DNA from: Pseudomonas neustonica
Lineage (GTDB): Bacteria > Pseudomonadota > Gammaproteobacteria > Pseudomonadales > Pseudomonadaceae
Direction of reading: 5' to 3'
Assembly: GCF_003797945.1 (NCBI RefSeq)
Contig: NZ_RKKU01000005.1
Coordinates: 124,001-188,000, forward strand
DNA length: 64,000 nt
Both the position numbers and the translations under genes were made by a program. The notes under the pieces are model-generated. The model was not told the DNA's origin. It searched no databases and saw nothing but the letters and a program-made list of their open reading frames with translations. Position 1 is the stretch's first letter. Every line of letters starts with the position of its first letter. Of this stretch, positions 1 to 64,000 are shown one piece after another.

Positions 1-245
1 AAGGCAACCTGATCAATATAACCACTGACGCGCGGGCGCAACGCGACCGTCTCCGGAGCGGCGATCCGTCCGGTGAAGGTATCCCATAGCGTTACATCTC
101 GGACGTTAACAGTGGCAACCTCGACCTCGGGCGGTGGTGGTTGCGTTGCCGCCTCTTGCCCCTTGGCATCACAACCCGCTAGCAGCGCTACCAGGACGCT
201 CGCCATACCCAGCTGTCCAGCACGCTTAAAGGTGAAGGTGTTCAT
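1..245 (-). CDS. RND efflux periplasmic adaptor (MexE/AcrA-like), cut by window edge
   Basis: The first 81 codons of a membrane-fusion (adaptor) subunit that would link an inner-membrane RND pump to an outer-membrane channel. The start at 245 has a GGGAGC ribosome site. The N-terminus is a lipoprotein signal ending in LLAGC, followed by a Gln/Pro-rich linker and the adaptor beta strand DTFTGRIAAPETVALRPRVS, typical of the MexE branch. The rest lies outside the window. The divergent AraC gene at 672 may regulate it, which is inferred from position only. Confidence 0.85.
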   Translation of the reverse strand, partial: MNTFTFKRAGQLGMASVLVALLAGCDAKGQEAATQPPPPEVEVATVNVRDVTLWDTFTGRIAAPETVALRPRVSGYIDQVA

Positions 246-671
246 CTGTTCTTTGCTCCCTATTAAAATGACCGGCAACAGCACAACAGCCGACTCGCTG
301 GCGCTAAGCTGAAAAAGCACTGCTTTGGCATAAGCAATGCGTTTCACCGCGCGAATAGACGAGACGGCAGGACTGGGCTCTGGTATGGGAGGGAAAGATA
401 CGCGCACAGGCGCAGAGCAGGTATCCCGGTTCTGCGCATGAATTGCCTAATTCTACTTAATTAGAGAAAAAGGCAATCGCTTGAATGAGCCTTTGCAGGG
501 CTAAAATACCAGCAAAGCGCACCTTAAAATGGCAAAACAACCTGCCACAACTGTTGATTTGCGCGATCCTGCAAGCTTATTGCCTTATCCTGCAATTTAC
601 ATCAGGCTGTAATCAGCGTCTAAGTCTTCATGCGTATACTATCGCGAAACTCCAGAACGAGGTGTTATCGC
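246..671. other. Intergenic region between RND adaptor and AraC gene
   Basis: A 426-base AT-richer divergent intergenic stretch. It must hold promoters for both the adaptor gene (leftward) and the araC-type gene (rightward). I see no convincing open reading frame, repeat or hairpin terminator in it. Confidence 0.5.
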
Positions 672-1628
672 ATGATCGACATCAATGCCCAGCTTGCGCA
701 ACCTGAAGCGCCCATGTGTCGCCGCTTAGCGGAGCTCGTGGTGAAGCACACCTCGGAAGAAGGTGTTCAAGACACCTGCATACCCGGCTTGCAAGTTTTT
801 CGGGCCGATCATCCAACCAGCGTCAGCTCCTCGGTATACGAGCCTTCTCTTTGCGTCATGGCGCAGGGCAGCAAGACATTGCAGCTGGGCGACAAGGAAA
901 TCATTTACGGCCCACTGACCTATATGATCTCGGCGGTAGAGCTGCCCGTTGTGGGCTGCGTGGTGGATGCCTCACCAGAAACGCCTTACCTGGCGGTAAA
1001 GCTGGCGATAGATCCGCAGGAAGTGGCGGAAATGGTGCTCGAGTTAGGCGACACCCTACCGCCACTGGATCAGCAACGTGACTGCCCAGCTGCCTCCTGC
1101 GGGCTCTGTGTGGCCCCGGTAGATGTGGGCATTCTGGAGGCCATGACGCGATTGGTATCTTTACTTGAGTCACCCGCAGACTGTCGCATTCTGGCACCGC
1201 TGGCCCGCCGCGAGATAATTTACCGCGCGCTAATCGGCGAGATGGGCTGGCGCATGCGCGACTTTGTCTCTACCGACAGCCAGGCTCATCGCATCTCCAA
1301 AGTCATTGCGGTACTCAAAGACAGATTTGCCGAGCCGCTGCGCGTGCGAGACCTGGCTGAAGACGTAAATATGAGCGAATCCACTCTGTTTCACAGCTTC
1401 AAGCAGGTAACGCGGATGTCACCGGTGCAATTCCAGAAGAAATTGCGCTTACACGAAGCGCGCAGGCTGATGCTAAGTGAGGGGCTGGAAGCGGCGACTG
1501 CCAGTTATCGTGTAGGTTACGAAAGCCCTTCACACTTTAGCCGCGAGTATCGCCGCATGTTTGGTGCACCGCCCAGAGCAGACGTGATCAAACTCCGTGG
1601 CGAGCAGCCTATGCTCGCCAGCATGTAA
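672..1628 (+). CDS. AraC-family transcriptional regulator
   Basis: A 318-residue DNA-binding regulator. Residues about 20-180 match the AraC_N-type effector domain (for example SSVYEPSLCVMAQGSK). The last 100 residues carry two helix-turn-helix motifs (VRDLAEDVNMSESTLFHSFK and the ATASYRVGYESPSHFSREYR segment). The start at 672 is preferred over an upstream in-frame ATG at 630 because GAGG at 659-662 lies 9 bases before it. It is divergent from the RND adaptor gene at the window start, so a role in controlling that pump is plausible. The effector is unknown. Confidence 0.9.
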   Translation: MIDINAQLAQPEAPMCRRLAELVVKHTSEEGVQDTCIPGLQVFRADHPTSVSSSVYEPSLCVMAQGSKTLQLGDKEIIYGPLTYMISAVELPVVGCVVDASPETPYLAVKLAIDPQEVAEMVLELGDTLPPLDQQRDCPAASCGLCVAPVDVGILEAMTRLVSLLESPADCRILAPLARREIIYRALIGEMGWRMRDFVSTDSQAHRISKVIAVLKDRFAEPLRVRDLAEDVNMSESTLFHSFKQVTRMSPVQFQKKLRLHEARRLMLSEGLEAATASYRVGYESPSHFSREYRRMFGAPPRADVIKLRGEQPMLASM

Positions 1629-1648
1629 CCTGGGGAAGCCCGGCCAAA

Positions 1649-2209
1649 TCAGTTTGGCGGGAAGCTACCCAGAATCTTACCTACCAGACGATTGATCTGC
1701 TCGTCGCGCTTGACTGGTGACTGCGGACGATCGCTCAGTGTTTCGCCTTCGCTGCCACGCCAAACCAATTTTCCATCGCTGGCGTCGAGCATGTCGATCT
1801 GCAAAATCAACTCTTTATAGTCAACCCGCTGGGTCTGAATCGACGGACCGCCCCAGAAACCACCCCAACCGGTACCCCAGTAGCCACCGAAGCTGGTACT
1901 GACATTGTCCTGACGATTCTCAATCATCAGGTAAGTCTTCACCTTCAGATCAGCCTCCTGGTTCGCTACTGGCGGACGCAGGCCACGCAACTCCATCTGA
2001 TTGGCTACCGAATCCTTGACCCGATCACTGATCAACTCACCGCTGAGACGGGGATCATTTTCCGGCAGCGAAGACACAGCAGGCTCGGCAAACTGCCAGG
2101 TACGGTAGTCGGCAAAATTGCGTGAGGTATCGTAATCAGGCTGCACTGCAGCACCCTGACAAGCGGACATCAACAGCAGCGCAGGCAACAGCAAAAATAA
2201 AGAACGCAT
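1649..2209 (-). CDS. DUF4136-family lipoprotein
   Basis: A 186-residue predicted lipoprotein with a short hydrophobic leader and lipobox LMSAC. The body fits the DUF4136 family: YDTSRNFADYRTWQF near the start, a glycine/tryptophan-rich stretch (GGYWGTGWGGFWGG) in the middle, and a C-terminal strand with LVWRGSEGETL. The start at 2209 follows GGAG and is preferred to an in-frame ATG at 2233. Function is unknown. The family is usually an outer-membrane-anchored periplasmic protein. Confidence 0.8.
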   Translation of the reverse strand: MRSLFLLLPALLLMSACQGAAVQPDYDTSRNFADYRTWQFAEPAVSSLPENDPRLSGELISDRVKDSVANQMELRGLRPPVANQEADLKVKTYLMIENRQDNVSTSFGGYWGTGWGGFWGGPSIQTQRVDYKELILQIDMLDASDGKLVWRGSEGETLSDRPQSPVKRDEQINRLVGKILGSFPPN

Positions 2210-2573
2210 TTTAATACTCCACAAGGTGATCAAAATCCACTGGCCAACAACATACAGTATAGAGCCTGCAATAGATCACAGGCTGATGCGCAATACTGTT
2301 TACCAGCGCGCACTTTAACGTAACCCGCCCACACGCTTAGCGCTGTCCCCGCTATATCCCCACAAGAGTCTTTCAACTCTTGCAATTTGCACGAAGGAAA
2401 AAGCCTGGTCGTGCAAAGCGCAAGTGATGGCACTTCGACCAAACATCATAAGCCATTGTTTTAAAAGACTTATTAAAAAACAAAAAAGCTGGCATAGCCC
2501 GTGCAACAGTTATTACATCGGCGGCAAAGAAAGCGCCGAACACGGACAAAAACGCGTCACAGGAGAAACACCC
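2210..2573. other. Intergenic region upstream of the BON-domain gene
   Basis: 364 bases between the divergent DUF4136 and BON genes. It contains AT-rich blocks (about 2456-2490) that may hold the promoter of the BON gene. No gene, repeat or terminator was recognised. Confidence 0.45.
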
Positions 2574-3404
2574 ATGTTCAAGATGAAATCAATCGCACTT
2601 GCTACCGCTACCGCCGGCCTGATCGGCATGATGCCGCTGGCTGCTCATGCCGACAATGGCGATCTGGCTGAAGCCCGCCAGGAAGGTTCTGTCTGGACAG
2701 CAATTGCCTTGAACCGCCATTTGAACCCCTTCAGCATTGATGTCGATGTCGAGAACGGCGTAGCCAAGTTAACCGGTGAAGTAGAAAACGACGTCGACCG
2801 CGATCTGGCCGAAGAAGTCGCCATGAGCATCGACGGCGTCACCGAAGTAGACAATCAGTTGACCGTTAATCCTGACGTCGAAACCAGAAAGACGGAAGAC
2901 GGCAAGCCTACTCTGTCACAGAGCTTCAGCAACGCGACCACTACAGCGACGATCAAATCCAAGCTGCTGTGGAATAGCAATACTGAGGGTCTGGACGTCA
3001 ACGTAACGACCAACAACCATGTGGTTACCCTCACGGGTACGGCTCAATCTGATGCAGCCAAGGACCTGGCTGGCATGCTCGCCAAGGATACCGACGGCGT
3101 TAGCCGCGTCGTCAACGACATTCAGGTTAATGCCAACGAGACTACCGCGGCCAAAGCACAAAACACCGCTGACGATGCTGGCGAAGCCATCAGCGATGCC
3201 TGGATCACCAGCAAGATCAAGTCCAGCTATCTGCTGAGCAGCAACCTGAATGGCCTGGATATCTCGGTAGACACCAAAAACGGTGTGGTCTCTCTTAGCG
3301 GCACGGTTATGACAGATGCCGAGAAAGACCTGGCCGTTAGCACTGCGAAAAACATCAAAGGCGTTACCGACGTGTCTGCAGACAACCTGCACACCGCCAA
3401 CTGA
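2574..3404 (+). CDS. Triple BON-domain periplasmic protein (OsmY-like)
   Basis: A 276-residue exported protein. A signal peptide of about 26 residues ends in AHA. Three BON domains follow (about 38-103, 124-190, 205-275), each with the V-x-N-G/N-V-x-x-L-T/S-G core (ENGVAKLTGEV, NNHVVTLTGTA, KNGVVSLSGTV). BON proteins bind membranes and are typically induced by osmotic or envelope stress. AGGAG at 2561-2565 supports the start at 2574; the reading frame is open further upstream but lacks a signal there. The next two genes (DUF2383, DUF1328) are also stress-type, suggesting a common response. Confidence 0.88.
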   Translation: MFKMKSIALATATAGLIGMMPLAAHADNGDLAEARQEGSVWTAIALNRHLNPFSIDVDVENGVAKLTGEVENDVDRDLAEEVAMSIDGVTEVDNQLTVNPDVETRKTEDGKPTLSQSFSNATTTATIKSKLLWNSNTEGLDVNVTTNNHVVTLTGTAQSDAAKDLAGMLAKDTDGVSRVVNDIQVNANETTAAKAQNTADDAGEAISDAWITSKIKSSYLLSSNLNGLDISVDTKNGVVSLSGTVMTDAEKDLAVSTAKNIKGVTDVSADNLHTAN

Positions 3405-3407
3405 TCG

Positions 3408-3432
3408 TCAGGCCGGCCCACAAGGCTGGCCT
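3408..3432 (+). terminator. Stem-loop after BON gene
   Basis: Inverted repeat CAGGCCGGCC / GGCTGGCCTG with a CACAA loop directly after the stop codon. There is no long T run, so termination efficiency is uncertain. Confidence 0.45.
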
Positions 3433-3477
3433 GCTTCACCGCTACAGTTAATCCAATTGAATAGCAGGAGATAGATC

Positions 3478-3909
3478 ATGAGCAACAAGACATCCGAACT
3501 GAATGAGCTGATCGAAATCACCCGTGACGGCAAGCGTTTTTATGACCACGCCCGTGACGAGGTAAAAGACGCGCAACTCAAGGCGCTGTTCACTGACATG
3601 GCTCACGCCAAAACTGAAGTGATCGCAGCACTGGAAGGCAAAGTTGCTGCCAACCACGAGCAGCCTGCGAGCGGTGGCACCATGACCGGCAAGATCCGTC
3701 AGGTATACGCCGATACTCGCGCAGCACTGTCGAGTGATGAAGGTGCCACCTACATTGCTCAGCTGGAAGAGGCAGAGGACCGCATCCTGCATGCGTTTGA
3801 AGATGCCATGGCAAGCAATGAGCCAGATCTTCGCACTGACCTCGCAACGCAAATGCCGAAAGTGCGCGCTTGCCACGATCGCATGCGAGACCTGAAGAAA
3901 GCGCAGTAA
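3478..3909 (+). CDS. PA2169-family four-helix-bundle protein (DUF2383)
   Basis: A 143-residue all-helical protein resembling the PA2169 family (DUF2383, ferritin-like four-helix fold). It begins with SELNELIEITRDGKRFYDHA and has conserved helices with ALFTDMAHAKTEVIAAL and AQLEEAEDRILHAFEDAM. AGGAG lies 8 bases before ATG. It follows the BON gene in the same direction and precedes a DUF1328 peptide, a set often seen in envelope- or osmotic-stress regulons of pseudomonads. Molecular function is unknown. Confidence 0.82.
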   Translation: MSNKTSELNELIEITRDGKRFYDHARDEVKDAQLKALFTDMAHAKTEVIAALEGKVAANHEQPASGGTMTGKIRQVYADTRAALSSDEGATYIAQLEEAEDRILHAFEDAMASNEPDLRTDLATQMPKVRACHDRMRDLKKAQ

Positions 3910-3949
3910 CCCTGAGCAGCAACCAAGGTAGTTAACCCGGTTTGTTCGT

Positions 3950-3971
3950 GGTCAGGGTTTCAACCCTGACC
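3950..3971 (+). terminator. Stem-loop after DUF2383 gene
   Basis: Perfect 10-bp inverted repeat GGTCAGGGTT / AACCCTGACC with a 2-base gap, 40 bases after the stop. The downstream sequence is not T-rich. It may be a terminator or mRNA-stabilising hairpin. Confidence 0.45.
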
Positions 3972-4048
3972 CAACAAATCGACGCCAGAGCCCGTGCGAC
4001 TGACCCTAAAGGGAAGCGCCGAAAGGCTTTATAACAAGGAGAAACATT

Positions 4049-4213
4049 ATGCTTAGTTGGGCTATTACATTCCTGATCATCGCCATCATCGCTGCCGTTC
4101 TAGGCTTCGGTGGTATTGCTGGCACCGCGACCGGTATCGCCAAGATTCTGTTCCTGGTCTTCCTGGTACTCTTTATCGTGTCGTTCATCATCGGGCGTCG
4201 ACCCAAGCTCTAG
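4049..4213 (+). CDS. DUF1328 (YtjA-type) small membrane protein
   Basis: A 54-residue hydrophobic peptide, [20 protein letters not shown] at the start and ending IGRRPKL. It has two short membrane segments around a glycine-rich turn ([13 protein letters not shown]), the hallmark of the DUF1328/YtjA family. AAGGAG at 4037-4042 gives a well-placed ribosome site. The function of the family is unknown; members are commonly linked to envelope stress. Confidence 0.88.
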
Positions 4214-4232
4214 CGCTGAACACCGACTACCA

Positions 4233-4256
4233 ACACCCGCTCCGGCGGGTGTTTTT
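4233..4256 (+). terminator. Rho-independent terminator
   Basis: Perfect 8-bp stem ACACCCGC / GCGGGTGT with a TCCG loop followed by TTTT. It ends the stress-gene group and lies just before the convergent LysR gene. Confidence 0.85.
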
Positions 4257-4271
4257 GTATCTGCCTTAGGG

Positions 4272-5183
4272 CTAGCGTGGAAACTGTAGCGGGTCAGCAA
4301 AAGCCGCGCACAAGTGCTCGTACACCAAACGCACCCGGCCAGAAATGGGGCCCCGCTGCGGACGATACACGTACAGCTGCGTTGGCTCGGGTGCATAGGC
4401 ATCCAGCAATGACACCAAGCGCCCATCCGCTACGTACGGCAATGCCAGATAGGTCGGTATTTGGCCTATCGCCAAACCGGCAAGCACGGCATCCAGCTCT
4501 GCCTCGGCATCGTCACAGCTAAACGCCGGACGCGGCACCAGCAGGTTTTCGCTACCACGAAACATCCACGGCCACGGCTTGCCGGTACGCCGGTCAATCA
4601 CCACCGACAAGGGGCGCTCCAGCAACTCCGCAGGCCTTGTTGGTATTGTCGCCTGCTCCAATAGCGCCGGGCTGGCGACCACCATAAACCCTATAGGTGT
4701 CACCGCCCGAGCAATGTAGCTACGGTCCTGCATACCACCAATACGCACGCCCACATCGATCTGTGCGCCCACCACATCGGTCGGCTCGTCATCCAGTCGG
4801 ATATCCAGCTGTAACCCCGGGTGTTCGCGCAACAAGGGCAGTAGCAGCTCAAGCAGAAAACGCCGCCCTACCGCATGCGGCGCGGCTATGCCGACCCGGC
4901 CGACCGTATCAGCAGCCTCGGCAGCCTGACGATTACGACTGAACAGGCCATCGACCGTCGCCAATGCTTCACGCGCCTGCAGCGCCATGCTTTCGCCGAA
5001 AGTAGTGATGCGAATCTGCCGGGTATTGCGATGAAACAACGGCTCGCCAAGCAGATCTTCAAGCTCTTTTACCGCCCGAGTGACGGTTTGCGGGGAAGTG
5101 CCCAGGCGACTGGCTGCCTCTCTAAAACTGGGGGCTTCTGCGGCGCTGCAGAAAATACGGAGTAACTGAATTCGATTGTGCAT
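4272..5183 (-). CDS. LysR-family transcriptional regulator
   Basis: A 303-residue LysR regulator. The winged helix-turn-helix occupies about residues 5-62 (FREAASRLGTSPQTVTRAVK), followed by the linker helix and a periplasmic-binding-like effector domain (PHAVGRRFLLELLLPLLREH onward). It is divergent from the SDR oxidoreductase at 5316, the usual LysR-target arrangement, and a palindrome lies between them (5194-5210). The inducer is unknown. Confidence 0.92.
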   Translation of the reverse strand: MHNRIQLLRIFCSAAEAPSFREAASRLGTSPQTVTRAVKELEDLLGEPLFHRNTRQIRITTFGESMALQAREALATVDGLFSRNRQAAEAADTVGRVGIAAPHAVGRRFLLELLLPLLREHPGLQLDIRLDDEPTDVVGAQIDVGVRIGGMQDRSYIARAVTPIGFMVVASPALLEQATIPTRPAELLERPLSVVIDRRTGKPWPWMFRGSENLLVPRPAFSCDDAEAELDAVLAGLAIGQIPTYLALPYVADGRLVSLLDAYAPEPTQLYVYRPQRGPISGRVRLVYEHLCAAFADPLQFPR

Positions 5184-5193
5184 AAGTCTTTTT

Positions 5194-5210
5194 ATTCCAT
5201 TTAGTGGAAT
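5194..5210. promoter_or_regulatory. Candidate LysR operator ATTCCA-N5-TGGAAT
   Basis: Perfect 6-bp dyad with a 5-base spacer, 11 bases from the LysR start, in the divergent promoter region. A second ATTCCA half-site is at 5231-5236. Assignment to the adjacent LysR protein is inferred. Confidence 0.55.
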
Positions 5211-5315
5211 AGTTCAATCCAAAGCATTTCATTCCAGGCAACGCCGCACGCTTGCATAATTTCACCCTAGGTCGGGCACTCATTTGCCTCGCCACGCGAA
5301 CCTTTGGAGGTTTTT

Positions 5316-6059
5316 ATGCAGCACAATATTGCGAACAAGGTTGTTGTTATTACCGGTGCCAGCAGCGGTCTTGGTGAAACTACAGCACGTCACCTGTCAT
5401 CTCTTGGTGCCAGCGTTGTATTGGCCGCTCGCCGTAAGGATCGACTGGACCAATTGGTAGATGAAATTACTGCCGCTGGCGGTAAGGCCATCGCCTTTGC
5501 AACCGACGTGACGCGCCAGCAAGACGTACAAACACTGATCCAGGGTGCGGTTGAGCACTTCGGTCGCATCGATGTATTGATCAACAATGCGGGCCTGATG
5601 GCCATAGCTCCGCTGTCCGAAACCAAGGTTGATGAGTGGGACCGCATGATTGATATCAACATCAAGGGCGTGCTCTACGGCATCGCGGCGGCACTGCCGA
5701 TCTTCCAGCAGCAGAACAGCGGGCACTTCATCAATATTTCCTCGGTTGCCGGTATCAAGGTATTCAGCCCCGGCGGCACCGTTTACAGCGGCACCAAATA
5801 TGCGGTCAGTGCAATCAGTGAGGGTCTGCGCCACGAAGTGGGTGGGGCGATTCGCACTACCACCATACTGCCCGGTGCGGTCGACTCCGAACTCAAGTTC
5901 GGCAGCTCGCATGAGCAGAGCGCCAACACCGTAAAGGATTTCTATCAGCAGGCGATTCCCTCTGATTCAGTCGCCCGCGCCATTGCCTACGCCATCGAGC
6001 AACCAGACGACGTAGACATCAACGAGATCGTGCTGCGCCCAACGGTGCAGGAGTTCTAA
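5316..6059 (+). CDS. Short-chain dehydrogenase/reductase
   Basis: A 247-residue classical SDR. The NAD(P)-binding TGASSGLG lies at residues 13-20, NNAG at 90-93, catalytic Ser in ISS at 141-143 and the YSGTK pair at Y157/K161. An in-frame TTG at 5304 overlaps the GGAGG ribosome site (5306-5310), so ATG 5316 is the start. Arg residues after the second strand (AARRKDR) suggest NADPH preference. Substrate is unknown. It is probably controlled by the divergent LysR gene. Confidence 0.9.
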
Positions 6060-6079
6060 CGCTCAGCACAACGACAGGA

Positions 6080-6116
6080 AAGCCCCGCACAGCATCCAGC
6101 TGGCGGGGCTTTTTTA
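6080..6116 (+). terminator. Rho-independent terminator
   Basis: Stem AAGCCCCGC / GCGGGGCTT followed by a run of six T, 20 bases after the SDR stop codon. Confidence 0.85.
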
Positions 6117-6226
6117 TTCCAGGCTGGCGAGCGGAACACCCAACCCAGCACCGTTCTAAAGATCAACCACACCCGCACCAGTCTGGCTGCTAAAATCCCG
6201 CCTTTACTTGCCTGCCTGGACTCGCC

Positions 6227-6907
6227 ATGAAACGCTTCATTCTGCTCGATACCGCGCCCATCCCCGATACACCGGATGCACTCTGCCTGTTTGAATACGG
6301 CGAGGACTTTGTCATCAAGATCCAGGGCGGCAAAGGCGGGCAGTTGATGAATACCCGCACCCACGGCTCGGAGGATGCGCTCGCAGCCATCCCGTGTCGC
6401 AGCCTGACCAGCAAGCCCGGCGCGCGGGTACTGATTGGCGGCCTGGGTATGGGGTTTACTCTGGCCTCGGCGCTACAGCATCTTGGCCCTGATGCCGAGG
6501 CAATCGTAGCCGAGCTGGTGCCCGGGGTGATCGAGTGGAACAAGGGCGCGCTCGGCGCTAAGTCCGGCCATCCCCTTAACGATCCGCGCACCCGCGTAGC
6601 CAACCAGGATGTAGCCGAACTGCTAAAGGCCGAAACAAGCGGTTTTGATGCCATCATGCTGGATGTAGATAACGGCCCAGAAGGCCTGACCCAAAAATCC
6701 AACAGCTGGCTGTACTCACCTGGCGGGCTGGAAGCCTGCGCACGCGCGCTAAGACCCAAAGGCACCCTGGCGGTCTGGTCGGCCAGTGCCGACCGGGCCT
6801 TCTCGCAACGCCTCGCCAAGGCTGGTTTCAAGGCGCGTGAAGAGCAGGTATATGCGCACGGCAACAGCGGTACCCGCCACACTATCTGGATCGCGCAACG
6901 TAAATGA
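6227..6907 (+). CDS. Spermidine synthase-like methyltransferase-fold protein
   Basis: A 226-residue protein with the Rossmann-like fold of the spermidine synthase/SAM methyltransferase superfamily. The nucleotide-binding loop VLIGGLGMG is at about residues 68-76, an acidic loop AIVAELVPGVIEW follows strand 2, and MLDVDNGPEG sits where the active-site loop is expected. It lacks the full polyamine-binding N-terminal domain of true spermidine synthases, so the reaction is uncertain. It lies 40 bases before the carboxymuconolactone decarboxylase-like gene in the same direction. Confidence 0.75.
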   Translation: MKRFILLDTAPIPDTPDALCLFEYGEDFVIKIQGGKGGQLMNTRTHGSEDALAAIPCRSLTSKPGARVLIGGLGMGFTLASALQHLGPDAEAIVAELVPGVIEWNKGALGAKSGHPLNDPRTRVANQDVAELLKAETSGFDAIMLDVDNGPEGLTQKSNSWLYSPGGLEACARALRPKGTLAVWSASADRAFSQRLAKAGFKAREEQVYAHGNSGTRHTIWIAQRK

Positions 6908-6946
6908 CTTGCCGCCGATCAAGCGAATTGAATGGAGGAACATCTG

Positions 6947-7324
6947 ATGAGCAATAGCAAACTGGAAGGCGTGCAAGTACGCCGCGAAGTCATGGGCGAC
7001 GCCTTTGTTGATCGCGCGTTGAACAACGCCACCGAATTCAGCCAACCGTTACAGGAGTTCGTCAATGAGCACGCCTGGGGCGGCGTCTGGAACCGCGAAG
7101 GGCTGGACCGCAAAACACGCAGCCTGATCACCCTGGCAGCACTGACCGCACTGAAATGCCCGCAGGAGCTCAAGGGCCACGTGCGCGGCGCGCTAAACAA
7201 CGGCTGCACTGTCGAGGAGATCCGCGAGGCACTACTGCACTGCGCCGTTTACGCTGGCGTACCGGCCGCCATCGATGCCTTCCGCGCGGCGCAGGAGGTT
7301 ATCGATAGCTATCAGCCAAGCTGA
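6947..7324 (+). CDS. Carboxymuconolactone decarboxylase-family protein
   Basis: A 125-residue all-helical protein of the CMD/AhpD superfamily (RSLITLAALTALKCPQEL, GHVRGALNNGCTVEEIREAL, HCAVYAGVPAAIDAF). This pattern is closest to 4-carboxymuconolactone decarboxylase (PcaC-like) and lacks the AhpD CxxC peroxidase motif. No other protocatechuate genes are nearby, so the true substrate is open. An in-frame ATG at 6932 overlaps the GGAGG ribosome site (6935-6939), so 6947 is the start. Confidence 0.85.
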   Translation: MSNSKLEGVQVRREVMGDAFVDRALNNATEFSQPLQEFVNEHAWGGVWNREGLDRKTRSLITLAALTALKCPQELKGHVRGALNNGCTVEEIREALLHCAVYAGVPAAIDAFRAAQEVIDSYQPS

Positions 7325-7327
7325 GCG

Positions 7328-7696
7328 TCAAGCGGCGAAGCGTTGTTCCAGATAGCTGTTGATCGCCTTTGACTCGTACAACCAGGTGGTCTGCTCACCC
7401 TCGTCAATGCGCAGGCAGGGCACCTGAATTTTGCCACCCTGCTCCAGCAGCGCCTGACGTGCTTCCGGGTTGTTTTTGGCGTCGCGCAGTGCAACCGGCA
7501 GGTTGAGGCGGCGCAGGGTGCGACGGGTCTTCACGCAAAACGGGCAGGCATTGAACTGATACAGACTCAGTTGCGCTGCGGCCTGATCTACGGACGCCTG
7601 GGCTTCCGGCGCGCGCTTCATCTTGCTTGGGCGGGTGATGAAGCTGAGAAAAATAATGAGCTGACCAAGGCCAACGCGGAGGGCTTTCAACAACAT
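7328..7696 (-). CDS. Glutaredoxin/GST N-terminal-domain protein
   Basis: A 122-residue thioredoxin-fold protein with an N-terminal hydrophobic helix (KALRVGLGQLIIFLSFI) and a glutaredoxin-type CPFC redox motif at residues 51-54. A cis-proline segment IQVPCL and the GSH-binding end WLYESKAINSYLEQRF follow. The reading frame extends to 7840. I chose 7696 because the protein then begins at the membrane-helix start typical of pseudomonad homologues; 7714 is an alternative. Possibly a membrane-associated thiol-disulfide reductase. Confidence 0.8.
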   Translation of the reverse strand: MLLKALRVGLGQLIIFLSFITRPSKMKRAPEAQASVDQAAAQLSLYQFNACPFCVKTRRTLRRLNLPVALRDAKNNPEARQALLEQGGKIQVPCLRIDEGEQTTWLYESKAINSYLEQRFAA

Positions 7697-7876
7697 GAAT
7701 AAAGACTCTCTCATCAAGTGCACAGGTGGAAACAAACAGGCGCGCAGCTTACCGGATTCGGCGCGCACAAGCCCGTCGAGCTGACGAGCGCGCCATGCAA
7801 GGACGATTTCCGTTCGATTCAGTCCGCTTTGCTGCGGCATAATGGCCGAAATCCTGACAACTGCAGAGGCATACCC

Positions 7877-8095
7877 ATGAAACCTGAAGACCTGCTCCTG
7901 TTGGTCAGCCGCGAGATGCCCTACGGCAAATACAAAGGACGCCTGTTCGCCGACCTACCTGGGCACTACCTCAACTGGTTTGCCCGTGAGGGCTTTCCCA
8001 AGAGCGAAGTCGGCCGACTACTGCAACTCATGCAAGAAATCGATCACAACGGCCTCAGCGCACTGCTCGACCCGCTGCGCAAGCCGCGTAGCTGA
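7877..8095 (+). CDS. DUF3820-family small protein
   Basis: A 72-residue protein with the DUF3820 signature MPYGKYKGRLFADLPGHYL and NWFAREGFPKSEVGRLL. Related proteins are annotated as putative quorum-sensing-regulated or nuclease-associated factors, but no biochemical role is established. The start follows AGAGGC. It is convergent with the SDR gene at 8114. Confidence 0.8.
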   Translation: MKPEDLLLLVSREMPYGKYKGRLFADLPGHYLNWFAREGFPKSEVGRLLQLMQEIDHNGLSALLDPLRKPRS

Positions 8096-8113
8096 ACGCA
8101 GGCCGATTGCCAG

Positions 8114-8854
8114 TCAGGCAATGCCGCCGTTGGCGCGAAGAATCTGGCCGTTCACCCAGCCGCCCTGTGCACTAGCAAGAAAAGACACCACAGCAGCGAT
8201 ATCGTCGGGTTGCCCCAGCCGCTCCAAAGGCGACATGTGCGCCAGGCGCTGCACCATCTCCACGGTTTTGCCATCCAGAAACAGCTCGGTTTCCACTGGC
8301 CCTGGCGCGACCGCGTTAACCGTAATCTGTCGACCGCGCAGCTCCTTGGCCAACACCTGCGTCATCGCCTCAACTGCGGCCTTACTGGCGTTATAAACCG
8401 CATAGCCCGGCATCTTCAAAGCCAGGGCCGAGGTCGACAGACTGATGATGCGCCCGCCATCATTCATCCGCTTGGTAGCTTCGCGCAGGCAACCGAAGAC
8501 GCCCTGCACGTTGACCGCAAAAGTACGCTCGAACACCTCATCTGAGGTATCGACCAATGGCATGGTTTGCATGATGCCAGCATTGTTAACCAGTATGTCT
8601 AACGAACCCAGCTGCTGTTCGCACTGCACAAAAAGTTCACGCACCTGCTCGGGTTGCGCCACGTCAGCCTGGATAGCCGTCACGCGGGCGCCACCGGCGC
8701 GTAACTCAGCGACCAGTTTTTCCGCTTCTGCAGCACTGTTAGCGTAATTGATCGCCACAGCGAAACCATCTGCCGCCAAACGCCGCGCAATCTCGGCGCC
8801 AATGCCACGAGAAGCTCCGGTGACCAACGCAACTTTTTGAGTTTCATTCGACAT
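8114..8854 (-). CDS. SDR-family oxidoreductase (FabG-like)
   Basis: A 246-residue classical SDR with TGASRGIG at residues 12-19, NNAG at 90-93, Ser140 and Y154-x3-K158 as catalytic residues. INYANSAAEAEKLV after strand 2 resembles NADP-dependent 3-ketoacyl reductase-like members. The physiological substrate is unknown. GGAGG lies before the start, and it is transcribed alone. Confidence 0.9.
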   Translation of the reverse strand: MSNETQKVALVTGASRGIGAEIARRLAADGFAVAINYANSAAEAEKLVAELRAGGARVTAIQADVAQPEQVRELFVQCEQQLGSLDILVNNAGIMQTMPLVDTSDEVFERTFAVNVQGVFGCLREATKRMNDGGRIISLSTSALALKMPGYAVYNASKAAVEAMTQVLAKELRGRQITVNAVAPGPVETELFLDGKTVEMVQRLAHMSPLERLGQPDDIAAVVSFLASAQGGWVNGQILRANGGIA

Positions 8855-9121
8855 GTGCTTACCTCCAGCTGAGAACCAGTCCTTAGCATGCGCGTCGGGG
8901 GGGCTGAGTCAAATACACAAAGCTGCATAGACATACGCGGAAACTCCGGCTTGCTGGCCAACCAAAAAGTCCTGCTGACCTGCTTGGCCGAAGACTTTAG
9001 GGAACCTACGTCCAGACCCTATGCTCTATGCTGGTAGTTCCTATGAAGCCGTGCGCATTTACCTTGCGGCAGCAACCACGGCATTACAGTAGCTATTCAC
9101 TTAACTCCGGGAGTCACGACA

Positions 9122-9721
9122 ATGGCGAAATTGCTGGTACTTTATCATTCCATGTACGGCCACGTTGAAACCATGGCGCAGGTGGTAGCCGAAGGTGCCA
9201 AGCAGGTGGACGGCGTTAGCGTCACCATCAAGCGAGTGCCGGAAACCATGCCGGATGAAGCCTTCAAGGCCGCTGGTGGCAAGACCGATCAAGCCGCCGA
9301 CGTAGCCAGCCCGACCGAGCTGGGCGACTATGACGGTATCATTTTTGGTGTACCCACCCGCTTTGGCAACATGAGCGGGCAGATGCGCACCTTCCTCGAT
9401 CAGACCGGTGCCCTGTGGGCCAAGGGCGCGCTGCACGGCAAGGTCGCCAGCGTCTTTGCCTCAACCGGCACCGGCGGCGGACAGGAGATGACCATCACCT
9501 CGACCTGGACCACGCTCGCTCACCACGGCATGATTCTGCTACCGATCGGCTATGGCACCGAAGAACTGTTCGATATCAGCCAGAGCGCCGGCGGTACGCC
9601 TTACGGCGCGACCACCATTGCTGGCGGCGATGGCTCACGCCAACCCGATGAGCGGGAAAGGGCGATTGCCCGCTATCAGGGCAAGTACGTGGCCGAAACC
9701 GTGCTCAAGCTCACCTCCTGA
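9122..9721 (+). CDS. wrbA: NAD(P)H:quinone oxidoreductase WrbA
   Basis: A 199-residue flavodoxin-fold FMN enzyme that reduces quinones by two electrons. The phosphate-binding loop [12 protein letters not shown] lies at the N-terminus. [19 protein letters not shown] and the STGTGGGQE motif are diagnostic for WrbA, and length matches the family (about 198). A CGGGAG-type ribosome site precedes the ATG. Monocistronic by context. Confidence 0.95.
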
Positions 9722-9729
9722 TCGACACC

Positions 9730-9753
9730 GGCGCCGACCGCCAGGTCGGCGCC
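9730..9753 (+). terminator. Stem-loop after wrbA
   Basis: Perfect 10-bp GC-rich stem GGCGCCGACC / GGTCGGCGCC with a GCCA loop, 8 bases after the stop. No T run follows. Confidence 0.5.
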
Positions 9754-9850
9754 GCATCCTCCCCGCCTCAATATTCCCTGCAAACAGACACACCCAAAGC
9801 GAGCAGAAGGCCCATCAACTCCATTGAATTACACTCAACATATAAATAGT

Positions 9851-9864
9851 ATTACAATCGTAAT
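9851..9864. promoter_or_regulatory. Palindrome ATTAC-N4-GTAAT upstream of SDR gene
   Basis: Perfect 5-bp dyad, ATTACAATCGTAAT, 39 bases before the SDR start at 9903. The same dyad with the same spacing occurs at 16856-16871 before the thiolase gene, suggesting a shared regulator. The cognate protein is not identified. Confidence 0.5.
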
Positions 9865-9902
9865 TTAATATGCGTATTGACCTTCCCACTGGAGCATCTG
9901 AA

Positions 9903-10697
9903 ATGAGTACAGCGAATAATATGGGCACCGCACTGGTTACCGGGGCGTCTTCCGGTATCGGCGCCACCTACGCCGAGCGTCTCGCCGAACGCGGCTACAA
10001 TCTGCTGCTGGTAGCCCGCGATGAGCAGCGACTGCAACGCTTGTCGCAACGGCTGCAGGAGCTTTTTGGCGTGACGGCTGAGGTGCTGATCGCCGATTTA
10101 AGCGAAGCAAGGGACATAGAGCGGGTGGCACAGCGCCTGCGCCGTGATCAGCAGATCAGCCTGCTGGTGAATAACGCCGGCGTCGCGCTCAGTGGTTCGA
10201 TGGCAGAGTCTGACCGCCACAGTATCGCCGCCCTGCTGCAATTGAATGTGCTGGCACTCACGCTGCTATCGAGCGCTGCTGCCGTGAATTTCAGCATTGC
10301 TGGCCACGGTGGCATCATCAACCTGGGGTCGGTGGTAGCCCTGCTGCCGGAGCGCTTCAACGCAGTTTATGCCGCCAGCAAGGCCTATGTGCTTAGCCTG
10401 ACGCAAAGTCTGCACGCCGAAATCGCCCACCGGGGCGTCAGAGTGCAGGCTGTACTACCAGGCATGACGCGCACGGAAATATGGCAACGCAGCGGTATGA
10501 CACTGGACCCTTCATTCGACCCCATGATCATGGAGGCAGGTGATATGGTTGATGCGGCGCTACGCGGATTTGATGAGGGCGAACTGGTAACCATTCCCTC
10601 GTTGCCCGATAGTGCCGACTGGCAAAACCTGCTGCAGGCACGCATGCAATTGGCACCCAACCTGTCGCACAAGCAACCCGCCGCTCGCTATGCCTGA
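9903..10697 (+). CDS. Short-chain dehydrogenase
   Basis: A 264-residue SDR with TGASSGIG near the N-terminus, NNAG in NNAGVALSGSM, and a YAASK catalytic pair. LLLVARDEQRLQRLSQRL after strand 2 is of the type seen in the DltE/YdfG-like group. GGAG at 9891-9894 selects the start at 9903. Preceded by an ATTAC-N4-GTAAT palindrome shared with the thiolase promoter, so a lipid- or acyl-related role is possible but inferred. Confidence 0.88.
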   Translation: MSTANNMGTALVTGASSGIGATYAERLAERGYNLLLVARDEQRLQRLSQRLQELFGVTAEVLIADLSEARDIERVAQRLRRDQQISLLVNNAGVALSGSMAESDRHSIAALLQLNVLALTLLSSAAAVNFSIAGHGGIINLGSVVALLPERFNAVYAASKAYVLSLTQSLHAEIAHRGVRVQAVLPGMTRTEIWQRSGMTLDPSFDPMIMEAGDMVDAALRGFDEGELVTIPSLPDSADWQNLLQARMQLAPNLSHKQPAARYA

Positions 10698-10703
10698 AAC
10701 GCA

Positions 10704-10735
10704 ACAGCCCCGGCCGCGGCAACGACTGGGGCTGT
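10704..10735. terminator. Stem-loop between convergent SDR and TetR genes
   Basis: Inverted repeat ACAGCCCC / GGGGCTGT around a 16-base loop between the two convergent genes; could serve both directions. Confidence 0.5.
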
Positions 10736-10764
10736 CTAGTACAGACTGGCCGGCCGGCAGCGAA

Positions 10765-11334
10765 TCAGTCCGCCGGGGCATCAACCAGTTTGATCAACTG
10801 CTCACGCGCGCAATTGAGCAACTCATCCGACAGGGCAGGGTCGGTTACGCTGCGTGACAGCATCAGGGCACCGACCATCGCCGATAGCACCATCACACTC
10901 TCTTGCGCAGCGTCCTCGCCCGACAGCTTGTCAGTGATGCTGGCCAGCCGATCCTTGATCAGCTGGTCGGTGGTAGCGCTCGGTTGACCTTTCTGGCCCA
11001 GCTCGGCAGACACCGTCGGTAACGGGCAGCCCTGACCGGGATTGGCCCGGTGCTCTGGCGACAGGTAAGTGGTGATGAGCTGCGACAAGGGTGCATCGGG
11101 GCCGGTCTTCAAGGACAGGGACGCTTTTAGCTGCATTGCAGCATGCTGTAGCGACTGCTCAACCAGATCATCCTTGGACTTGAAGTGCGCGTAAAAGCCG
11201 CCATGGGTGAGTCCCAACGACTTCATCAGCGGTTGCAGCCCGGTAGCGCCGACGCCATCGGCACGAAACCGTCGCGCCGCCTCGTCCAGAATCATCTGGT
11301 GCGTCTTGGCTTTGTGATCTTCTGAATAACGCAT
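10765..11334 (-). CDS. TetR/AcrR-family regulator
   Basis: A 189-residue TetR regulator with the N-terminal helix-turn-helix (LQPLMKSLGLTHGGFYAHFK, residues about 33-52) and a ligand-binding domain containing NPGQGCPLPTVSAEL, a Cys-containing segment seen in the NemR/AcrR-like group. It is the third gene of an apparent operon with the RND adaptor and permease (60-base gap), so it probably represses that pump. This is an inference from position. Confidence 0.88.
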   Translation of the reverse strand: MRYSEDHKAKTHQMILDEAARRFRADGVGATGLQPLMKSLGLTHGGFYAHFKSKDDLVEQSLQHAAMQLKASLSLKTGPDAPLSQLITTYLSPEHRANPGQGCPLPTVSAELGQKGQPSATTDQLIKDRLASITDKLSGEDAAQESVMVLSAMVGALMLSRSVTDPALSDELLNCAREQLIKLVDAPAD

Positions 11335-11394
11335 ATCACTCCCCGCTTTAAATTCAGACCGTCATTCTATACCCAGGCCAGGCTGAACGCAGCC

Positions 11395-14300
11395 TCAGAC
11401 TTGACCACTGGTCGCGACTGCTGGCTGCTGCTTCGCCTTGCTATGTGCGCCAAGCACCAGACTGCATAGCGCTGGTAAAAACAGTAGCGTAAGCAGAGTA
11501 CCCATCAGCACACCGCCAATCAGTACAAAGGCCAATGAAGACCAGAATACCGAGAGCGTGAGCGGGATGAACGCCAGCGCGGCCGCCAACGCCGTGAGCA
11601 CCACGGGGCGTGCGCGGCGCACCGTTGCCTCGACAACGGCCTCGTGCGTAGACATGCCATGGTCCTGATTCTGGCGAATCTGGTCGGTGAAGATCAGGGT
11701 GTTGCGCATCAGAATCCCACCAATGCCGATCAACGCCAGAATCGCATTAAAGCCAAACGGCTGATTGAAGATCAGCAGTGCCGGTACCGCGCCCACCAGC
11801 CCCAGAGGCGCGGTAGCGAAGACCATGAACATCACCCCGAATGAGCGCACCTGGAACATGATCACTACCAGCATCAGCAAAATCATCACCGGGAACAGCA
11901 CTGCCAACGCCTTATTGGCAATCGCGCTTTCTTCTACCGGGCCGCCTATGGTGATTCGGTAGCCCGGCGGCAACCCGGCAACCAGCTCTTCCAGGTCGGC
12001 ATAGGCTGCCATCTCGGCATCGGGTGGCTGCACGCCGGCCACGATATCAGCCCGCACCTCAAAGGTCGGCTCACGATCACGACGGCGTAGAATCGGATCT
12101 TCCATCACTGGCACAAAGCGCCCTACCTGTTGCAGCGGAATCGAACGCCCGGCGTCATTGGTGACTGTCAGGTTCTCGATGTTTTGCAGATCCTCGCGTT
12201 GCGCATTGATAGCCCGGACCACGACCGACACCGTACGATTACCTTCGCGTACCTCGGTTATCGGATTACCCGACAGCAGAGCGTTAAGCTGGGTCTTGAC
12301 CTGTGCGGGGGTAAAGCCCAGCAAACGCAAACGATCTTGATCAAGTTGCAGTCGGTAGCTGCTGGCCTTTTCGCCCCAATCGATAAAGGTATCGCGGGTC
12401 ATGGCATTAGCCTCCACCCGCTCACGAACCTGCTCGGCAAGCTCGCGCAACGGCCCCAGTTCAGGACCACTGACGCGGAAGACGACCGGGAAAGGGACGG
12501 GCGGGCCGAATACCAGCTGAGTCACGCGTACCCGTGCGCCCGGAAACTCGCCAGCATCGACTCGCTTGCGCATGGCTGCCATTAGGGCATCACGCGTATC
12601 GGCGTCGGCCGTTTGCACCACAATCTTGGCGAAGGCTGGGTCCGGCAGCTCCGGGTTCAACGACAGGAAGAAGCGCGGCGGACCGCCGCCTACATAGGAG
12701 TCCACCAGGTCGGTTTCTGGCTCCTGCAGCAGCGCCTGCTCCAACTGATGAACCACCGCTTCGGTATTTTTGAAGGCGGTGCCAGGCGGCATATAGACCT
12801 CCAACATGACCTCCGAGCGATCTGAGTTGGGGAAAAACTGCTTATTCACTACCCCCATCGCCAACACGCAGCCAACAAAGGCCAACACGACAACGCCGGT
12901 CACCGACCAGCGCCAGCGAATGCAGCCTTCAACAACCGAGCGCAGCTTTGAATAGTAGGGACCGGCGTAGATCGCATCGTGCCCGCCGCTGACTGGCTTG
13001 ATATTGGGCAGCATTTTCACCCCCAGATAGGGCGTGAATACCACAGCTACCAGCCAGGACGAAATAAGCGCAAAACCTACGATCCAGAAGATATTACCGG
13101 CATATTCGCCAGCGCCGGATTTGGCAAAACCGACCGGTAGAAAGCCGATGATGGTGACCAGCGTGCCGGTCAGCATAGGTGCCGCCGTGGAGGACCAGGC
13201 AAAGGTCGCGGCGGAGATGCGATCCATGCCTTCTTCCAACTTCACCACCATCATCTCGATGGCAATGATGGCATCATCCACCAGCAGGCCCAGCGAGAGG
13301 ATCAAGGCGCCCAGCGTGATGCGATCGAACTCGCGGCCGGTCATCATCATGATGACGAAGACCATTGCCAATGTCAGCGGTACCGCCGCCACAACCACCA
13401 GGCCAACGCGAAAGCCGAGCGCCAGCAGACTGATCAACATGACCACACCCAGCGCGACGAAGAACTTGAGCATAAACTCATTCACCGCGCTACTGATCTT
13501 GCTGGCCTGATCCGACACCTTGGTAAACTGGATGCCGAGCGGCAGCTGTTCAGCCCAGCGCTGTTCTTCAGCCTGCAGCGACTCGTCCAACTCCAGCCCG
13601 TTGAAATGCTTCTCCATGACCACGCCGAGCATCAGCGCCGGCTCGCCCTGATGGCGAATGCGGTAGCTGGGCGGATCTTCGTAACCCTGCTTTACCTGCG
13701 CAACATCGGCCATGCGCAGTACCCGGCCATTGGCGACCACGGGTACGTTTTCAATCTGTTCAATACTGTCAAAAGCGCCATCGAGTCGAATATAGGTACG
13801 CGGGCCCGCGGTCTCGACCGAGCCGGACGGCGATACAGCATTTTGCCGCGCCAGCGCGGAAAAGATCTGATCAGGAGTCAGCCCCAGGGTAGCCAGGCGC
13901 TGATAGGAAAACTCAACAAAAATACGCTGCGACTGCTCACCCAGAATATTAGCCTTCTTCACGCCCGGCAGACTCAGAAAGCTCTGGCGCATTTGCTCCG
14001 CCAATTGCACTAGCTGACGATGCGGCAAATCGCTGGCCTCGAGGGCATAAAGCGCAAAGTAAACGTCATTGTATTCGTCGTTGAAAAAGGGCCCTGCGAC
14101 GCCGCTGGGTAAATTGGCTGCCTCGTCGCCCAGTTTCTTGCGCGCCTGATAAAACAGCTCCGGCACCATAGCTGGGGGGGTGGAGTTGAGAAACTGCAGT
14201 TTCATCGCCACAAAGCCTGGCTGCGCGGTGGTTTCTACCCGGTCGTAGTAAGCCAGCTCCTGCAGACGTTTTTCCAGCCGATCGGCAACCTGCTCCTGCA

Positions 14301-14490
14301 TTTCACGTGCGGTTGCACCAGGCCAGGCTGCTGTGATGGTCATTACCTTGACTGTAAAGGAAGGGTCCTCGGCACGGCCCAGCTTGTCGAAGGCAAAGAG
14401 CCCCGAGAGCAAAATCGCGATCAGCAGAAATAACGTCACAGCCGGATTACGTACCGCCATAGCGGATAAATTGAAGCCCCCCATGCTCAT
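11395..14490 (-). CDS. RND efflux transporter permease
   Basis: A 1031-residue inner-membrane proton-driven RND pump. The twelve-helix layout with two large periplasmic loops is visible. The proton-relay pair DD is in TM4 (LGLLVDDAIIAIEMM), and GGILMRNTLIFTDQI lies in the second half. Length matches HAE-1/HME-type pumps. It overlaps the adaptor stop codon by ATGA. No outer-membrane factor gene is adjacent, so the complex presumably uses one encoded elsewhere. Substrate is unknown. Confidence 0.92.
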   Translation of the reverse strand: MSMGGFNLSAMAVRNPAVTLFLLIAILLSGLFAFDKLGRAEDPSFTVKVMTITAAWPGATAREMQEQVADRLEKRLQELAYYDRVETTAQPGFVAMKLQFLNSTPPAMVPELFYQARKKLGDEAANLPSGVAGPFFNDEYNDVYFALYALEASDLPHRQLVQLAEQMRQSFLSLPGVKKANILGEQSQRIFVEFSYQRLATLGLTPDQIFSALARQNAVSPSGSVETAGPRTYIRLDGAFDSIEQIENVPVVANGRVLRMADVAQVKQGYEDPPSYRIRHQGEPALMLGVVMEKHFNGLELDESLQAEEQRWAEQLPLGIQFTKVSDQASKISSAVNEFMLKFFVALGVVMLISLLALGFRVGLVVVAAVPLTLAMVFVIMMMTGREFDRITLGALILSLGLLVDDAIIAIEMMVVKLEEGMDRISAATFAWSSTAAPMLTGTLVTIIGFLPVGFAKSGAGEYAGNIFWIVGFALISSWLVAVVFTPYLGVKMLPNIKPVSGGHDAIYAGPYYSKLRSVVEGCIRWRWSVTGVVVLAFVGCVLAMGVVNKQFFPNSDRSEVMLEVYMPPGTAFKNTEAVVHQLEQALLQEPETDLVDSYVGGGPPRFFLSLNPELPDPAFAKIVVQTADADTRDALMAAMRKRVDAGEFPGARVRVTQLVFGPPVPFPVVFRVSGPELGPLRELAEQVRERVEANAMTRDTFIDWGEKASSYRLQLDQDRLRLLGFTPAQVKTQLNALLSGNPITEVREGNRTVSVVVRAINAQREDLQNIENLTVTNDAGRSIPLQQVGRFVPVMEDPILRRRDREPTFEVRADIVAGVQPPDAEMAAYADLEELVAGLPPGYRITIGGPVEESAIANKALAVLFPVMILLMLVVIMFQVRSFGVMFMVFATAPLGLVGAVPALLIFNQPFGFNAILALIGIGGILMRNTLIFTDQIRQNQDHGMSTHEAVVEATVRRARPVVLTALAAALAFIPLTLSVFWSSLAFVLIGGVLMGTLLTLLFLPALCSLVLGAHSKAKQQPAVATSGQV

Positions 14491-15599
14491 CGTTCCCTTG
14501 CTGCAGAATCGGCCGCCCAGGACGCAGCTGGCAACAGTCGCACGGCATCCCCTTCATGCAGCAGGTGCGCACCCAAGGCGACGATGCGCTGACCCTCGCT
14601 AAGCCCCTCGGATAGCAAGGCGTATTCCTGACCAAGACTGGCCACCTTCACGGGCGTAAAGTTCACCTGTGATTCATCGTTAATGACCCATACTCCAGTG
14701 CCCGCACCACGGTCATAAAGCGCACCCAAAGGCACACGCGTTAAGGCGTTTGCGGCAGTGTCGTCCAGATGAATGCTGATGGTTGCACCAATCGCCAGGG
14801 GCGTTTCACCGTCTTCCAGCACGTAACGAGCGCGATAGGTGCGAGTAACCGGATCAGCTGACGCAGATAGCTCTCGCAGTTTTGCTGGAATGACCGTATC
14901 GGGATCGCCAAACAACTGCGCTGCCGCCGTATGATCGGCAAGGTGGCGCTGAGTTTCCGGGATATTGATAACCGCCTCACGCGCGCCGCTGTGCGCCAAT
15001 TTGGCCACGACCTGTCCGGCGGCAACCACCTGCCCGCTATCAACCATCACATCAGTGATAACACCATCAGCGCCGGCGGTCAGCGTAGAGTAGCCACGCT
15101 GATTCTCTATCTGCGCCGCATCGGCCCGTGCCGATGCCATATTGGCTTGCGCGACCCGCAGCGCAGTGACGGCTTCATCAAAAGCCTGGCGCGGGATTGC
15201 GCCGCTCTCAACCAGTTCGCTATAACGCTTTTCGTCATCGCGGGCCTGCTGCAGCGTTGCCTGGGCCGAACGCACCCGGTTATTAGCTGCACGCAGTGCC
15301 AGCTCAAAGTCGTCTACATCCAGCACCAGCAGAACATCGCCCTTGCTGACCCGCTCTCCCGGATCAACTCGCCGCTCAATGACCTTGCCCGCCACGCGAA
15401 AACCCAGTTCACTCTCGGTACGCGCCGCCACCACGCCGGTAAAGGTAGCGCCGCGGCTAGCGGCAGGGTGTACTTCAGTGGCTAGTACCATACGCGGTGG
15501 CGCGGTATCGACAGTCGCAGCGTCGGCTTGATCTTCTTTTTTGCAAGCGACCACCGCAAGCAGTAAACACGTCAGCAACAGGGTTTTTCCTGCAGACAT
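14487..15599 (-). CDS. RND efflux periplasmic adaptor lipoprotein
   Basis: A 370-residue membrane-fusion protein. It has a lipoprotein signal with Cys19 (LLAVVAC), a barrel-sandwich lipoyl half (ELGFRVAGKVIERRVDPGER), an alpha-helical hairpin (about 100-160), then beta-barrel and membrane-proximal domains. It is first in the operon with the RND permease (ATGA overlap) and TetR gene. It should bridge the permease to an outer-membrane channel. Confidence 0.92.
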   Translation of the reverse strand: MSAGKTLLLTCLLLAVVACKKEDQADAATVDTAPPRMVLATEVHPAASRGATFTGVVAARTESELGFRVAGKVIERRVDPGERVSKGDVLLVLDVDDFELALRAANNRVRSAQATLQQARDDEKRYSELVESGAIPRQAFDEAVTALRVAQANMASARADAAQIENQRGYSTLTAGADGVITDVMVDSGQVVAAGQVVAKLAHSGAREAVINIPETQRHLADHTAAAQLFGDPDTVIPAKLRELSASADPVTRTYRARYVLEDGETPLAIGATISIHLDDTAANALTRVPLGALYDRGAGTGVWVINDESQVNFTPVKVASLGQEYALLSEGLSEGQRIVALGAHLLHEGDAVRLLPAASWAADSAARER

Positions 15600-15645
15600 C
15601 CTGAACTCTCCCTAGCGGGGCCCCGAGGGCCCGACATTATTTTAA

Positions 15646-16782
15646 TTATTCGCCTACGGCTTCGAGCAGAGTGGCAACACCCTGACCACCGGCAATACAT
15701 TGCGTAGCAATCGCATAGCGCCCGCCGGTGCGCTGCAATAGTGCAGCGGCCTTACCGGTAATACGCGCGCCGGTAGCCCCCAAGGGATGACCCAACGCCA
15801 GCGCACCGCCATCCAGATTGACGCGCTCCAGCGGCATATCCAACTCACGCAGACAGGCAATGGATTGGCTGGAGAACGCTTCATTTATTTCCATCAGGTC
15901 GACATCATTGATGCTCAGCCCCGCGCGATCAAGCACTTTACGCGTTGCCTCTACCGGCCCCATGCCCATGATCTCCGGCGCACAGCCGCCCACAGCGACG
16001 GCTTTTATACGCGCCAGCATAGGCAGTCCGTGCTGGCGGGCAAACGCTTCAGTGCACACCAGCACCGCTGCGCTGCCGTCGGTAAGCGGTGATGCCGTGC
16101 CGGCAGTGACCAGGCCGCCAAAGGCTGGCTTGAGCTGCGCCAGCGATTCCAGATTGGTGCCGGGGCGGATACAACCATCCTCTGTCACTACGCCATCGGG
16201 CGTATGCACCGGGATTATCTCCTCTGCCAGCAAACCCGCCGCGCGCGCCTTGGCAGCTTTTGCATGGGATAACACGGCGAGCTCATCCTGTTCTTCACGG
16301 CTGACAGCAAAACGCCGCGCTACCTCTTCTGCGGTATGCCCCATGGCCATGTAGACCTCGGGGTAGCTCTGCAACAGCTCCGGGTTGGCGGAGGGGTTGA
16401 AGCCGCCCATCGGCACACGCGTCATGGACTCCACCCCCGCAGCAATGAAGGCCTCACCTGCGCCCAGCATAATCTGCCCGGCGGCAAAATGAATGGCCGT
16501 CATGGAGGAGCCACAGAAGCGGTTAACCGTGACGCCGCCAAGGGTTTCCGGGAAGCCAGCGCGAAAGCTGGCGATGCGCGCAATATTGGCGCCCTGTTCG
16601 GCTTCGGGATAGGCGCAGCCCATAATCACGTCTTCCAGCAGTGCCGGGTTAAGGTCCAGGCATGAGACCAGTCCGGCGAGCACCTGCGCAGCAAGGTCAT
16701 CCGGGCGCAGGTTAATCAAACTGCCCTTACGGGCGAACTGGAAAGGAGAACGGGCGTAACCGGCAATGACAATAGATTTCAT
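15646..16782 (-). CDS. Thiolase (acetyl-CoA C-acyltransferase)
   Basis: A 378-residue thiolase that cleaves or forms 3-ketoacyl-CoA. The nucleophile Cys90 lies in NRFCGSSMTAIH, the general-base His332 in GGALALGHPLGATGAR, and the second Cys362 in TQCIAGGQGVA. Slightly shorter than typical FadA/FadI (about 390). The start at 16782 follows AGGA; an upstream in-frame ATG at 16803 is less likely. No other beta-oxidation gene adjoins. A palindrome at 16856-16871 may be its operator. Confidence 0.9.
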   Translation of the reverse strand: MKSIVIAGYARSPFQFARKGSLINLRPDDLAAQVLAGLVSCLDLNPALLEDVIMGCAYPEAEQGANIARIASFRAGFPETLGGVTVNRFCGSSMTAIHFAAGQIMLGAGEAFIAAGVESMTRVPMGGFNPSANPELLQSYPEVYMAMGHTAEEVARRFAVSREEQDELAVLSHAKAAKARAAGLLAEEIIPVHTPDGVVTEDGCIRPGTNLESLAQLKPAFGGLVTAGTASPLTDGSAAVLVCTEAFARQHGLPMLARIKAVAVGGCAPEIMGMGPVEATRKVLDRAGLSINDVDLMEINEAFSSQSIACLRELDMPLERVNLDGGALALGHPLGATGARITGKAAALLQRTGGRYAIATQCIAGGQGVATLLEAVGE

Positions 16783-16847
16783 GGCGTCGATCCTGAATAG
16801 CAAAGAAAAGTGATGACACCTTTAAATGATAACCATAATTTAAATGC

Positions 16848-17507
16848 TTGCATAGAATTACACTTGTAATTTTATTTAACGTACAACATCCGCAAGGTGC
16901 GCAGGCTGGTTATGGAGCTGTTACGGCAAGACTGCCTCAGGCAGGAAAGCTGATCCGAACCAGTAAACCGCCCGCCGCGCCCTCGTGCAGGCTGCCCACC
17001 GATCTCGGTCTGCTAGCCTGGCTTATGCCACTAGGCGGACTTGCGGCGCTGCTGCTGCGCCGACTGCGCCAGCCCAACCCGTGGATGCTGGGGCCATTGA
17101 TGGTCTGCGCTGGCGCTGGCGTATTGCTGGATATCAATATCGCCCTACCCACCGGCGCCAGTGACGTTGGCCAATGGCTAATCGGCAGTGCTTTGGGCTG
17201 CCACTTCGACCGCGCTTTCTTTCGCAAGGCACCCGCGTTCTTACTGCGGGTATTACTCTTCACCCTACTTGCCATGCTGGTCGCCGCCGGCGCCGCCACG
17301 CTGCTGAGCACCCTGGGCGACGTTGACCGTATCAGCCTGATGCTGGGTATGATGCCCGGCGGTATAACCCAGCTATGCCTGACCGCTGAGGCGCTGCAGC
17401 TGTCCGTCGCTATCGTGACCGCCTTGCAGGTGTTGCGCCTGTTTCTGGTGATGTTTCTGGCTGAGCCGTTGTTCGTGTTGTGGCAGAGATTCAGCCCGGG
17501 CAAATAG
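16848..17507 (+). pseudogene. 5'-truncated AbrB-family membrane protein (C-terminal half)
   Basis: Open frame of 219 codons. Residues about 52-215 match the second half of AbrB-type (ammonia monooxygenase-like) permeases: PNPWMLGPLMVCAGAGVL, GQWLIGSALGCHFDR, MLGMMPGGITQLCLTAEAL. Complete family members are about 350 residues with two such repeats. Here the first half is missing, and the first 50 codons are low-complexity, non-membrane sequence running into the divergent thiolase promoter. I read this as a deletion remnant. A short functional form from an internal start cannot be excluded. Confidence 0.6.
16856..16871. promoter_or_regulatory. Palindrome AATTAC-N4-GTAATT upstream of thiolase gene
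   Basis: Perfect 6-bp dyad 74 bases upstream of the thiolase start. It contains the same ATTAC-N4-GTAAT core as the element at 9851-9864. Probably an operator of a common, unidentified regulator. Confidence 0.5.
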
Positions 17508-17514
17508 GTTTCTT

Positions 17515-17564
17515 GATCGTTCCCACGCTTCGCGTGGGAATGGCGCTCAGGTCGCTTCGCGTCC
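17515..17564 (-). repeat. TTCCCACGC hairpin repeat (copy 1)
   Basis: GATCGTTCCCACGC followed by a TT centre and GCGTGGGAA: a short perfect dyad, then a second smaller GC-rich dyad (TCGCTTCGCGTCC). Same two-hairpin unit as the copies at 40.5-41.1 and 51.9-52.3 kb. It lies just after the truncated AbrB gene, without the larger core element. Confidence 0.8.
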
Positions 17565-17628
17565 GGCTCGGTTGCCGACCAGAGGCAATCGAACCAGGGC
17601 GAGTAACTTGAGATCCCGCTTTACTCAG

Positions 17629-17644
17629 TAGACTGATCAGTCTA
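17629..17644. promoter_or_regulatory. Perfect palindrome TAGACTGATCAGTCTA, candidate TetR operator
   Basis: A 16-bp perfect dyad 12 bases before the TetR start at 17656. The TAGAC...GTCTA form is typical of operators for LmrA/NemR-like TetR regulators. Autorepression of the TetR-hydrolase-thioesterase genes is inferred. Confidence 0.7.
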
Positions 17645-17655
17645 TAAATAATGAC

Positions 17656-18249
17656 ATGAACAACTCAGATACCCGCACCAGACTGATAAATACCATGCAA
17701 AGGTCGCTGCAACGCAACGGCCTGCACGGTACCGGACTGACCGAGCTACTAAGCCTGGCCAAGGCACCCAAAGGCAGTCTTTACCATCACTTTCCGGGCG
17801 GCAAGGAAGAGCTGGCAATGGCAGCCATCGCGCAGACTGCCGATCAGCTGGAGCGCTTTTTCAGCCGCTTGTTCAGCGAACATGCCGACCCGCTGGACGC
17901 GGTCGCGCACTGGATCCAAAGCGCCCTGCGGCGTATTGAGGCTAGCGAGTTCAGCCTGGGTTGCCCCTTGGCCGCAGCGGCGCTGGACAGTGGCCCTGAA
18001 GATCTCGATCTACGCCTGGCGGTAAACAACGCCTTCAATCGCATACACCGCCAGTTTTCCGCGCATATCAGCGCCGCCGGCTACCCCTCCGATTACAGCG
18101 AAGACCTCTCTGCACTGCTGTTTTCCAGCTATGAGGGGGGCCTGATCATGGCCCGCGCGGCCGGTGACACCCTGCCGCTGGAGCGCGCTTTTCGCGCACT
18201 GCTGGGGCAGGTTCGATTGCAACAAAAGGCTTTTCACCATGAACTCTGA
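17656..18249 (+). CDS. TetR/AcrR-family regulator (LmrA/YxaF-like)
   Basis: A 197-residue regulator with helix-turn-helix residues about 25-48 (LTELLSLAKAPKGSLYHHFP) and an LmrA/YxaF-type ligand domain (FSLGCPLAAAALDS). It overlaps the following hydrolase gene by 11 bases, indicating co-transcription. A perfect palindrome sits directly upstream of its start. Confidence 0.9.
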   Translation: MNNSDTRTRLINTMQRSLQRNGLHGTGLTELLSLAKAPKGSLYHHFPGGKEELAMAAIAQTADQLERFFSRLFSEHADPLDAVAHWIQSALRRIEASEFSLGCPLAAAALDSGPEDLDLRLAVNNAFNRIHRQFSAHISAAGYPSDYSEDLSALLFSSYEGGLIMARAAGDTLPLERAFRALLGQVRLQQKAFHHEL

Positions 18250-19120
18250 GACTATCGCCAGCCAGGCCTTAACCCTAACCGCCGCCGACGGCTACCCACT
18301 GAGCGCCACCCTGTATCCAGCCAGTCAGCCCATTGGCCAACTGCTGGTCGGCAGCGCCACCGGCGTACCGCAGGGCTTTTATCGAAGATTTGCCGAGTAC
18401 GCTGCCAGCCGGGGCTACAGCACCCTGACACTGGATTATCGCGGCATCGGTGGCTCAGCACCGGCCAGCCTGCGTGGCTTTGACATGGATTACCTCGACT
18501 GGGCCGAGCTGGACCTGGCAGCGGGCGTCGATTACCTGAAAGGCGGCGACCTGCCACTCTACATGGTCGGCCACTCGTTCGGCGGCCACGCCTTTGGCCT
18601 GCTGCCCAACCACAGCGCCATCGGCGGTCTCTATACCTTCGGCACCGGTGCCGGCTGGCATGGCTGGATGCCCCGCAGCGAACAGTTACGCGTGCTGCTG
18701 ATGTGGCGTGTCATCGGCCCGCTGATCGTGCGCAGCAAGGGCTATCTGGCCTGGCGCAAACTGGGGATGGGCGAAGACCTGCCCAAGGGCGTCTACCAAA
18801 AATGGAAACGATGGTGCCGCTTCCCGCGCTATTTCTTTGAAGACCCGCACATGCCGGGGCTGGAAGCGCGCTTTGGCGAGGTCACCACGCCGCTGACTGC
18901 CGTGAGCGCCACCGACGATCTCTGGGCCTCGCCTGCTTCGCGCGATGCTTTTATGTCAGCTTACCGTAACGCCGATTACACAGCGCTCACCGTTGACCCG
19001 CTAGCGCTTAACCTGCGTCCACTGGGGCACATGGGCTACTTCCGAGCACACGCTGAGCCACTCTGGCATGGTGCACTGGACTGGTTCGATCAACTCACCC
19101 TGGCTGCCAAGGCAGCCTGA
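18239..19120 (+). CDS. Alpha/beta hydrolase
   Basis: A 293-residue alpha/beta-hydrolase with nucleophile Ser113 in GHSFGGHA, an oxyanion-type segment SATGVPQGFYRRFAEYA and DYRGIGGS. A late Asp (SATDDLWAS) and a His (LGHMGYF) fit the rest of the triad. The start at 18239 overlaps the TetR stop region; the frame is open upstream but that part is TetR coding sequence. It belongs with the TetR gene and possibly the thioesterase 22 bases downstream. Substrate is unknown, probably an ester. Confidence 0.88.
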   Translation: MNSETIASQALTLTAADGYPLSATLYPASQPIGQLLVGSATGVPQGFYRRFAEYAASRGYSTLTLDYRGIGGSAPASLRGFDMDYLDWAELDLAAGVDYLKGGDLPLYMVGHSFGGHAFGLLPNHSAIGGLYTFGTGAGWHGWMPRSEQLRVLLMWRVIGPLIVRSKGYLAWRKLGMGEDLPKGVYQKWKRWCRFPRYFFEDPHMPGLEARFGEVTTPLTAVSATDDLWASPASRDAFMSAYRNADYTALTVDPLALNLRPLGHMGYFRAHAEPLWHGALDWFDQLTLAAKAA

Positions 19121-19142
19121 CACTTGCGCAAGGAACAGCTAG

Positions 19143-19574
19143 ATGAACTTCAAAGACATGACTGGACTACAGATCATGCAGGCGGCCGCCGCTGGCAAGA
19201 CCCCACTGGCGCCGATCTCCAAGACCATTCCGATGAATATCACCCTTGCCGAAGCAGGCCGCGTGGTATTCGAAGCCACCGCCGATGAAACTCACACCAA
19301 TCCACTGGGCGGCGTACACGGCGGTTTTGCCGCTACCGTAATGGATTCGGTCACTGGCTGCGCAGCGCACACCATGCTGGAAGCCGGGGTGGGCTACGGC
19401 ACCATCGAGCTGAACGTGAAGATGTGCAAGCCTGTGCCCTTCAACAAGACGCTGATCGCTGAAGGCAAGGTGATCAACAAGACCCGTCGGTTGGTGATTT
19501 CCGAAGGTTATCTGCGCGACGAGACCGGTTCGCTGTACGCCTACGCGACGGCGACCAATATGATTATCAGCTAG
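19143..19574 (+). CDS. PaaI-family hotdog thioesterase
   Basis: A 143-residue single hotdog-fold acyl-CoA thioesterase. The catalytic region is HTNPLGGVHGGFAATVMDSV, with the HGG motif before the central helix, and the C-terminal strands run TRRLVISEGYLRDETGSL. AGGAACAG precedes the start. It lies 22 bases after the hydrolase and probably belongs to the TetR-controlled operon. Confidence 0.9.
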   Translation: MNFKDMTGLQIMQAAAAGKTPLAPISKTIPMNITLAEAGRVVFEATADETHTNPLGGVHGGFAATVMDSVTGCAAHTMLEAGVGYGTIELNVKMCKPVPFNKTLIAEGKVINKTRRLVISEGYLRDETGSLYAYATATNMIIS

Positions 19575-19580
19575 TAGCGG

Positions 19581-19620
19581 GAAGCGGAAAGCGGAAAGCG
19601 GAAAGCGGCAAGCGGCAAGC
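19581..19620 (+). repeat. 7-bp tandem repeat (AAGCGGM)
   Basis: Five and a half copies of a heptamer AAGCGG(A/C) directly after the thioesterase gene. Read on the other strand it is the same family as the array at 22947-23030. Confidence 0.85.
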
Positions 19621-19676
19621 TAAGGCTAGCGCTTAGCTGCTGGCTTCACCCTATTTTTCACCGCGGGTGGAAAAGC

Positions 19677-19707
19677 AAAAAGGGGCGCTCGGTGAGCGCC
19701 CCTTTTG
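19677..19707. terminator. Bidirectional rho-independent terminator
   Basis: Perfect stem AAAAGGGGCGCTC / GAGCGCCCCTTTT with a GGT loop. It is flanked by A and T runs, so it can stop the rightward thioesterase transcript and the leftward PfpI transcript. Confidence 0.85.
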
Positions 19708-19730
19708 CAGCAATAACAGGTGTTATCGAC

Positions 19731-20423
19731 TCAGTTGCCAGGTAATACCCTGAGCAGGGTCAGCAGCTCTTTTGCCACTTTCTCTGATGAGCCCGGGTTC
19801 TGACCGGTTACCAGCAGGCCATCGACCAGAACGTATTCGCTCCAGTCTTCGCCCTTGCTGTAAACGCCGCCTTTTTCCTTCAGCGCATCTTCCAGCATGA
19901 AGGGCACTACGTCGCTCAAACCTACCGCATCTTCCTCGGAGTTGGAGAAGCCGGTCACGCGCTTGGCGCCGACCAGGTACTCGCCGTCCTTACCTTTGGC
20001 GTTCAGCAGCGCAGCAGGAGCATGGCAGACAGCGCCGATCGGCTTGTCAGCCTTGGCGAAGGCTTCAATCAGTGCCAGCGAAGTGGCGTCGGTATGCAGA
20101 TCCCACATCGGGCCGTGGCCGCCGGGGTAGAATATGGCATCGAAGTCACTGGCGGAGATGGCCGACAGTGCGTGGGTGCTGGCCAGCTGCGCCTGGGCTT
20201 CCATATCGGCGGCAAACCGCTCGGTCGCTGGCGTCTGCGCGTCCGGCTGAGCACTGGTGGGGTCCAGCGGTGGCTGACCCCCATGGGGTGAGGCCAAGGT
20301 CACTTCCAGACCGGCGTCTTTAAGCACGTAATAGGGCGCCGCGAACTCTTCCAGCCAGAAGCCGGTTTTCTTGCCCGTATCGCCAAGCTTGTCGTGCGAG
20401 GTAAGAACCATGAGAATCTTCAT
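19731..20423 (-). CDS. DJ-1/PfpI-family protein (type 1 glutamine amidotransferase domain)
   Basis: A 230-residue protein of the DJ-1/PfpI superfamily. The nucleophile-elbow Cys133 lies in GAVCHAPAALL, with a supporting Glu in GFWLEEF and FYPGGHGPMWDL. Resembles stress-type chaperone/glyoxalase members (HchA-like). The frame opens at 20510, but 20423 is the start with AGAGGC before it and the standard MKILMVLTSH beginning. Transcribed alone. Confidence 0.88.
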   Translation of the reverse strand: MKILMVLTSHDKLGDTGKKTGFWLEEFAAPYYVLKDAGLEVTLASPHGGQPPLDPTSAQPDAQTPATERFAADMEAQAQLASTHALSAISASDFDAIFYPGGHGPMWDLHTDATSLALIEAFAKADKPIGAVCHAPAALLNAKGKDGEYLVGAKRVTGFSNSEEDAVGLSDVVPFMLEDALKEKGGVYSKGEDWSEYVLVDGLLVTGQNPGSSEKVAKELLTLLRVLPGN

Positions 20424-20567
20424 ATTGCCTCTCTTATCTATGCGAAAGTGGCGGCTGCGATGCGCTATTTGCGCCGAACAGCATGAATACACTGTAAATC
20501 CGGCAGCCAAAATAGCGTTTCGTTCAGTTTTTTTAGTACGCCCAACCCGACAGGAGCATCAGCACAC

Positions 20568-21311
20568 ATGCACAAGCCAAGGTTGAACTGCGATATGGGC
20601 GAAAGCTTTGGCGCCTGGACCATGGGCATGGACGAGGCGGTGATGCCCTACGTGGATTGCGCCAACATCGCCTGCGGCTTCCACGCCTCCGATCCGAGCA
20701 TCATGCGCCGCACCGTCGCCCTGGCGGTCAACCATGATGTGATGATTGGCGCGCATCCAGCGTATCCGGACCTGGTCGGCTTTGGCCGCCGTTCGATGAA
20801 TTGCTCCGGGCAGGAAGTCGAAGACATGCTGCTTTATCAGCTTGGTGCACTGGAGGCTATCTGTCGAGCCGAGGGCGCGACGCTGAGCTACGTCAAACCC
20901 CACGGTGCGCTCTACAACGACATGATGCGCCAGCCCGCGCTGCTCAGGGCGGTCATGCGCGCGGTCGCAGCCTTCGACGCCAGCCTGCCGTTAATGCTGC
21001 TGGCCCGACGCGACAACCGCGAGGCGCAATCATTGGCGGCAGAGCAGGGCATCCATCTCTGGTTCGAGGCTTTTGCCGACCGCGGCTACGACGCTGATGG
21101 TTATTTGCTACCGCGCAGCCAGCCGGGTGCAGTGCACCCTGACGCCGAGCAGATCCTTGCTCAGGCGCTGACCTTCGCGCGCGGTGAACCATTGGCAGCG
21201 AGCGACGGCAGCGATCTTTATTTGCAAGCCGACAGCCTGTGCGTGCACGGCGACAACGCCGAATCCGTGGCGGTGGTTGCGCATATCCGCGCGGCCATGG
21301 ATGCGCTGTGA
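20568..21311 (+). CDS. pxpA: 5-oxoprolinase subunit A (LamB/YcsF family)
   Basis: A 247-residue LamB/YcsF-family protein, part of the PxpABC ATP-dependent enzyme that opens 5-oxoproline to glutamate. It begins [12 protein letters not shown] and has the conserved [23 protein letters not shown] and [11 protein letters not shown] motifs. GTGA overlap with pxpB shows tight coupling. In context, glutamate recovery next to a nitrogen-scavenging cluster is consistent, though no shared operator was seen. Confidence 0.95.
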
Positions 21312-22015
21312 CTCCGCGCATCGAAACTATCGCCATCGACAGTCTGATGCTGCGGCTATTCGACCAGATCGACGAAGCCAATATGCCCTGGTTGATGGCC
21401 GCTGCCGAGCGTCTGCATGCGGCCTTTGGCGCGCAGCTGATTGACCTGGTGCCGTCCTACACCACATTAATGCTGCACTACGACTGCCTCGAATTGAGTG
21501 AGGCGCAAGCACTTGAGCGCGTGCAGCTGGCGTTAAAAGGTCTACAACCGCTGGCGATGAACGCCAGCGGCCAACGGCACGAACTGCCGGTCTGGTATCA
21601 CCCCAGCGTCGGCCCCGATCTGCAGCCACTTGCGCACCGTGCAGGCTGTACCGCGGAGCAGGTGATAGAACGCCATTGCAGCCGCGACTATCCCGTATTT
21701 ACCCTCGGCTTCGCCCCCGGTTTTGGCTATATGGGGCTGGTCGATCCAAGCATCGCTGCACCTCGTTTGGCCACTCCGCGCCAGCGGGTGCCGAAGGGCA
21801 GTGTGGGCATTGCCGAACGCCAGACGGCGGTATATCCGCTGGTTTCACCCGGCGGCTGGAATCTGATTGGTCGCTACCCGCTAGCCTTGTTTGACCGCGA
21901 GCGCGATGGCTACAGTCTGCTCAAGCCCGGCGACCGGGTACGTTTTGTCGCTATCGATCAGCCCGAATTTTTGCGCCTCGGTGGCGACCCTACGCCGATG
22001 GAACCAACGCCATGA
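21308..22015 (+). CDS. pxpB: 5-oxoprolinase subunit B (KipI-like)
   Basis: A 235-residue cyclophilin-like PxpB/KipI subunit. Key motifs are [28 protein letters not shown] and the conserved end [10 protein letters not shown]. The frame is open from 21239 with no plausible start; a GTG at 21308 overlapping the pxpA stop is the likely start. The stop overlaps pxpC by ATGA. Confidence 0.92.
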
Positions 22016-22956
22016 GCCTATTGCGGGTAGAGCACAGCCTGGGCTTCGCTCAATTGCAGGATGGCGGCCGCTTTGGCGTGCGGCAGCTGGGCGTGACTCA
22101 GGGTGGCGCGCTGGACTGGATCGCCCAGCACTGGGCCAACTGGCTGTTGGGTAACCCGCTGGACGCCTGCGTGATTGAAATTCCGTTGGGAGGACTGACT
22201 CTCAGGGCCGAGGCCGATGGCTGGTTGGCGCTGTGCGGAGCCGACCTCAATGCCAAACTCGATCAGCAGCCGCTGGCGCCCTGGCAAGCCTTTGCCATAC
22301 GCAGCGGCCAACAACTCGAATTCACTCAGCCACGCAGCGGGGTGCGCGCCTACTTAGCCGCCGCCGGTGGATTCAAGGCAACCCCGGTTCTGCGCTCGGT
22401 TGCGACCGTGATGCGTGAGGGGCTGGGAGGCTTGCATGGCGACGGCACGGGGCTAAAATCCGGCGATCAGCTCACCTATTCAGCGCAGCCTGCGATTGGT
22501 CGGAATATGCCACCCGAGGCGATCCCGGACTACCAGAGCGCTGTCACCCTGCAACTGCTGCTGGGCGCACAAAGCAGCCAGTTCAACGGCGCCAGCCTGT
22601 TTGCGCTGTTCAACCAACACTGGACACTGGATCAACGCGCCGACCGCATGGGCATGCGCCTGACCGGCCCGGTGCTGCACTATCAGGGCGATGCGCTGAT
22701 CTCCGAAGGCATTCCCCTCGGCGCCGTGCAGGTGCCGCCGGACGGCCAGCCCATAGTGCTGCTGAACGACCGCCAGACAATAGGCGGATATCCAAGACTC
22801 GGCGCACTCACCCCGGCGTCAATTGCACGCCTAGCCCAATGCGCTCCAGGCCAAAAAATACGCCTGCAACCCATCGGTCAGCAGCAAGCCAGGCAAGAAC
22901 AGTTAGCGCTAATCACATGCTGGCCAGTAGTGCCAGCTGCAAGCTCTAGCTTCTAG
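22012..22956 (+). CDS. pxpC: 5-oxoprolinase subunit C (KipA-like, biotin-dependent carboxyltransferase-related)
   Basis: A 314-residue PxpC/KipA subunit (allophanate hydrolase-like domain) starting [21 protein letters not shown], with RVYLAAAGGF-like (RAYLAAAGGF) and DRMGMRLTGPVL motifs. It completes the pxpABC operon. The last codons (AASSSF) are encoded by the 7-bp tandem repeat that begins here, so its C-terminus appears to be set by repeat expansion. Confidence 0.93.
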   Translation: MSLLRVEHSLGFAQLQDGGRFGVRQLGVTQGGALDWIAQHWANWLLGNPLDACVIEIPLGGLTLRAEADGWLALCGADLNAKLDQQPLAPWQAFAIRSGQQLEFTQPRSGVRAYLAAAGGFKATPVLRSVATVMREGLGGLHGDGTGLKSGDQLTYSAQPAIGRNMPPEAIPDYQSAVTLQLLLGAQSSQFNGASLFALFNQHWTLDQRADRMGMRLTGPVLHYQGDALISEGIPLGAVQVPPDGQPIVLLNDRQTIGGYPRLGALTPASIARLAQCAPGQKIRLQPIGQQQARQEQLALITCWPVVPAASSSF

Positions 22957-23030
22957 CTTCTAGCTTTAAGCTTTAAGCTTGTGGCTTGTAGCTTGTAGCT
23001 TGTAGCTTGCCGCTTGCCGCTTGCCGCTTG
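22947..23030. repeat. 7-bp tandem repeat (TAGCTTS/CCGCTTG)
   Basis: Twelve consecutive heptamers, sliding from TAGCTTC through AAGCTTT and TAGCTTG to CCGCTTG, occupying the whole gap between the convergent pxpC and puuD genes. The CCGCTTG units are the reverse complement of the CAAGCGG units at 19609-19620. Confidence 0.9.
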
Positions 23031-23032
23031 CC

Positions 23033-24247
23033 TCAGGGATTCTCCTGTAGCCATTGTCCCAACAGGCTGCGCTCTTCCGGGGTAATGCCGGTCATGTTGC
23101 CCAGCGGCATATATTGGGTCGCAACCGCTGCCTGATACACCTTGGCGTGATGCAGTTTCAGCTGCTCCAGGGTTTCCAGCATGATGCCCGCCGGTGGTGC
23201 CTGGAATGCCGGACTGCTTGGCTGCGCGGCGTGACAAGCCTGACAGTGGGTTGCCAACAGCTGACTGACATCGGCATCCGCCACCCGAGCGACCTGAGTA
23301 CCGTCGGCGTTGTGCGTGGCGGCGGTTTCGGGTGCGCTGGGGGCCATGGCCCAGATCAGCGCCAGCGTAGCCAAGGCACTGATGATCAGGATCGACGGCT
23401 TGTTGATCTGCTTGTGACGCAGGTTGAAGAAGTGCCGTGCGTAAGCCGTAATAGCACCAATTGCCGCCAACACCGCCCAGCCATACTCATTACCGTAGAA
23501 AATCGGATAGTGGTTGCTGATCATGATGAAAATGACCGGCAACGTCAGATAGTTGTTGTGGCGTGAGCGCAGCATGGCGCGCTGCGCCAGCATCACTACC
23601 CGCTCATCCGGGGTATCCCCTTTCTCAACGGCACTGACCAGCGCACGCTGCGCCGGAACAATACCCAGAAAGACGTTGGCGACCATGATGGTGCCGATGA
23701 CCGCGCCCACATGGATAAAGGCACCACGGCCAGCAAAGACCTGGAACATGCCCCAGGCCACTGCGACCAGAATCAGAAACAACACCACCCCGAACGCCAG
23801 ACCGTGCTTGGCCAAGGGACTGCGAATCAGCGCTTCATAGATAACCATGACGCCAAGCAGCGTGCCCATGCCAATGGCGATGGCGCCACCCATACTGAGG
23901 TCGAGCTTGCTGGCATCGATCAGGTAACCCGGGTTGCCGAAGTAATAGACCGCAAACAGCAGCGCCAGGCCACTCATCAGCGTGCTGTAGGCCTCCCATT
24001 TGAACCAATGCAGCTCGGCAGGCATTTTTTCCGGGCCAACGTGATACTTGGCTACTTCATAAAAGCCGCCGCCATGGATGGCCCAAAGGTCACCCTTGAT
24101 ACCTTTTTGTTTCTTCCATTCCGGTGGCTCGCGCAGGTTATTGTCGAGCCAGACGAAGTAAAAGGACGCACCGATCCAGGCCACGCCAGCAATGACGTGA
24201 AACCAGCGGATGATTAGGCTCAGCCATTCAGCCAGATATGCATGCAT
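23033..24247 (-). CDS. puuD: Membrane-bound urate hydroxylase PuuD
   Basis: A 404-residue integral membrane protein with about eight helices (WLSLIIRWFHVIAGVAWIGA at the start, DUF989 region). A C-terminal cytochrome c domain has heme motif CQACH at 335-339 and distal Met in MPLGNM. PuuD oxidises urate to 5-hydroxyisourate with electrons passed through its heme. The frame is open to 24331, but 24247 gives the canonical start; it overlaps guaD by 20 bases. Last gene of the seven-gene purine operon. Confidence 0.93.
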   Translation of the reverse strand: MHAYLAEWLSLIIRWFHVIAGVAWIGASFYFVWLDNNLREPPEWKKQKGIKGDLWAIHGGGFYEVAKYHVGPEKMPAELHWFKWEAYSTLMSGLALLFAVYYFGNPGYLIDASKLDLSMGGAIAIGMGTLLGVMVIYEALIRSPLAKHGLAFGVVLFLILVAVAWGMFQVFAGRGAFIHVGAVIGTIMVANVFLGIVPAQRALVSAVEKGDTPDERVVMLAQRAMLRSRHNNYLTLPVIFIMISNHYPIFYGNEYGWAVLAAIGAITAYARHFFNLRHKQINKPSILIISALATLALIWAMAPSAPETAATHNADGTQVARVADADVSQLLATHCQACHAAQPSSPAFQAPPAGIMLETLEQLKLHHAKVYQAAVATQYMPLGNMTGITPEERSLLGQWLQENP

Positions 24248-25607
24248 TGAGGGCCGCTCCTTTTGTGCTTTCACGGTCATACCGGCACTGCCCGGCGATA
24301 TAGGTACGGCGAATGGCGCGATCATCGCCAAGAATCATCAAATCGAACAGCATGCCCTGCAGGTCACGGTCGGCTTTATGCTTGAGGCGCAAGGCCGGGC
24401 TGGCGGTACGGTCAAGGATCAAAAAGTCAGCATACTTACCGGGCTGCAGGTTGCCGGTGTCCGCAGCCTGATGCAGCACTTGAGCGTTACCCAGCGTAGC
24501 CATGTAAAACGCCTGAAAAGGGTTCAGACTCTGGCCGCGCAGCTGACAGACCTTGTAAGCCTCAGCCATGGTGGCGAGCATCGACAGGCTGGTACCACCG
24601 CCCACGTCAGTAGCCAGGCCCACTTGCACCTCGGCGGCGCGGGCGCTGGCCAGGTCAAACAGACCGCTGCCCAGGAAGGTGTTGGAGGTCGGGCAGAAAG
24701 CAATGCGAGTGCCGGTTTCCGCCAGCCGTGCGCGGTCAACGTCGTCGATATGAATACCGTGGGCTAATACGCTGCGCTCGCCCAACAGACCAAAGTGGTC
24801 GTAGACATCCAGATAGCTGCTGCGCTCAGGAAACAACTCCTTGATCCAGGCGATCTCGGCGTGGTTCTCCGCCCAGTGGGTCTGCATCAACACATCCGGG
24901 TATTCGGCCACCAACTGACCGGCATAGGTCAGTTGCTGCACGGTAGAGGTCGCGGCAAAGCGCGGCGTTACCGCGTAACGCTGACGACCCTTGCCGTGCC
25001 AACGCTCAATCAGTTCGCGGCTCTCGCTGTAGCTGGCTTCGGTTTCATCACGCACGCCATCCGGGGCGTGGCAGTCCATCATCACCTTGCCTGTGGTAAT
25101 CGCCATATTGTAGCCATCGGCAGCGCTGAACAGCGCCTCGGCGGCCACCTTGTGCGAGGTGCTGAACACCAGCGCCGAGGTGGTGCCGTGCGCCAGCAGC
25201 AAATCCAGAAACAGCTGCGACTGATCGGCAGACCAGCCCGCATCGGCAAAGCGCGCTTCGGTCGGGAAGGTATAGGTTTCCAACCACTCCAGCAGCTGGG
25301 TGCCATAACTGGCCATCACCGCCAATTGCGGCATGTGTACGTGGGTATCGATCAGGCCGGGAATGATCAGGCTATCGGGCCACTGCCCGACCTCGGTACC
25401 CGCCGGCAGCCGTGGCAGCAGATCAGTGGCAGCGCCGTTGGCCAGCACCCGCCCGTCGGCAACCACCAACAGGCCGTCGGCGTGATACTCATAACTGTCC
25501 GGGTTGGGCTGAGTCAGCCCCGGCTCACCGATAAAGTGCAACAAAGGCCCGCGAAAGGCCGTACAGCCAGCCGGAAAGGCCGCCGCAGTAGAGGTATTCA
25601 TGGTCAT
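24228..25607 (-). CDS. guaD: Guanine deaminase (amidohydrolase type)
   Basis: A 459-residue zinc amidohydrolase converting guanine to xanthine. Metal ligands: HxH at H89/H91 (IDTHVHMPQL), His in TDVGGG context and HWAEN/HGIHIDD segments; FCPTSNTFLGSGLF is typical of bacterial GuaD. The start at 25607 overlaps the uraH stop (TAATG); in-frame ATG at 25601 is an alternative. It feeds XdhAB in the same operon. Confidence 0.93.
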   Translation of the reverse strand: MTMNTSTAAAFPAGCTAFRGPLLHFIGEPGLTQPNPDSYEYHADGLLVVADGRVLANGAATDLLPRLPAGTEVGQWPDSLIIPGLIDTHVHMPQLAVMASYGTQLLEWLETYTFPTEARFADAGWSADQSQLFLDLLLAHGTTSALVFSTSHKVAAEALFSAADGYNMAITTGKVMMDCHAPDGVRDETEASYSESRELIERWHGKGRQRYAVTPRFAATSTVQQLTYAGQLVAEYPDVLMQTHWAENHAEIAWIKELFPERSSYLDVYDHFGLLGERSVLAHGIHIDDVDRARLAETGTRIAFCPTSNTFLGSGLFDLASARAAEVQVGLATDVGGGTSLSMLATMAEAYKVCQLRGQSLNPFQAFYMATLGNAQVLHQAADTGNLQPGKYADFLILDRTASPALRLKHKADRDLQGMLFDLMILGDDRAIRRTYIAGQCRYDRESTKGAALNACISG

Positions 25608-25951
25608 TAACTTCCCCGGTAGGTCGAGTAGCCCCACTGGTTGAGCAGCAGCGGTACATGGTAGTGGGCGGTCGTATCAGTCAGCTTGAAGGCGATGCTG
25701 ACTGACGGATAGAAGCACTCCAACCCCTGACGCGCATAATAGCCGTCGGTATCAAAGGTCAGGCGGTAAACGCCTTGCGGCGCGCTGTCGCCAAAGCCGT
25801 TCAATACGCGACCGTCCGCATCGGTTGACGCCTGGCCCAGCGTTTCCCAACCATGGTCGGTCTGGCGCTCCAGCACGATGGCGACGCCAGCGGCGGGGCA
25901 ACCACCGCCAAGGTCCAGAATATGGGTAGTGATAGGGCTCTTATTACTCAT
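25607..25951 (-). CDS. uraH: 5-hydroxyisourate hydrolase
   Basis: A 114-residue transthyretin-like enzyme that hydrolyses 5-hydroxyisourate to OHCU. It begins ITTHILDLGGGCPAAGVAI and ends in the family-defining YRGS. It overlaps uraD by ATGA and works directly after PuuD in the pathway. Confidence 0.95.
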   Translation of the reverse strand: MSNKSPITTHILDLGGGCPAAGVAIVLERQTDHGWETLGQASTDADGRVLNGFGDSAPQGVYRLTFDTDGYYARQGLECFYPSVSIAFKLTDTTAHYHVPLLLNQWGYSTYRGS

Positions 25952-26448
25952 AACAGTTTGTCCAGACGAATATGGGTGATCTTGGCCTGCTCCGCGGCGG
26001 CGATGCGGAGCTCTTCTTCACGGGTATGGGGTAGGCGTTCTTCCAGCAGCGCCAGCATCTGCTCGGCGCTCTTGCCGGTAGCGCAGACGATAAAGATAAA
26101 ACCGAATTTGTCGAGGTAGGCATAATTGCCATCCTTCAGCCGCTGCAGCACCTCATCCGGTGCCACACGTGCACCGGATTGCTCGCCACTGGCCAAGGCC
26201 TCGGTGCTGGCGTACTTGGCTTTCAGACTCTTGATGTCGCCAATCTTGGGGTGTGCTTCAAAAGCGACCAGCCAGTCGGTCTCATGCAGGTTTGGCCAGA
26301 GCGCGCGGGCCGTGCCGTGCAGTGCTTCCGCCGAACCATAGGGCCGCGACTCGACCATGGGGTATGCCCAGGCATCCGCCGCGCAGCAATCGCGAAACAG
26401 GGTCAGCGCTTGCGCTGCCGGCAGCTTGTTCAGTTCTTCCAGGCTCAT
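25948..26448 (-). CDS. uraD: OHCU decarboxylase
   Basis: A 166-residue helical enzyme that decarboxylates 2-oxo-4-hydroxy-4-carboxy-5-ureidoimidazoline to S-allantoin. HPKIGDIKSLKAKYA (catalytic His region) and FGFIFIVCATGKSAEQML are diagnostic. Its start overlaps the xdhC stop (ATGA-type). Sixth step enzyme cluster within the xdh operon. Confidence 0.95.
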   Translation of the reverse strand: MSLEELNKLPAAQALTLFRDCCAADAWAYPMVESRPYGSAEALHGTARALWPNLHETDWLVAFEAHPKIGDIKSLKAKYASTEALASGEQSGARVAPDEVLQRLKDGNYAYLDKFGFIFIVCATGKSAEQMLALLEERLPHTREEELRIAAAEQAKITHIRLDKLL

Positions 26449-27344
26449 TTTGCCTCCACTGGCGGGGTTGTGTTTTCAGCGCAGGGCTCAGTCGCAGCGA
26501 CGGCCTCACCCTGTTTCATCAGATCGCGCAGAGCCGGCCAGCTCACCCCGCGACGACGGCTACGCGGTGCTTCGTCGGCGGCCAGGCTGAGCAGCTCGGC
26601 ACTGATGGATACCGCCACTTCCATTGGCCGTTTACCCGGCACATCGGAGCGCCCGACCGGGCAGCGAATACCATCAATTTGCGCCTCGCTGTAACCGCGA
26701 TGGCTCAAGCGCTGACGGAAACGATCAGCCTTGGTCTGCGAACCAATCAACCCTACGCTACAAGCAGCATCAGCATTGAGCAGCGCGCGGCACAAATCAT
26801 AATCGAGCTGGTGATTGTGGGTCAGAATCAACACGTGGGCATCGCCGCACAACTCGGCTACATCGGCGACCGGATCATCGGTATGGTAGCGCCGCACGTT
26901 AGCTGGTAGCTCGGCCGGAAAGCTGTCTGCCCGCGAGTCGACCCAGGTCACCTGCCAGGGTAACTGTCCCATGATACTCATCAGCGCGCGCGCCACGTGG
27001 CCAGCGCCAAACACCACCAGCCGAGCATCACTGCCGCGTTGACCTTCAAGCAGCACCGAGACGCTGCCGCCACAGCATTGGCCCAGACTGGCGCCGAGCG
27101 GAAAATGCTCCAGCTGGGTTTCAAAGCGGCTGGCCGCCAATTGTTCACGGGCGCGCGCGGTCACCAGATACTCCAGATGACCGCCACCTATGGTGTCGTA
27201 AGTCTGCTCACCAGTGACGACCATCTTGCTCGACGGCTCACGCGGCACCGAACCGGCCACGCCAGCGATGGTGACCAGTACATAGGGCTCGCCGCGCTGT
27301 TCGCAGTCAGCGACCGCTTCAAACCAGCGCATACGTTTATCCAT
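26445..27344 (-). CDS. xdhC: Xanthine dehydrogenase accessory protein XdhC
   Basis: A 299-residue maturation factor that binds molybdenum cofactor and inserts it in sulfurated form into XdhB. Conserved N-terminal GEPYVLVTIAGVAGSVPREP, GGGHLE, and a Rossmann-like C-terminal half with VFGAGHVARAL. It shares its first base with the last base of the xdhB stop (overlap of 1). Confidence 0.93.
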   Translation of the reverse strand: MDKRMRWFEAVADCEQRGEPYVLVTIAGVAGSVPREPSSKMVVTGEQTYDTIGGGHLEYLVTARAREQLAASRFETQLEHFPLGASLGQCCGGSVSVLLEGQRGSDARLVVFGAGHVARALMSIMGQLPWQVTWVDSRADSFPAELPANVRRYHTDDPVADVAELCGDAHVLILTHNHQLDYDLCRALLNADAACSVGLIGSQTKADRFRQRLSHRGYSEAQIDGIRCPVGRSDVPGKRPMEVAVSISAELLSLAADEAPRSRRRGVSWPALRDLMKQGEAVAATEPCAENTTPPVEAK

Positions 27345-29698
27345 CAGGCAGTCTCCTGCTCGGTATTAGCCCAGGCCCGCGCCGCATTCACCGCGTTGAG
27401 CATGCGCTCTGGTGTCGCCGGGGTATCCAGCGGCGGACTGTAGCGGTAATCGGTGAGGCTGGCGACCGCATCACGCAGCGCGCTCCACACCGCAATGCCG
27501 AGCATCAACGGCGGCTCACCCACGGCCTTGGAACGGAACACTGTGGCTTCGCGGTTGGGGCTGGCCGCCAGCAGGTTCACCCGCAGATCGGGCGGCGTAT
27601 CGGATACGGCCGGAATCTTGTAGGTGGCCGGTCCGGTGGTCATCAGGCGACCCTTATCGTTATAGACCAGCTCTTCGGTGGTCAGCCAACCCATGCCCTG
27701 CACAAAGCCGCCCTCAATCTGGCCAATGTCGATGGCCGGGTTCAGCGACTGACCGACGTCGTGCAGGATATCGGTACGCATAACCCGGTATTCCCCGGTA
27801 AGGGTGTCCAGCACTACCTCGGAGCACGCGGCGCCATTGGCGTAGTAGAGGAAGGGATGGCCCTTGCCGGTGGCAAAATCGTAATGAATCTTGGGCGTGG
27901 CGTAGAAGCCGCTGGACGACAAAGACACGCGGTTCATATACGCCTTTTGCACAAACTCGGCCCAATCCAGACGCGCCTCGCCAGCGACCACCTGATTGTT
28001 CTCGAACCGCACCTCTTCGGCCTTGCAGCCATACTGCTCGGCGGCAAAGGCAACCAGCCCGGCTTTGATCTTCTCGCAGGCATCCAGCGCCGCCATACCG
28101 TTCAGGTCGGAGCCGGAAGACGCAGCGGTCGGCGAGGTGTTGGGCACCTTGTCGGTACGCGTGGCCGATACCTTGACCTTGTCGACATCCACCTGGAAGG
28201 CCGCCGCCACTACCTGCGCGATCTTGATATACAGGCCCTGACCCATCTCGGTGCCGCCATGGTTCACATGCAGGCTGCCGTCGGTGTAGATCAACACCAA
28301 AGCGCCGGCCTGGTTCAAGTGCTTGGCGGTAAAGGAGATACCGAACTTGACCGGCGTCAGCGCCAGCCCACGCTTGAGGATCGGGCTTTGCTGGTTGAAG
28401 GCGGTGATTTCGTCGCGCCGTGTGCGGTAATCCGAGCTGGCTTCCAGCTGCGCGACCAGCTCCGGCAGAATGTGCTGCTCGACCACCTGACCGTAGTGCG
28501 TGGTGTCGCGGCCGGGGCGATAGAGGTTGTGCTTGCGCACGTCCAGCGGGTCGAGCTGCAGGTGACGGGCGATATCATCCACGGCCTGCTCGATTACCAT
28601 CATGCCCTGCGGACCACCGAAACCACGGAAGGCGGTATTCGAGACCGTGTGGGTTTTGCAGCAATGCCCGGTCACCCGTGCCTGGTCCAGAAAGTAGCTG
28701 TTGTCCGAGTGGAACATGGCGCGCTCGACAATGGCGTTGGACAGATCCGGCGAAAAGCCGCAGCGGCCCGCCACCATGATCTCGGCGCCCTGAATCAGAC
28801 CCTGATCGTCAAAACCGATGTCGTAGGTATTGAAAAAGTCGTGACGCTTGCCGGTCTGCACCATGTCATCCGGGCGGGACAGGCGATACTTGATCGGCTT
28901 GCCGGTCACCTGTGCCAGCAAGGCGGCCACGCAACCGAGCGCAGCTGCCTGGGTTTCCTTGCCACCAAAGCCGCCACCCATGCGGCGGACTTCAGCCTGC
29001 ACCGCATGAATCGGCAGGCCCAATACCTCGGCAACCAGTTTCTGTACTTCTGAAGGATGCTGGCTGGAGGTGTGCACAAACATGCCACCGTCCTCCAGCG
29101 GCTCGACCATCGCCACCTGTCCCTCCAGATAAAAGTGCTCCTGACCACCCACGTTGATCTCACCCTTGAGACGGTGAGGTGCCGAGGCCAGCGCCTTGTC
29201 CGGGTCGCCGCGCTGCTGGGTATGACTGGGGCGCACAAAGAAGGATGTATCCAAGGCTTCCTGCGTACTGAGCACCGCATGCAGTGGCTCATACTCGACC
29301 TTGGCCAGTCGCGCCGCCTTGCGGGCAGCGGTATGGCTGGTCGCCGCCACGGCAAAGATCGGCTGACCAATATGCTCGACCAGCTCACTGGCCAGGACCG
29401 GGTCGCCGGGGAAAACCGGGCCGATATCGGTATGGCCGGGCACATCGGCGAGGGTGATCACCGCCACCACGCCGGGATAGGCGCGTACCGCGCTCAGATC
29501 CATGCTGGTGATACGCGCGTGCGCCTCTTCGCTGTGGCCGACCGCCGCGTGCAACAGACCTTCCGGCTCACGCAGATCATCGATATAGCGTGCCTGACCA
29601 CGCACGTGTAGCCAGGCGCTGTCGTGCAGCGCGCTCTGGCCAGCAATGCCGACGGCCTGGCCGCTCTGGCGGGAAATGTCGCGGGGGAGTTTACGCAT
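27344..29698 (-). CDS. xdhB: Xanthine dehydrogenase, molybdopterin-binding subunit
   Basis: A 784-residue large subunit of xanthine dehydrogenase, which hydroxylates hypoxanthine and xanthine to urate. Mo-pterin contacts seen: GGGFGGKETQ, AFRGFGGPQGM, and the catalytic Glu region GEPPLMLGIAVWSAL near the C-terminus. Length fits the bacterial two-subunit enzyme. It overlaps xdhA by 8 bases. Confidence 0.95.
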   Translation of the reverse strand: MRKLPRDISRQSGQAVGIAGQSALHDSAWLHVRGQARYIDDLREPEGLLHAAVGHSEEAHARITSMDLSAVRAYPGVVAVITLADVPGHTDIGPVFPGDPVLASELVEHIGQPIFAVAATSHTAARKAARLAKVEYEPLHAVLSTQEALDTSFFVRPSHTQQRGDPDKALASAPHRLKGEINVGGQEHFYLEGQVAMVEPLEDGGMFVHTSSQHPSEVQKLVAEVLGLPIHAVQAEVRRMGGGFGGKETQAAALGCVAALLAQVTGKPIKYRLSRPDDMVQTGKRHDFFNTYDIGFDDQGLIQGAEIMVAGRCGFSPDLSNAIVERAMFHSDNSYFLDQARVTGHCCKTHTVSNTAFRGFGGPQGMMVIEQAVDDIARHLQLDPLDVRKHNLYRPGRDTTHYGQVVEQHILPELVAQLEASSDYRTRRDEITAFNQQSPILKRGLALTPVKFGISFTAKHLNQAGALVLIYTDGSLHVNHGGTEMGQGLYIKIAQVVAAAFQVDVDKVKVSATRTDKVPNTSPTAASSGSDLNGMAALDACEKIKAGLVAFAAEQYGCKAEEVRFENNQVVAGEARLDWAEFVQKAYMNRVSLSSSGFYATPKIHYDFATGKGHPFLYYANGAACSEVVLDTLTGEYRVMRTDILHDVGQSLNPAIDIGQIEGGFVQGMGWLTTEELVYNDKGRLMTTGPATYKIPAVSDTPPDLRVNLLAASPNREATVFRSKAVGEPPLMLGIAVWSALRDAVASLTDYRYSPPLDTPATPERMLNAVNAARAWANTEQETA

Positions 29699-31178
29699 AG
29701 TCGGTCACCGTCAGTGCAGCGCCGCCAGTGTGGGCAGCGCGGTGTTCGTAAAGCGCGCGGCGCAGCAGGTTACCAGCCACCTCAAGGCGGTAGGCAGCCG
29801 AAGCACGCACGTCAGACATGGGTTTGAAGTCCTGCGTCAGCGCAGCAGCGGCAGCCGCCACCGCAGACTCATCAAAGGCCTGGCCACGCAGCGCGGTCTC
29901 CGCTGCCAGCGCACGCTTGGGAATACCCGCCATACCGCCATAGGCCAAACGGCAGTCTTCAATATTGTCACCATTAAAGCGCAGCCAGAAAGCCGCCAGC
30001 ACGGCAGAAATATCATCGTCCAAACGCTTGGAAATCTTGTAGATGAACAAACGCTCGTTCGCCGCCGGCTTGGCAATTCGCACCGCGCGGATAAACTCAC
30101 CCGGCTGCAGCACGGTTTTCTTGTAATCGAGGAAGTAATCCTGCAACGCCAGCCAGCGGGTGCCTTGCTGACTATCGAGCTGAATTTCAGCACCTAGCGC
30201 AATCAGCGGCGGCGGCATGTCACCAATCGGCGAAGCATTGCCTATATTGCCGCCCAGCGTCGCGCGGTTGCGAATCTGCAGCGAGCCCAGACGTTCCAGC
30301 ATAGGCGTAAACGCGGGCCAGTATTGATCCAGTATCGGGCCGAACTGGGCGTAGGTCAGCGCGGACCCTATGGTCAGGTTTTCATCATCCTGCTCCAGCT
30401 CGCGCAGCTCCGCGACCTGCTCAACCGAAATCAACTGCGGCAGGGTTTTCAGCTGCTGGGTGATCTCCAGCGCCAGGTCGGTACTACCTGCGACCAGCCG
30501 CGCCTGCGGCTGGTCGGCCAGCGCCTCGCGCAGCGCCGCGAGCGATAGCGGCGCAGTAAAACGGTTGCCTGCTTCATCCTGCAGCACGGCGGCCTGAGCT
30601 CGGGCCTGCTTGAACTCGCGACTCGGCTGCGGACTGAACAACGCGTTGCCATCCCATTGCTGCACGCTATCGACAATACTGCGCGCGCCCGCTTCCACGA
30701 TGGGGCGATAACCGGTGCAGCGGCACAGATTGCCGGCCAACGCTTCCATCAACTGATGCGCATTGGCATGTTGCCCGGCACTCGCCACCTGCTGATGCAA
30801 GCCAACCAGCGACATTACGATGCCCGGCGTACAAAAGCCGCACTGCGAGCCATTGCACTCGACCATCGCCGTTTGCACCGGGTGCGCCGGTTCGCGCTGC
30901 AGCGCATCAACGGTAATCAGGTGCTTGCCGTGCAATGCGCCGACCAGGCCAATACAGCTGTTCATGGCCACGTAATGCCACTGATCGTGCTGGTCCAGAC
31001 TACCCAGCAACACGGTGCAGGCACCACAATCACCCGATGCGCAGCCTTCTTTTGTACCACTAAGCCGCATTTTGGTGCGCAGCCAGTCTAAAATGCTCAA
31101 GTTTGGGTCAGTCTGGTCAAGTTTTTGCGGCTGCCCATTTAAATAAAACTCAATCACTGTCGTCTCCGCGCTATCCAC
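29691..31178 (-). CDS. xdhA: Xanthine dehydrogenase, FeS/FAD subunit
   Basis: A 495-residue small subunit carrying electrons from Mo to NAD. Two [2Fe-2S] clusters: plant-type CASGDCGAC in the N-terminal ferredoxin domain, and C-x2-C / CRCTGYR in the next. The FAD domain follows (NIGNASPIGDMPPPLIALGA). First gene of the seven-gene operon; a RutR-like operator and candidate sigma-54 element lie 73-97 bases upstream. Confidence 0.95.
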   Translation of the reverse strand: MDSAETTVIEFYLNGQPQKLDQTDPNLSILDWLRTKMRLSGTKEGCASGDCGACTVLLGSLDQHDQWHYVAMNSCIGLVGALHGKHLITVDALQREPAHPVQTAMVECNGSQCGFCTPGIVMSLVGLHQQVASAGQHANAHQLMEALAGNLCRCTGYRPIVEAGARSIVDSVQQWDGNALFSPQPSREFKQARAQAAVLQDEAGNRFTAPLSLAALREALADQPQARLVAGSTDLALEITQQLKTLPQLISVEQVAELRELEQDDENLTIGSALTYAQFGPILDQYWPAFTPMLERLGSLQIRNRATLGGNIGNASPIGDMPPPLIALGAEIQLDSQQGTRWLALQDYFLDYKKTVLQPGEFIRAVRIAKPAANERLFIYKISKRLDDDISAVLAAFWLRFNGDNIEDCRLAYGGMAGIPKRALAAETALRGQAFDESAVAAAAAALTQDFKPMSDVRASAAYRLEVAGNLLRRALYEHRAAHTGGAALTVTDYA

Positions 31179-31250
31179 TATTCGCCGGTTTCCGGCGGGA
31201 GGTCTGCCACAGTGCAGTTATAGGCGCTGTGCAGGCTGTACGTTGGTATT

Positions 31251-31266
31251 TGCAAAAACTTGACCA
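31251..31266 (-). promoter_or_regulatory. Candidate sigma-54 promoter of xdhA
   Basis: Read leftward: TGGTCAAGTTTTTGCA, with GG and GC exactly 10 bases apart and a good TTTGCA -12 box; the -24 box is degenerate. It overlaps the RutR-like operator at 31260-31275. Weaker than the other sigma-54 promoters here. Confidence 0.4.
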
Positions 31267-31275
31267 ACTAGTCTG
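31260..31275. promoter_or_regulatory. RutR-like operator, site A
   Basis: TTGACCA-AC-TAGTCTG between the divergent xdhA and ABC-transporter operons. The left arm is identical to the RutR consensus half-site. Confidence 0.65.
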
Positions 31276-31304
31276 AAAATAAGATTTTAATATTTTTAGG
31301 CTTT

Positions 31305-31320
31305 TGGCAAGCAAATTGCT
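31305..31320 (+). promoter_or_regulatory. Sigma-54 promoter of the nucleoside-type ABC operon
   Basis: TGGCAAGCAAATTGCT: -24 GG and -12 GC separated by 10 bases. It lies 53 bases before the ATPase start, with operator B beginning 15 bases after the GC. Confidence 0.75.
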
Positions 31321-31333
31321 CGCAGACAAAATG

Positions 31334-31349
31334 TTGATTGAATGGTCAG
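31334..31349. promoter_or_regulatory. RutR-like operator, site B
   Basis: TTGATTG-AA-TGGTCAG, positioned at the expected sigma-54 transcription start of the ABC operon. Confidence 0.7.
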
Positions 31350-31372
31350 TTTATTTTAATTGAGGATGCTGG

Positions 31373-32926
31373 ATGGCAACCGCAGAACGCTTGAGACTAG
31401 AAAACATCGTTAAAGAGTATCCCGGCTGTCGGGCGAACGACGGTGTTCATCTTTCAGTCCAGGCCGGTGAAATACACGCCCTACTGGGTGAGAACGGCGC
31501 GGGCAAGAGCACCCTGATGAAAATCATCTATGGGGTAATTCAGCCAGACGCTGGCACCCTTACCTGGAACGGACACCCGCTTACCTTGCAAGGTCCGGCC
31601 CATGCGCGCGAACTGGGCATCGGTATGGTGTTCCAGCATTTCTCGCTGTTCGAGACCCTGACCGTTGCCGAGAACATTGCACTCAGCCTGCCAGCCGCCC
31701 AGGCCCGTGACCGCAGCAAACTCGATACACGCATTCGCGAGGTCTCTGAACACTACGGCATGGCGCTGGACCCACGGCGTTTCGTCAACACCCTTTCCAT
31801 CGGCGAGCGCCAACGCGTCGAAATCGTACGCTGCCTTATTCAGGATAGCTCGTTATTGATTCTCGACGAGCCAACCTCGGTGCTGACGCCGCAGGAAGTG
31901 CAGGTACTGTTCCGCACCCTGCGTCAGCTATCAAAGGAAGGCTGCAGCATTCTGTTCATCAGCCACAAACTGCAGGAAGTGCGCGATCTGTGTCACCGCG
32001 CGACCGTGTTGCGTCAGGGCCGGGTGACCGGCGAATGCAATCCGGGCGAGATCACCACCGACGATATCGCGCGCATGATGGTCGGCAACGAAACCCCGCT
32101 ATCGACTCAGGTTGATCCCAGCGAACCGGGCGAGCTGTTACTGCAGACCAACAACCTCAATTATCAGACCCGCGACCCCTTCGGCACCAGCCTGCAGGAT
32201 ATCTGCATGTCGCTGCGCGCCGGGGAGATCGTCGGCATTGCCGGTGTTGCCGGTAACGGTCAGGACGAACTGCTGCGGGCGCTGTCGGGCGAAGCCAAGG
32301 TCAACAACGATAGCCTGCAGCTCAGCGGCATGAGCATCGGTGACAGTGGTCCCGCCGTACGCCGTAAGCTGGGCGTAGCCGTAGTACCGGAAGAACGACT
32401 GGGCCGCGGTGCCGTGCCGTCTATGTCACTGGTCGACAACAGCCTGCTGACCGCGTACGGCCAGGGCATGATCAGTAAGGGCTGGGTCGGCCTGGGCAAG
32501 GTGAGGGACTACGCCGGCCGAGTCGTAGAGCAGTTTGGCGTGCGCGCTGCCGGCATCGACAGTGCTGCTACCAGCCTGTCTGGCGGTAACCTGCAAAAAT
32601 TCATTATCGGTCGCGAGGCCCTGCAACAGCCCAAGCTACTGGTCGCCTCACATCCGACCTGGGGCGTCGACGTTGGCTCCGCCGTGGCGATTCATGAAGC
32701 CTTGGTCAAATTACGCGACGAAGGCGCGGCCGTGCTGCTGATCTCCGAAGACCTGGACGAACTCTTTCAACTCTGTGGCCGCATGGGCGCGATCTGCGCC
32801 GGCAAGCTCTCACCCTTGGTGCCCACCAGCGAACTAAGCATTGAAAAGCTGGGCCAGTGGATGGCGGGCGACTTCCCCACTGCTGCAACCAATACCACTA
32901 CGGAGACCAAACATGCTGTCGCTTGA
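31373..32926 (+). CDS. Nucleoside/purine-type ABC transporter ATPase (two ABC domains)
   Basis: A 517-residue fused ATPase of the BMP/nucleoside (YufO-like) and sugar-type class. The first domain has Walker A GENGAGKST, signature LSIGERQRVEI and Walker B LLILDEPTSVLTP. The second domain is degenerate (GVAGNGQDEL, and ASHPTWGVD where DEPT would be). It energises uptake with the two permeases that follow. GAGGA at 31362-31366 precedes the start. In context, the substrate is likely a nucleoside or purine base. Confidence 0.92.
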   Translation: MATAERLRLENIVKEYPGCRANDGVHLSVQAGEIHALLGENGAGKSTLMKIIYGVIQPDAGTLTWNGHPLTLQGPAHARELGIGMVFQHFSLFETLTVAENIALSLPAAQARDRSKLDTRIREVSEHYGMALDPRRFVNTLSIGERQRVEIVRCLIQDSSLLILDEPTSVLTPQEVQVLFRTLRQLSKEGCSILFISHKLQEVRDLCHRATVLRQGRVTGECNPGEITTDDIARMMVGNETPLSTQVDPSEPGELLLQTNNLNYQTRDPFGTSLQDICMSLRAGEIVGIAGVAGNGQDELLRALSGEAKVNNDSLQLSGMSIGDSGPAVRRKLGVAVVPEERLGRGAVPSMSLVDNSLLTAYGQGMISKGWVGLGKVRDYAGRVVEQFGVRAAGIDSAATSLSGGNLQKFIIGREALQQPKLLVASHPTWGVDVGSAVAIHEALVKLRDEGAAVLLISEDLDELFQLCGRMGAICAGKLSPLVPTSELSIEKLGQWMAGDFPTAATNTTTETKHAVA

Positions 32927-33995
32927 GCGTCGCGCCGTCGACTCCCGCGCCATGCAATGGGCTTCTCCACTGCTGGCACTGTTACTGACCGTCATTACCG
33001 GACTGTTCCTGTTTATGGCGCTCGGCAAAGACCCGATTGAAGGCTTGACCTTCTTCTTTCTGATTCCCCTTAGCGATGCCCAGGGCTGGGCCGAGCTGGG
33101 ACTGAAAATGGCGCCACTGCTACTTTGTGCTGCTGGCCTGACCATCTGTTACCGCGCCAAGATCTGGAATATCGGCGCTGAGGGCCACTTCCTCATGGGC
33201 TCCCTGTGGGCCAGTGCGGCAGCTCTTTATCTGAGTGAGCAAACCGGTTTCTGGGTGCTACCCGTAGTACTACTGGCGGGTATTATCGCGGGTGCGCTCT
33301 GGGCCTTGCTGGCCGGGGTATTGAAGACGCAGTTCCACTGCAACGAAATCCTCACCACCATCATGCTCAACTACATTGCCCTGAACCTGCTGCTGTTCGC
33401 GGTTCACGGTCCGTTGAAAGACCCTTACGGCTTTGGCTTTCCGCAGTCGGAAATGTTTGCCGCCGCCGCGCTGCTGCCCAAACTGATTCCCGATACCCGT
33501 CTGCATATAGGTCTGCTATTTGCGTTACTTGCCGCCGTCGCAGTCGGCGTGCTCTTTGCGCGCACCTTTATCGGCTTTCAACTCAAGGTGCTGGGACAGG
33601 ATGAACGCGCCGCCGCCTTTGCCGGCTTTCCGGCCAAGCGCCTAACTCTGCTGGCTTTCATCCTGGCCGGCGGCCTGGCTGGACTGGCGGGCGCCAGTGA
33701 AGTAACCGGCCCACTGGGGCAACTGGTACCGCAGGTGTCGCCGGGTTATGGCTACACCGCGATCATTGTCGTTTTTCTGGGCCGCATGCAGGCCGTCGGC
33801 ATCATCCTGGCTGCCGCACTGCTGGCACTGACCTTCATGGGCGGCGAGATGCTGCAGATCGCCATGAATATGCCCAAGGCCATTACCGGGCTGTTCCAGG
33901 GGTTGCTGCTGTTCTATCTGCTGACCTGTGACGCCTTTATTCACTACCGCATTCGTTTCCGCCGCGCCCCCGCGGCCAGCGCCGGGGAGGCTTGA
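32913..33995 (+). CDS. Nucleoside-type ABC transporter permease 1
   Basis: A 360-residue integral membrane permease of the BPD_transp_2 (YufP-like) type, with segments KIWNIGAEGHFLMGSLWAS and NEILTTIMLNYIALNLLLF conserved in nucleoside importers. The start at 32913 overlaps the ATPase gene by 14 bases; earlier in-frame ATG at 32841 lies deep in that gene and lacks a ribosome site. Confidence 0.92.
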   Translation: MLSLERRAVDSRAMQWASPLLALLLTVITGLFLFMALGKDPIEGLTFFFLIPLSDAQGWAELGLKMAPLLLCAAGLTICYRAKIWNIGAEGHFLMGSLWASAAALYLSEQTGFWVLPVVLLAGIIAGALWALLAGVLKTQFHCNEILTTIMLNYIALNLLLFAVHGPLKDPYGFGFPQSEMFAAAALLPKLIPDTRLHIGLLFALLAAVAVGVLFARTFIGFQLKVLGQDERAAAFAGFPAKRLTLLAFILAGGLAGLAGASEVTGPLGQLVPQVSPGYGYTAIIVVFLGRMQAVGIILAAALLALTFMGGEMLQIAMNMPKAITGLFQGLLLFYLLTCDAFIHYRIRFRRAPAASAGEA

Positions 33996-33996
33996 G

Positions 33997-34923
33997 ATGG
34001 ACGCCGTATTGATTACCAACGTATTAGCCGCCACCGTGATTGCCGGCACCCCGTTATTGCTGGTCGCCCTCGGCGAACTGGTCTGCGAGCGCTCCGGCGT
34101 ACTCAATCTGGGCCAGGAAGGCATGATGCTGATGGGCGCCGTGATTGGCTTCATGGCAGCCGTAACCACCGGCAGCCTGGCCATTGGTGTGCTCGCGGCC
34201 ATGCTCGGCGGCGTGATGATGTCCATGCTGTTCGCACTGATGGCCGTCACTCTGGCGGCCAACCAGTATGCCGCAGGTCTCGCGCTCACTATCTTTGGCG
34301 TGGGCCTCAGCTCCTTTGTCGGCAGCGGCTACGTTGGCCAGGCCATTGACGGCTTCGACAAGATCGCCATTCCACTGCTCTCCGACATTCCGGTAATCGG
34401 CCAGGTGCTATTCACCCAGGACGCGCTGGTCTACCTGTCGCTGGTGCTCTTCGTAGTGGTTTATTGCTTCCTGCGCTACAGCCGCAGCGGATTGATTCTG
34501 CGGGCGGTGGGCGAGTCACCCGAGGCAGCCAATGCCAACGGCCTGAAAGTGCTTAAGGTGCGCTATCTGGCGGTGGCCTTTGGCGGCGCCATGGCGGGCC
34601 TGGCGGGCGCCTACCTGTCACTGGCGTACACCCCGATGTGGACCGAAAACATGACCGCCGGGCGCGGCTGGATCGCGCTGGCACTGGTGGTCTTTGCCAC
34701 CTGGAAACCCGAACGCGTGTTGCTGGGAGCCTATCTGTTTGGCGCCGCCAGCATCCTGCATTTGGTACTACAGGGCCTTGGCTGGCAGAGCTCAACCGAG
34801 CTGCTGGCGATGCTGCCCTATGTAGTCACTATTTTGGTGCTTGTGCTGCTGTCCTGGAATCCCACCCGGACACGGCTCAACACACCGCTATCAATCGGCC
34901 AACCTTATAGGCCGAGTAAATAA
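33997..34923 (+). CDS. Nucleoside-type ABC transporter permease 2
   Basis: A 308-residue permease of the YufQ-like class, with ERSGVLNLGQEGMMLMGAV and RAVGESPEAANANGL motifs. GGGGAGG at 33984-33990 selects the 33997 start, 1 base after the previous stop. Pairs with permease 1 to form the channel. No BMP-type binding-protein gene is found in this operon. Confidence 0.92.
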   Translation: MDAVLITNVLAATVIAGTPLLLVALGELVCERSGVLNLGQEGMMLMGAVIGFMAAVTTGSLAIGVLAAMLGGVMMSMLFALMAVTLAANQYAAGLALTIFGVGLSSFVGSGYVGQAIDGFDKIAIPLLSDIPVIGQVLFTQDALVYLSLVLFVVVYCFLRYSRSGLILRAVGESPEAANANGLKVLKVRYLAVAFGGAMAGLAGAYLSLAYTPMWTENMTAGRGWIALALVVFATWKPERVLLGAYLFGAASILHLVLQGLGWQSSTELLAMLPYVVTILVLVLLSWNPTRTRLNTPLSIGQPYRPSK

Positions 34924-34977
34924 CTTGTCACCCACTATGCCAATCAAAACTAAAACTGAGATTCTTAGGAGCACCAT

Positions 34978-35736
34978 ATGAGCACAATGCAAAAAACGCT
35001 GATCGCGGCCTGCATGGCAGCCGCATTCGTACCCGCAGCACACGCCGAGAAGTACTTCTCCGACTCCAGCCTGTCGATCCTGTACAGCGATGATTACCAA
35101 GCCTTCGGTCCCGGCAAACGCAGCGATACCTACTTCACCTTCGAGAACGCGACCGGTCACAACTGGGGCAGCACCTTCTTCTTCTTTGACCGCAATCAGG
35201 GCCACGGCAAAAACGCCGACTCCGATGACCTGTACGGCGAATTTGCGCCTGATCTGAGCTTGGGCTGGCTGACCGATAGCGACCTGAGCATGGCCGGCGG
35301 CCTGATCAAGGACTTCACCCTGTCCGCTCAGTACGAAAACGGCGGCGGCACCGACGTCAATAACTTTATGGTTGGCCCAGGTATCGTCTGGAATATGCCC
35401 GGCTTCCAGTACTTCAAGACCAACTTCTATCGCGTCTGGAACAGCGAAACCGATGATGACTATCAGACCACTGTGGTCTGGGGCATGCCCATGGAATTCG
35501 GTCCTAACCGTATTCTGTTCGACGGTTACATCGACTGGTCCAGTGCTGCTGACGACCACAAGTCCGACTTCCACTTCAACCCGCAGCTGAAGCTGGATAT
35601 CGGTAACTACTTCAATGCGCCCAAGGTGCTGTACGCCGGTATCGAGTATTCCTACTGGAACAACAAGTACGGCTTGAACGATGATGTCATGGACACCGAA
35701 AGCGCCGTCAGTGCGCTGGTGAAATGGCACTTCTGA
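34978..35736 (+). CDS. Tsx-like outer-membrane nucleoside channel
   Basis: A 252-residue outer-membrane beta-barrel with a 23-residue signal ending AHA. Alternating aromatic strands (YTFENATGHNWGSTFFFFD-like segment) and the C-terminal ALVKWHF with terminal Phe are typical of Tsx/OmpK channels. AGGAG lies 6 bases before the start, 54 bases after permease 2. Likely lets nucleosides or purines through the outer membrane for the ABC importer. Confidence 0.87.
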   Translation: MSTMQKTLIAACMAAAFVPAAHAEKYFSDSSLSILYSDDYQAFGPGKRSDTYFTFENATGHNWGSTFFFFDRNQGHGKNADSDDLYGEFAPDLSLGWLTDSDLSMAGGLIKDFTLSAQYENGGGTDVNNFMVGPGIVWNMPGFQYFKTNFYRVWNSETDDDYQTTVVWGMPMEFGPNRILFDGYIDWSSAADDHKSDFHFNPQLKLDIGNYFNAPKVLYAGIEYSYWNNKYGLNDDVMDTESAVSALVKWHF

Positions 35737-35747
35737 TTGACCGCGAG

Positions 35748-35765
35748 GCCCGGCGCAAGCCGGGC
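35748..35765 (+). terminator. GCAA-tetraloop hairpin after tsx-like gene
   Basis: Perfect stem GCCCGGC / GCCGGGC with a GCAA tetraloop, 12 bases after the stop. There is no T run, so partial read-through to the regulator is possible. Confidence 0.5.
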
Positions 35766-35782
35766 ATTCGCTCCCAGTAGCG

Positions 35783-35826
35783 GCTTTTTGAAAAGCGAAA
35801 GAACGGCAGGTCACTTTTCAAAAAGC
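35783..35826. repeat. 13-bp inverted repeat upstream of RutR-like gene
   Basis: Perfect arms GCTTTTTGAAAAG / CTTTTCAAAAAGC with an 18-base loop, 31 bases before the RutR-like start. Possible attenuator, terminator or operator; it does not resemble the TGGTCAG sites. Confidence 0.6.
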
Positions 35827-35856
35827 AGGTACACCCTTGTACGGAAGATACGCCCG

Positions 35857-36510
35857 ATGACAACCGCCCCTGCAAAAACCAAAACCTACCGGCCTGGACG
35901 CATTCGAGAACGCAACCACGAGTTGATTCTGGCCGCAGCGGAGCAGGAATTTGCCCTGCACGGTTTTCGTGGCGCCACCATCCAGAACATTGCCGAACGA
36001 GCTGAACTACCTAAATCGAACGTGCTGTACTACTTCAGCAACAAGAAGAAGATATATGCCGCCATGTTCGACGACATTCTCTCGCGTTGGAATACGCTAT
36101 TTTCCAGCGTGCAGCCTGAAGACGATCCGGCCGAAGCCCTGGCTGCCTTTATTCGCACCAAGATGGAAACCTCACGCACCCACCCCCTGGCCTCACGGCT
36201 ATTCGCCATGGAGATCATTCAGGGCGCGCCTTACCTGATGCCACACCTGCGCACCAATATGCGTGACTGGGTACGCGGCCGTGCCGGCGTATTACAGCAA
36301 TGGATCGATGAGGGGCGCATGGCCGCGGTCGATCCGGTGCAGCTGATCTTTCTGATCTGGTCTTCAACCCAGCACTACGCCGACTTTCAGGTGCAGATCC
36401 TGATGGTCGAAAACAAGGCCGAATACGAGCAAAAGGACTTTGACCACGCCGCCGACTTTCTAACTGATGTTATCCTGCGCGGGTGCGGCCTTGAGGCCCC
36501 TAAAAAATAA
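35857..36510 (+). CDS. RutR-like TetR-family regulator
   Basis: A 217-residue TetR regulator closely patterned on E. coli RutR. The helix-turn-helix is at about 38-60 (IQNIAERAELPKSNVLYYFS). The RutR-type C-terminal domain shows HPLASRLFAMEIIQGAPYLM and LIFLIWSSTQHYADF, both nearly matching RutR. RutR binds TTGACCA-N2-TGGTCAA and responds to uracil/thymine. Ten such sites occur in this window, mostly before purine genes, so this protein is the likely cognate factor; its ligand here is probably a purine-related base (inferred). GGAAG selects 35857 among in-frame starts. Confidence 0.9.
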   Translation: MTTAPAKTKTYRPGRIRERNHELILAAAEQEFALHGFRGATIQNIAERAELPKSNVLYYFSNKKKIYAAMFDDILSRWNTLFSSVQPEDDPAEALAAFIRTKMETSRTHPLASRLFAMEIIQGAPYLMPHLRTNMRDWVRGRAGVLQQWIDEGRMAAVDPVQLIFLIWSSTQHYADFQVQILMVENKAEYEQKDFDHAADFLTDVILRGCGLEAPKK

Positions 36511-36649
36511 CCTGAAGGTGTTTGCTTGCCTGCTAATGGCCGAGCCCCAGGCTCTGCCAAAAACAGTGACCAGTTCACGCCAACTCAACCCATAGTCTTA
36601 CAGCCGGACAGCCCCTGAGCCCGCCGTGCTCCTGACCGCCGAGGTACAG

Positions 36650-37996
36650 ATGAGCCATTTTGCGCTGCGCGACGCAGCCATTTTCACTGTCGACGCCGAC
36701 AACCGCGTTATTCCCCGTGGCACCCTGATCGTTGAGGACGGCCGTATCAGCGCCGTTGGCCCCAGCGATCAGCTGATTATTCCGCCAGGCATTCCCACCA
36801 TAGACGCCAGCGGACATGCGTTGCTGCCCGGCTTGATCGATACCCACTCGCACTCCAGCCTGATGCGCGGTGTCACCGAGAACATGCAACTGATGGACTG
36901 GCTGCCCTACTATCAGTTGGAGCACCGTGCGCTGACCGAGGAGTACGCCTATCACTCCGCGCGGCTGTGCTATCTGGAAGCGTTGAAAAGCGGTACTACC
37001 TGCGTGATGGACATGTATCGCTTTATGCATCGCTGCGCCGAAGCGGCTGATGAGCTGGGCCTGCGCGTCAACCTGGCGCCCTACGTAGCCGACGAAGCAG
37101 GCAAGGACTTTTTCGCCACCCGCGCCGAGAATCGCGCGCTGATCCACAGCCACCACAATACCCAGAGCGGCCGTATTCAGGTGTGGATGGGGCTGGAGCA
37201 CCTGTTCTACTGCACCCCTGACGCTTACCGCGAAGCACTTAAATGCCAGCAAGACTACGGCGTGGGTATTCACACCCATGCCTGCGAGCAGAAAGAAGAG
37301 GATGACGCGGTGAGTGCCCACTTTGGCCGCCGTTCGATTGCCCAGCTGGATCACTACGGCATTCTTGGCGAGCGCACGCTGCTAGCCCATTGCGTATGGC
37401 TGAACGACGACGAAATTCAGCGCATTGCCGGCACCGGCACCAGTATCGCCCATTGCCCCATCAGTAACGCCAAGTTGGCCAGCGGCGTAGCGCGCGTACC
37501 GGAAATGCTCGCTGCCGGGATCAATCTGGGCCTGGGCACCGACGGCCCCGTCTGTAACAACAGCCTCAGTCTGTTCGAGGAAATGAAGTTCGCCTCGCTG
37601 ATTCAGAAGGCTACCCGGCTGGACGCCACCGTACTGCCCGCCGAGCAAATGCTGCGCATGGCAACCATTAATGGCGCTCGCGCGCTGGGCCTGGACGATC
37701 GTATCGGCTCGCTGGAAGTCGGCAAGCAGGCCGACCTGCTATTGCTTGATCTGGCACAACCCAACCTGACACCGACCGAGATCAATACCTCGGGCGGCAA
37801 TTTGCTGTGGAATCTGGTCTTCGCCGCTGGCACGCAGAACGTCGCCGCCGTGTGGGTTGACGGTCGTCAGCTGATTGCCGATGGCCGCGCTACCCGCGTC
37901 AGCGAGGCTCGCTTGATGGCCGAGGCACAACAGCAGGGGTTAGCCCTTTTCCAGCAGTGTCGGGACATTTCCCATCTGCGCACCGCTATGCTTTAA
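36650..37996 (+). CDS. Amidohydrolase-family deaminase
   Basis: A 448-residue zinc hydrolase of the SAH/guanine/8-oxoguanine deaminase group: HxH at H66/H68 (IDTHSHSSLMRG), His in MGLEHLFY and GIHTHACEQ, and the catalytic Asp in GLGTDGPVCNN. It is paralogous to the gene at 50513 (shared GLEHxxYxTP and LLAHCVWL). It is 24 bases before an Fe(II) oxygenase, so it likely acts on that enzyme's product or substrate. The exact base is unknown. The in-frame codon at 36626 precedes the chosen start. Confidence 0.85.
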   Translation: MSHFALRDAAIFTVDADNRVIPRGTLIVEDGRISAVGPSDQLIIPPGIPTIDASGHALLPGLIDTHSHSSLMRGVTENMQLMDWLPYYQLEHRALTEEYAYHSARLCYLEALKSGTTCVMDMYRFMHRCAEAADELGLRVNLAPYVADEAGKDFFATRAENRALIHSHHNTQSGRIQVWMGLEHLFYCTPDAYREALKCQQDYGVGIHTHACEQKEEDDAVSAHFGRRSIAQLDHYGILGERTLLAHCVWLNDDEIQRIAGTGTSIAHCPISNAKLASGVARVPEMLAAGINLGLGTDGPVCNNSLSLFEEMKFASLIQKATRLDATVLPAEQMLRMATINGARALGLDDRIGSLEVGKQADLLLLDLAQPNLTPTEINTSGGNLLWNLVFAAGTQNVAAVWVDGRQLIADGRATRVSEARLMAEAQQQGLALFQQCRDISHLRTAML

Positions 37997-38020
37997 CGCT
38001 CAACGATAGGAACAGACGAT

Positions 38021-38977
38021 ATGACATCGCTACCCATTATTTCAGTCGCTGGCCTGAACAGTGAAGACCCGGCCATTCGCGCCGCGACTGCCGCCGAACT
38101 CGGCAAGGCCTGCCGCGAAGTCGGCTTTTTCTATGCTATCGACCATGGTATTCCAAGCGCCGTGATGACCAGCGCCTTCAGCAACGCCAAGGCGTTTTTT
38201 GCCCTGCCGCTGGAAACCAAGCAGCCCATGTCGATCAAGCTATCGCCGCACAACCGTGGCTACGTCGCCATGGCCGACGAGAAGCTCAACCCCGAAGCCG
38301 GCGCCGACATGAAAGAGGCGTTCAACATCGGCACCGACTTTCCCGAAGACCACCCTGACGTGGTCGCGGGCAAGCCGTTCCGCGGGGTCAACTTCTGGCC
38401 GCCTATCGACGGCTGGCGCGAACAGGTGCTGGGCTACTTTGATGCATGCCTGGGCCTTGGGCGGCTGATTCACCGCGGCATCAGTATTGACCTGGGACTG
38501 AAGGAAGACTTTTTCGACGCGCACCTGCAAGAGCCTATTGCCACCCTGCGCATGCTGCATTACCCGGCCAGCGCCGGCCAGATAGACCGCGAAGATGGTG
38601 GGGCAGGCGCACACACCGACTATGGCAACGTCACGCTGTTGGCGACGGACGAAGTGGCAGGCCTGCAGGTGGCTACCCGGCAGGGTAACTGGATTGAAGC
38701 GCCGCATATCCCCGGCGCTTTTGTCTGCAATATCGGTGACTGCCTGATGCGCTGGAGCAATGATACTTACGTCTCAACCCCGCACCGCGTGCGCCCACCA
38801 GAGCAAGAGCGTTACTCCATCGCCTTCTTCCTGGAAGTAGCCCCGGACGCCATGGTTGATCCGCGCGACATAGTGCCAGACGAGCAACCCAAGTATCCGC
38901 CGATCAGCTGCTCGGATTATCTGACCTACCGCCTGAACGCCACCTACGAGCACCGCATGGACGGTGACGCCGTGTAA
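38021..38977 (+). CDS. Isopenicillin N synthase-like Fe(II) oxygenase 1
   Basis: A 318-residue non-heme Fe(II)/2-oxoglutarate-type oxygenase. Iron ligands: H198-x-D200 (GAHTDYG) and H255 (STPHRV), with the co-substrate R264-Y-S266. N-terminal DIOX_N domain with ACREVGFFYAIDHGI. Strongly similar throughout to the protein at 42941. Forms an operon with the deaminase at 36650. Possible roles are oxidative N-demethylation or hydroxylation of a purine, an inference from context. Confidence 0.87.
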   Translation: MTSLPIISVAGLNSEDPAIRAATAAELGKACREVGFFYAIDHGIPSAVMTSAFSNAKAFFALPLETKQPMSIKLSPHNRGYVAMADEKLNPEAGADMKEAFNIGTDFPEDHPDVVAGKPFRGVNFWPPIDGWREQVLGYFDACLGLGRLIHRGISIDLGLKEDFFDAHLQEPIATLRMLHYPASAGQIDREDGGAGAHTDYGNVTLLATDEVAGLQVATRQGNWIEAPHIPGAFVCNIGDCLMRWSNDTYVSTPHRVRPPEQERYSIAFFLEVAPDAMVDPRDIVPDEQPKYPPISCSDYLTYRLNATYEHRMDGDAV

Positions 38978-39028
38978 TGGACGCAATGTAAGGGGCGCGA
39001 TGTAACCGCCCCGCAATAAGTACCAACG

Positions 39029-39056
39029 ACTGCGCCGCGCTCACACGCGGCGCAGT
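39029..39056. terminator. Rho-independent-type stem-loop
   Basis: Perfect 11-bp stem ACTGCGCCGCG / CGCGGCGCAGT between the convergent oxygenase and msrB genes, followed by GCGTTT on the + strand. Confidence 0.65.
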
Positions 39057-39060
39057 GCGT

Positions 39061-39504
39061 TTAGCCTACCTTCTTCAACGCCGCTGCGTTCATGCAGAAA
39101 CGCAGCCCGGTCGGCGGCGGACCATCCGGGAAAACATGACCCAAGTGCGCATCGCAGACGTTGCAGGTGTTTTCGACACGCTGCATACCGTGGCTATTAT
39201 CCACATGGCAGGCCACCACATTGTCTTTTAGTGGCTGGGTAAACGACGGCCAGCCGCTATGCGACTCAAACTTGTTATTAGCATCGAATAACTCGGTACC
39301 GCAGCATACGCAGGCGTATATACCGGGCTCGAACAGACCACACATCTCGGAGCTGAAAGCACGCTCGGTGCCTGCCTGACGGGTCACGCGGTACTCTTCT
39401 TCGCTCAGTTGCTCACGCCATTCTGCTTCGGTTTTACTCACCCGGCGCTCAGGCTCGGGGTTGCCGTTGGTGGCACGGGCCATTACGTCATTCCAGTTCT
39501 GCAC
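39061..39504 (-). CDS. msrB: Peptide-methionine (R)-S-oxide reductase MsrB
   Basis: A 147-residue MsrB reducing methionine-R-sulfoxide. Two zinc CxxC pairs (CVCCG with the CNVCDAHLG segment), SGWPSF and the catalytic Cys in LRFCMNAAAL. It starts QNWNDVMARATNGNP. Not obviously connected to purine metabolism; it sits between two purine blocks. Confidence 0.93.
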   Translation of the reverse strand: MQNWNDVMARATNGNPEPERRVSKTEAEWREQLSEEEYRVTRQAGTERAFSSEMCGLFEPGIYACVCCGTELFDANNKFESHSGWPSFTQPLKDNVVACHVDNSHGMQRVENTCNVCDAHLGHVFPDGPPPTGLRFCMNAAALKKVG

Positions 39505-39743
39505 TTTTCATCTCCGCAAAATTGCATAAGTCATAGGTTCTGTTGCGTGCTCTCACGACCAAACAACAGGTCTCGAAGGCGTTTTGTCGCAAGCTCGTAA
39601 GGTTTACGCTGAAACCTGAACGAACCCTAACATACAGACTCCAAAGGCTATCAGGGTTACATCTTGAAAACGCGCGACAGACATTGAGTAAAGCACGCCT
39701 GTCGCCATCGCGAATACCGCCACCACCCATTAATGGAGGCACC

Positions 39744-40448
39744 ATGTCCAACCTTTCAAGTTATGCCGTTACCGAAAAATGGCCCGCCCAACACCCAGGC
39801 CAGTTGCAGCTATATTCACTGCCCACACCCAACGGCGTCAAAGTGTCGATCATGCTGGAAGAAATCGACCTCAGCTACGAGCCACACCTGGTCGACTTTG
39901 GCGAGGGTGATCAGCACACCCCTGAGTTTCTCTCGGTCAGCCCCAACAACAAGATACCCGCGATTCTCGACCCCAACGGGCCGCACGGCCAACCGCTGGC
40001 GTTGTTTGAGACAGGCGCAATCCTGCTCTACCTGGCAGAAAAAAGCGGCAAGCTGATGCCGCACGATCCGGCCGAGCGCTATCAATGCCTGCAATGGCTG
40101 ATGTTTCAGATCGGTGGCATAGGGCCGATGTTTGGCCAGCTGGGTTACTTCGTGAAGTTCGATGGCAAGGACGTTGAAGATGAGCGCCCGCGCCAGCGTT
40201 ACATCGACGAGACTGCACGACTACTGGGTGTGCTCGATAAGCACCTTAAAGGCAAAGACTGGATCATGGGCGGGCAGTACAGCATCGCCGATATCGCGGT
40301 GTTCCCGTGGATTCGCGGTATGTTGGAGTTTTATGAGGCTGGGCCGCTGGTTGATTTTGAGCAGTTCACCCAGGTACGGCGGGTGTACGATGCGTTTCTG
40401 GCGCGGCCTGCGGTGCAGCGGGGGCTGGCAATCCCTGCGCAGGATTGA
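39744..40448 (+). CDS. Glutathione S-transferase (YfcG/YghU-like)
   Basis: A 234-residue GST with a thioredoxin-type N-terminal domain (LYSLPTPNGVKVSIMLEE, cis-Pro in NNKIPAIL, ETGAILLYLAEKSG) and an all-helical C-terminal domain ending with KDWIMGGQYSIADIAVFPW. The Thr/Asn-rich active-site loop (TPNG) is typical of the disulfide-reductase Nu-class. The frame is open from 39543; TGGAGG at 39734-39739 fixes the start at 39744. Confidence 0.9.
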   Translation: MSNLSSYAVTEKWPAQHPGQLQLYSLPTPNGVKVSIMLEEIDLSYEPHLVDFGEGDQHTPEFLSVSPNNKIPAILDPNGPHGQPLALFETGAILLYLAEKSGKLMPHDPAERYQCLQWLMFQIGGIGPMFGQLGYFVKFDGKDVEDERPRQRYIDETARLLGVLDKHLKGKDWIMGGQYSIADIAVFPWIRGMLEFYEAGPLVDFEQFTQVRRVYDAFLARPAVQRGLAIPAQD

Positions 40449-40465
40449 GGCGCCACTGCTAGCTT

Positions 40466-40516
40466 GATCGTTCCCACGCTCCAGCGTGGGAACCCAGTCC
40501 CGGACGCTTCGCGTCC
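40466..40516 (-). repeat. TTCCCACGC hairpin repeat (copy 2)
   Basis: GATCGTTCCCACGC-TCCA-GCGTGGGAAC hairpin then GGACGC-TTC-GCGTCC. Opposite orientation to the copies at 40636-41097, so the intervening block is bounded by inverted copies. Confidence 0.85.
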
Positions 40517-40635
40517 ATACCTGCCCCCCCTAAAATCAAGTGTCTGAACGAATACTGCCTAGCTGATTGAAGTGCAGACTGGTAGTTCGCCTTTCGCCCG
40601 AATGGCTGACGTGATCAATCCGCAATAGTCCAAAA

Positions 40636-40687
40636 GGACGCAGAGCGTCCTCACAGGCATTCCCACGCTGGAGCATGGGAACGATCA
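40636..40687 (+). repeat. TTCCCACGC hairpin repeat (copy 3)
   Basis: GGACGCAGAGCGTCC followed by TTCCCACGC-TGGAGC-ATGGGAACGATCA. The left boundary of the first core element. Confidence 0.85.
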
Positions 40688-40710
40688 ATCCTTGCGAAAC
40701 AGGTGACCTC

Positions 40711-40930
40711 TGCACAGCCCCCAAGTCCCCGTCTACGCGGGCGAGTAGCGCAGGGCTGGCGGGAAAAAGGTGCTCGCGGTGTCTGAGCGAAGCGAGTTTG
40801 CGAGCGGCCGGCTAGGTGTGCCCCGGCAGACCGAGCAACGCAGCGAACCCGCAGGGCCGTGTAGTTGGGGTGGCCTAGGGGGTGCAGGGGGAAATGGCCA
40901 AGCATTTCCCCTTGCTCGCCATCAGGCGAA
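40711..40930 (+). repeat. Structured dispersed element, copy 1 (candidate ncRNA)
   Basis: About 220 bases sharing blocks (ACGCGGGCGAGTAGCGCAGG, GTCTGAGCGAAGCGAGTTTG, GAGCGGCCGGCTAGGTG) with 51993-52214. Stems: CTACGCGG (40733-40740) with CCGTGTAG (40857-40864); CTGGCGGG (40756-40763) with CCCCGGCAG (40821-40829, imperfect); GGGGAAATG / CATTTCCCC (40888-40911); TCGCC-ATCA-GGCGA (40916-40929). No convincing coding potential. Role is unknown. Confidence 0.7.
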
Positions 40931-40987
40931 AGGCTGATTTGAATACGCAGCAGCGGTACGAGATAGACGCAGAGCGCCAAGAGATGC

Positions 40988-41016
40988 ATTCCCACGCAGG
41001 AACATGGGAACGATCA
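40988..41016 (+). repeat. TTCCCACGC hairpin repeat (copy 4)
   Basis: ATTCCCACGCAGGAACATGGGAACGATCA-type unit just right of the first core element. An ATGCATT precedes it. Confidence 0.8.
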
Positions 41017-41046
41017 TTACCGCACCGAATGAAGCAGAGTTGGTAC

Positions 41047-41097
41047 GGACGCAGAGCGTCCTAGGCGGAGTTCCCACGCAGAACGTGGGAACGATCA
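41047..41097 (+). repeat. TTCCCACGC hairpin repeat (copy 5)
   Basis: GGACGCAGAGCGTCC, 8 bases, then GTTCCCACGCAGAACGTGGGAAC and GATCA. Right boundary of the repeat block. Confidence 0.85.
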
Positions 41098-41135
41098 GGG
41101 TCAGCAGCGTGCCAGCATCAGCGCGCCAGCACCAA

Positions 41136-42503
41136 TCACTTACCCAACACCAACTCCCGCGACAGCAAGTTATGCTCCTCAATAATCAACGGCAGCTCCC
41201 GCGTCAGCAGACGCCCATCCTCAATCACCTGCCGCCCATTGATGATGCTGTGCGCCACCCGCTGCGGAGTACAAAACACCAATGCCGCCAACGGATCAGC
41301 TAGGGCACCGGCCATTGCAATGTCATCGGTACGAAAGGCAATGATGTCGGCGCAGTAGCCTGCCTGAATACGGCCCAGCGCATCCTCGCGACCCAATACT
41401 TCGGCCCCCCCACGGGTGGCGATATACAGCGCCTCGCGTGCACTCATCGCACCGGGGTTTTCATCGCGCACCCGCGCCGAGAGCATCGCCTGGCGAGTTT
41501 CATCGAGCAGGTTATTGGTGTCATTCGAGGCGCTGCCATCTACACCCAGCCCGACTTTTACACCTGCATCCTTCATCTTGCGGATCGGCGCGATACCCGA
41601 GGCCAGCCGCATGTTGGAGCAGGGGCAGTGCGCCACGCAGGTACCGGTGCGCGCGAACAGCGCAATGCCCGCATCATCCAGATGCACACAGTGCGCATGC
41701 CACACATCAGCCCCGACCCAACCGACCGACTCGGTGTACTCGGTCGGGGTCATGCCATAGCGCTCCTTGCTGAAGGCCAGGTCCTTGGCGTTCTCGGCGG
41801 TGTGGGTGTGCAAGCCAACGCCGCAGGAGCGTGCCAGCGCAGCGCCTTCGCGCATCAGGTCGGTAGTGACGGTGAAGGGTGAGCAGGGGCCAAGCGCGAC
41901 CTTGATCATGGCGTCGGCCGCGCTGTCGTGCAGATCTTCAACCACGCGCTGCATTTCCCGAAGAATCGCCTGTTCGTCCTGCTCGACCAGGGCATCCGGC
42001 GGCAGCCCGCCCTGGCTCTGGCCCAGGCTCATGGCGCCGCGCACGGCGTGAAAGCGCATGCCCATTTCCTCGGCGGCCTGCACGCTGTCATCCAGCCGCG
42101 TGCCGTTCACATAAAGATAAGCGTGGTCCGCCGCCGTGGTGCAGCCTGACAACATCAACTCCGCCATAGCGGTACGAGTCGCAGCACGCTGCATCGCCGG
42201 AGTGATGTTCTGCCAGACCGGAAATAGCGCGGTTAGCCAGTCGAACAGCTCGGCATTCTGCGCGGCGGGCAGGGCGCGGGTCAGCGACTGAAACATGTGG
42301 TGATGGGTATTGATCAGGCCTGGGATCAGCACGTGCCCGGTCATGTCGATGACTTTATCAGCCTCACTCGGCAGCTCGCTAGCGGGGCCAACGGCCTCAA
42401 CCTTGTTGCCCCGGATGAATACTGACGCGTTGGCCAGCTCACGCAACTGGTCATCCATAGTGCCGATTACCAATGCATTTTTCAGCAGCAGAGTTGCTGT
42501 CAT
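41136..42503 (-). CDS. 8-oxoguanine deaminase
   Basis: A 455-residue zinc amidohydrolase. HxH at H67/H69 (INTHHHMFQSLTRALPAAQN), His in HTHTAENAKD, and catalytic Asp in LGVDGSASND. The HMFQSLTRALPAAQN segment and the RGAMSLGQSQGGLPPDAL stretch are what I recognise from the Pseudomonas 8-oxoguanine deaminase, which gives urate directly. It could therefore feed PuuD. Its own operator (42527-42542) and a sigma-54 candidate lie upstream. Confidence 0.83.
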   Translation of the reverse strand: MTATLLLKNALVIGTMDDQLRELANASVFIRGNKVEAVGPASELPSEADKVIDMTGHVLIPGLINTHHHMFQSLTRALPAAQNAELFDWLTALFPVWQNITPAMQRAATRTAMAELMLSGCTTAADHAYLYVNGTRLDDSVQAAEEMGMRFHAVRGAMSLGQSQGGLPPDALVEQDEQAILREMQRVVEDLHDSAADAMIKVALGPCSPFTVTTDLMREGAALARSCGVGLHTHTAENAKDLAFSKERYGMTPTEYTESVGWVGADVWHAHCVHLDDAGIALFARTGTCVAHCPCSNMRLASGIAPIRKMKDAGVKVGLGVDGSASNDTNNLLDETRQAMLSARVRDENPGAMSAREALYIATRGGAEVLGREDALGRIQAGYCADIIAFRTDDIAMAGALADPLAALVFCTPQRVAHSIINGRQVIEDGRLLTRELPLIIEEHNLLSRELVLGK

Positions 42504-42526
42504 TTCAAAACCCTTATTCAGATTAA

Positions 42527-42542
42527 TTGACCATTAGGACAG
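42527..42542. promoter_or_regulatory. RutR-like operator, site C
   Basis: TTGACCA-TT-AGGACAG, 24 bases before the 8-oxoguanine deaminase start. Exact left half-site; right arm has two changes. Confidence 0.6.
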
Positions 42543-42563
42543 AAAATATTGACAGCTAAAGCA

Positions 42564-42579
42564 TGCAATTATGAGGCCG
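42564..42579 (-). promoter_or_regulatory. Candidate sigma-54 promoter of 8-oxoguanine deaminase gene
   Basis: Read leftward: CGGCCTCATAATTGCA, with GG-N10-GC and a perfect TTGCA -12 box. Operator C lies 23 bases downstream. Confidence 0.5.
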
Positions 42580-42699
42580 CTGAAACCGATGTTAAATACG
42601 CTGGCCAGCCACTTTATTGCCCCTAATCCGCGCATTATCGATCACGCAAAGCTCAAAACCAGAGCACTCGTAATTTGATAAGGGCCTTTAATTAATCAC

Positions 42700-42715
42700 T
42701 GGCACGCGCTTTGCT
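42700..42715 (+). promoter_or_regulatory. Sigma-54 promoter of oxygenase 2
   Basis: TGGCACGCGCTTTGCT matches the consensus TGGCACG-N4-TTGCW perfectly. Nearly the same sequence occurs at 44414-44429. Confidence 0.85.
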
Positions 42716-42724
42716 TTTCAATAA

Positions 42725-42740
42725 CTGATTATTTGGTCAG
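42725..42740. promoter_or_regulatory. RutR-like operator, site D
   Basis: CTGATTA-TT-TGGTCAG, beginning 11 bases after the -12 GC, thus over the expected transcription start. Confidence 0.75.
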
Positions 42741-42940
42741 GTATTTAGGCTTACCACTCTAATGCCCGGTTGGAAAGCTAAGTCCAGCACTTGGCTGCGC
42801 CACCCTCGCGCTCTGAAAAGGGCAAGAGACATATATTGCCACGCAGCCGCTATCACCTCAGATGCGCGACTTTTCTAGGCAGGCGGGGTAATTCTGTGCC
42901 TGCGTACTTCAATACATCATGTACACCATAGGGAGATGAC

Positions 42941-43903
42941 ATGACATCGCTACCCATTATTTCGATCGCTGGCTTAAACAGCGAAAACCCTGCTATCCGC
43001 TCCGCTACTGCCGCAGAGCTGGGCAAAGCTTGTCGCGAGGTTGGCTTTTTCTATGCTATCAACCACGGTATTGCAGATCATGTAATGGCTGGCGCTTTCA
43101 GTAATGCAAAGTCGTTTTTTGAGCTGCCGCTGGAAACCAAACAGTCGCTATCAATCAAGCTGTCGCCACACGATCGCGGCTACGTAGCCATGGCTGATGA
43201 GAAGCTCAACCCGGACGCGGGCGCCGACATGAAAGAAGCCTTCAATATTGGGACTGACTTCCCGGCGGACCATCCGGAAGTCGTCGCTGGGAAACCCTTT
43301 CGCGGGGTTAATTTCTGGCCAACCATCGAGGGCTGGAGAACCTATATGCTGGAGTATCACCAGGCTTGCCTGGACCTTGGCCAGCTAATTCATCGCGGCT
43401 TTGCAATTGATCTTGGCCTAACCGAAAACTTTTTTGACGCTCACCTGGCAGAGCCTATCGCGACTTTGCGAATGCTGAGATATCCGGCTAGTACTGACAC
43501 CGAGCATCGCGCCCGCGAAGATGCCGGGGCTGGCGCTCACACGGATTATGGCAACCTGACCCTGCTAGCCACTGATAAGGTCGCTGGCTTGCAGGTAGCG
43601 ACTCGTAAGGGCCAATGGATCGACGCGCCACATATTCCCGGCGCGTTCGTCTGCAATATCGGCGACTGCCTGATGCGTTGGTGCAACGATACTTATGTTT
43701 CAACGCCTCACCGTGTAAAGGCGCCAGAGCAAGAGCGTTACTCCCTCGCTTTCTTCCTTTCGGTTGATCCTGACTCCACGGTCGATCCCCGTGATGTAAT
43801 GCCAACCGAACAACCCAAGTATCCGCCAATCAGTTGCGGCGATTACTTGGCCTATCGTCTCAACGAGACTTATGAGCACCGCGTAGACATTGACGCAACA
43901 TAA
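42941..43903 (+). CDS. Isopenicillin N synthase-like Fe(II) oxygenase 2
   Basis: A 320-residue paralogue of oxygenase 1 with two extra residues before the iron site. Ligands H200-x-D202 (GAHTDYG) and H257, co-substrate R266-Y-S268. The first 23 coding bases are identical to those of oxygenase 1. Codon choice is visibly more A/T-ending than in its neighbours (for example GCT, GAT, AAT), suggesting a separate history. Monocistronic with its own sigma-54 promoter and operator. Confidence 0.87.
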   Translation: MTSLPIISIAGLNSENPAIRSATAAELGKACREVGFFYAINHGIADHVMAGAFSNAKSFFELPLETKQSLSIKLSPHDRGYVAMADEKLNPDAGADMKEAFNIGTDFPADHPEVVAGKPFRGVNFWPTIEGWRTYMLEYHQACLDLGQLIHRGFAIDLGLTENFFDAHLAEPIATLRMLRYPASTDTEHRAREDAGAGAHTDYGNLTLLATDKVAGLQVATRKGQWIDAPHIPGAFVCNIGDCLMRWCNDTYVSTPHRVKAPEQERYSLAFFLSVDPDSTVDPRDVMPTEQPKYPPISCGDYLAYRLNETYEHRVDIDAT

Positions 43904-43969
43904 AACGCGCCGGTAAACGGTTAGCGTGTAATTTGAACACTGCGATCCGTGCCAATAATGAAAGCGATG

Positions 43970-44000
43970 AACCCAACGTCAGATAACTACGTTGGGTGTT
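43970..44000 (+). terminator. Stem-loop after oxygenase 2
   Basis: Inverted repeat AACCCAACGT / ACGTTGGGTGTT 66 bases after the stop; no T run follows. Confidence 0.5.
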
Positions 44001-44413
44001 AAATCGTTCGACACCACGCAGCAAAACACTAGCCACGCAGATTATTTGACCGAAAGGACAGGAAAATACCCGGGGCACAAAGCGCAGTGGCGCGACCGCC
44101 AACCACACGCTGAAAACGGACTATTTCAGCGCAACATTGCACCTAACTGGAGCATGCCGCACATCAAACCCGGCAAATACGTACCAGACCAGCGGACTCT
44201 CCATCCGGAGAGTACATTGTCATGATAAATAGCATCGCCCCCTAGATCTCTTGCTCGTGCTGAAACCTAACCTCATTACCCTCCCGCACTACCAAGAGCC
44301 AGCGCAACATGAGGCTCAATCCGAAACGTTAAGTCTCTGCCACAAAAATCACATCCACCGTGCCCTCAATGGATGGGATCCAATCCAGCCTCACGTCCGC
44401 TCTCTCAAACAGC

Positions 44414-44429
44414 TGGCACGCGCCTTGCT
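44414..44429 (+). promoter_or_regulatory. Sigma-54 promoter of oxygenase 3 operon
   Basis: TGGCACGCGCCTTGCT, consensus match with GG-N10-GC spacing. Differs from 42700-42715 at one position. Confidence 0.85.
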
Positions 44430-44438
44430 TTTCAATAG

Positions 44439-44454
44439 CTGATTAGTTGGTCAG
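44439..44454. promoter_or_regulatory. RutR-like operator, site E
   Basis: CTGATTA-GT-TGGTCAG, 11 bases after the -12 GC, the same geometry as site D. Confidence 0.75.
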
Positions 44455-44561
44455 GTTATGAGTCATGTCGCCCTACTCATGGGTTCGAAGGCTAAACCAG
44501 GGGCCTCGTGCGATGAAGCACGCGGTTAGCTGCTTCACGTGAACCTGCAGGAGACATGAGT

Positions 44562-45491
44562 ATGGCAGAGCAACAAAACGCGATTCCGGTCATCGACTTT
44601 TCACCTTTTATCGACGGCAATCCAGCCGAGCGCAAAGCGGTGGCGGCGCAAATGCGCCAAGCCAGCAGCGATTGGGGTTTCTTTTACCTCGCGGGTTGCG
44701 GCATGCCCGAAGGTAACCTGCGGGAGGCTTTTGCTGCCTCGCAGGCGTTATTTGCGTTAAGCGACGACGCCAAGCAGGCCGTGGCCTGGCAGAGCGCCGA
44801 AAGTAATCGTGGTTACGTGGGCGTGCGCCGCGAACGGCTTGACCCGAGCAAGCCCGGCGACCTCAAGGAAGCTTTTAATCTGGCGCCCGAGCAGCCGGGC
44901 GGCGCGCCCAACCTGTGGCCCGTCGAGCTGCCCGCGTTTCGCCCGCAGATGGAGGATTTTCTGCAGCAATGCGTCGCCACAGCCGACGGCGTGCTGCAGG
45001 CCTTCGCGCTGGCATTGCAGCAGCCAGAGGACTTTTTCGTCAGCGCCCATAATCAGCATCACCACACCCTGCGGCTGTTGCATTATCCGGCGCTGCCCGA
45101 CAGTTTCAACGCCCAGGCCGGAGAGAGCCGGGCGGGTGAACACACCGACTACGGCAGCATCACTTTGCTGTTTCAGGATACCGCCGGCGGCCTCGAAGTG
45201 CGTACCCGCGCTGGCGAATGGATCGCCGCCACTCCGATCCCCGGCACCGTGGTGGTGAATACCGGCGACTTGATGCAGCGCTGGACCAACCACGTATTTT
45301 GCTCCACCCCGCACCGCGTCAACCTGCGCTCAAGCCACCGCGAACGCTACTCCATCGCCTTCTTTTGCCACCCCAACCACAGCGCCAACATCCGCTGCAT
45401 CAGTACCTGCAGCGATGCCGAGAATCCACCACGCTACGCGCCGATCAGCGCTGGCAACCACCTGCTTGAACGCCTTAACGCTACTTACTGA
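44562..45491 (+). CDS. Isopenicillin N synthase-like Fe(II) oxygenase 3
   Basis: A 309-residue member with iron ligands H194-x-D196 (GEHTDYG) and H251, and R262-Y-S264. More divergent than the 38021/42941 pair; it lacks their ADMKEAFNIGTDFP segment and has LKEAFNLAPEQPGG. An ATG at 44556 is only 2 bases from AGGAG, so 44562 (8-base spacing) is preferred. It is followed closely by a binding-protein gene, linking uptake and oxidation of one compound. Confidence 0.85.
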   Translation: MAEQQNAIPVIDFSPFIDGNPAERKAVAAQMRQASSDWGFFYLAGCGMPEGNLREAFAASQALFALSDDAKQAVAWQSAESNRGYVGVRRERLDPSKPGDLKEAFNLAPEQPGGAPNLWPVELPAFRPQMEDFLQQCVATADGVLQAFALALQQPEDFFVSAHNQHHHTLRLLHYPALPDSFNAQAGESRAGEHTDYGSITLLFQDTAGGLEVRTRAGEWIAATPIPGTVVVNTGDLMQRWTNHVFCSTPHRVNLRSSHRERYSIAFFCHPNHSANIRCISTCSDAENPPRYAPISAGNHLLERLNATY

Positions 45492-45515
45492 TTGACCCTG
45501 ACAGGAGTATTACCC

Positions 45516-46502
45516 ATGCAGCACAGAGGATTGAAACTCACCGCCCTGGCCCTCGCGCTGGGCTTTAGCGCGGCCAGCGCCAGCGCCGCCGACCTGACCC
45601 CGGTTACCGTAACCACCACCTGGTATGCGCAGGCCGAACACGGCGGTCTTTACGCCGCCAAGGCTGCTGGCATCTACGAACAGCACGGACTGGATGTCAC
45701 CATCAAAATGGGTGGCCCGCAGGTCAACAACGTGCAACTGCTGATGGCCGGCAAGACCGACTTCAGCATGGGCTATGCGCTGCAGTCGCTGAACGCGGTC
45801 AAGCAGGACATTCCCATGGTCACGGTGGCCGCCTGGTTCCAGAAGGACCCGCAAACGCTGGTGGTGCACGAAGGCGCTGGCATCGATGATTTGGCCGACC
45901 TGGAAGGCAAGGGCATTCGCATGCCGACCGCCGGACGAGTGGCCTACTGGCCATGGATGAAGGCTGAATACGGCTTTAGCGATGATCAGTTACGCCCCTA
46001 TGACTACAGCTTCGGCCCCTTTATCACCGATCCCGAAGCAGTGCAGCAGGGCTATGTGACCAACGATGGCTATTTCCTCGACAAGGCCGACGTCAAGGGC
46101 AAAAGCCTGCTGCTCGCCGACTTTGGCTGGGGCGCCTACTCCTGCACGCTGGACGTTACACAGCAGTTGGTGGACGAGAACCCCGAGGTGGTGCAGGCCA
46201 TGGTCGCTGCGACAGCAGAGGGTTGGGCCGCTTATTTCCGGGATCCGGCGCCAGCAAATGCGCTGATCAAGCAGGACAATCCGGAAATGCAGGATGACCT
46301 GCTGGCCTACAGCATTGCCAAGCTGCAGGAGGACGACATTTTGCTGGCGGGTGACGCTGAGGGTGGCAAGTACGGCAACATGACGGAGGCGCACTGGCAG
46401 ACGTTCTTCGATGACATGGTGAAGGCCGAGACCCTGCCGGCAGATCTGGCCTGGCAGAAGGCCTTTGATCTGCGCTTTGTACGCGCGCTTTATCCGGAGT
46501 AG
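45516..46502 (+). CDS. NMT1/THI5-type ABC solute-binding protein 1
   Basis: A 328-residue exported binding protein: 24-residue signal ending ASA, then VTTTWYAQAEHGGLYAAKAAG, and GGPQVNNVQLLMAGKTDFSM, a pattern shared with pyrimidine-precursor (ThiY) and flavin-precursor binders. AGGAG precedes the start. No ATPase or permease adjoins; it likely shares the importer at 55956-57628. Closely resembles the proteins at 49391 and 54850. Confidence 0.87.
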   Translation: MQHRGLKLTALALALGFSAASASAADLTPVTVTTTWYAQAEHGGLYAAKAAGIYEQHGLDVTIKMGGPQVNNVQLLMAGKTDFSMGYALQSLNAVKQDIPMVTVAAWFQKDPQTLVVHEGAGIDDLADLEGKGIRMPTAGRVAYWPWMKAEYGFSDDQLRPYDYSFGPFITDPEAVQQGYVTNDGYFLDKADVKGKSLLLADFGWGAYSCTLDVTQQLVDENPEVVQAMVAATAEGWAAYFRDPAPANALIKQDNPEMQDDLLAYSIAKLQEDDILLAGDAEGGKYGNMTEAHWQTFFDDMVKAETLPADLAWQKAFDLRFVRALYPE

Positions 46503-46512
46503 GTAATAAGCC

Positions 46513-46548
46513 AAACAACAAGGGCGCCTGCGGGCGCCCTTGTTGTTT
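46513..46548. terminator. Bidirectional rho-independent terminator
   Basis: AAACAACAAGGGCGC / GCGCCCTTGTTGTTT perfect 15-bp stem with a short loop, flanked by A and T. It ends the oxygenase 3 operon and the convergent hydrolase operon. Confidence 0.9.
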
Positions 46549-47294
46549 CAGCGTTTCGCGAAATTCAGCAGCGCATCGGCAACGGCATCGGTGGCCACCA
46601 CCTGCGGCACGTGCCCGGTCTCCAGGCTGACCACCTCGGCCCCCGGCATCAGTTGCTGCATGCGCCGCTGCACCGGCAAGACCACCGACCTGTCCTGGGT
46701 CGCCTCGATATACAGACGCGGCAGCCGGCCAAAGCGCTCCGCTGTCCATTCGGCCACCAGCGCGCGGGTGCCTTCTGGCTGCGCGCAAAAACGCTGCGCG
46801 GCAGCCATGGCCTGCTCACGCGGTAGATCCTGCAAAAATACTTCGCACACCGCCTGGGGCGGTACCGTGGAACTCTGCCGATCATCGCTCCACTGCAGAT
46901 GTGGCCAGATACCCGCAGCCTCCGGGTGCTGCTTCTGTGCCTCATCGGCCAGCTCGGCAAAGCCCAACCCGCTGGGCAGCATCATGCCGGCGATATAGGC
47001 CACGCCCAGTACCCGCTCAGCCAGGGTCTCGGCCAGCTGGGTGGCAATCACGCCGCCGCCGGAGTGGCCAACCACCAGTAGTGGCCCGCTAACCTCGGCG
47101 CAGCAGGACTGAAGATGAGCAATGCAGCCCTGCATGGTGAGCTGCGCGGCAGCTGCCGGGTGCATTGGGTTACCGGGCATATCCGGCGCGATGACGGCAT
47201 GGCCCTGATCTTCCAGCAGCGTTCGCAGGCTGTCCCACACCCAGCTACCAGCCCAGGCGCCGTGGATCAAAACGAAAGTTGGCGACTTAGGCAT
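46548..47294 (-). CDS. Alpha/beta hydrolase (esterase/salicylate-type)
   Basis: A 248-residue alpha/beta-hydrolase. FVLIHGAWAGSWVW oxyanion region near the start, nucleophile Ser in VGHSGGGVIA, late Asp in EATQDRSV, and catalytic His in ETGHVPQ near the C-terminus. It resembles the methylesterase/hydroxynitrile-lyase-type group. The frame is open to 47408, but the 47294 ATG starts the domain and overlaps oxygenase 4 by 8 bases. Likely co-transcribed with oxygenase 4. Confidence 0.85.
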   Translation of the reverse strand: MPKSPTFVLIHGAWAGSWVWDSLRTLLEDQGHAVIAPDMPGNPMHPAAAAQLTMQGCIAHLQSCCAEVSGPLLVVGHSGGGVIATQLAETLAERVLGVAYIAGMMLPSGLGFAELADEAQKQHPEAAGIWPHLQWSDDRQSSTVPPQAVCEVFLQDLPREQAMAAAQRFCAQPEGTRALVAEWTAERFGRLPRLYIEATQDRSVVLPVQRRMQQLMPGAEVVSLETGHVPQVVATDAVADALLNFAKR

Positions 47295-48258
47295 AGGTTC
47301 TCCGATACATGTCTTGCAGGTGCTGCTCCACCGTGGTCGCCGGGTATTTAGGCACTTCGCCTGCCACCAGACAGCCCGGCAAACAACGCACCTCGTGTGC
47401 CGATGCACCGCTGTAGAAGAAGGGCACCGAGTAGCGCTCGGCGCCGGAGGTGTTGATCACCCGGTGCAGCGTCGAGCGATACAGGTCGTTGGTCCAGCGC
47501 GCGATCATGTCACCGAGGTTAACCACAAAAGCACCGGGGATCGGCGGGGCGTCAATCCAGCTTTCATCCCTGGCGTTCCAGACCTGCAAACCGGGTTTGT
47601 CGTCGAGCAGCAAAATGGTGATGCCGCCAAAATCGGTATGCGCGCCGCAGCCCTTTTCGCCGGGTAGCGGCTGTTCCGGTTGCGGTGGGTAATGCAGTAG
47701 GCGCAGCGTGCACATGGGGTCAGTGCAGAAGTCGGCGAAGAAGTCTTCGGGCAGCTCCAGCGATAACGCTAGCCCGGCCATGATGCGTTCACTCAGCGCC
47801 AGCATGGCGGTGTAATAGTCCTGCATCGCCAGCTTGAAGTCGGGCAACTGCGCGGGCCATTGATTGGGGCCCTGATTAAAGCGTCCGGCGCGGACGTTCG
47901 GGTGATCGGCGGCCAGCTCTTCACCAATGTAGAAGCCTTCTTTCAGATCGGGCGGCATGCCGGGCTCCAGCGTCTGACCACCGAGCTTTTCATAGCCGCG
48001 ATTGGCCTTTGACTGCGCCTTGTCCGTTTCCAGCTTGGCGTCCATTGGCTGGGCAAAGAATTGCTGCGACTGCGCAAACACGCGCTGGATCAGCGCTGGA
48101 TCAATGCCATGCCCGCTGACGTAGAAAAACCCGGTGTGCTCGCAAGCCTCGCGCAGGGCCAGCCCCACGGCTACCTTATCCTGCGCTACGCCGCCCAGCA
48201 TGGGGCTCAAGTCGATGACCGGCAGCGTGTCTGCCGAGGAGGGATGTTGTGCTGCCAT
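47287..48258 (-). CDS. Isopenicillin N synthase-like Fe(II) oxygenase 4
   Basis: A 323-residue member with iron ligands H207-x-D209 (GAHTDFG) and H265 (STLHRV), and R275-Y-S277. It has DLKEGFYIGEELAADHP, closer to oxygenases 1 and 2 than to 3. Operator F (48310-48325) lies 52 bases upstream. Forms a two-gene operon with the hydrolase. Confidence 0.87.
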   Translation of the reverse strand: MAAQHPSSADTLPVIDLSPMLGGVAQDKVAVGLALREACEHTGFFYVSGHGIDPALIQRVFAQSQQFFAQPMDAKLETDKAQSKANRGYEKLGGQTLEPGMPPDLKEGFYIGEELAADHPNVRAGRFNQGPNQWPAQLPDFKLAMQDYYTAMLALSERIMAGLALSLELPEDFFADFCTDPMCTLRLLHYPPQPEQPLPGEKGCGAHTDFGGITILLLDDKPGLQVWNARDESWIDAPPIPGAFVVNLGDMIARWTNDLYRSTLHRVINTSGAERYSVPFFYSGASAHEVRCLPGCLVAGEVPKYPATTVEQHLQDMYRRTYA

Positions 48259-48309
48259 TATCAGTAAGGCTCCTATGTTGCGTAACGCGGGAAAATGCCA
48301 ATGTAGTTA

Positions 48310-48325
48310 CTGTCCAACTGGTCAG
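48310..48325. promoter_or_regulatory. RutR-like operator, site F
   Basis: CTGTCCA-AC-TGGTCAG between divergent oxygenase 4 and the flavodoxin-like gene. A degenerate leftward sigma-54-like element (TGGCATGCAAAATGA) is at about 48330-48344, weaker than the others. Confidence 0.65.
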
Positions 48326-48411
48326 GTATTCATTTTGCATGCCAACCTGCAGAAAAGCGCCATAGCTGCATTCAGCACGGCAAAACTCATCATCACTCCC
48401 GAGGAAACCCC

Positions 48412-49068
48412 ATGAGCCAGTCACGCGTTACCATCGTTGTCGACTCCCGTTACGGCAGCACTCTGAGCCTGGCCAAGGCAATCGCCGAAGGCGTAGCCAG
48501 CGAACACGCAGAGGTACGACTGCGCCGCGTGGCGCTGTCCGAGCCTGAATTCAGCGTCGATACCGAGCGCGCCGATTTCATTGCCGCACAAACCGAATAC
48601 CGCAGTCTGGAGCAAGCCAGCGCCGCCGATCTGGAGTGGGCTGGTGGCATCATCTGGGGCTCACCCACGCGCTACGGTTTGATGAGCACGCCGCTGCGAG
48701 CCTTTATCGACGAAATCGCCCCGCTGTGGCGCCAGGGCGCGCTGATCGGCAAGGTGGGCGCGGCTTTCACCTCTACCGGCGGCATGCATTCAGGTAACGA
48801 GATGACCCTGCTCAGCCTGCTTTTGCCCTTTATGCAGCACGGTATGCTGCTGGCTGGCGTGCCCCATAGCGTGCCGGAGCTGGTGCATACCCGCAGCGGC
48901 GGCTCGCCCTACGGCGCCTCGGCGGTAACCGGTTTTGACGGCAGCCTGGGCGTCGATGCCGGTGAGCTTGCCATCGGCCGCGCACTGGGTGCGCGCGTGG
49001 CGCGCATCGCCTCGCAGATTATTGCCGAGCCCTCCTCGGTTGATATGGCCGCCGGCCAGTCACACTAA
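48412..49068 (+). CDS. WrbA-like flavodoxin-family oxidoreductase
   Basis: A 218-residue flavodoxin-fold protein. FMN phosphate loop near SRYGSTLSLAKAIAEG, GSPTRYGLMSTPLRAF and STGGMHSGNE match the WrbA/NAD(P)H-quinone reductase pattern, but it has an insert (DTERADFIAAQTEYRS) and is more divergent than wrbA at 9122. Close to operator F, so it may be part of the purine regulon, perhaps as a reductase; inferred. Confidence 0.8.
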   Translation: MSQSRVTIVVDSRYGSTLSLAKAIAEGVASEHAEVRLRRVALSEPEFSVDTERADFIAAQTEYRSLEQASAADLEWAGGIIWGSPTRYGLMSTPLRAFIDEIAPLWRQGALIGKVGAAFTSTGGMHSGNEMTLLSLLLPFMQHGMLLAGVPHSVPELVHTRSGGSPYGASAVTGFDGSLGVDAGELAIGRALGARVARIASQIIAEPSSVDMAAGQSH

Positions 49069-49224
49069 GCCGCTCGAACAGCCGCCGGGCTATTTCATCT
49101 CGTCCGGCGGCAGCGCCGCACCTTGTCTCTTTGCAGTGCAACTGCGCAGAAAATGCTGCAATGCAGTGCAGCTAATTTGCTGACTCTTTGTTCAGGAAAT
49201 ACTAATCAAGCCATAAAAGCGCCA

Positions 49225-49240
49225 TGGCATAGCTATTGCT
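49225..49240 (+). promoter_or_regulatory. Sigma-54 promoter of solute-binding protein 2 operon
   Basis: TGGCATAGCTATTGCT, GG-N10-GC with TTGCT -12 box. Operator G begins 28 bases after GC, further than at the other promoters. Confidence 0.7.
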
Positions 49241-49266
49241 TCTGGGTTTGCCACGTCATCGAAAAA

Positions 49267-49282
49267 CTGATTATCCGGTCAG
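49267..49282. promoter_or_regulatory. RutR-like operator, site G
   Basis: CTGATTA-TC-CGGTCAG, same left arm as sites D and E; one change in the right arm. Confidence 0.7.
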
Positions 49283-49390
49283 TTTATGCGCTGTCAGAAC
49301 AACAAGTTCATCGCAATGAACAACTGAGCCTGATTCTGGCTCCATCAACGCCCGTCCAACCTAATACCAATCACAAAGCAGGGGTAATTG

Positions 49391-50449
49391 ATGAACAAGG
49401 TATCACCAGCAAACAACTCTCTCAGCGGCGTACGCGCCCTGACCAGAACCGCCGGCGCGCTGCTGCTTGGCGCAATCACGTTAGCAGCGCCGATCAGCGC
49501 TTCGGCCTTGGAGAAGGTCAGCTTCCGGACCAACTGGTTCCCGCAAGCCGAGCACGGTGGCTGGTATCAGGCGGCCACCGACGGCACCTACGAAAAGTAC
49601 GGTCTGGAAGTGGATCAACAGCCAGGCGGCCCACAGGTCAACAACCTGCAGCTGCTGCTGGCCGGTCGCGCCGACTTTGTGGTTCTGCACTCCAGTGGCC
49701 AAATTCTCAAAGCCATCGAAGAAGGCTTGCCCATCGTCGCCGTTGCTTCGATGTACCAGAAAGATCCCCAAGCCATCATGACCCACAAGGGCGTAGGCCA
49801 CGACAGCCTGGAAGACCTCAAAGGCGAGCCAATTCTGCTGTCACAGGATGCTCACCAATCGTTCTGGCCCTGGCTCAAGCAAAAGTACGGCTACACCGAT
49901 GAGCAGGTGCGGCCCTATACCTTTCAGATGGGTCCCTTCATCGCTGACAGCAGCCTGACACAACAGTGCTACGTGACCTCCGAGCCCTTTGTGGTGCAGC
50001 AGGCCGGTATCGATCCCAACCTGTTCCTGCTATCGGACTTTGGCTGGCAGTCGTACTCAACCCTGATCGTGACCACTACGGAAATGGTCAAGGAGCATCC
50101 TGAGCGGGTGCAGAACTTCGTCAATGCCTCGGTTGAAGGCTGGTACCGCTACCTCAACGACCCCAGTGAAGCCAATGCCGTGATCAACACACTGGACGCC
50201 AACCAAACTCCAGAACAACTGGCCTTTTCCTTCAAGGAGATGACCGAGCGCGGCATTGTTGCCTCGGGGGATGCAATGGAAAACGGGATAGGCACCATGA
50301 ACGATGCGCGCTGGAAAGCCGCCAGTGAGCAGCTGAAAAGTATCGGCCTGCTGAGTCAGGACACTGACTACACCAAGGCCTTCACTACCGAGTTCGTCAA
50401 CTCCGAGCATATCAAGGAGCTGATGGCCAAGTACCCGACCGCCCAATAA
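49391..50449 (+). CDS. NMT1/THI5-type ABC solute-binding protein 2
   Basis: A 352-residue exported binding protein with a long N-terminus (signal ending about residue 39, ISASA). FRTNWFPQAEHGGWYQAAT and GGPQVNNLQLLLAGRADFVV align with binding proteins 1 and 3. AGGGG precedes ATG 49391. The downstream deaminase is 63 bases away behind a hairpin, so this binding protein and that deaminase likely act on the same compound. Confidence 0.87.
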   Translation: MNKVSPANNSLSGVRALTRTAGALLLGAITLAAPISASALEKVSFRTNWFPQAEHGGWYQAATDGTYEKYGLEVDQQPGGPQVNNLQLLLAGRADFVVLHSSGQILKAIEEGLPIVAVASMYQKDPQAIMTHKGVGHDSLEDLKGEPILLSQDAHQSFWPWLKQKYGYTDEQVRPYTFQMGPFIADSSLTQQCYVTSEPFVVQQAGIDPNLFLLSDFGWQSYSTLIVTTTEMVKEHPERVQNFVNASVEGWYRYLNDPSEANAVINTLDANQTPEQLAFSFKEMTERGIVASGDAMENGIGTMNDARWKAASEQLKSIGLLSQDTDYTKAFTTEFVNSEHIKELMAKYPTAQ

Positions 50450-50458
50450 CCCCGCCGT

Positions 50459-50488
50459 AGTCCCGGCACGCTGCTGCGTGCCGGGACT
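50459..50488 (+). terminator. Intercistronic hairpin (attenuator or mRNA-stabilising)
   Basis: Stem AGTCCCGGCACG / CGTGCCGGGACT with a CTGCTG loop between the binding-protein and deaminase genes. It would give more binding protein than enzyme, as is common in such operons. Confidence 0.6.
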
Positions 50489-50512
50489 GTGTTTATTCAG
50501 AGGCAATACCCC

Positions 50513-51904
50513 ATGCACAACCCGGTCACAGCGAACAGCAAGCAACAGGTGCTGATCGCCGAAACCCTGCTCCCCATGACACCCGACAATGCCGTGATCA
50601 ATCACGGCGCCGTACTGGTAGAAGGCCAAAAAATCCTTGCCGTTGGCCCCAAGGCCGAGATTATCGCTCTGGCACCGGACGCTGATCGCCATGACTACGG
50701 TCGCGCTGTATTGATGCCAGGCCTGATCAACACCCACAGCCATTCCGGCTTTCTGCGCGGTACTGCAGAAGACCTGCCAGTGTGGGACTGGCTGCGCCTT
50801 TTTATTGATCCCATGCACCGCGTGCTGACTGCCGAAGACGCCGAAATTGCGTCCTGGCTGTGCTACTCCGAAAGCCTGCTATCCGGCACCACCACTTCGG
50901 TCGATATGTGGCGTCATATGGCCGGCTCGGCGCGCGCCGCTGAAGCGCTTGGCAACCGCGTGGTCATGGTGCCCTATGTCGGTGAGGCTGAAGGCTACGA
51001 TTACTTCGATACGCTGGATGACAACGAAGCGCTGATCCAGCAATGGCACGGCAAGGCCGATGGCCGCATCAACGTTTGGGTCGGGCTGGAGCACATGTAC
51101 TACGCCACGCCCGAAGCCTGCACGCGGGCCGTGGCCATGTGCGAGCGCTACAGTACCGGCCTGCATACCCACTCCAACGAAGCCGAAGCAGAAATCGGCG
51201 AAGCCATGAAACGCTTTGGCTGCAGCCCCATCCGCGCACTGGAACGCCTGGGCCTGCTGGAGCCGGAACGGGTTCTGCTGGCGCACTGCGTGTGGCTGGA
51301 TGAAGACGAAATCGCCTTGCTGGCCGAAAAGAACATCGGCGTCGCACACAACCCGTCGAGCAATATGAAACTGGCTAGCGGCTCGGCACCCATCGAGCAA
51401 CTGATCGCCGCCGGTGTCGCTGTGGGGATAGGCACCGATGGCGAGAAAGAGAACAACAATCTGGACATGCTCGAGGAGATCAAAATCGCCTCATTGCTGG
51501 CTAAATTGCGCTGTATGGACGCCGCCGCCTATGGCGCCTGGAACGTGCTGCGCAGCGCTACCATCGAAGGCGCGCGCGCCATCGGCATGGCTGATCAGAT
51601 CGGCTCGCTGGAGCCGGGCAAGCAGGCCGACATCATTGCCGTACGCGCCGATACGCCGCGCATGACACCCTTCCTCACCGACGGCCCCTTCATGAACGTG
51701 CACCACAATATCGTGCACAGCGCGCTCGGCGGCGACGTTAGCATGACCATGGTCGCGGGCCGCATCGTGATGCAGGACCAACAACTACTGAACGGCGACC
51801 TGTCGCGCTACATGAACGACGCCGAAGCTGCCTGCCGGGCTTTGCTGGAACGACGAGCTGCCTGGTTGGCGGAACATGAAGATGGGGCGTTATCGCCGCT
51901 GTGA
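50513..51904 (+). CDS. Amidohydrolase-family deaminase
   Basis: A 463-residue zinc hydrolase: HxH at H75/H77 (INTHSHSGFLRGTAED), VGLEHMYYATP, GLHTHSNEAEAE, and Asp in GIGTDGEKENNN. Paralogue of the 36650 protein but with Glu/Lys-rich TDGEKEN loop, implying a different base. GAGG before the 50513 start. Second gene after binding protein 2. Confidence 0.85.
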   Translation: MHNPVTANSKQQVLIAETLLPMTPDNAVINHGAVLVEGQKILAVGPKAEIIALAPDADRHDYGRAVLMPGLINTHSHSGFLRGTAEDLPVWDWLRLFIDPMHRVLTAEDAEIASWLCYSESLLSGTTTSVDMWRHMAGSARAAEALGNRVVMVPYVGEAEGYDYFDTLDDNEALIQQWHGKADGRINVWVGLEHMYYATPEACTRAVAMCERYSTGLHTHSNEAEAEIGEAMKRFGCSPIRALERLGLLEPERVLLAHCVWLDEDEIALLAEKNIGVAHNPSSNMKLASGSAPIEQLIAAGVAVGIGTDGEKENNNLDMLEEIKIASLLAKLRCMDAAAYGAWNVLRSATIEGARAIGMADQIGSLEPGKQADIIAVRADTPRMTPFLTDGPFMNVHHNIVHSALGGDVSMTMVAGRIVMQDQQLLNGDLSRYMNDAEAACRALLERRAAWLAEHEDGALSPL

Positions 51905-51919
51905 AAGAACAGGCGTGAA

Positions 51920-51971
51920 GGGACGCAGAGCGTCCCGACATGCGTTCCCACGCAGAGCGTGGGAACGATCA
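51920..51971 (+). repeat. TTCCCACGC hairpin repeat (copy 6)
   Basis: GGGACGCAGAGCGTCCC then GTTCCCACGCAGAGCGTGGGAAC and GATCA. Left boundary of the second core element. Confidence 0.85.
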
Positions 51972-51992
51972 AAAGGCTTACCCTCCCAGCCT

Positions 51993-52214
51993 ACACAGCC
52001 CCCCAATCCCGTTTACGCGGGCGAGTAGCGCAGGCTCATTGGGGAAAACGTGCTTGGACTGTCTGAGCGAAGCGAGTTTGTGAGCGGCCGGCTAGGTGCG
52101 CCCCCAATGAGTCGAGCAACGCAGCGAACCCGCAGGGCCGCGTAGTCGGGTGCCCCGGGGGATCGCTAAGGGGGGCCGGGCAAACGGCCCCCCTTGGCTC
52201 GCCGAAAGGGCGAA
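51993..52214 (+). repeat. Structured dispersed element, copy 2 (candidate ncRNA)
   Basis: Second copy of the 40711-40930 element. Stems: TTACGCGG (52013-52020) with CCGCGTAG (52138-52145); CTCATTGGGG (52035-52044) with CCCCAATGAG (52102-52111), perfect here; AAGGGGGGCCG / CGGCCCCCCTT (52168-52195); TCGCC-GAAAG-GGCGA (52199-52213). Several arms differ from copy 1 but still pair. Confidence 0.72.
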
Positions 52215-52280
52215 AAACGAATTATCCGTCTGCACCGCAATGAGCATAACCACGACTTGGAGCTCCATCTAGCAGGGACA

Positions 52281-52331
52281 GACGCGGAGCGTCGAGGGAT
52301 TCATTCCCACGCAGGAGCGTGGGAACGATCA
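52281..52331 (+). repeat. TTCCCACGC hairpin repeat (copy 7)
   Basis: GACGCGGAGCGTC then TTCCCACGC-AGGA-GCGTGGGAA and CGATCA. Right boundary of the second core element. Confidence 0.85.
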
Positions 52332-52370
52332 ACCCGCGAATGCATCCCAGGCCGAGCACCCACCGCAAAC

Positions 52371-52400
52371 AAAAAAGGCGACCCGAAGGCCGCCTTTTTT
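52371..52400. terminator. Bidirectional rho-independent terminator
   Basis: AAAAAAGGCG / CGCCTTTTTT stem 12 bases after the stop of the leftward ferritin-rubredoxin gene. Confidence 0.85.
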
Positions 52401-52412
52401 ATGTCCGCTCAC

Positions 52413-53282
52413 TTACACACTGAGCAATACAAAGTCCTCCTTGGTCACCAGACACTCAGGGCACATCCAGTCATCCGGAATGTCCTCGAAGCGGGTACCC
52501 GGCGGGATGCCGGAATCCGGATCGCCGACGGTCTCGTCGTAAATCCAGCCACACACCTGACAGACCCACTGCGGCTTATCTTCAAACACTACCGGAGCAG
52601 CCTCCGCCACGACGCCTTTCTCACGCAGGCGTCGCTCAAACGCCAAACGGCCTTTCTGCTCTAGTTCAAAAGCATCCCAGGCGCGTTTGGTCACCCGCTG
52701 CTGGCGCTCCGCCGTGGTAGCGAAACGCTGCACCGCCATGCGCCCGAGCGATACATGAAACTTCTCGTCAGGGATGATCTTTCCGAGCATTTGCTGGGTA
52801 GCTTTCGGCACCCGAGGCAATAGCCCTTCAAAAGCATTCATCGCGCCCAGCTCACCGGTGATGTTGTGTGCCGCCACCCGTTCCAGCGTATCGTCTCCGG
52901 CCGCGTAGAACTCGCTGACCCATGCCACCCATTCAGGCTCCGGCTGCCAGCCTTCCATTGAGGCACCGAGCGTCTTGAGATGCGAGAGCAATAGCTTGTA
53001 GTGTTTGCCCTCATCCGCGACCTGCCGGCAGAGGCCGATAAAGACTTCCGACTCCGGCGTATCTCGCAGCCAGGAACCGATAAACCCAGCCGCTTCGCGC
53101 TCATACCAGCATTGAAACTGCAGCCACTCGATTAACTCTTCGCGGCCCAGCGGTGCATAACCACCAAAGCTCTTTTCCGCTTCTGACAGCTCGTCACGCC
53201 GTGCGGTCAGATCCGCCACCAACTGATCATAGAACTGCACCGAGTCCAGCGTCGGCGCGGCGCTTTCAGCGAGCATATTCAT
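52413..53282 (-). CDS. Ferritin-like diiron protein fused to rubredoxin
   Basis: A 289-residue two-domain protein. Residues about 15-220 form a ferritin-like helix bundle with candidate diiron ligands E61/E63, E91-x2-H94 (DEGKH), E144 and E173-x2-H176 (DEKFH). Residues 238-289 are a rubredoxin with CxxC at 241/244 and 274/277. The order resembles rubrerythrin, but the diiron part is longer and unlike the classic rubrerythrin repeat. ATGA overlap with the upstream amidohydrolase shows co-translation. Possible diiron oxygenase with its own electron-transfer domain; inferred. Confidence 0.82.
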
Positions 53283-54481
53283 ACCGCCTCCTGGAGTTCC
53301 GCCGTTACGCCTTTCAGATCATGTACCGCGTCGTACCAGACGCCACCGCGCAGACAACCCACCGCACGCAAACGGCGGCTGGCCTCGATGGTTTCGTGCC
53401 CGTCGGATAACTTCACCGGGCCTTCTTCAATACGCAGCACGCTCACTTCCGCCGAACGCCCGACACTCAACTCGCCGTATAGATCACTGCGGCGAATTGC
53501 CTTGGCAGCGTTCACCGTGTTCATCTTGATTACATCAACCAGCGGCACGCCCAACGCCCAGATTTTCGACATAGTGGTCGACAGCGAGAACACCGGGCCA
53601 TCGACGTTGAACACGTTGAGGTCGGTAGAAATGGTATTGGGCAGATAGCCGCGCTCGATCATGCGGCGCGCGGTGCGAAAGTGGAAGTCACCGGCGGAGT
53701 GACCAATATCCAGCAGCACGCCGCGCTCGTAGGCATCAATGAACGGCTTGGTTGGCTCACCCTTGTCATCCAACTGACCACCGCCACCACGGCAGGCGTG
53801 GGTAATGATGTCGCCCTCGCGCAGTTGATACAGCAGCTTATTGGTTTCCAGCACCGGTGTGTGTGGGAAGGAGCCCAGGTGAATCATGATCGGCAGATCA
53901 CCCGCAATCTCGTGCGCAGCATCCAGGAAGGGCGAGCGATCCGGGTTGGTGGTAATAGTCGGGCGCACCTTGAACCCGACGATCACATCGCGGTTGGCGT
54001 CGATTACCTGTTTGGCCGACTCGATGTCGATATTGCGCTCGTCGTCGGCGATACGCAGGTAATGGCAGATAAAGGTCTTATTGGCCAGATAGATCTGCGA
54101 AGGGTCCATCAGCGCCAGCACCTTGGTCTTGGTGTCCGGGTGATCGATGATGGCGCGACGCGCCAACTCGATGATAGTGGTGCTGGCAGTGCCGGCATCG
54201 ACAATCACCGGCACACCGGAATCCACCCCCATCAGGTCGGTGGGCAGGCAGAAGTCGCCCAGGCCCGGATAGCAGTGAGTGTGAATGTCGATGAGACCAG
54301 GCGTGACCAGATGGCCGCTGACATCCTTGATCTGTGCGCCGGGGTATTTGGCGCCAGCATTGACGCCCACCTCTACAATGGCGCCGTCCTGCACCACAAC
54401 ATCGGCTACAGCGTCCAGCCCTGACGCCGGGTCGAGCACCCGGCCACCTTGCAACACCAGATATGCGTTTTGCGCAGACAT
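53279..54481 (-). CDS. Amidohydrolase/deacetylase-family metallohydrolase
   Basis: A 400-residue metal-dependent hydrolase of the EF_0837/Atu3266 type. HxH at H67/H69 ([10 protein letters not shown]), a likely carboxylated Lys in VGFKVRPT, metal His in MIHLGS and HACRGGGG, and a catalytic Asp in ISTDLNVF. More like dihydroorotase/deacetylase than the deaminases elsewhere here. Co-transcribed with the diiron-rubredoxin protein. Confidence 0.85.
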
Positions 54482-54734
54482 GGCTATTCCTCTTCACGGA
54501 AGACGAGAACCGTACACCAGGGCGGCGTTATGACAGAGGAGCGTCATCTTGACTCAGGAGTCTGATCCAGGAGGTTCTCTCGGCCCGGAAATTCCCTGCT
54601 ATTCATAAAGCACGTTCTGTACCAGTTGGCGGATTGGTAGCCTGGCCTGGCAATCTGTTCAACCCAAGCGCCATCGCGTGTGCAATCAGAGTGCAGCGAT
54701 GCGCCAAATCGTCGCAATCCAGTGCATAAATTTC

Positions 54735-54750
54735 CTGACCAATTGATCGA
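54735..54750. promoter_or_regulatory. RutR-like operator, site H
   Basis: CTGACCA-AT-TGATCGA, 30 bases before the -24 box, the only site clearly upstream of its sigma-54 promoter. Confidence 0.55.
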
Positions 54751-54779
54751 GAAATCGAAAAACGGCGGTTCTAGCCATG

Positions 54780-54795
54780 TGGCACGCTGCTTGCT
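54780..54795 (+). promoter_or_regulatory. Sigma-54 promoter of solute-binding protein 3 operon
   Basis: TGGCACGCTGCTTGCT, consensus match with GG-N10-GC spacing. Confidence 0.85.
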
Positions 54796-54807
54796 CTCCA
54801 GTAAATA

Positions 54808-54823
54808 TTGAATAAATGGTCAG
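54808..54823. promoter_or_regulatory. RutR-like operator, site I
   Basis: TTGAATA-AA-TGGTCAG, beginning 14 bases after the -12 GC. Confidence 0.7.
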
Positions 54824-54849
54824 TAAATAAAATCCTCTGGAGTGTGAAT

Positions 54850-55872
54850 ATGCACGATACACGTAACCCTCTGATGTCTTCGGCCAAGCGCAATCTGTCC
54901 GTGCTGGCCGGTTCGCTGGCGGTAGCTGGCACCCTTGCTTCGCCTGTCATGGCGGCGGATCTGGATGAAGTGGTATTCGGCACCAACTGGTTCGCCCAGG
55001 CCGAGCACGGCGGTTTTTACCAAGCCAAAGCGACCGGTATTTACGAGAAGTACGGTCTGGATGTCTCCATCGAGATGGGCGGTCCGCAGGTTAACGGCAT
55101 GCAGTTGCTGGTCGCTGGCAAGCGCGATTTCTCCATGGGTTATCCGATTGGCAACATCAAGGCCGTAGAAGAAGGCTTGCCGGTGAAAACCGTTGCTGCT
55201 GCCTTTCAGGGCGACCCGCAGGCACTGATCGCGCATTCCAACATCAAATCGCTCGAGCAGATCAAGGAAGAAGGCCTGCCGGTCTACATTGCTGCCTTCG
55301 CGCACACCACCTTCTGGCCCTGGCTGAAAACCAAATACGGCTATACCGATGACATGATTCGGCCCTACACCTTCAGCGTTGCGCCCTTCTTGGCTGATGA
55401 CAGCATAGTGCAGCAGGGTTACCTGTCCTCCGAGCCTTTTGCGATGGAGAAAGCGGGCGTGAATCCCTCGGTATTCCTGCTGGCTGACTACGGCTACCCC
55501 GCCTATGCCACCACCATCGAAACCACAGACAAGATGATCGACGAAGATCCTGACCTGGTGCGCCGCTTTGTCCAGGCGAGTATGGAAGGGTGGACCAGCT
55601 ATCTGCAGAACCCGGCGCCCGGCAATGCGCTGATTCAGGAAGCCAACCCGGAAATGACCGATGAGCAGATCGCCTACGGCATCGAGAAAATGAAGGCCTA
55701 CGGCCTGGTCACCGGCGGCGACGCAGCGGCAGGCGGTATCGGCGTGATGACAGATGCCCGCTGGGAGAAGATTCACGACTTCATGCTGACGGCCGGCCTG
55801 GTCGACGAAGACCTCGATATCCATGACGTCTACAGCCTGGATTATCTGCCCAAGGAACCCGTTCTGCCTTAA
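54850..55872 (+). CDS. NMT1/THI5-type ABC solute-binding protein 3
   Basis: A 340-residue exported binding protein (signal ending about residue 35, PVMA), FGTNWFAQAEHGGFYQAKATG and GGPQVNGMQLLVAGKRDFSM, paralogue of proteins 1 and 2. TGGAG at 54838-54842 selects 54850 over the 54808 frame opening. First gene of an operon with its own ATPase, permease and DMT transporter. Confidence 0.88.
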   Translation: MHDTRNPLMSSAKRNLSVLAGSLAVAGTLASPVMAADLDEVVFGTNWFAQAEHGGFYQAKATGIYEKYGLDVSIEMGGPQVNGMQLLVAGKRDFSMGYPIGNIKAVEEGLPVKTVAAAFQGDPQALIAHSNIKSLEQIKEEGLPVYIAAFAHTTFWPWLKTKYGYTDDMIRPYTFSVAPFLADDSIVQQGYLSSEPFAMEKAGVNPSVFLLADYGYPAYATTIETTDKMIDEDPDLVRRFVQASMEGWTSYLQNPAPGNALIQEANPEMTDEQIAYGIEKMKAYGLVTGGDAAAGGIGVMTDARWEKIHDFMLTAGLVDEDLDIHDVYSLDYLPKEPVLP

Positions 55873-55955
55873 ACGCTGAACCGGCAACCGCCATTCGTCG
55901 AACCCTTAAAGAACCAGGGTAGCCCGCGCCAAGCGGCTACCCACGGGAGCAAAAG

Positions 55956-56831
55956 ATGACCTCTTCCAGAGTCACCCCCCTAAAACCTGCCGCAGCCGAT
56001 CCGGCTGGGGAGCCCACCGTAAAGGCAGGCGCGACCAACGGCCGTCCGGTACTGCAGGTTGAAGGTGTGAACAAGATCTACGCCAATGGCACTGTCGCGC
56101 TAAAGGGCGCCGACCTGACCGTGCGCCAGGGCGAATTCGTCAGTCTGCTGGGGCCATCCGGCTGTGGCAAGAGCACCTTGCTGCGCATCATGGCCGGGCT
56201 CGGCGACGTTACCAGCGGCACTATCAAGTTCTGGGAGCAGGACTACGGCGTGGTGGGCGACAAGGGTCGAAAACTGGCCTTTGTATTCCAGAACGCCACG
56301 CTCATGCCTTGGGCAAGGGTGCGCAAAAACGTGCGACTGCCGCTGGATCTGGAGCACCAGAGCGGCCCTGAAACCGAGCAGAAGATTGACCAGGCTCTGG
56401 CGATGGTCGGCCTCAGCGGTTTCGATAACTCATTCCCGCGCGAGCTATCCGGCGGCATGCAGATGCGTGCCTCGATTGCCCGCGCCATGGTCACCGAGCC
56501 AAACCTGTTGCTGATGGATGAACCCTTCGGCGCACTGGACGAGATGACCCGTAACAAGCTCAACGATGACGTGCTCAAGCTTTGGCAAAAGAATGGCTGG
56601 ACCATTGTTTTCGTCACCCACAGTGTCTACGAGGCGGTATACCTGTCCAGCCGCGTAGTGGTGATGGCCGCGCGCCCCGGCCGTATCGTCGATGACATCA
56701 AGATCGATCAACCCTTCCCACGCAACGCCGATTTCCGCGTGTCGACCGAGTTTGCCGGCTACTGCCGCCAGGTGTCGCAGGCACTGGAGCGGGCGAGTGC
56801 CATGGGTGCGGATCAGGAGCAACGCGCATGA
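55956..56831 (+). CDS. ABC transporter ATPase (NrtD/SsuB/TauB-type)
   Basis: A 291-residue ATPase with Walker A GPSGCGKST at residues 66-74, signature LSGGMQMRASIARA and Walker B LLLMDEPFGALDE. It has a roughly 30-residue N-terminal extension. ATGA overlap with the permease at 56828. Energises uptake with binding protein 3 and probably 1 and 2. Confidence 0.93.
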   Translation: MTSSRVTPLKPAAADPAGEPTVKAGATNGRPVLQVEGVNKIYANGTVALKGADLTVRQGEFVSLLGPSGCGKSTLLRIMAGLGDVTSGTIKFWEQDYGVVGDKGRKLAFVFQNATLMPWARVRKNVRLPLDLEHQSGPETEQKIDQALAMVGLSGFDNSFPRELSGGMQMRASIARAMVTEPNLLLMDEPFGALDEMTRNKLNDDVLKLWQKNGWTIVFVTHSVYEAVYLSSRVVVMAARPGRIVDDIKIDQPFPRNADFRVSTEFAGYCRQVSQALERASAMGADQEQRA

Positions 56832-57628
56832 AGCCGCTGATTCAAAACGAACAGTTCGTTAAAATCGCCGCCCCGCTGTTGGTGGGCATTCTGTTTTTGC
56901 TGTTCTGGCAGATCGCCGTGGTCGCCTATGAGATGCCCAAGTACATACTGCCCGGGCCAATCGAGATCATGAAATCGCTGATCACCGACTGGAAAACCCT
57001 GCTCAATGCGTTGTTGATGACACTGAAGATCACCCTGCTGGCCTTCGTCATTGCCGTGGTGTTGGGCGTCGCGGCATCGCTGCTGTTCATCCAGAGCAAA
57101 TGGATTGAGCTGAGCCTGTTTCCCTACGCAGTCTTGCTACAGGTCACGCCGGTGGTGGCTATCGCGCCCTTGATCATCATCTGGGTAGACGACACCACCT
57201 GGGCGCTGACAGTGTGCGCGGTGATCATCGCCATCTTCCCGATCATCTCCAACACCACCCTGGGCCTGCGCAGCGTTGATCCCAACCTGCTCAGCATGTT
57301 CCGTATGTACCGCACCAGCCGCTGGCAGGAGTTGCTGCGCCTGCGTATCCCCGGCGCGCTACCTTACTTCTTTGGTGGCCTGCGCATCAGTTGCGGTCTG
57401 GCGCTGATTGGCGCCGTGGTGGCAGAGTTTGTGGCGGGCACCGGCGGTGCCAAGGCTGGCCTGGCGTATCTCATCATGCAGTCCGGCTACAACTTGCAGA
57501 TTCCGCGCATGTTTGCCGCTCTGGTGTTGATCACCCTGACCGGTATCGCGCTGTTTGGAATCATGGTCTGGTTATCGGACCGGGCGCTGCGTAACTGGCA
57601 CGAGAGCGCGCTGGAAGTAGAACATTGA
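56828..57628 (+). CDS. ABC transporter permease
   Basis: A 266-residue inner-membrane permease of the nitrate/taurine/pyrimidine class, about six helices, with the EAA-like loop ELLRLRIPGALPYFFGGLRI. Its stop overlaps the TTG start of the DMT gene. Confidence 0.92.
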   Translation: MKPLIQNEQFVKIAAPLLVGILFLLFWQIAVVAYEMPKYILPGPIEIMKSLITDWKTLLNALLMTLKITLLAFVIAVVLGVAASLLFIQSKWIELSLFPYAVLLQVTPVVAIAPLIIIWVDDTTWALTVCAVIIAIFPIISNTTLGLRSVDPNLLSMFRMYRTSRWQELLRLRIPGALPYFFGGLRISCGLALIGAVVAEFVAGTGGAKAGLAYLIMQSGYNLQIPRMFAALVLITLTGIALFGIMVWLSDRALRNWHESALEVEH

Positions 57629-58575
57629 GTCGCAGCAACCCCGCCTCGCACACTTACGCTTGGGGGCTGGGTTACCTGCTGCTCGGATTCACCGCGCTGG
57701 CCTGGGGGCTGAACTTCCCGATTCTGAAACTGGGTCTGGAGAACAGCCCGCCGCTGCTATTTACCAGCATGCGCATGGCGCTGGGCGCCATCACCATGTT
57801 CAGCATCGCCGCCGCGATGGGCGTTTTACGCCTGCCACCGCGCGCCGACTGGCCAGTGCTTTTCTCAGTCGGCATTTTGCAAAACATGGCGTTTATCTCC
57901 CTGGTCACCCTCGGCCTGCAATATCTGCCTGCCGGGCGCGCCGCGATTCTCGCCTATACCACGCCCATCTGGGTGGTACCGGCTGCCGCCCTGTTTCTCG
58001 GCGAGCGCTTTACCCTGCCACGCGCGGTGGGCGTTGGCTTGGGGTTGAGTGGGCTGCTCACGGTGTTCAACCCGCTATCGATCGGTTGGGACAATCCTGA
58101 TGTGTTCGTGGGCGGCGGCCTGATCATGCTCGCCACCCTGATCTGGACGGTCGGTCTGGTGCATGTGCGCAAGCACCACTGGCAGGGTGATGTAATGGCG
58201 CTGATTCCGTGGCAGGTATTGATGTCGGTGCTGGTCCTGACGCCCATCGCGCTCTATTTTGAAGATCCTGCCGAGATCATTTGGCAGCCAGCCTTTGCCT
58301 GGCAGTTGCTCTTCAGCGGCGCAGTCGCGTCAGGGCTGTGCGTTGCTGCACAGGTCGCGGCGATCCGTTCGCTGCCGGCCGTAAGTCTCTCTCTCAGCTC
58401 TGCCGCCGTGCCTGCTGTCGGGCTAATTACGGCCAGCCTGTTTCTGCACGAACAACCCACCCGTACCGACCTCAGTGGCTTCGCGCTGATCGCTGCCGGC
58501 ATTCTGATCGTGGGTCTGGCTGACCGCCGCCAGGCATTACGCACTCGGCGAGCGGCACAGTCCTCCAGCAGCTGA
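57625..58575 (+). CDS. EamA/DMT-superfamily transporter
   Basis: A 316-residue ten-helix transporter with two EamA domains (FTALAWGLNFPILKLGLENS and the second repeat after about residue 160). A TTG start overlapping the permease stop (TTGA), with GGAAG before it, is preferred; no ATG lies before the first helix. Being in the import operon, it may export a product or import a second form of the substrate; unknown. Confidence 0.88.
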   Translation: MSRSNPASHTYAWGLGYLLLGFTALAWGLNFPILKLGLENSPPLLFTSMRMALGAITMFSIAAAMGVLRLPPRADWPVLFSVGILQNMAFISLVTLGLQYLPAGRAAILAYTTPIWVVPAAALFLGERFTLPRAVGVGLGLSGLLTVFNPLSIGWDNPDVFVGGGLIMLATLIWTVGLVHVRKHHWQGDVMALIPWQVLMSVLVLTPIALYFEDPAEIIWQPAFAWQLLFSGAVASGLCVAAQVAAIRSLPAVSLSLSSAAVPAVGLITASLFLHEQPTRTDLSGFALIAAGILIVGLADRRQALRTRRAAQSSSS

Positions 58576-58757
58576 ACGGCTGATGGCCTACCCAGCGCGA
58601 CGCGCTTTGGTCGCGCCCCGCGTCTGTGCGCCGCACCAATAAAGCGCACAGACGCTTCACAACGTGGGTCCTGCCACTCACATCCCTGGTTGACTGCCGT
58701 CTGGCACACCCCCGCTTTACGCGCCCTGCAGCGAATTGCGCAGCAAAAAATACAAGC

Positions 58758-58773
58758 TGGCCCGCATATTGCT
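58758..58773 (+). promoter_or_regulatory. Sigma-54 promoter of solute-binding protein 4 operon
   Basis: TGGCCCGCATATTGCT with GG-N10-GC; one mismatch to the -24 consensus. Operator J starts 17 bases after GC. Confidence 0.7.
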
Positions 58774-58788
58774 CCTGATCACTAAAAC

Positions 58789-58804
58789 CTGCCCAAGTGG
58801 TCAG
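58789..58804. promoter_or_regulatory. RutR-like operator, site J
   Basis: CTGCCCA-AG-TGGTCAG, with a perfect right half-site. Confidence 0.65.
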
Positions 58805-58840
58805 GTTATAAACCAGACACACTATCCTTGGAGAAAGACT

Positions 58841-59836
58841 ATGTTAAAGAAAGCGTCCGGCGTTCTGGCGATGGTCATCGCCATGTCTGCCAGCGGGATT
58901 GCAGCGGCAGCCGATGAAGTAACCTACCAACTCGACTGGCTGCCAGGCGGTGATAAAGCGCCAGTGTATACCGGCATCCAGCAGGGCTTCTTTGCCGATG
59001 AAGGCCTGGAAGTCAGCGTCGCCAGCGGTCGCGGCTCCACCGACGCCATCACCAAGATCGCCACCGGCCAGGCGGATATCGGCAGCGCCGACATTGGTGC
59101 ATTGATGGCAGCCCGCGCGCAGGACGACGTACCGGTCAGCGCGGTTTACATGATCTTCAACCAGGGCCCACATGCCTTCTTTGCACTGAGCGACAGCGGC
59201 ATCAATAACTTCAGTGATATCGCTGGCAAGAAGGTGGCTACCTCACCGTTCACCTCCTCCAACGCCTTCCTGCCATTGGTGCTGGAAGCCAATGACCTGC
59301 CCGCTGATGCCGTGTCTCTGACCAAGTCCGATCCCGGCGCACTCGGCCCCATGCTGGTGACCGGCAACACCGACGCCATCATCGCCTGGGTCACCAATAT
59401 CGCCCTGTTCAAGCAGCAGGCCGCGAGTGCGGGTAAGGATATCAACGTCATTCGCTGGTCAGACGCCGGTCTGTCGCTCTATAGCTCCGCCGTGGTTGCC
59501 AGCGACAGCTTCCTCAGCGAGCGTCCGGATGTGGCCAAGCGCTTCATGCGTGCCTTCGACAAATCCCTGCGCTTCACCAACGAGCATCCGGATCTGGCTG
59601 CTGCCGATCTGCACACCATGGTGCCGGAAGTGGATGCAGCAGTGGCCACCGCACAGATTGGCGACTCCATGCCACTGAGCTTCAACGAGACCAGCGAAGC
59701 CGACGGTCTGGGCACCATGACACCTGAGCGTATCGCTACAACCTGGGAGTGGGTGGCCAAGGCCAACGAGCTGAGCGCTGACGCACTGGACCCGGAAAGC
59801 ATCGTTAACCGCGACTTCATGCCGGCAGCGGAGTAA
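58841..59836 (+). CDS. NMT1/SsuA-type ABC solute-binding protein 4
   Basis: A 331-residue exported binding protein (signal ending about residue 23). YQLDWLPGGDKAPVYTGIQQ and ATGQADIGSADIGALMAAR place it in a different subgroup from binding proteins 1-3, nearer the nitrate/sulfonate/pyrimidine set. GGAGA before the 58841 start; the frame opens at 58736. It begins a complete ABC operon with the ATPase and permease that follow. Confidence 0.9.
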   Translation: MLKKASGVLAMVIAMSASGIAAAADEVTYQLDWLPGGDKAPVYTGIQQGFFADEGLEVSVASGRGSTDAITKIATGQADIGSADIGALMAARAQDDVPVSAVYMIFNQGPHAFFALSDSGINNFSDIAGKKVATSPFTSSNAFLPLVLEANDLPADAVSLTKSDPGALGPMLVTGNTDAIIAWVTNIALFKQQAASAGKDINVIRWSDAGLSLYSSAVVASDSFLSERPDVAKRFMRAFDKSLRFTNEHPDLAAADLHTMVPEVDAAVATAQIGDSMPLSFNETSEADGLGTMTPERIATTWEWVAKANELSADALDPESIVNRDFMPAAE

Positions 59837-59839
59837 GTC

Positions 59840-60625
59840 ATGGAGCACAAAAGCGAACGCGCTTTCGTGCGCATGACGGGTGTGGGACATCGCTACGATC
59901 CCACGCCCGGCAGCCCGATGGCGGTGCAGAACATTGACCTCGACATCAACCGCCACGAATTTGTGGCGGTGGTAGGGCCCTCCGGTTGCGGCAAGTCCAC
60001 CTTGCTGCGTATGGTCTCGGGCCTGCTGGTGCCGAGCGAAGGTGACGTCAGCGTATTTGGCAAAAAGGTGAACGGCCCCCGTGACGACGTTGGCATCGTG
60101 TTTCAAAAGCCGACCCTATTGCCCTGGCTGAGCGTTCGCAAAAATGTGCTCTTTCCGCTCAAGCACAAGTTCGGCCGCTACGGCGCGCAGGACGAGAAAC
60201 GCGCTAACGAGCTATTGGCGATGGCCGGATTAGAGGCCTTCGCCGACAAGATGCCGGACGAACTATCCGGCGGTATGCAGCAGCGTGTGGGTATTGTGCG
60301 CGCGCTGTTGCTCAATCCCGACATCCTGCTGATGGACGAACCCTTCTCCGCGCTGGATGCAATGACCCGAGAGCAGATTGGTTTCGATCTGCTGAAAATA
60401 TGGGATGAACAACCGAAGACGGTGCTGTTCATTACCCACTCGATTTCCGAAGCCGTGCTGCTCGCCGACCGCGTCCTGGTCATGAGCAAGCGACCCGGTA
60501 GCGTGCTCGACCTGATCGACATCGATCTGCCACGACCGCGCAATACCCAAACCATCAATAATCCCCGCTTCAGCGAGCTGACTGACCGCATAAGGAATCA
60601 TATCTATGAGCCAGACGCCCACTGA
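59840..60625 (+). CDS. ABC transporter ATPase
   Basis: A 261-residue ATPase with Walker A GPSGCGKST (46-54), signature LSGGMQQRVGIVRA, Walker B LLMDEPFSALDA and H-loop ITHSISEA. It starts 3 bases after the binding-protein stop and overlaps the permease by 20 bases. Confidence 0.93.
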   Translation: MEHKSERAFVRMTGVGHRYDPTPGSPMAVQNIDLDINRHEFVAVVGPSGCGKSTLLRMVSGLLVPSEGDVSVFGKKVNGPRDDVGIVFQKPTLLPWLSVRKNVLFPLKHKFGRYGAQDEKRANELLAMAGLEAFADKMPDELSGGMQQRVGIVRALLLNPDILLMDEPFSALDAMTREQIGFDLLKIWDEQPKTVLFITHSISEAVLLADRVLVMSKRPGSVLDLIDIDLPRPRNTQTINNPRFSELTDRIRNHIYEPDAH

Positions 60626-61397
60626 GGCCGCAGCGCGCCGTGCGCTGTTATTGAATCTATCGCCCTGGTTGTTTTTCGTTGGCCTGATCGTGTTGTGGGA
60701 ACTGGTCTGCCGAGTATTCTCGCTGCCCAATTACGTGCTGCCAGCACCGACGGCCATCTTCAGCGCCTTTTTTGATGTTGAGTTCAGCCGCTGGATGATG
60801 CACCTGTGGGCGACCCTGCGCGTGGCACTGATGGGTTTTGCGCTCTCGATCGTGATCAGCATTCCGCTGGCCATTGCAATGATGCGCTCAGAGTTTCTGT
60901 CGCGCACGCTCTACCCCCTGCTGGTGGTAATCCAGTCAACACCGGTGGTCGCAGTCGCCCCGCTGATCATCGTCATGATGGGTTCGGACGACCCCTCTCG
61001 CGTGCTGATTACCTGCCTGCTGACCTTCTTCCCGCTGGTAGTCTCCACCGCGACCGGGATCAACGAAACGCCCGAAGAGCTGATTGAACTGAGCCGCTCG
61101 CTGGATGCGCCCCTGCGCCGTGAAACCTGGCAGATTCGGATTCCCTACGCCATTCCGCATATTTTCAGCGGCCTCAAGGTGGCTATTACCCTGGCGATCA
61201 TCGGCGCGGTGGTGGCCGAGTTTGTCGCCGCCGAAGAAGGCCTCGGCTACTTCATCCAGTTCTCTACCTCCTTCTTCAAGATTCCACAGGCCTTTGCTGG
61301 CTTGTTCTTCCTTGCCGCCGTCAGCCTGCTGCTGTTCAAGTCGGTGCAATGGACCCAGCAGATCTTCTTCGCCTGGAGCCTGCCGAAGAAAAAATAA
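60606..61397 (+). CDS. ABC transporter permease
   Basis: A 263-residue permease of the same family as 56828. About six helices and the EAA-like loop TWQIRIPYAIPHIFSGLKVA. Completes the import system of binding protein 4. Confidence 0.92.
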   Translation: MSQTPTEAAARRALLLNLSPWLFFVGLIVLWELVCRVFSLPNYVLPAPTAIFSAFFDVEFSRWMMHLWATLRVALMGFALSIVISIPLAIAMMRSEFLSRTLYPLLVVIQSTPVVAVAPLIIVMMGSDDPSRVLITCLLTFFPLVVSTATGINETPEELIELSRSLDAPLRRETWQIRIPYAIPHIFSGLKVAITLAIIGAVVAEFVAAEEGLGYFIQFSTSFFKIPQAFAGLFFLAAVSLLLFKSVQWTQQIFFAWSLPKKK

Positions 61398-61455
61398 CCC
61401 ACTACCGGCGGCCACTGCGCCGCCTGAACCGGCCAGAGTTAAAAGGATTATCTTT

Positions 61456-61938
61456 GTGAGTCATACCGAACGCGACACCCAGTTTTTGCGCGAAAGTTTC
61501 CGCCTGGCAGAACAAGCCGCCCAGCAGGGCATCCATCCCTTTGCCGCCATCCTCGTCGATGCCGACGGCAAGGTGTTGATGGAGCAGCTCAACGCCTTTC
61601 TGCCGGAGCATGACATGACCGGCCACGCCGAACGCGTGCTGATGACCCGCGCCAACACTACCTACTCGCCAGAGATTCTGGCCGGTAGCACCATGTATAC
61701 CTCGGCCGAACCTTGCGCCATGTGCGCGGGTGCCGTGTATTGGGCCGGGGTCGGGCGCGTGGTGTATGGCGCCAGCGAAAAGCGCTTGAAAGAACTCACC
61801 GGCAACCATCCGGAAAATCCGACACTGGATTTGCCGTGCCGTACGGTGTTTGCCGCCGGTCAACGCAAGGTCGAAGTGGTTGGCCCATTGCTGGAAGAAG
61901 AGTCCGCGCAGGTACACGTCAAGTTCTGGCAAGCCTGA
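61456..61938 (+). CDS. Nucleoside/guanine deaminase (CDA fold)
   Basis: A 160-residue cytidine-deaminase-fold enzyme: zinc His and catalytic Glu in H58-A-E60 and the PC-x2-C pair at 87/90 (PCAMCAGA). Length and ILVDADGKVL/PFAAIL match small bacterial guanine deaminases, but relatives deaminate other bases. A GTG start at 61456 after AAAGGAT is preferred; the longer frame runs into the permease. 58 bases after the permease, probably same operon. A second, unrelated guanine-deaminase type besides guaD. Confidence 0.83.
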   Translation: MSHTERDTQFLRESFRLAEQAAQQGIHPFAAILVDADGKVLMEQLNAFLPEHDMTGHAERVLMTRANTTYSPEILAGSTMYTSAEPCAMCAGAVYWAGVGRVVYGASEKRLKELTGNHPENPTLDLPCRTVFAAGQRKVEVVGPLLEEESAQVHVKFWQA

Positions 61939-62004
61939 TCTGCGCGGCGGGCGTTTAGCTGACTACTTCACGCTCGCCATCGGCCAGCGCGCAAACGGTT
62001 TAGC

Positions 62005-62052
62005 AGGCGTAGAGGCGTAGAGGCGTAGAGGCGTAGAGGCGTAGAGGCGTCA
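62005..62052 (+). repeat. 8-bp tandem repeat (AGGCGTAG)
   Basis: Five perfect octamers and a partial sixth (AGGCGTCA), in the 255-base gap before the globin gene. A simple direct repeat without spacers. Confidence 0.9.
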
Positions 62053-62193
62053 AGCTTGCGCCTTCTGGCTTATCTCTGAGAGCTAATCGGACTAAGGTTT
62101 TTTTGCACCATCGCAGTGCGCAGTCTTACAAACTGGTAAGATTGCGCTCCGCAAAAATATGGCCGCCTCAGGCCCCAGCATGACAGGCACCCG

Positions 62194-62586
62194 ATGAGTT
62201 CCGCTGATACCGTAATGCAAAGCTATGGACGCTGCTGTGCAGTAAGCGTCTTTTTCGATGACTTCTACCGTACCTTTCTCAGCTCGTCGCCTGATGTCGC
62301 GGCCAAGTTCAAGAACACCGATATGCCGGCACAGAAGCTACTGTTGCGCCAGGGCATCCTCAATCTGGTGCTATTTGCACGCGGTCTACCGCCAACCAAA
62401 CTGCAGGCGCTGGCCAAGTCGCACTCACGCGAGAAGATGAATATTGAGCCGCACCTCTATCACTACTGGATAGAGGCGCTGATCAGCACTATTAGTCAGC
62501 ACGACCGTGATTGCAACGATGGCACCATCAAGGCCTGGCGTGAGGTTTTGGGCAAGGGCATCGAGATCATGCAGGCGGGCTACTAG
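62194..62586 (+). CDS. Globin-family protein
   Basis: A 130-residue single-domain globin. SVFFDDFYRTFLSSSPDVAAKF is the A-C helix region, LARG-type turn and LAKSHSREKMNIEPHLYHYWIE holds a likely proximal His. Similar small globins act in NO/O2 sensing or detoxification. Not part of the purine operons, and no operator was seen before it. Confidence 0.8.
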   Translation: MSSADTVMQSYGRCCAVSVFFDDFYRTFLSSSPDVAAKFKNTDMPAQKLLLRQGILNLVLFARGLPPTKLQALAKSHSREKMNIEPHLYHYWIEALISTISQHDRDCNDGTIKAWREVLGKGIEIMQAGY

Positions 62587-62595
62587 GCAGCAGCC

Positions 62596-62958
62596 CTAGT
62601 TTGCTGGTGCACTGACGCGCACCAGCAACAACCGATACCCGCCGCTGAAACCGCCCAGATTGAGTATATCGCCTGGGCGAGCCGCCAGCAGGCGGGCGCC
62701 CAGAGGCGAAAAGATCGACACCTGCGCATCAGCGCTGCAGCTGCGCTCGCCAAGTCGCAGCTCGATCAAATCCTGGGTATTCATATCCAGCAGCAATAAG
62801 TCGCTGCCCACGCGTGCGCGCAGCGTCACCAGATCACGCTCCAGCAACTCCAGCTTGCCAATCACACTGGCCAACTCGCTTGGCCCCGTTTTGTTCCAGG
62901 CAGTGCTGTGCTGCGCCAGGCTGCGTAATGGCTGCTTCACATCGACAATAGACGACAT
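62596..62958 (-). CDS. GreA/Rnk-type protein
   Basis: A 120-residue protein with a short N-terminal helical part (SELASVIGKLELLERDLVTL) and the C-terminal FKBP-like GreA/GreB domain motif VSIFSPLGARLLAARPGDIL, as in nucleoside-diphosphate-kinase regulator Rnk. The frame opens at 62985, but 62958 gives the expected start. Likely binds RNA polymerase or its secondary channel; inferred. Confidence 0.75.
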   Translation of the reverse strand: MSSIVDVKQPLRSLAQHSTAWNKTGPSELASVIGKLELLERDLVTLRARVGSDLLLLDMNTQDLIELRLGERSCSADAQVSIFSPLGARLLAARPGDILNLGGFSGGYRLLLVRVSAPAN

Positions 62959-63150
62959 GTCCTTCTCTCTCTGACAGAAAATCACTAGGTAAAATAAGAG
63001 GGAAACGCCGGGTACGGTTAAACCGTCCCGGCTTAATTCAGGAAGGCGAGTAGGCTATCGCTAAGCGGGTAAAACCAATACATGATCTGACTCGGTTGTG
63101 GTGCAGGCCTCTACCATAGGCCAGCCAGATTTAAATGCAAGCCACTGCGC

Positions 63151-64000
63151 TCAACGCGCCAAGGCAGCCTTGTAACGCGCAGGGGTTTCACCCTGCCAGC
63201 GGCGAAAGGCGCGCACAAAGGCGTTTTCATCGGAAAAGCCGAGCTGCTCGGCAATCTGCGCTACGCTCTGACGCCCCTGCAGCGCGCTACAGGCCATCTG
63301 CTGCAGCACACTTTCACGCAGCGCCTTGAACGACAAGCCTTCCTCGGCCAGCTTGCGATTCAGATGGCGACCGCTGAGACCCAGCTGCTCAGCAATGCGC
63401 TCCTTGCCCCAGCGCGGATGGCTGCGCACCAAGGCCTGCACCTCGGCAGTCAGGCTGTGCTGCCCCAGCGCCGCAAGGGTTTGATCGGCCAATTGACGCA
63501 GGTGATCACGCAGCGCGCTATTGGCCTGAACCTGCGGTAGCTCCAGCTGCTCAACACTGAAGGTAATGCGATTGCAGCCCGCGGAAAAATGCAGCGGGCA
63601 ATCAATCAGCGCCTGATACTCGGTCGCTAAGGCCAAGGGCGCGTGCGCCAACCAGATACCGCTGGGCTGAAAGCGTCCACCGGTTGCCCAGCGAGTAAGG
63701 TTGAGCAGCACCGTCAGCGCTGCTTCGACTCGCTCGGCCTGCCGCACGGCCAGATGTGGCTCATAGTCGATAGCCACCTGATCCGCTTCGCGCAGCAACT
63801 GAAACTCGCCACCTGCGCCTATCACCGGGGCGTACTCCACCAGCTCAGCCAAGGCTTCACCCAGGGTGTCGCAGGTCACCAACAGCATGCCCGCGCTGTC
63901 GAGGTGGCCAATCTGGATATCCAGCCCCAGCCGCAACCCTACCAGCGGATCAGCCATCAGCGCGCAATAGCTTTCCCACAGTTCATCCTGCAACGCCAAA
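63151..64000 (-). CDS. AraC-family regulator (arabinose-binding-type N-domain), cut by window edge
   Basis: At least 283 codons of a regulator with an Arabinose_bd-type domain (GYEFQ-like strand YDYEPHLAVRQAERV-type segments, HFSAGCNRITFS) and a C-terminal helix-turn-helix pair (ERIAEQLGLSGRHLNRKLAE and QIAEQLGFSDENAFVRAFRR). The N-terminus is beyond the right edge; full members are about 330-340 residues. The target is unknown. Confidence 0.85.
   Translation of the reverse strand, partial: LALQDELWESYCALMADPLVGLRLGLDIQIGHLDSAGMLLVTCDTLGEALAELVEYAPVIGAGGEFQLLREADQVAIDYEPHLAVRQAERVEAALTVLLNLTRWATGGRFQPSGIWLAHAPLALATEYQALIDCPLHFSAGCNRITFSVEQLELPQVQANSALRDHLRQLADQTLAALGQHSLTAEVQALVRSHPRWGKERIAEQLGLSGRHLNRKLAEEGLSFKALRESVLQQMACSALQGRQSVAQIAEQLGFSDENAFVRAFRRWQGETPARYKAALAR

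Follow-up and report, generated by a model that had tools for sequence, protein, structure and literature searches.

The two similar blocks in the window, which is the whole 64,000-nucleotide stretch of Pseudomonas neustonica DNA analysed here, belong to a dispersed family of branched elements, about 205–235 nt long overall (one of the analyses behind this size used 55 of 72 sequence windows) and about 205–220 nt in the two blocks. We use T element as a working name for both blocks and their relatives. On balance, the T element is probably the structured inverted end of a non-autonomous mobile cassette that is recognised as folded single-stranded DNA. The two copies in the window would then be lone ends left in intergenic DNA, with the following parts:

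40711–40931 (+): T element copy 1, lone end, running from TGCAC to GGCGAAA
40743–40753 (+): conserved internal-loop strand GAGTAGCGCAG, copy 1; partner strand CGAGCAACGCAG at 40832–40843
40756–40829 (+): hypervariable helix P2, copy 1; arms 40756–40763 and 40822–40829, one G.G mismatch
40780–40799 (+): P4 hairpin TGTCTGA-GC(GAA)GC-GAGTTT, copy 1; C(GNA)G triloop
40888–40911 (+): 3' hairpin P6, copy 1; arms GGGGAAATG/CATTTCCCC
40915–40931 (+): terminal hairpin CTCGCC(N4)GGCGAAA, copy 1
51993–52215 (+): T element copy 2, lone end
52023–52033 (+): conserved internal-loop strand GAGTAGCGCAG, copy 2; partner strand at 52113–52124
52035–52111 (+): hypervariable helix P2, copy 2; arms 52035–52044 and 52102–52111, 10/10 paired
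52060–52079 (+): P4 hairpin, copy 2; C(GAA)G triloop
52168–52195 (+): 3' hairpin P6, copy 2; arms AAGGGGGGCCG/CGGCCCCCCTT
52198–52215 (+): terminal hairpin CTCGCC(N5)GGCGAAA, copy 2

The R1 covariance model, which was built from the host genome alone, aligns with copy 1 at 40727–40931 (181 bits) and with copy 2 at 52007–52215 (186 bits), both copies being part of its training set. A preliminary description of the window had named the block sequences and proposed that their arms still pair where the copies differ. All of these sequences were found at the positions given there. In copy 2, the arms CTCATTGGGG/CCCCAATGAG (52035–52044 with 52102–52111) and AAGGGGGGCCG/CGGCCCCCCTT (52168–52178 with 52185–52195) pair perfectly, as do GGGGAAATG/CATTTCCCC in copy 1 (40888–40896 with 40903–40911), and the closing hairpin TCGCC/GGCGA is present at 40916–40929 and 52199–52213. 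The copy 1 arms CTGGCGGG/CCCCGGCAG retain their pairing except for one G.G mismatch among eight pairs. The predicted fold of copy 2 is better than that of 200/200 dinucleotide shuffles (z of −4.3 as RNA and −3.6 as DNA), and that of copy 1 is less clear (z of −2.4, with 3/200 shuffles equally good). The GAGTAGCGCAG strand is invariant or nearly so in the alignment of T copies from the host genome; its conservation in the cross-genus set arises by construction because the strand belongs to the search pattern.

Covariation is not demonstrable from the two window copies by themselves, and it holds in larger sets, both in 23 host-genome copies and in 48 copies from other loci, bearing out the earlier view that structure is conserved with changed sequence. 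In the 23 host-genome copies, helix cells are paired in 98.0% of cases versus 91.6% after shuffling, and 23 pairs have changed on both sides. In the 48 copies, which come from many genera (48 of 92 eligible copies, several from Halopseudomonas), 10/10 pairs of P2 vary on both sides, with a score of 0.90 versus 0.20 when shuffled. P2 pairing reaches 93%, versus 53% with partners swapped, in 122 distinct cores (130 minus 8 duplicates, at least 12 being from Halopseudomonas-type records). This suggests that the fold is selected, so that stems drift while pairing persists. We also observed that G-U outnumbers A-C by 107 to 20 on the plus strand, whereas the counts are 16 and 73 on the other strand; in P2 of the 122 cores, G-T occurs 59 times and A-C twice. 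The ratio of about 5:1 on the plus strand, reversed on the other, indicates that a single strand is the folded one. A strong G-U bias is also expected of RNA.

The family is widely dispersed. The host genome contains 33 T matches, other genomes have up to 45, and R1 matches T elements in beta- and gammaproteobacteria. Near-identical copies (97% alike inside G034, and as much as 98.5% from one genome to another) are found at sites with unlike flanks, and their likeness mostly stops at the element edges. In an automatic search, one T site was empty in 26/26 other genomes having both flanks. A window copy had no match in plasmids and phages; in viral contigs there were five pattern matches, of which R1 recovered two at full length and a third as a marginal partial match. 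A lagging-strand test divided the 51 T copies listed from two genomes 22 to 29 and thus showed no bias in them (the count took in 22 of the 26 G034 copies and 29 of 29 from G032).

The arrangement of the copies points to a paired unit. We sampled 118 cross-genus loci, a lower bound on the full set, from the matches listed by a pattern scan that fixes two conserved motifs and leaves orientation, helices and loops free. Among neighbours within 2.5 kb, 61/67 are head-to-head; no such neighbour is present at 53/118 loci. The 61 head-to-head intervals comprise 41 that span 70–187 bp and 20 that span 0.4–2 kb and contain small open reading frames. In six genomes of the host genus, where the count drew on 183 of 206 matches, 17/19 listed pairs no more than 200 bp apart are head-to-head, and listed pairs 200–2500 bp apart are tandem in eight cases and head-to-head in seven. 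Most of the tandem intervals inspected contain apparently ordinary host genes, as does one head-to-head interval with a G+C content of 0.63 (G021 C19:215254-217555). The gene-sized intervals have a G+C content below that of the remaining locus in 20/20 cases, and below that of every same-length window of it in 18/20. Inverted repeats of at least 30 bp were found in the flanks of 15/55 units versus 7/163 swapped comparisons. This test and the target-duplication test on pairs covered 55 of the 61 pairs; around single copies and pairs, direct repeats were not in excess over chance, and no extra terminal repeats beyond chance were seen at T elements. The preliminary description viewed two copies only and therefore missed the head-to-head pairing and the enclosed genes.

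From these data, a complete unit would be two T elements head-to-head, with their 3' ends outward, enclosing either a short spacer or one to a few small, foreign-looking passenger genes. The pair is likely to move as one unit, and a protein may recognise each of its ends in folded, single-stranded form, on the strand with its 3' end outward; this would most probably be DNA exposed as a single strand during replication or transposition. A recombinase or transposase acting in trans would mobilise the unit. Among the intervals scanned, there was no autonomous element sharing the T ends, and no recombinase or transposase family was found by Pfam among 20 cargo proteins representing 16/20 gene-sized intervals.

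Of these 20 cargo proteins, 13 had no Pfam family above the cut-off. The cargo includes matches to PD-T7-4 (E = 8e-68) and Mrr_cat (1.7e-31), as well as to DUF4145, DUF3800 and Mrr_N; NCBIfam gave two sub-threshold matches on ten cargo proteins. PADLOC matches with E up to 0.01 occur in 4/20 cargo proteins and 2/10 control host ORFs, a count by which a defence enrichment of the cargo is not seen. More tentatively, and as a less probable extension of the cassette reading, the T pairs might serve as recombination ends in a gene-capture system, so far undescribed, of beta- and gammaproteobacteria, whose recombinase would read a ~200-nt branched single-stranded DNA fold and move single low-G+C genes. 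If so, some of the cargo would be anti-phage or toxin-antitoxin-like, and the system would parallel integrons with ends set by structure instead of sequence. If the cassette reading itself is true, new cargo, defence genes included, can be sought between head-to-head T pairs, the T element is a natural example of an elaborate single-stranded DNA fold kept by selection, and finding the enzyme becomes a defined problem.

The preliminary description presented the blocks as a candidate structured RNA and attributed their conservation to selection on RNA or a folded DNA form. The selected fold stands; of the two forms, folded DNA is the better match to the data, given the C(GNA)G triloops, the lack of promoter and terminator matches and the similar numbers of sense and antisense copies. 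The C(GNA)G loop closes 90/118 P4 and 73/119 P5 hairpins in the 122 cores, and 52/63 P4 and 59/68 P5 hairpins at loci of the host genus. Two papers describe C(GNA)G triloops as very stable in DNA (PMC5815330, PMC11101458). It is thus likely that the T element folds as DNA. A functional RNA, in which outward copies terminate, stabilise or insulate the 3' ends of passenger transcripts, is an unlikely alternative that would agree with the strong G-U bias, with the folded strand being the strand read outward, and with a T-run that we read after the outer stem in some T2 copies. However, among 368 T hairpins there are two GNRA-type tetraloops and no C(UNCG)G loop, promoter and terminator pattern scans gave no match at either window block, and T elements are sense to tandem neighbour genes in 26 cases and antisense in 23 (82 of 143 copies classified, after dropping 38 edge copies, 13 distant from any gene and 10 within ORFs). 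Many copies are also lone, and the neighbour-gene and orientation analysis revealed no fixed gene context of the kind occupied by a cis-regulatory RNA.

Both window blocks are flanked, as had been noted before, by REP-like double hairpins:

40465–40518 (−): REP-like double hairpin (GGACGC.. / TTCCCACGC..)
40637–40687 (+): REP-like double hairpin
40966–41016 (+): REP-like double hairpin
41048–41098 (+): REP-like double hairpin
51922–51972 (+): REP-like double hairpin
52281–52332 (+): REP-like double hairpin

This association does not extend to most of the family: in four genomes, 14/71 T copies have such hairpins nearby and 57/71 do not, and the congener G008 has many TTCCCACGC hairpins and no T match. 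The TTCCCACGC hairpins are a repeat separate from the T element. The idea that the T element is REP-like, though large, and is mobilised by a RAYT (Y1 transposase) is improbable, even though the T pairs resemble REPINs and Y1 genes are common (32/37 genomes in one survey and 21/24 T-positive genomes in another). Y1 falls below threshold in 3/24 T-positive genomes, and a T-motif match lies near only 4/30 Y1 loci, in each case to one motif and with one mismatch permitted. At 0/30 of these loci is the Y1 gene flanked by T elements on both sides, the two Y1 loci of the host genome have no T element nearby, and the presumed catalytic tyrosine is lost in the RAYT-like gene aligned from eight T-rich genomes. 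The previously suggested RAYT link is thus not supported, and we rejected RAYT as the driver.

Still less probable is a family of trans-acting small RNA genes. The size, covariation and broad spread of the T element would suit such a family, but no promoter was detected by pattern scan at the window blocks or by eye in the spacers, the number of matches per genome is high, and no neighbour gene is fixed or dominant (the commonest cluster occurs at 9/118 loci). Rfam 15 gave 0 matches in the whole window at the gathering threshold and no match over any T element in ten T loci at a permissive E-value, in line with the earlier failure to recognise a named family. About equally doubtful is a SINE-like retroelement copied via RNA by a reverse transcriptase, to which the RNA-type G-U bias and the dispersed near-identical copies would be attributed. 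Head-to-head pairing is hard to reconcile with it, there is no target duplication beyond chance, and of the ten T-positive genomes in the genus RVT_1 is present in G000, G006, G010, G021 and G033 but below threshold in the other 5/10, namely G002, G016, G030, G032 and G034 (G032 and G034 being single-contig assemblies); with no association, we also rejected reverse transcriptase as the driver. The least credible alternative, that template switching between hairpin arms preserves complementarity without selection, would explain perfect arms that are wholly different between copies but predicts neither the excess of G-U over A-C on one strand nor a loop type kept across genera.

The cassette reading can be placed beside known systems. 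Like MITEs and mobile insertion cassettes such as MIC231, the 41 short and 20 gene-sized intervals have inverted ends and no gene or a passenger gene, with no transposase family in the cargo scanned (16/20 gene-sized intervals). In contrast to the short terminal repeats of those elements, T ends are ~200-nt branched folds under structural selection, with neither an observed target duplication nor a known cognate transposase. Some transposases leave no target duplication, and its absence therefore only lowers the probability of a MITE reading. Integron attC sites keep their structure while their sequence changes and are folded as single-stranded DNA, and integron cassettes likewise carry single passenger genes mostly of unknown function. 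The T fold is larger and branched, however, no long T cassette array was seen, and each unit has two inverted T elements (61/67 neighbours head-to-head) where an integron cassette has a single attC, in direct order. REP, BIME and REPIN sequences are also intergenic, palindromic and found as inversely oriented pairs, but the T element far exceeds a palindrome of 20–40 bp, can enclose genes and is not linked to RAYT. The ends of IS200/IS605 elements carry subterminal hairpins recognised on single-stranded DNA; they lie on the same strand, whereas T ends are inverted and show no lagging-strand bias, and no TnpA was found in the intervals scanned. A literature search, whose coverage mostly excluded subscription journals and so does not imply absence from print, found no description of the T element among the matches listed, and six short T motifs used as text queries matched papers whose listed titles are unrelated. 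Within the T element, the stretch between GCAC and CCCG is hypervariable.

Both hairpin-bounded blocks of the preliminary description are present in the window at the positions described, and the paired arms named there are real, the sole flaw being one G·G mismatch in copy 1 (CTGGCGGG/CCCCGGCAG). We refer to the element, ~205-220 nt long, as T:

40711..40931 (+), T copy 1
51993..52215 (+), T copy 2

A DNA search of the same genome returned 46 matching pieces, from which 26 T copies were drawn, and a covariance model (R1) was built on 23 of these. R1 has 33 matches in the genome, those to its own training copies being by construction, and the only two above noise in the window are the two blocks. 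Rfam searches of the window and of ten T loci gave no match over T, in agreement with the earlier statement that no named family could be recognised.

The covariation of the stems, claimed from two copies, also held. With a 56-pair structure on the 23-copy own-genome alignment, 98.0% of cells are paired (shuffled 91.6, sd 0.4), two-sided changes occur in 23 pairs (11.6, sd 1.8), and the covariation score is 0.282 (0.149, sd 0.008); none of the three values was reached in 500 shuffles, and pairing falls to 30-46% when the partners are slid. Because this structure was derived from the same alignment on which it was tested, the hypervariable helix P2 was tested separately, in a visual layout, on 48 copies taken at other beta- and gammaproteobacterial loci, several of them from Halopseudomonas. 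There, P2 is paired at 94.0% versus 56.4 in shuffles, with two-sided change at 10 of 10 pairs and a covariation score of 0.901 versus 0.198 (sd 0.022). Across 122 distinct cores, P2 is paired at 93.2% versus 53% once each 5′ arm is matched with the 3′ arm of another copy. In a set of 55 copies drawn from four genomes within the genus, up to six standard pair types occur at single positions.

When the + strand of the own-genome alignment is folded, 107 cells are G-U and 20 are A-C; the opposite strand gives 16 and 73. Across the 122 cores, P2 shows 59 G-T and 2 A-C. Since G-U exceeds A-C on the + strand and the reverse holds on the other, one strand is the one that folds; this speaks against mutation alone as the source of the pairing. 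Of the P4 hairpins in these cores, 90 of 118 are capped by a C(GNA)G triloop, as are 73 of 119 P5 hairpins; the own-genus loci have it on 52 of 63 P4 and 59 of 68 P5 hairpins. Over both sets, GNRA-type loops account for 2 of 368 hairpins and C(UNCG)G loops for none. In 72 of those 90 P4 hairpins, a G-C pair comes second in the stem (GCGNAGC), so that their complementary sequence does not amount to a closed UNCG tetraloop. A d(GNA) loop with a C-G closing pair is known to form a stable DNA triloop, its RNA counterpart being GNRA (PMC5815330, PMC11101458). The loops point to DNA as the folded form of T, as a lead and not as proof.

Besides the own genome, 36 genomes of the genus were searched at the DNA level, and 10 have T (one by a marginal match); 21 genomes from elsewhere in the order gave none. 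A generic pattern scan matched at least 118 stretches; the 80 listed include Halopseudomonas, Pseudomonas abyssi, Methylophaga, Methylobacillus, Gallionella, Sideroxydans, Rhodoferax, Curvibacter, Hylemonella, Hydrogenophaga, Lysobacter and unclassified beta- and gammaproteobacteria. R1, trained on own-genome copies only, aligns full-length with most of the pattern-found stretches among the matches listed, with E-values reaching 2e-52 for stretches of the genus and ranging from about 6e-35 to 2.5e-4 for those of other genera. Near-identical copies have unlike flanks; two copies in one congener, L304 and L306 of G034, are for example 97% alike, and copies of different genomes up to 98.5%. Counted from the first base of the conserved GAGTAG motif, this likeness mostly stops 15-43 bases upstream and 181-207 bases downstream. 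At one locus between two conserved genes (the C56 locus), T is present in the own genome and missing in all 26 others with both flanks found (21 of the genus, five of the order). No target duplication beyond chance was found around T or around T pairs. The own genome also carries second-class copies (T2), which keep the T architecture with different stems and face T across about 75-100 bp. One copy (G000:C12:78763-78975) combines outer parts of T1 type with a middle resembling T2; the classes seem to swap modules. In L303-L358, the 8-9 nt between GCAC and CCCG, upstream of GAGTAG, are strongly divergent among otherwise very similar copies.

In the 118 loci sampled by the pattern scan, R1 found 187 T. 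Neighbours within 2.5 kb are head-to-head, with 3′ ends outward, in 61 of 67 cases (four tandem, two tail-to-tail), enclosing 70-187 bp in 41 pairs and 446-1975 bp in 20; 53 of the 118 loci have no T neighbour of any orientation within that distance. The own genus follows the same trend within 200 bp (17 of 19 head-to-head) and loses it at 200-2500 bp (7 head-to-head, 8 tandem, 1 tail-to-tail), where most tandem intervals read, and one head-to-head interval in G021 (G+C 0.63), seem to hold ordinary host genes. The two flanks immediately beyond a unit (a pair with its content) match each other as inverted copies over at least 30 bp in 15 of 55 units, versus 7 of 163 swapped comparisons. By eye, the spacer has its own palindromes in some Gallionellaceae-type units (L114, L124, L149, L161).

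The enclosed genes, or cargo, are unlike their neighbourhood in G+C and in the small share with named families. The G+C of gene-sized intervals is below the rest of the locus in 20 of 20, by 0.03 to 0.19, and in 18 below every same-length window of that locus. We scanned 20 proteins from 18 intervals with Pfam (16 of the 20 gene-sized, L103, L123, L130 and L160 being left out, plus two own-genus). Seven exceeded the cut-off (Mrr_N, DUF4145 twice, DUF3800, PD40, Mrr_cat, HTH_3), DUF2971 and HEPN fell just under it, and no recombinase family appeared. As controls, ten host ORFs comparable in size and drawn from these loci were scanned: eight have ordinary families and two have none. PADLOC matched a PD-T7-4-like anti-phage gene between head-to-head T in Pseudomonas abyssi (L138:6906-7430, E 8e-68), a second PD-T7-4 (1e-6), a type IV restriction enzyme (3e-25) and one weak case; with two of ten control ORFs also matched, one weakly and one strongly (to a candidate family with a member that Pfam assigns to the 5′-nucleotidases), these counts do not establish a defence bias of the cargo. 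The HTH_3 protein (98 aa; G032, L334:1419-1715), also between head-to-head T, is presumably HigA antitoxin-like.

The most likely mechanism is a paired-end unit with a trans-acting protein. Two T with 3′ ends outward would form the ends of a unit, empty or gene-carrying; the same outward-running strand would fold at each end, and the protein would recognise the branched fold. The integron integrase recognises attC and TnpA recognises IS200/IS605 hairpins, protein-read hairpins that parallel this proposal. Such an inverted folded-end unit would explain the fold kept despite sequence drift, the strand bias, the DNA-type loops, the pairing and the foreign-looking cargo. The many lone T, which it leaves unaccounted for by itself, we read as remnants or one-ended insertions. 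We class the units with mobile insertion cassettes, the nearest known kind, though their ends are unlike any known to us, and they may be a separate gene-capture system. The parts of the literature covered by our searches for the element or cassettes hold no description of T.

The suggested link to RAYT, a Y1 transposase tied to REP elements, found no support: neither Y1 transposase nor reverse transcriptase genes track T across the genomes searched. In an alignment of the best-matching RAYT-like gene per genome (L061, L367-L393; own copy G000:C26:21871-22506), the putative catalytic tyrosine is replaced in eight T-rich genomes, the own included, two of them with a stop, and kept in the other 19, T-poor G030 among them; shared descent may explain this. 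The TTCCCACGC/GGACGC double hairpins are a separate REP-like family, abundant in a congener without T (G008), and lie in the window at:

17512-17565, double hairpins
40465-41098, double hairpins
51922-52332, double hairpins

The T copies of the window stand amid repeated amidohydrolase-, 2OG-oxygenase- and NMT1/SsuA-like genes (36575-56831), a neighbourhood that, on our own reading of the genes, perhaps serves purine or pyrimidine catabolism.
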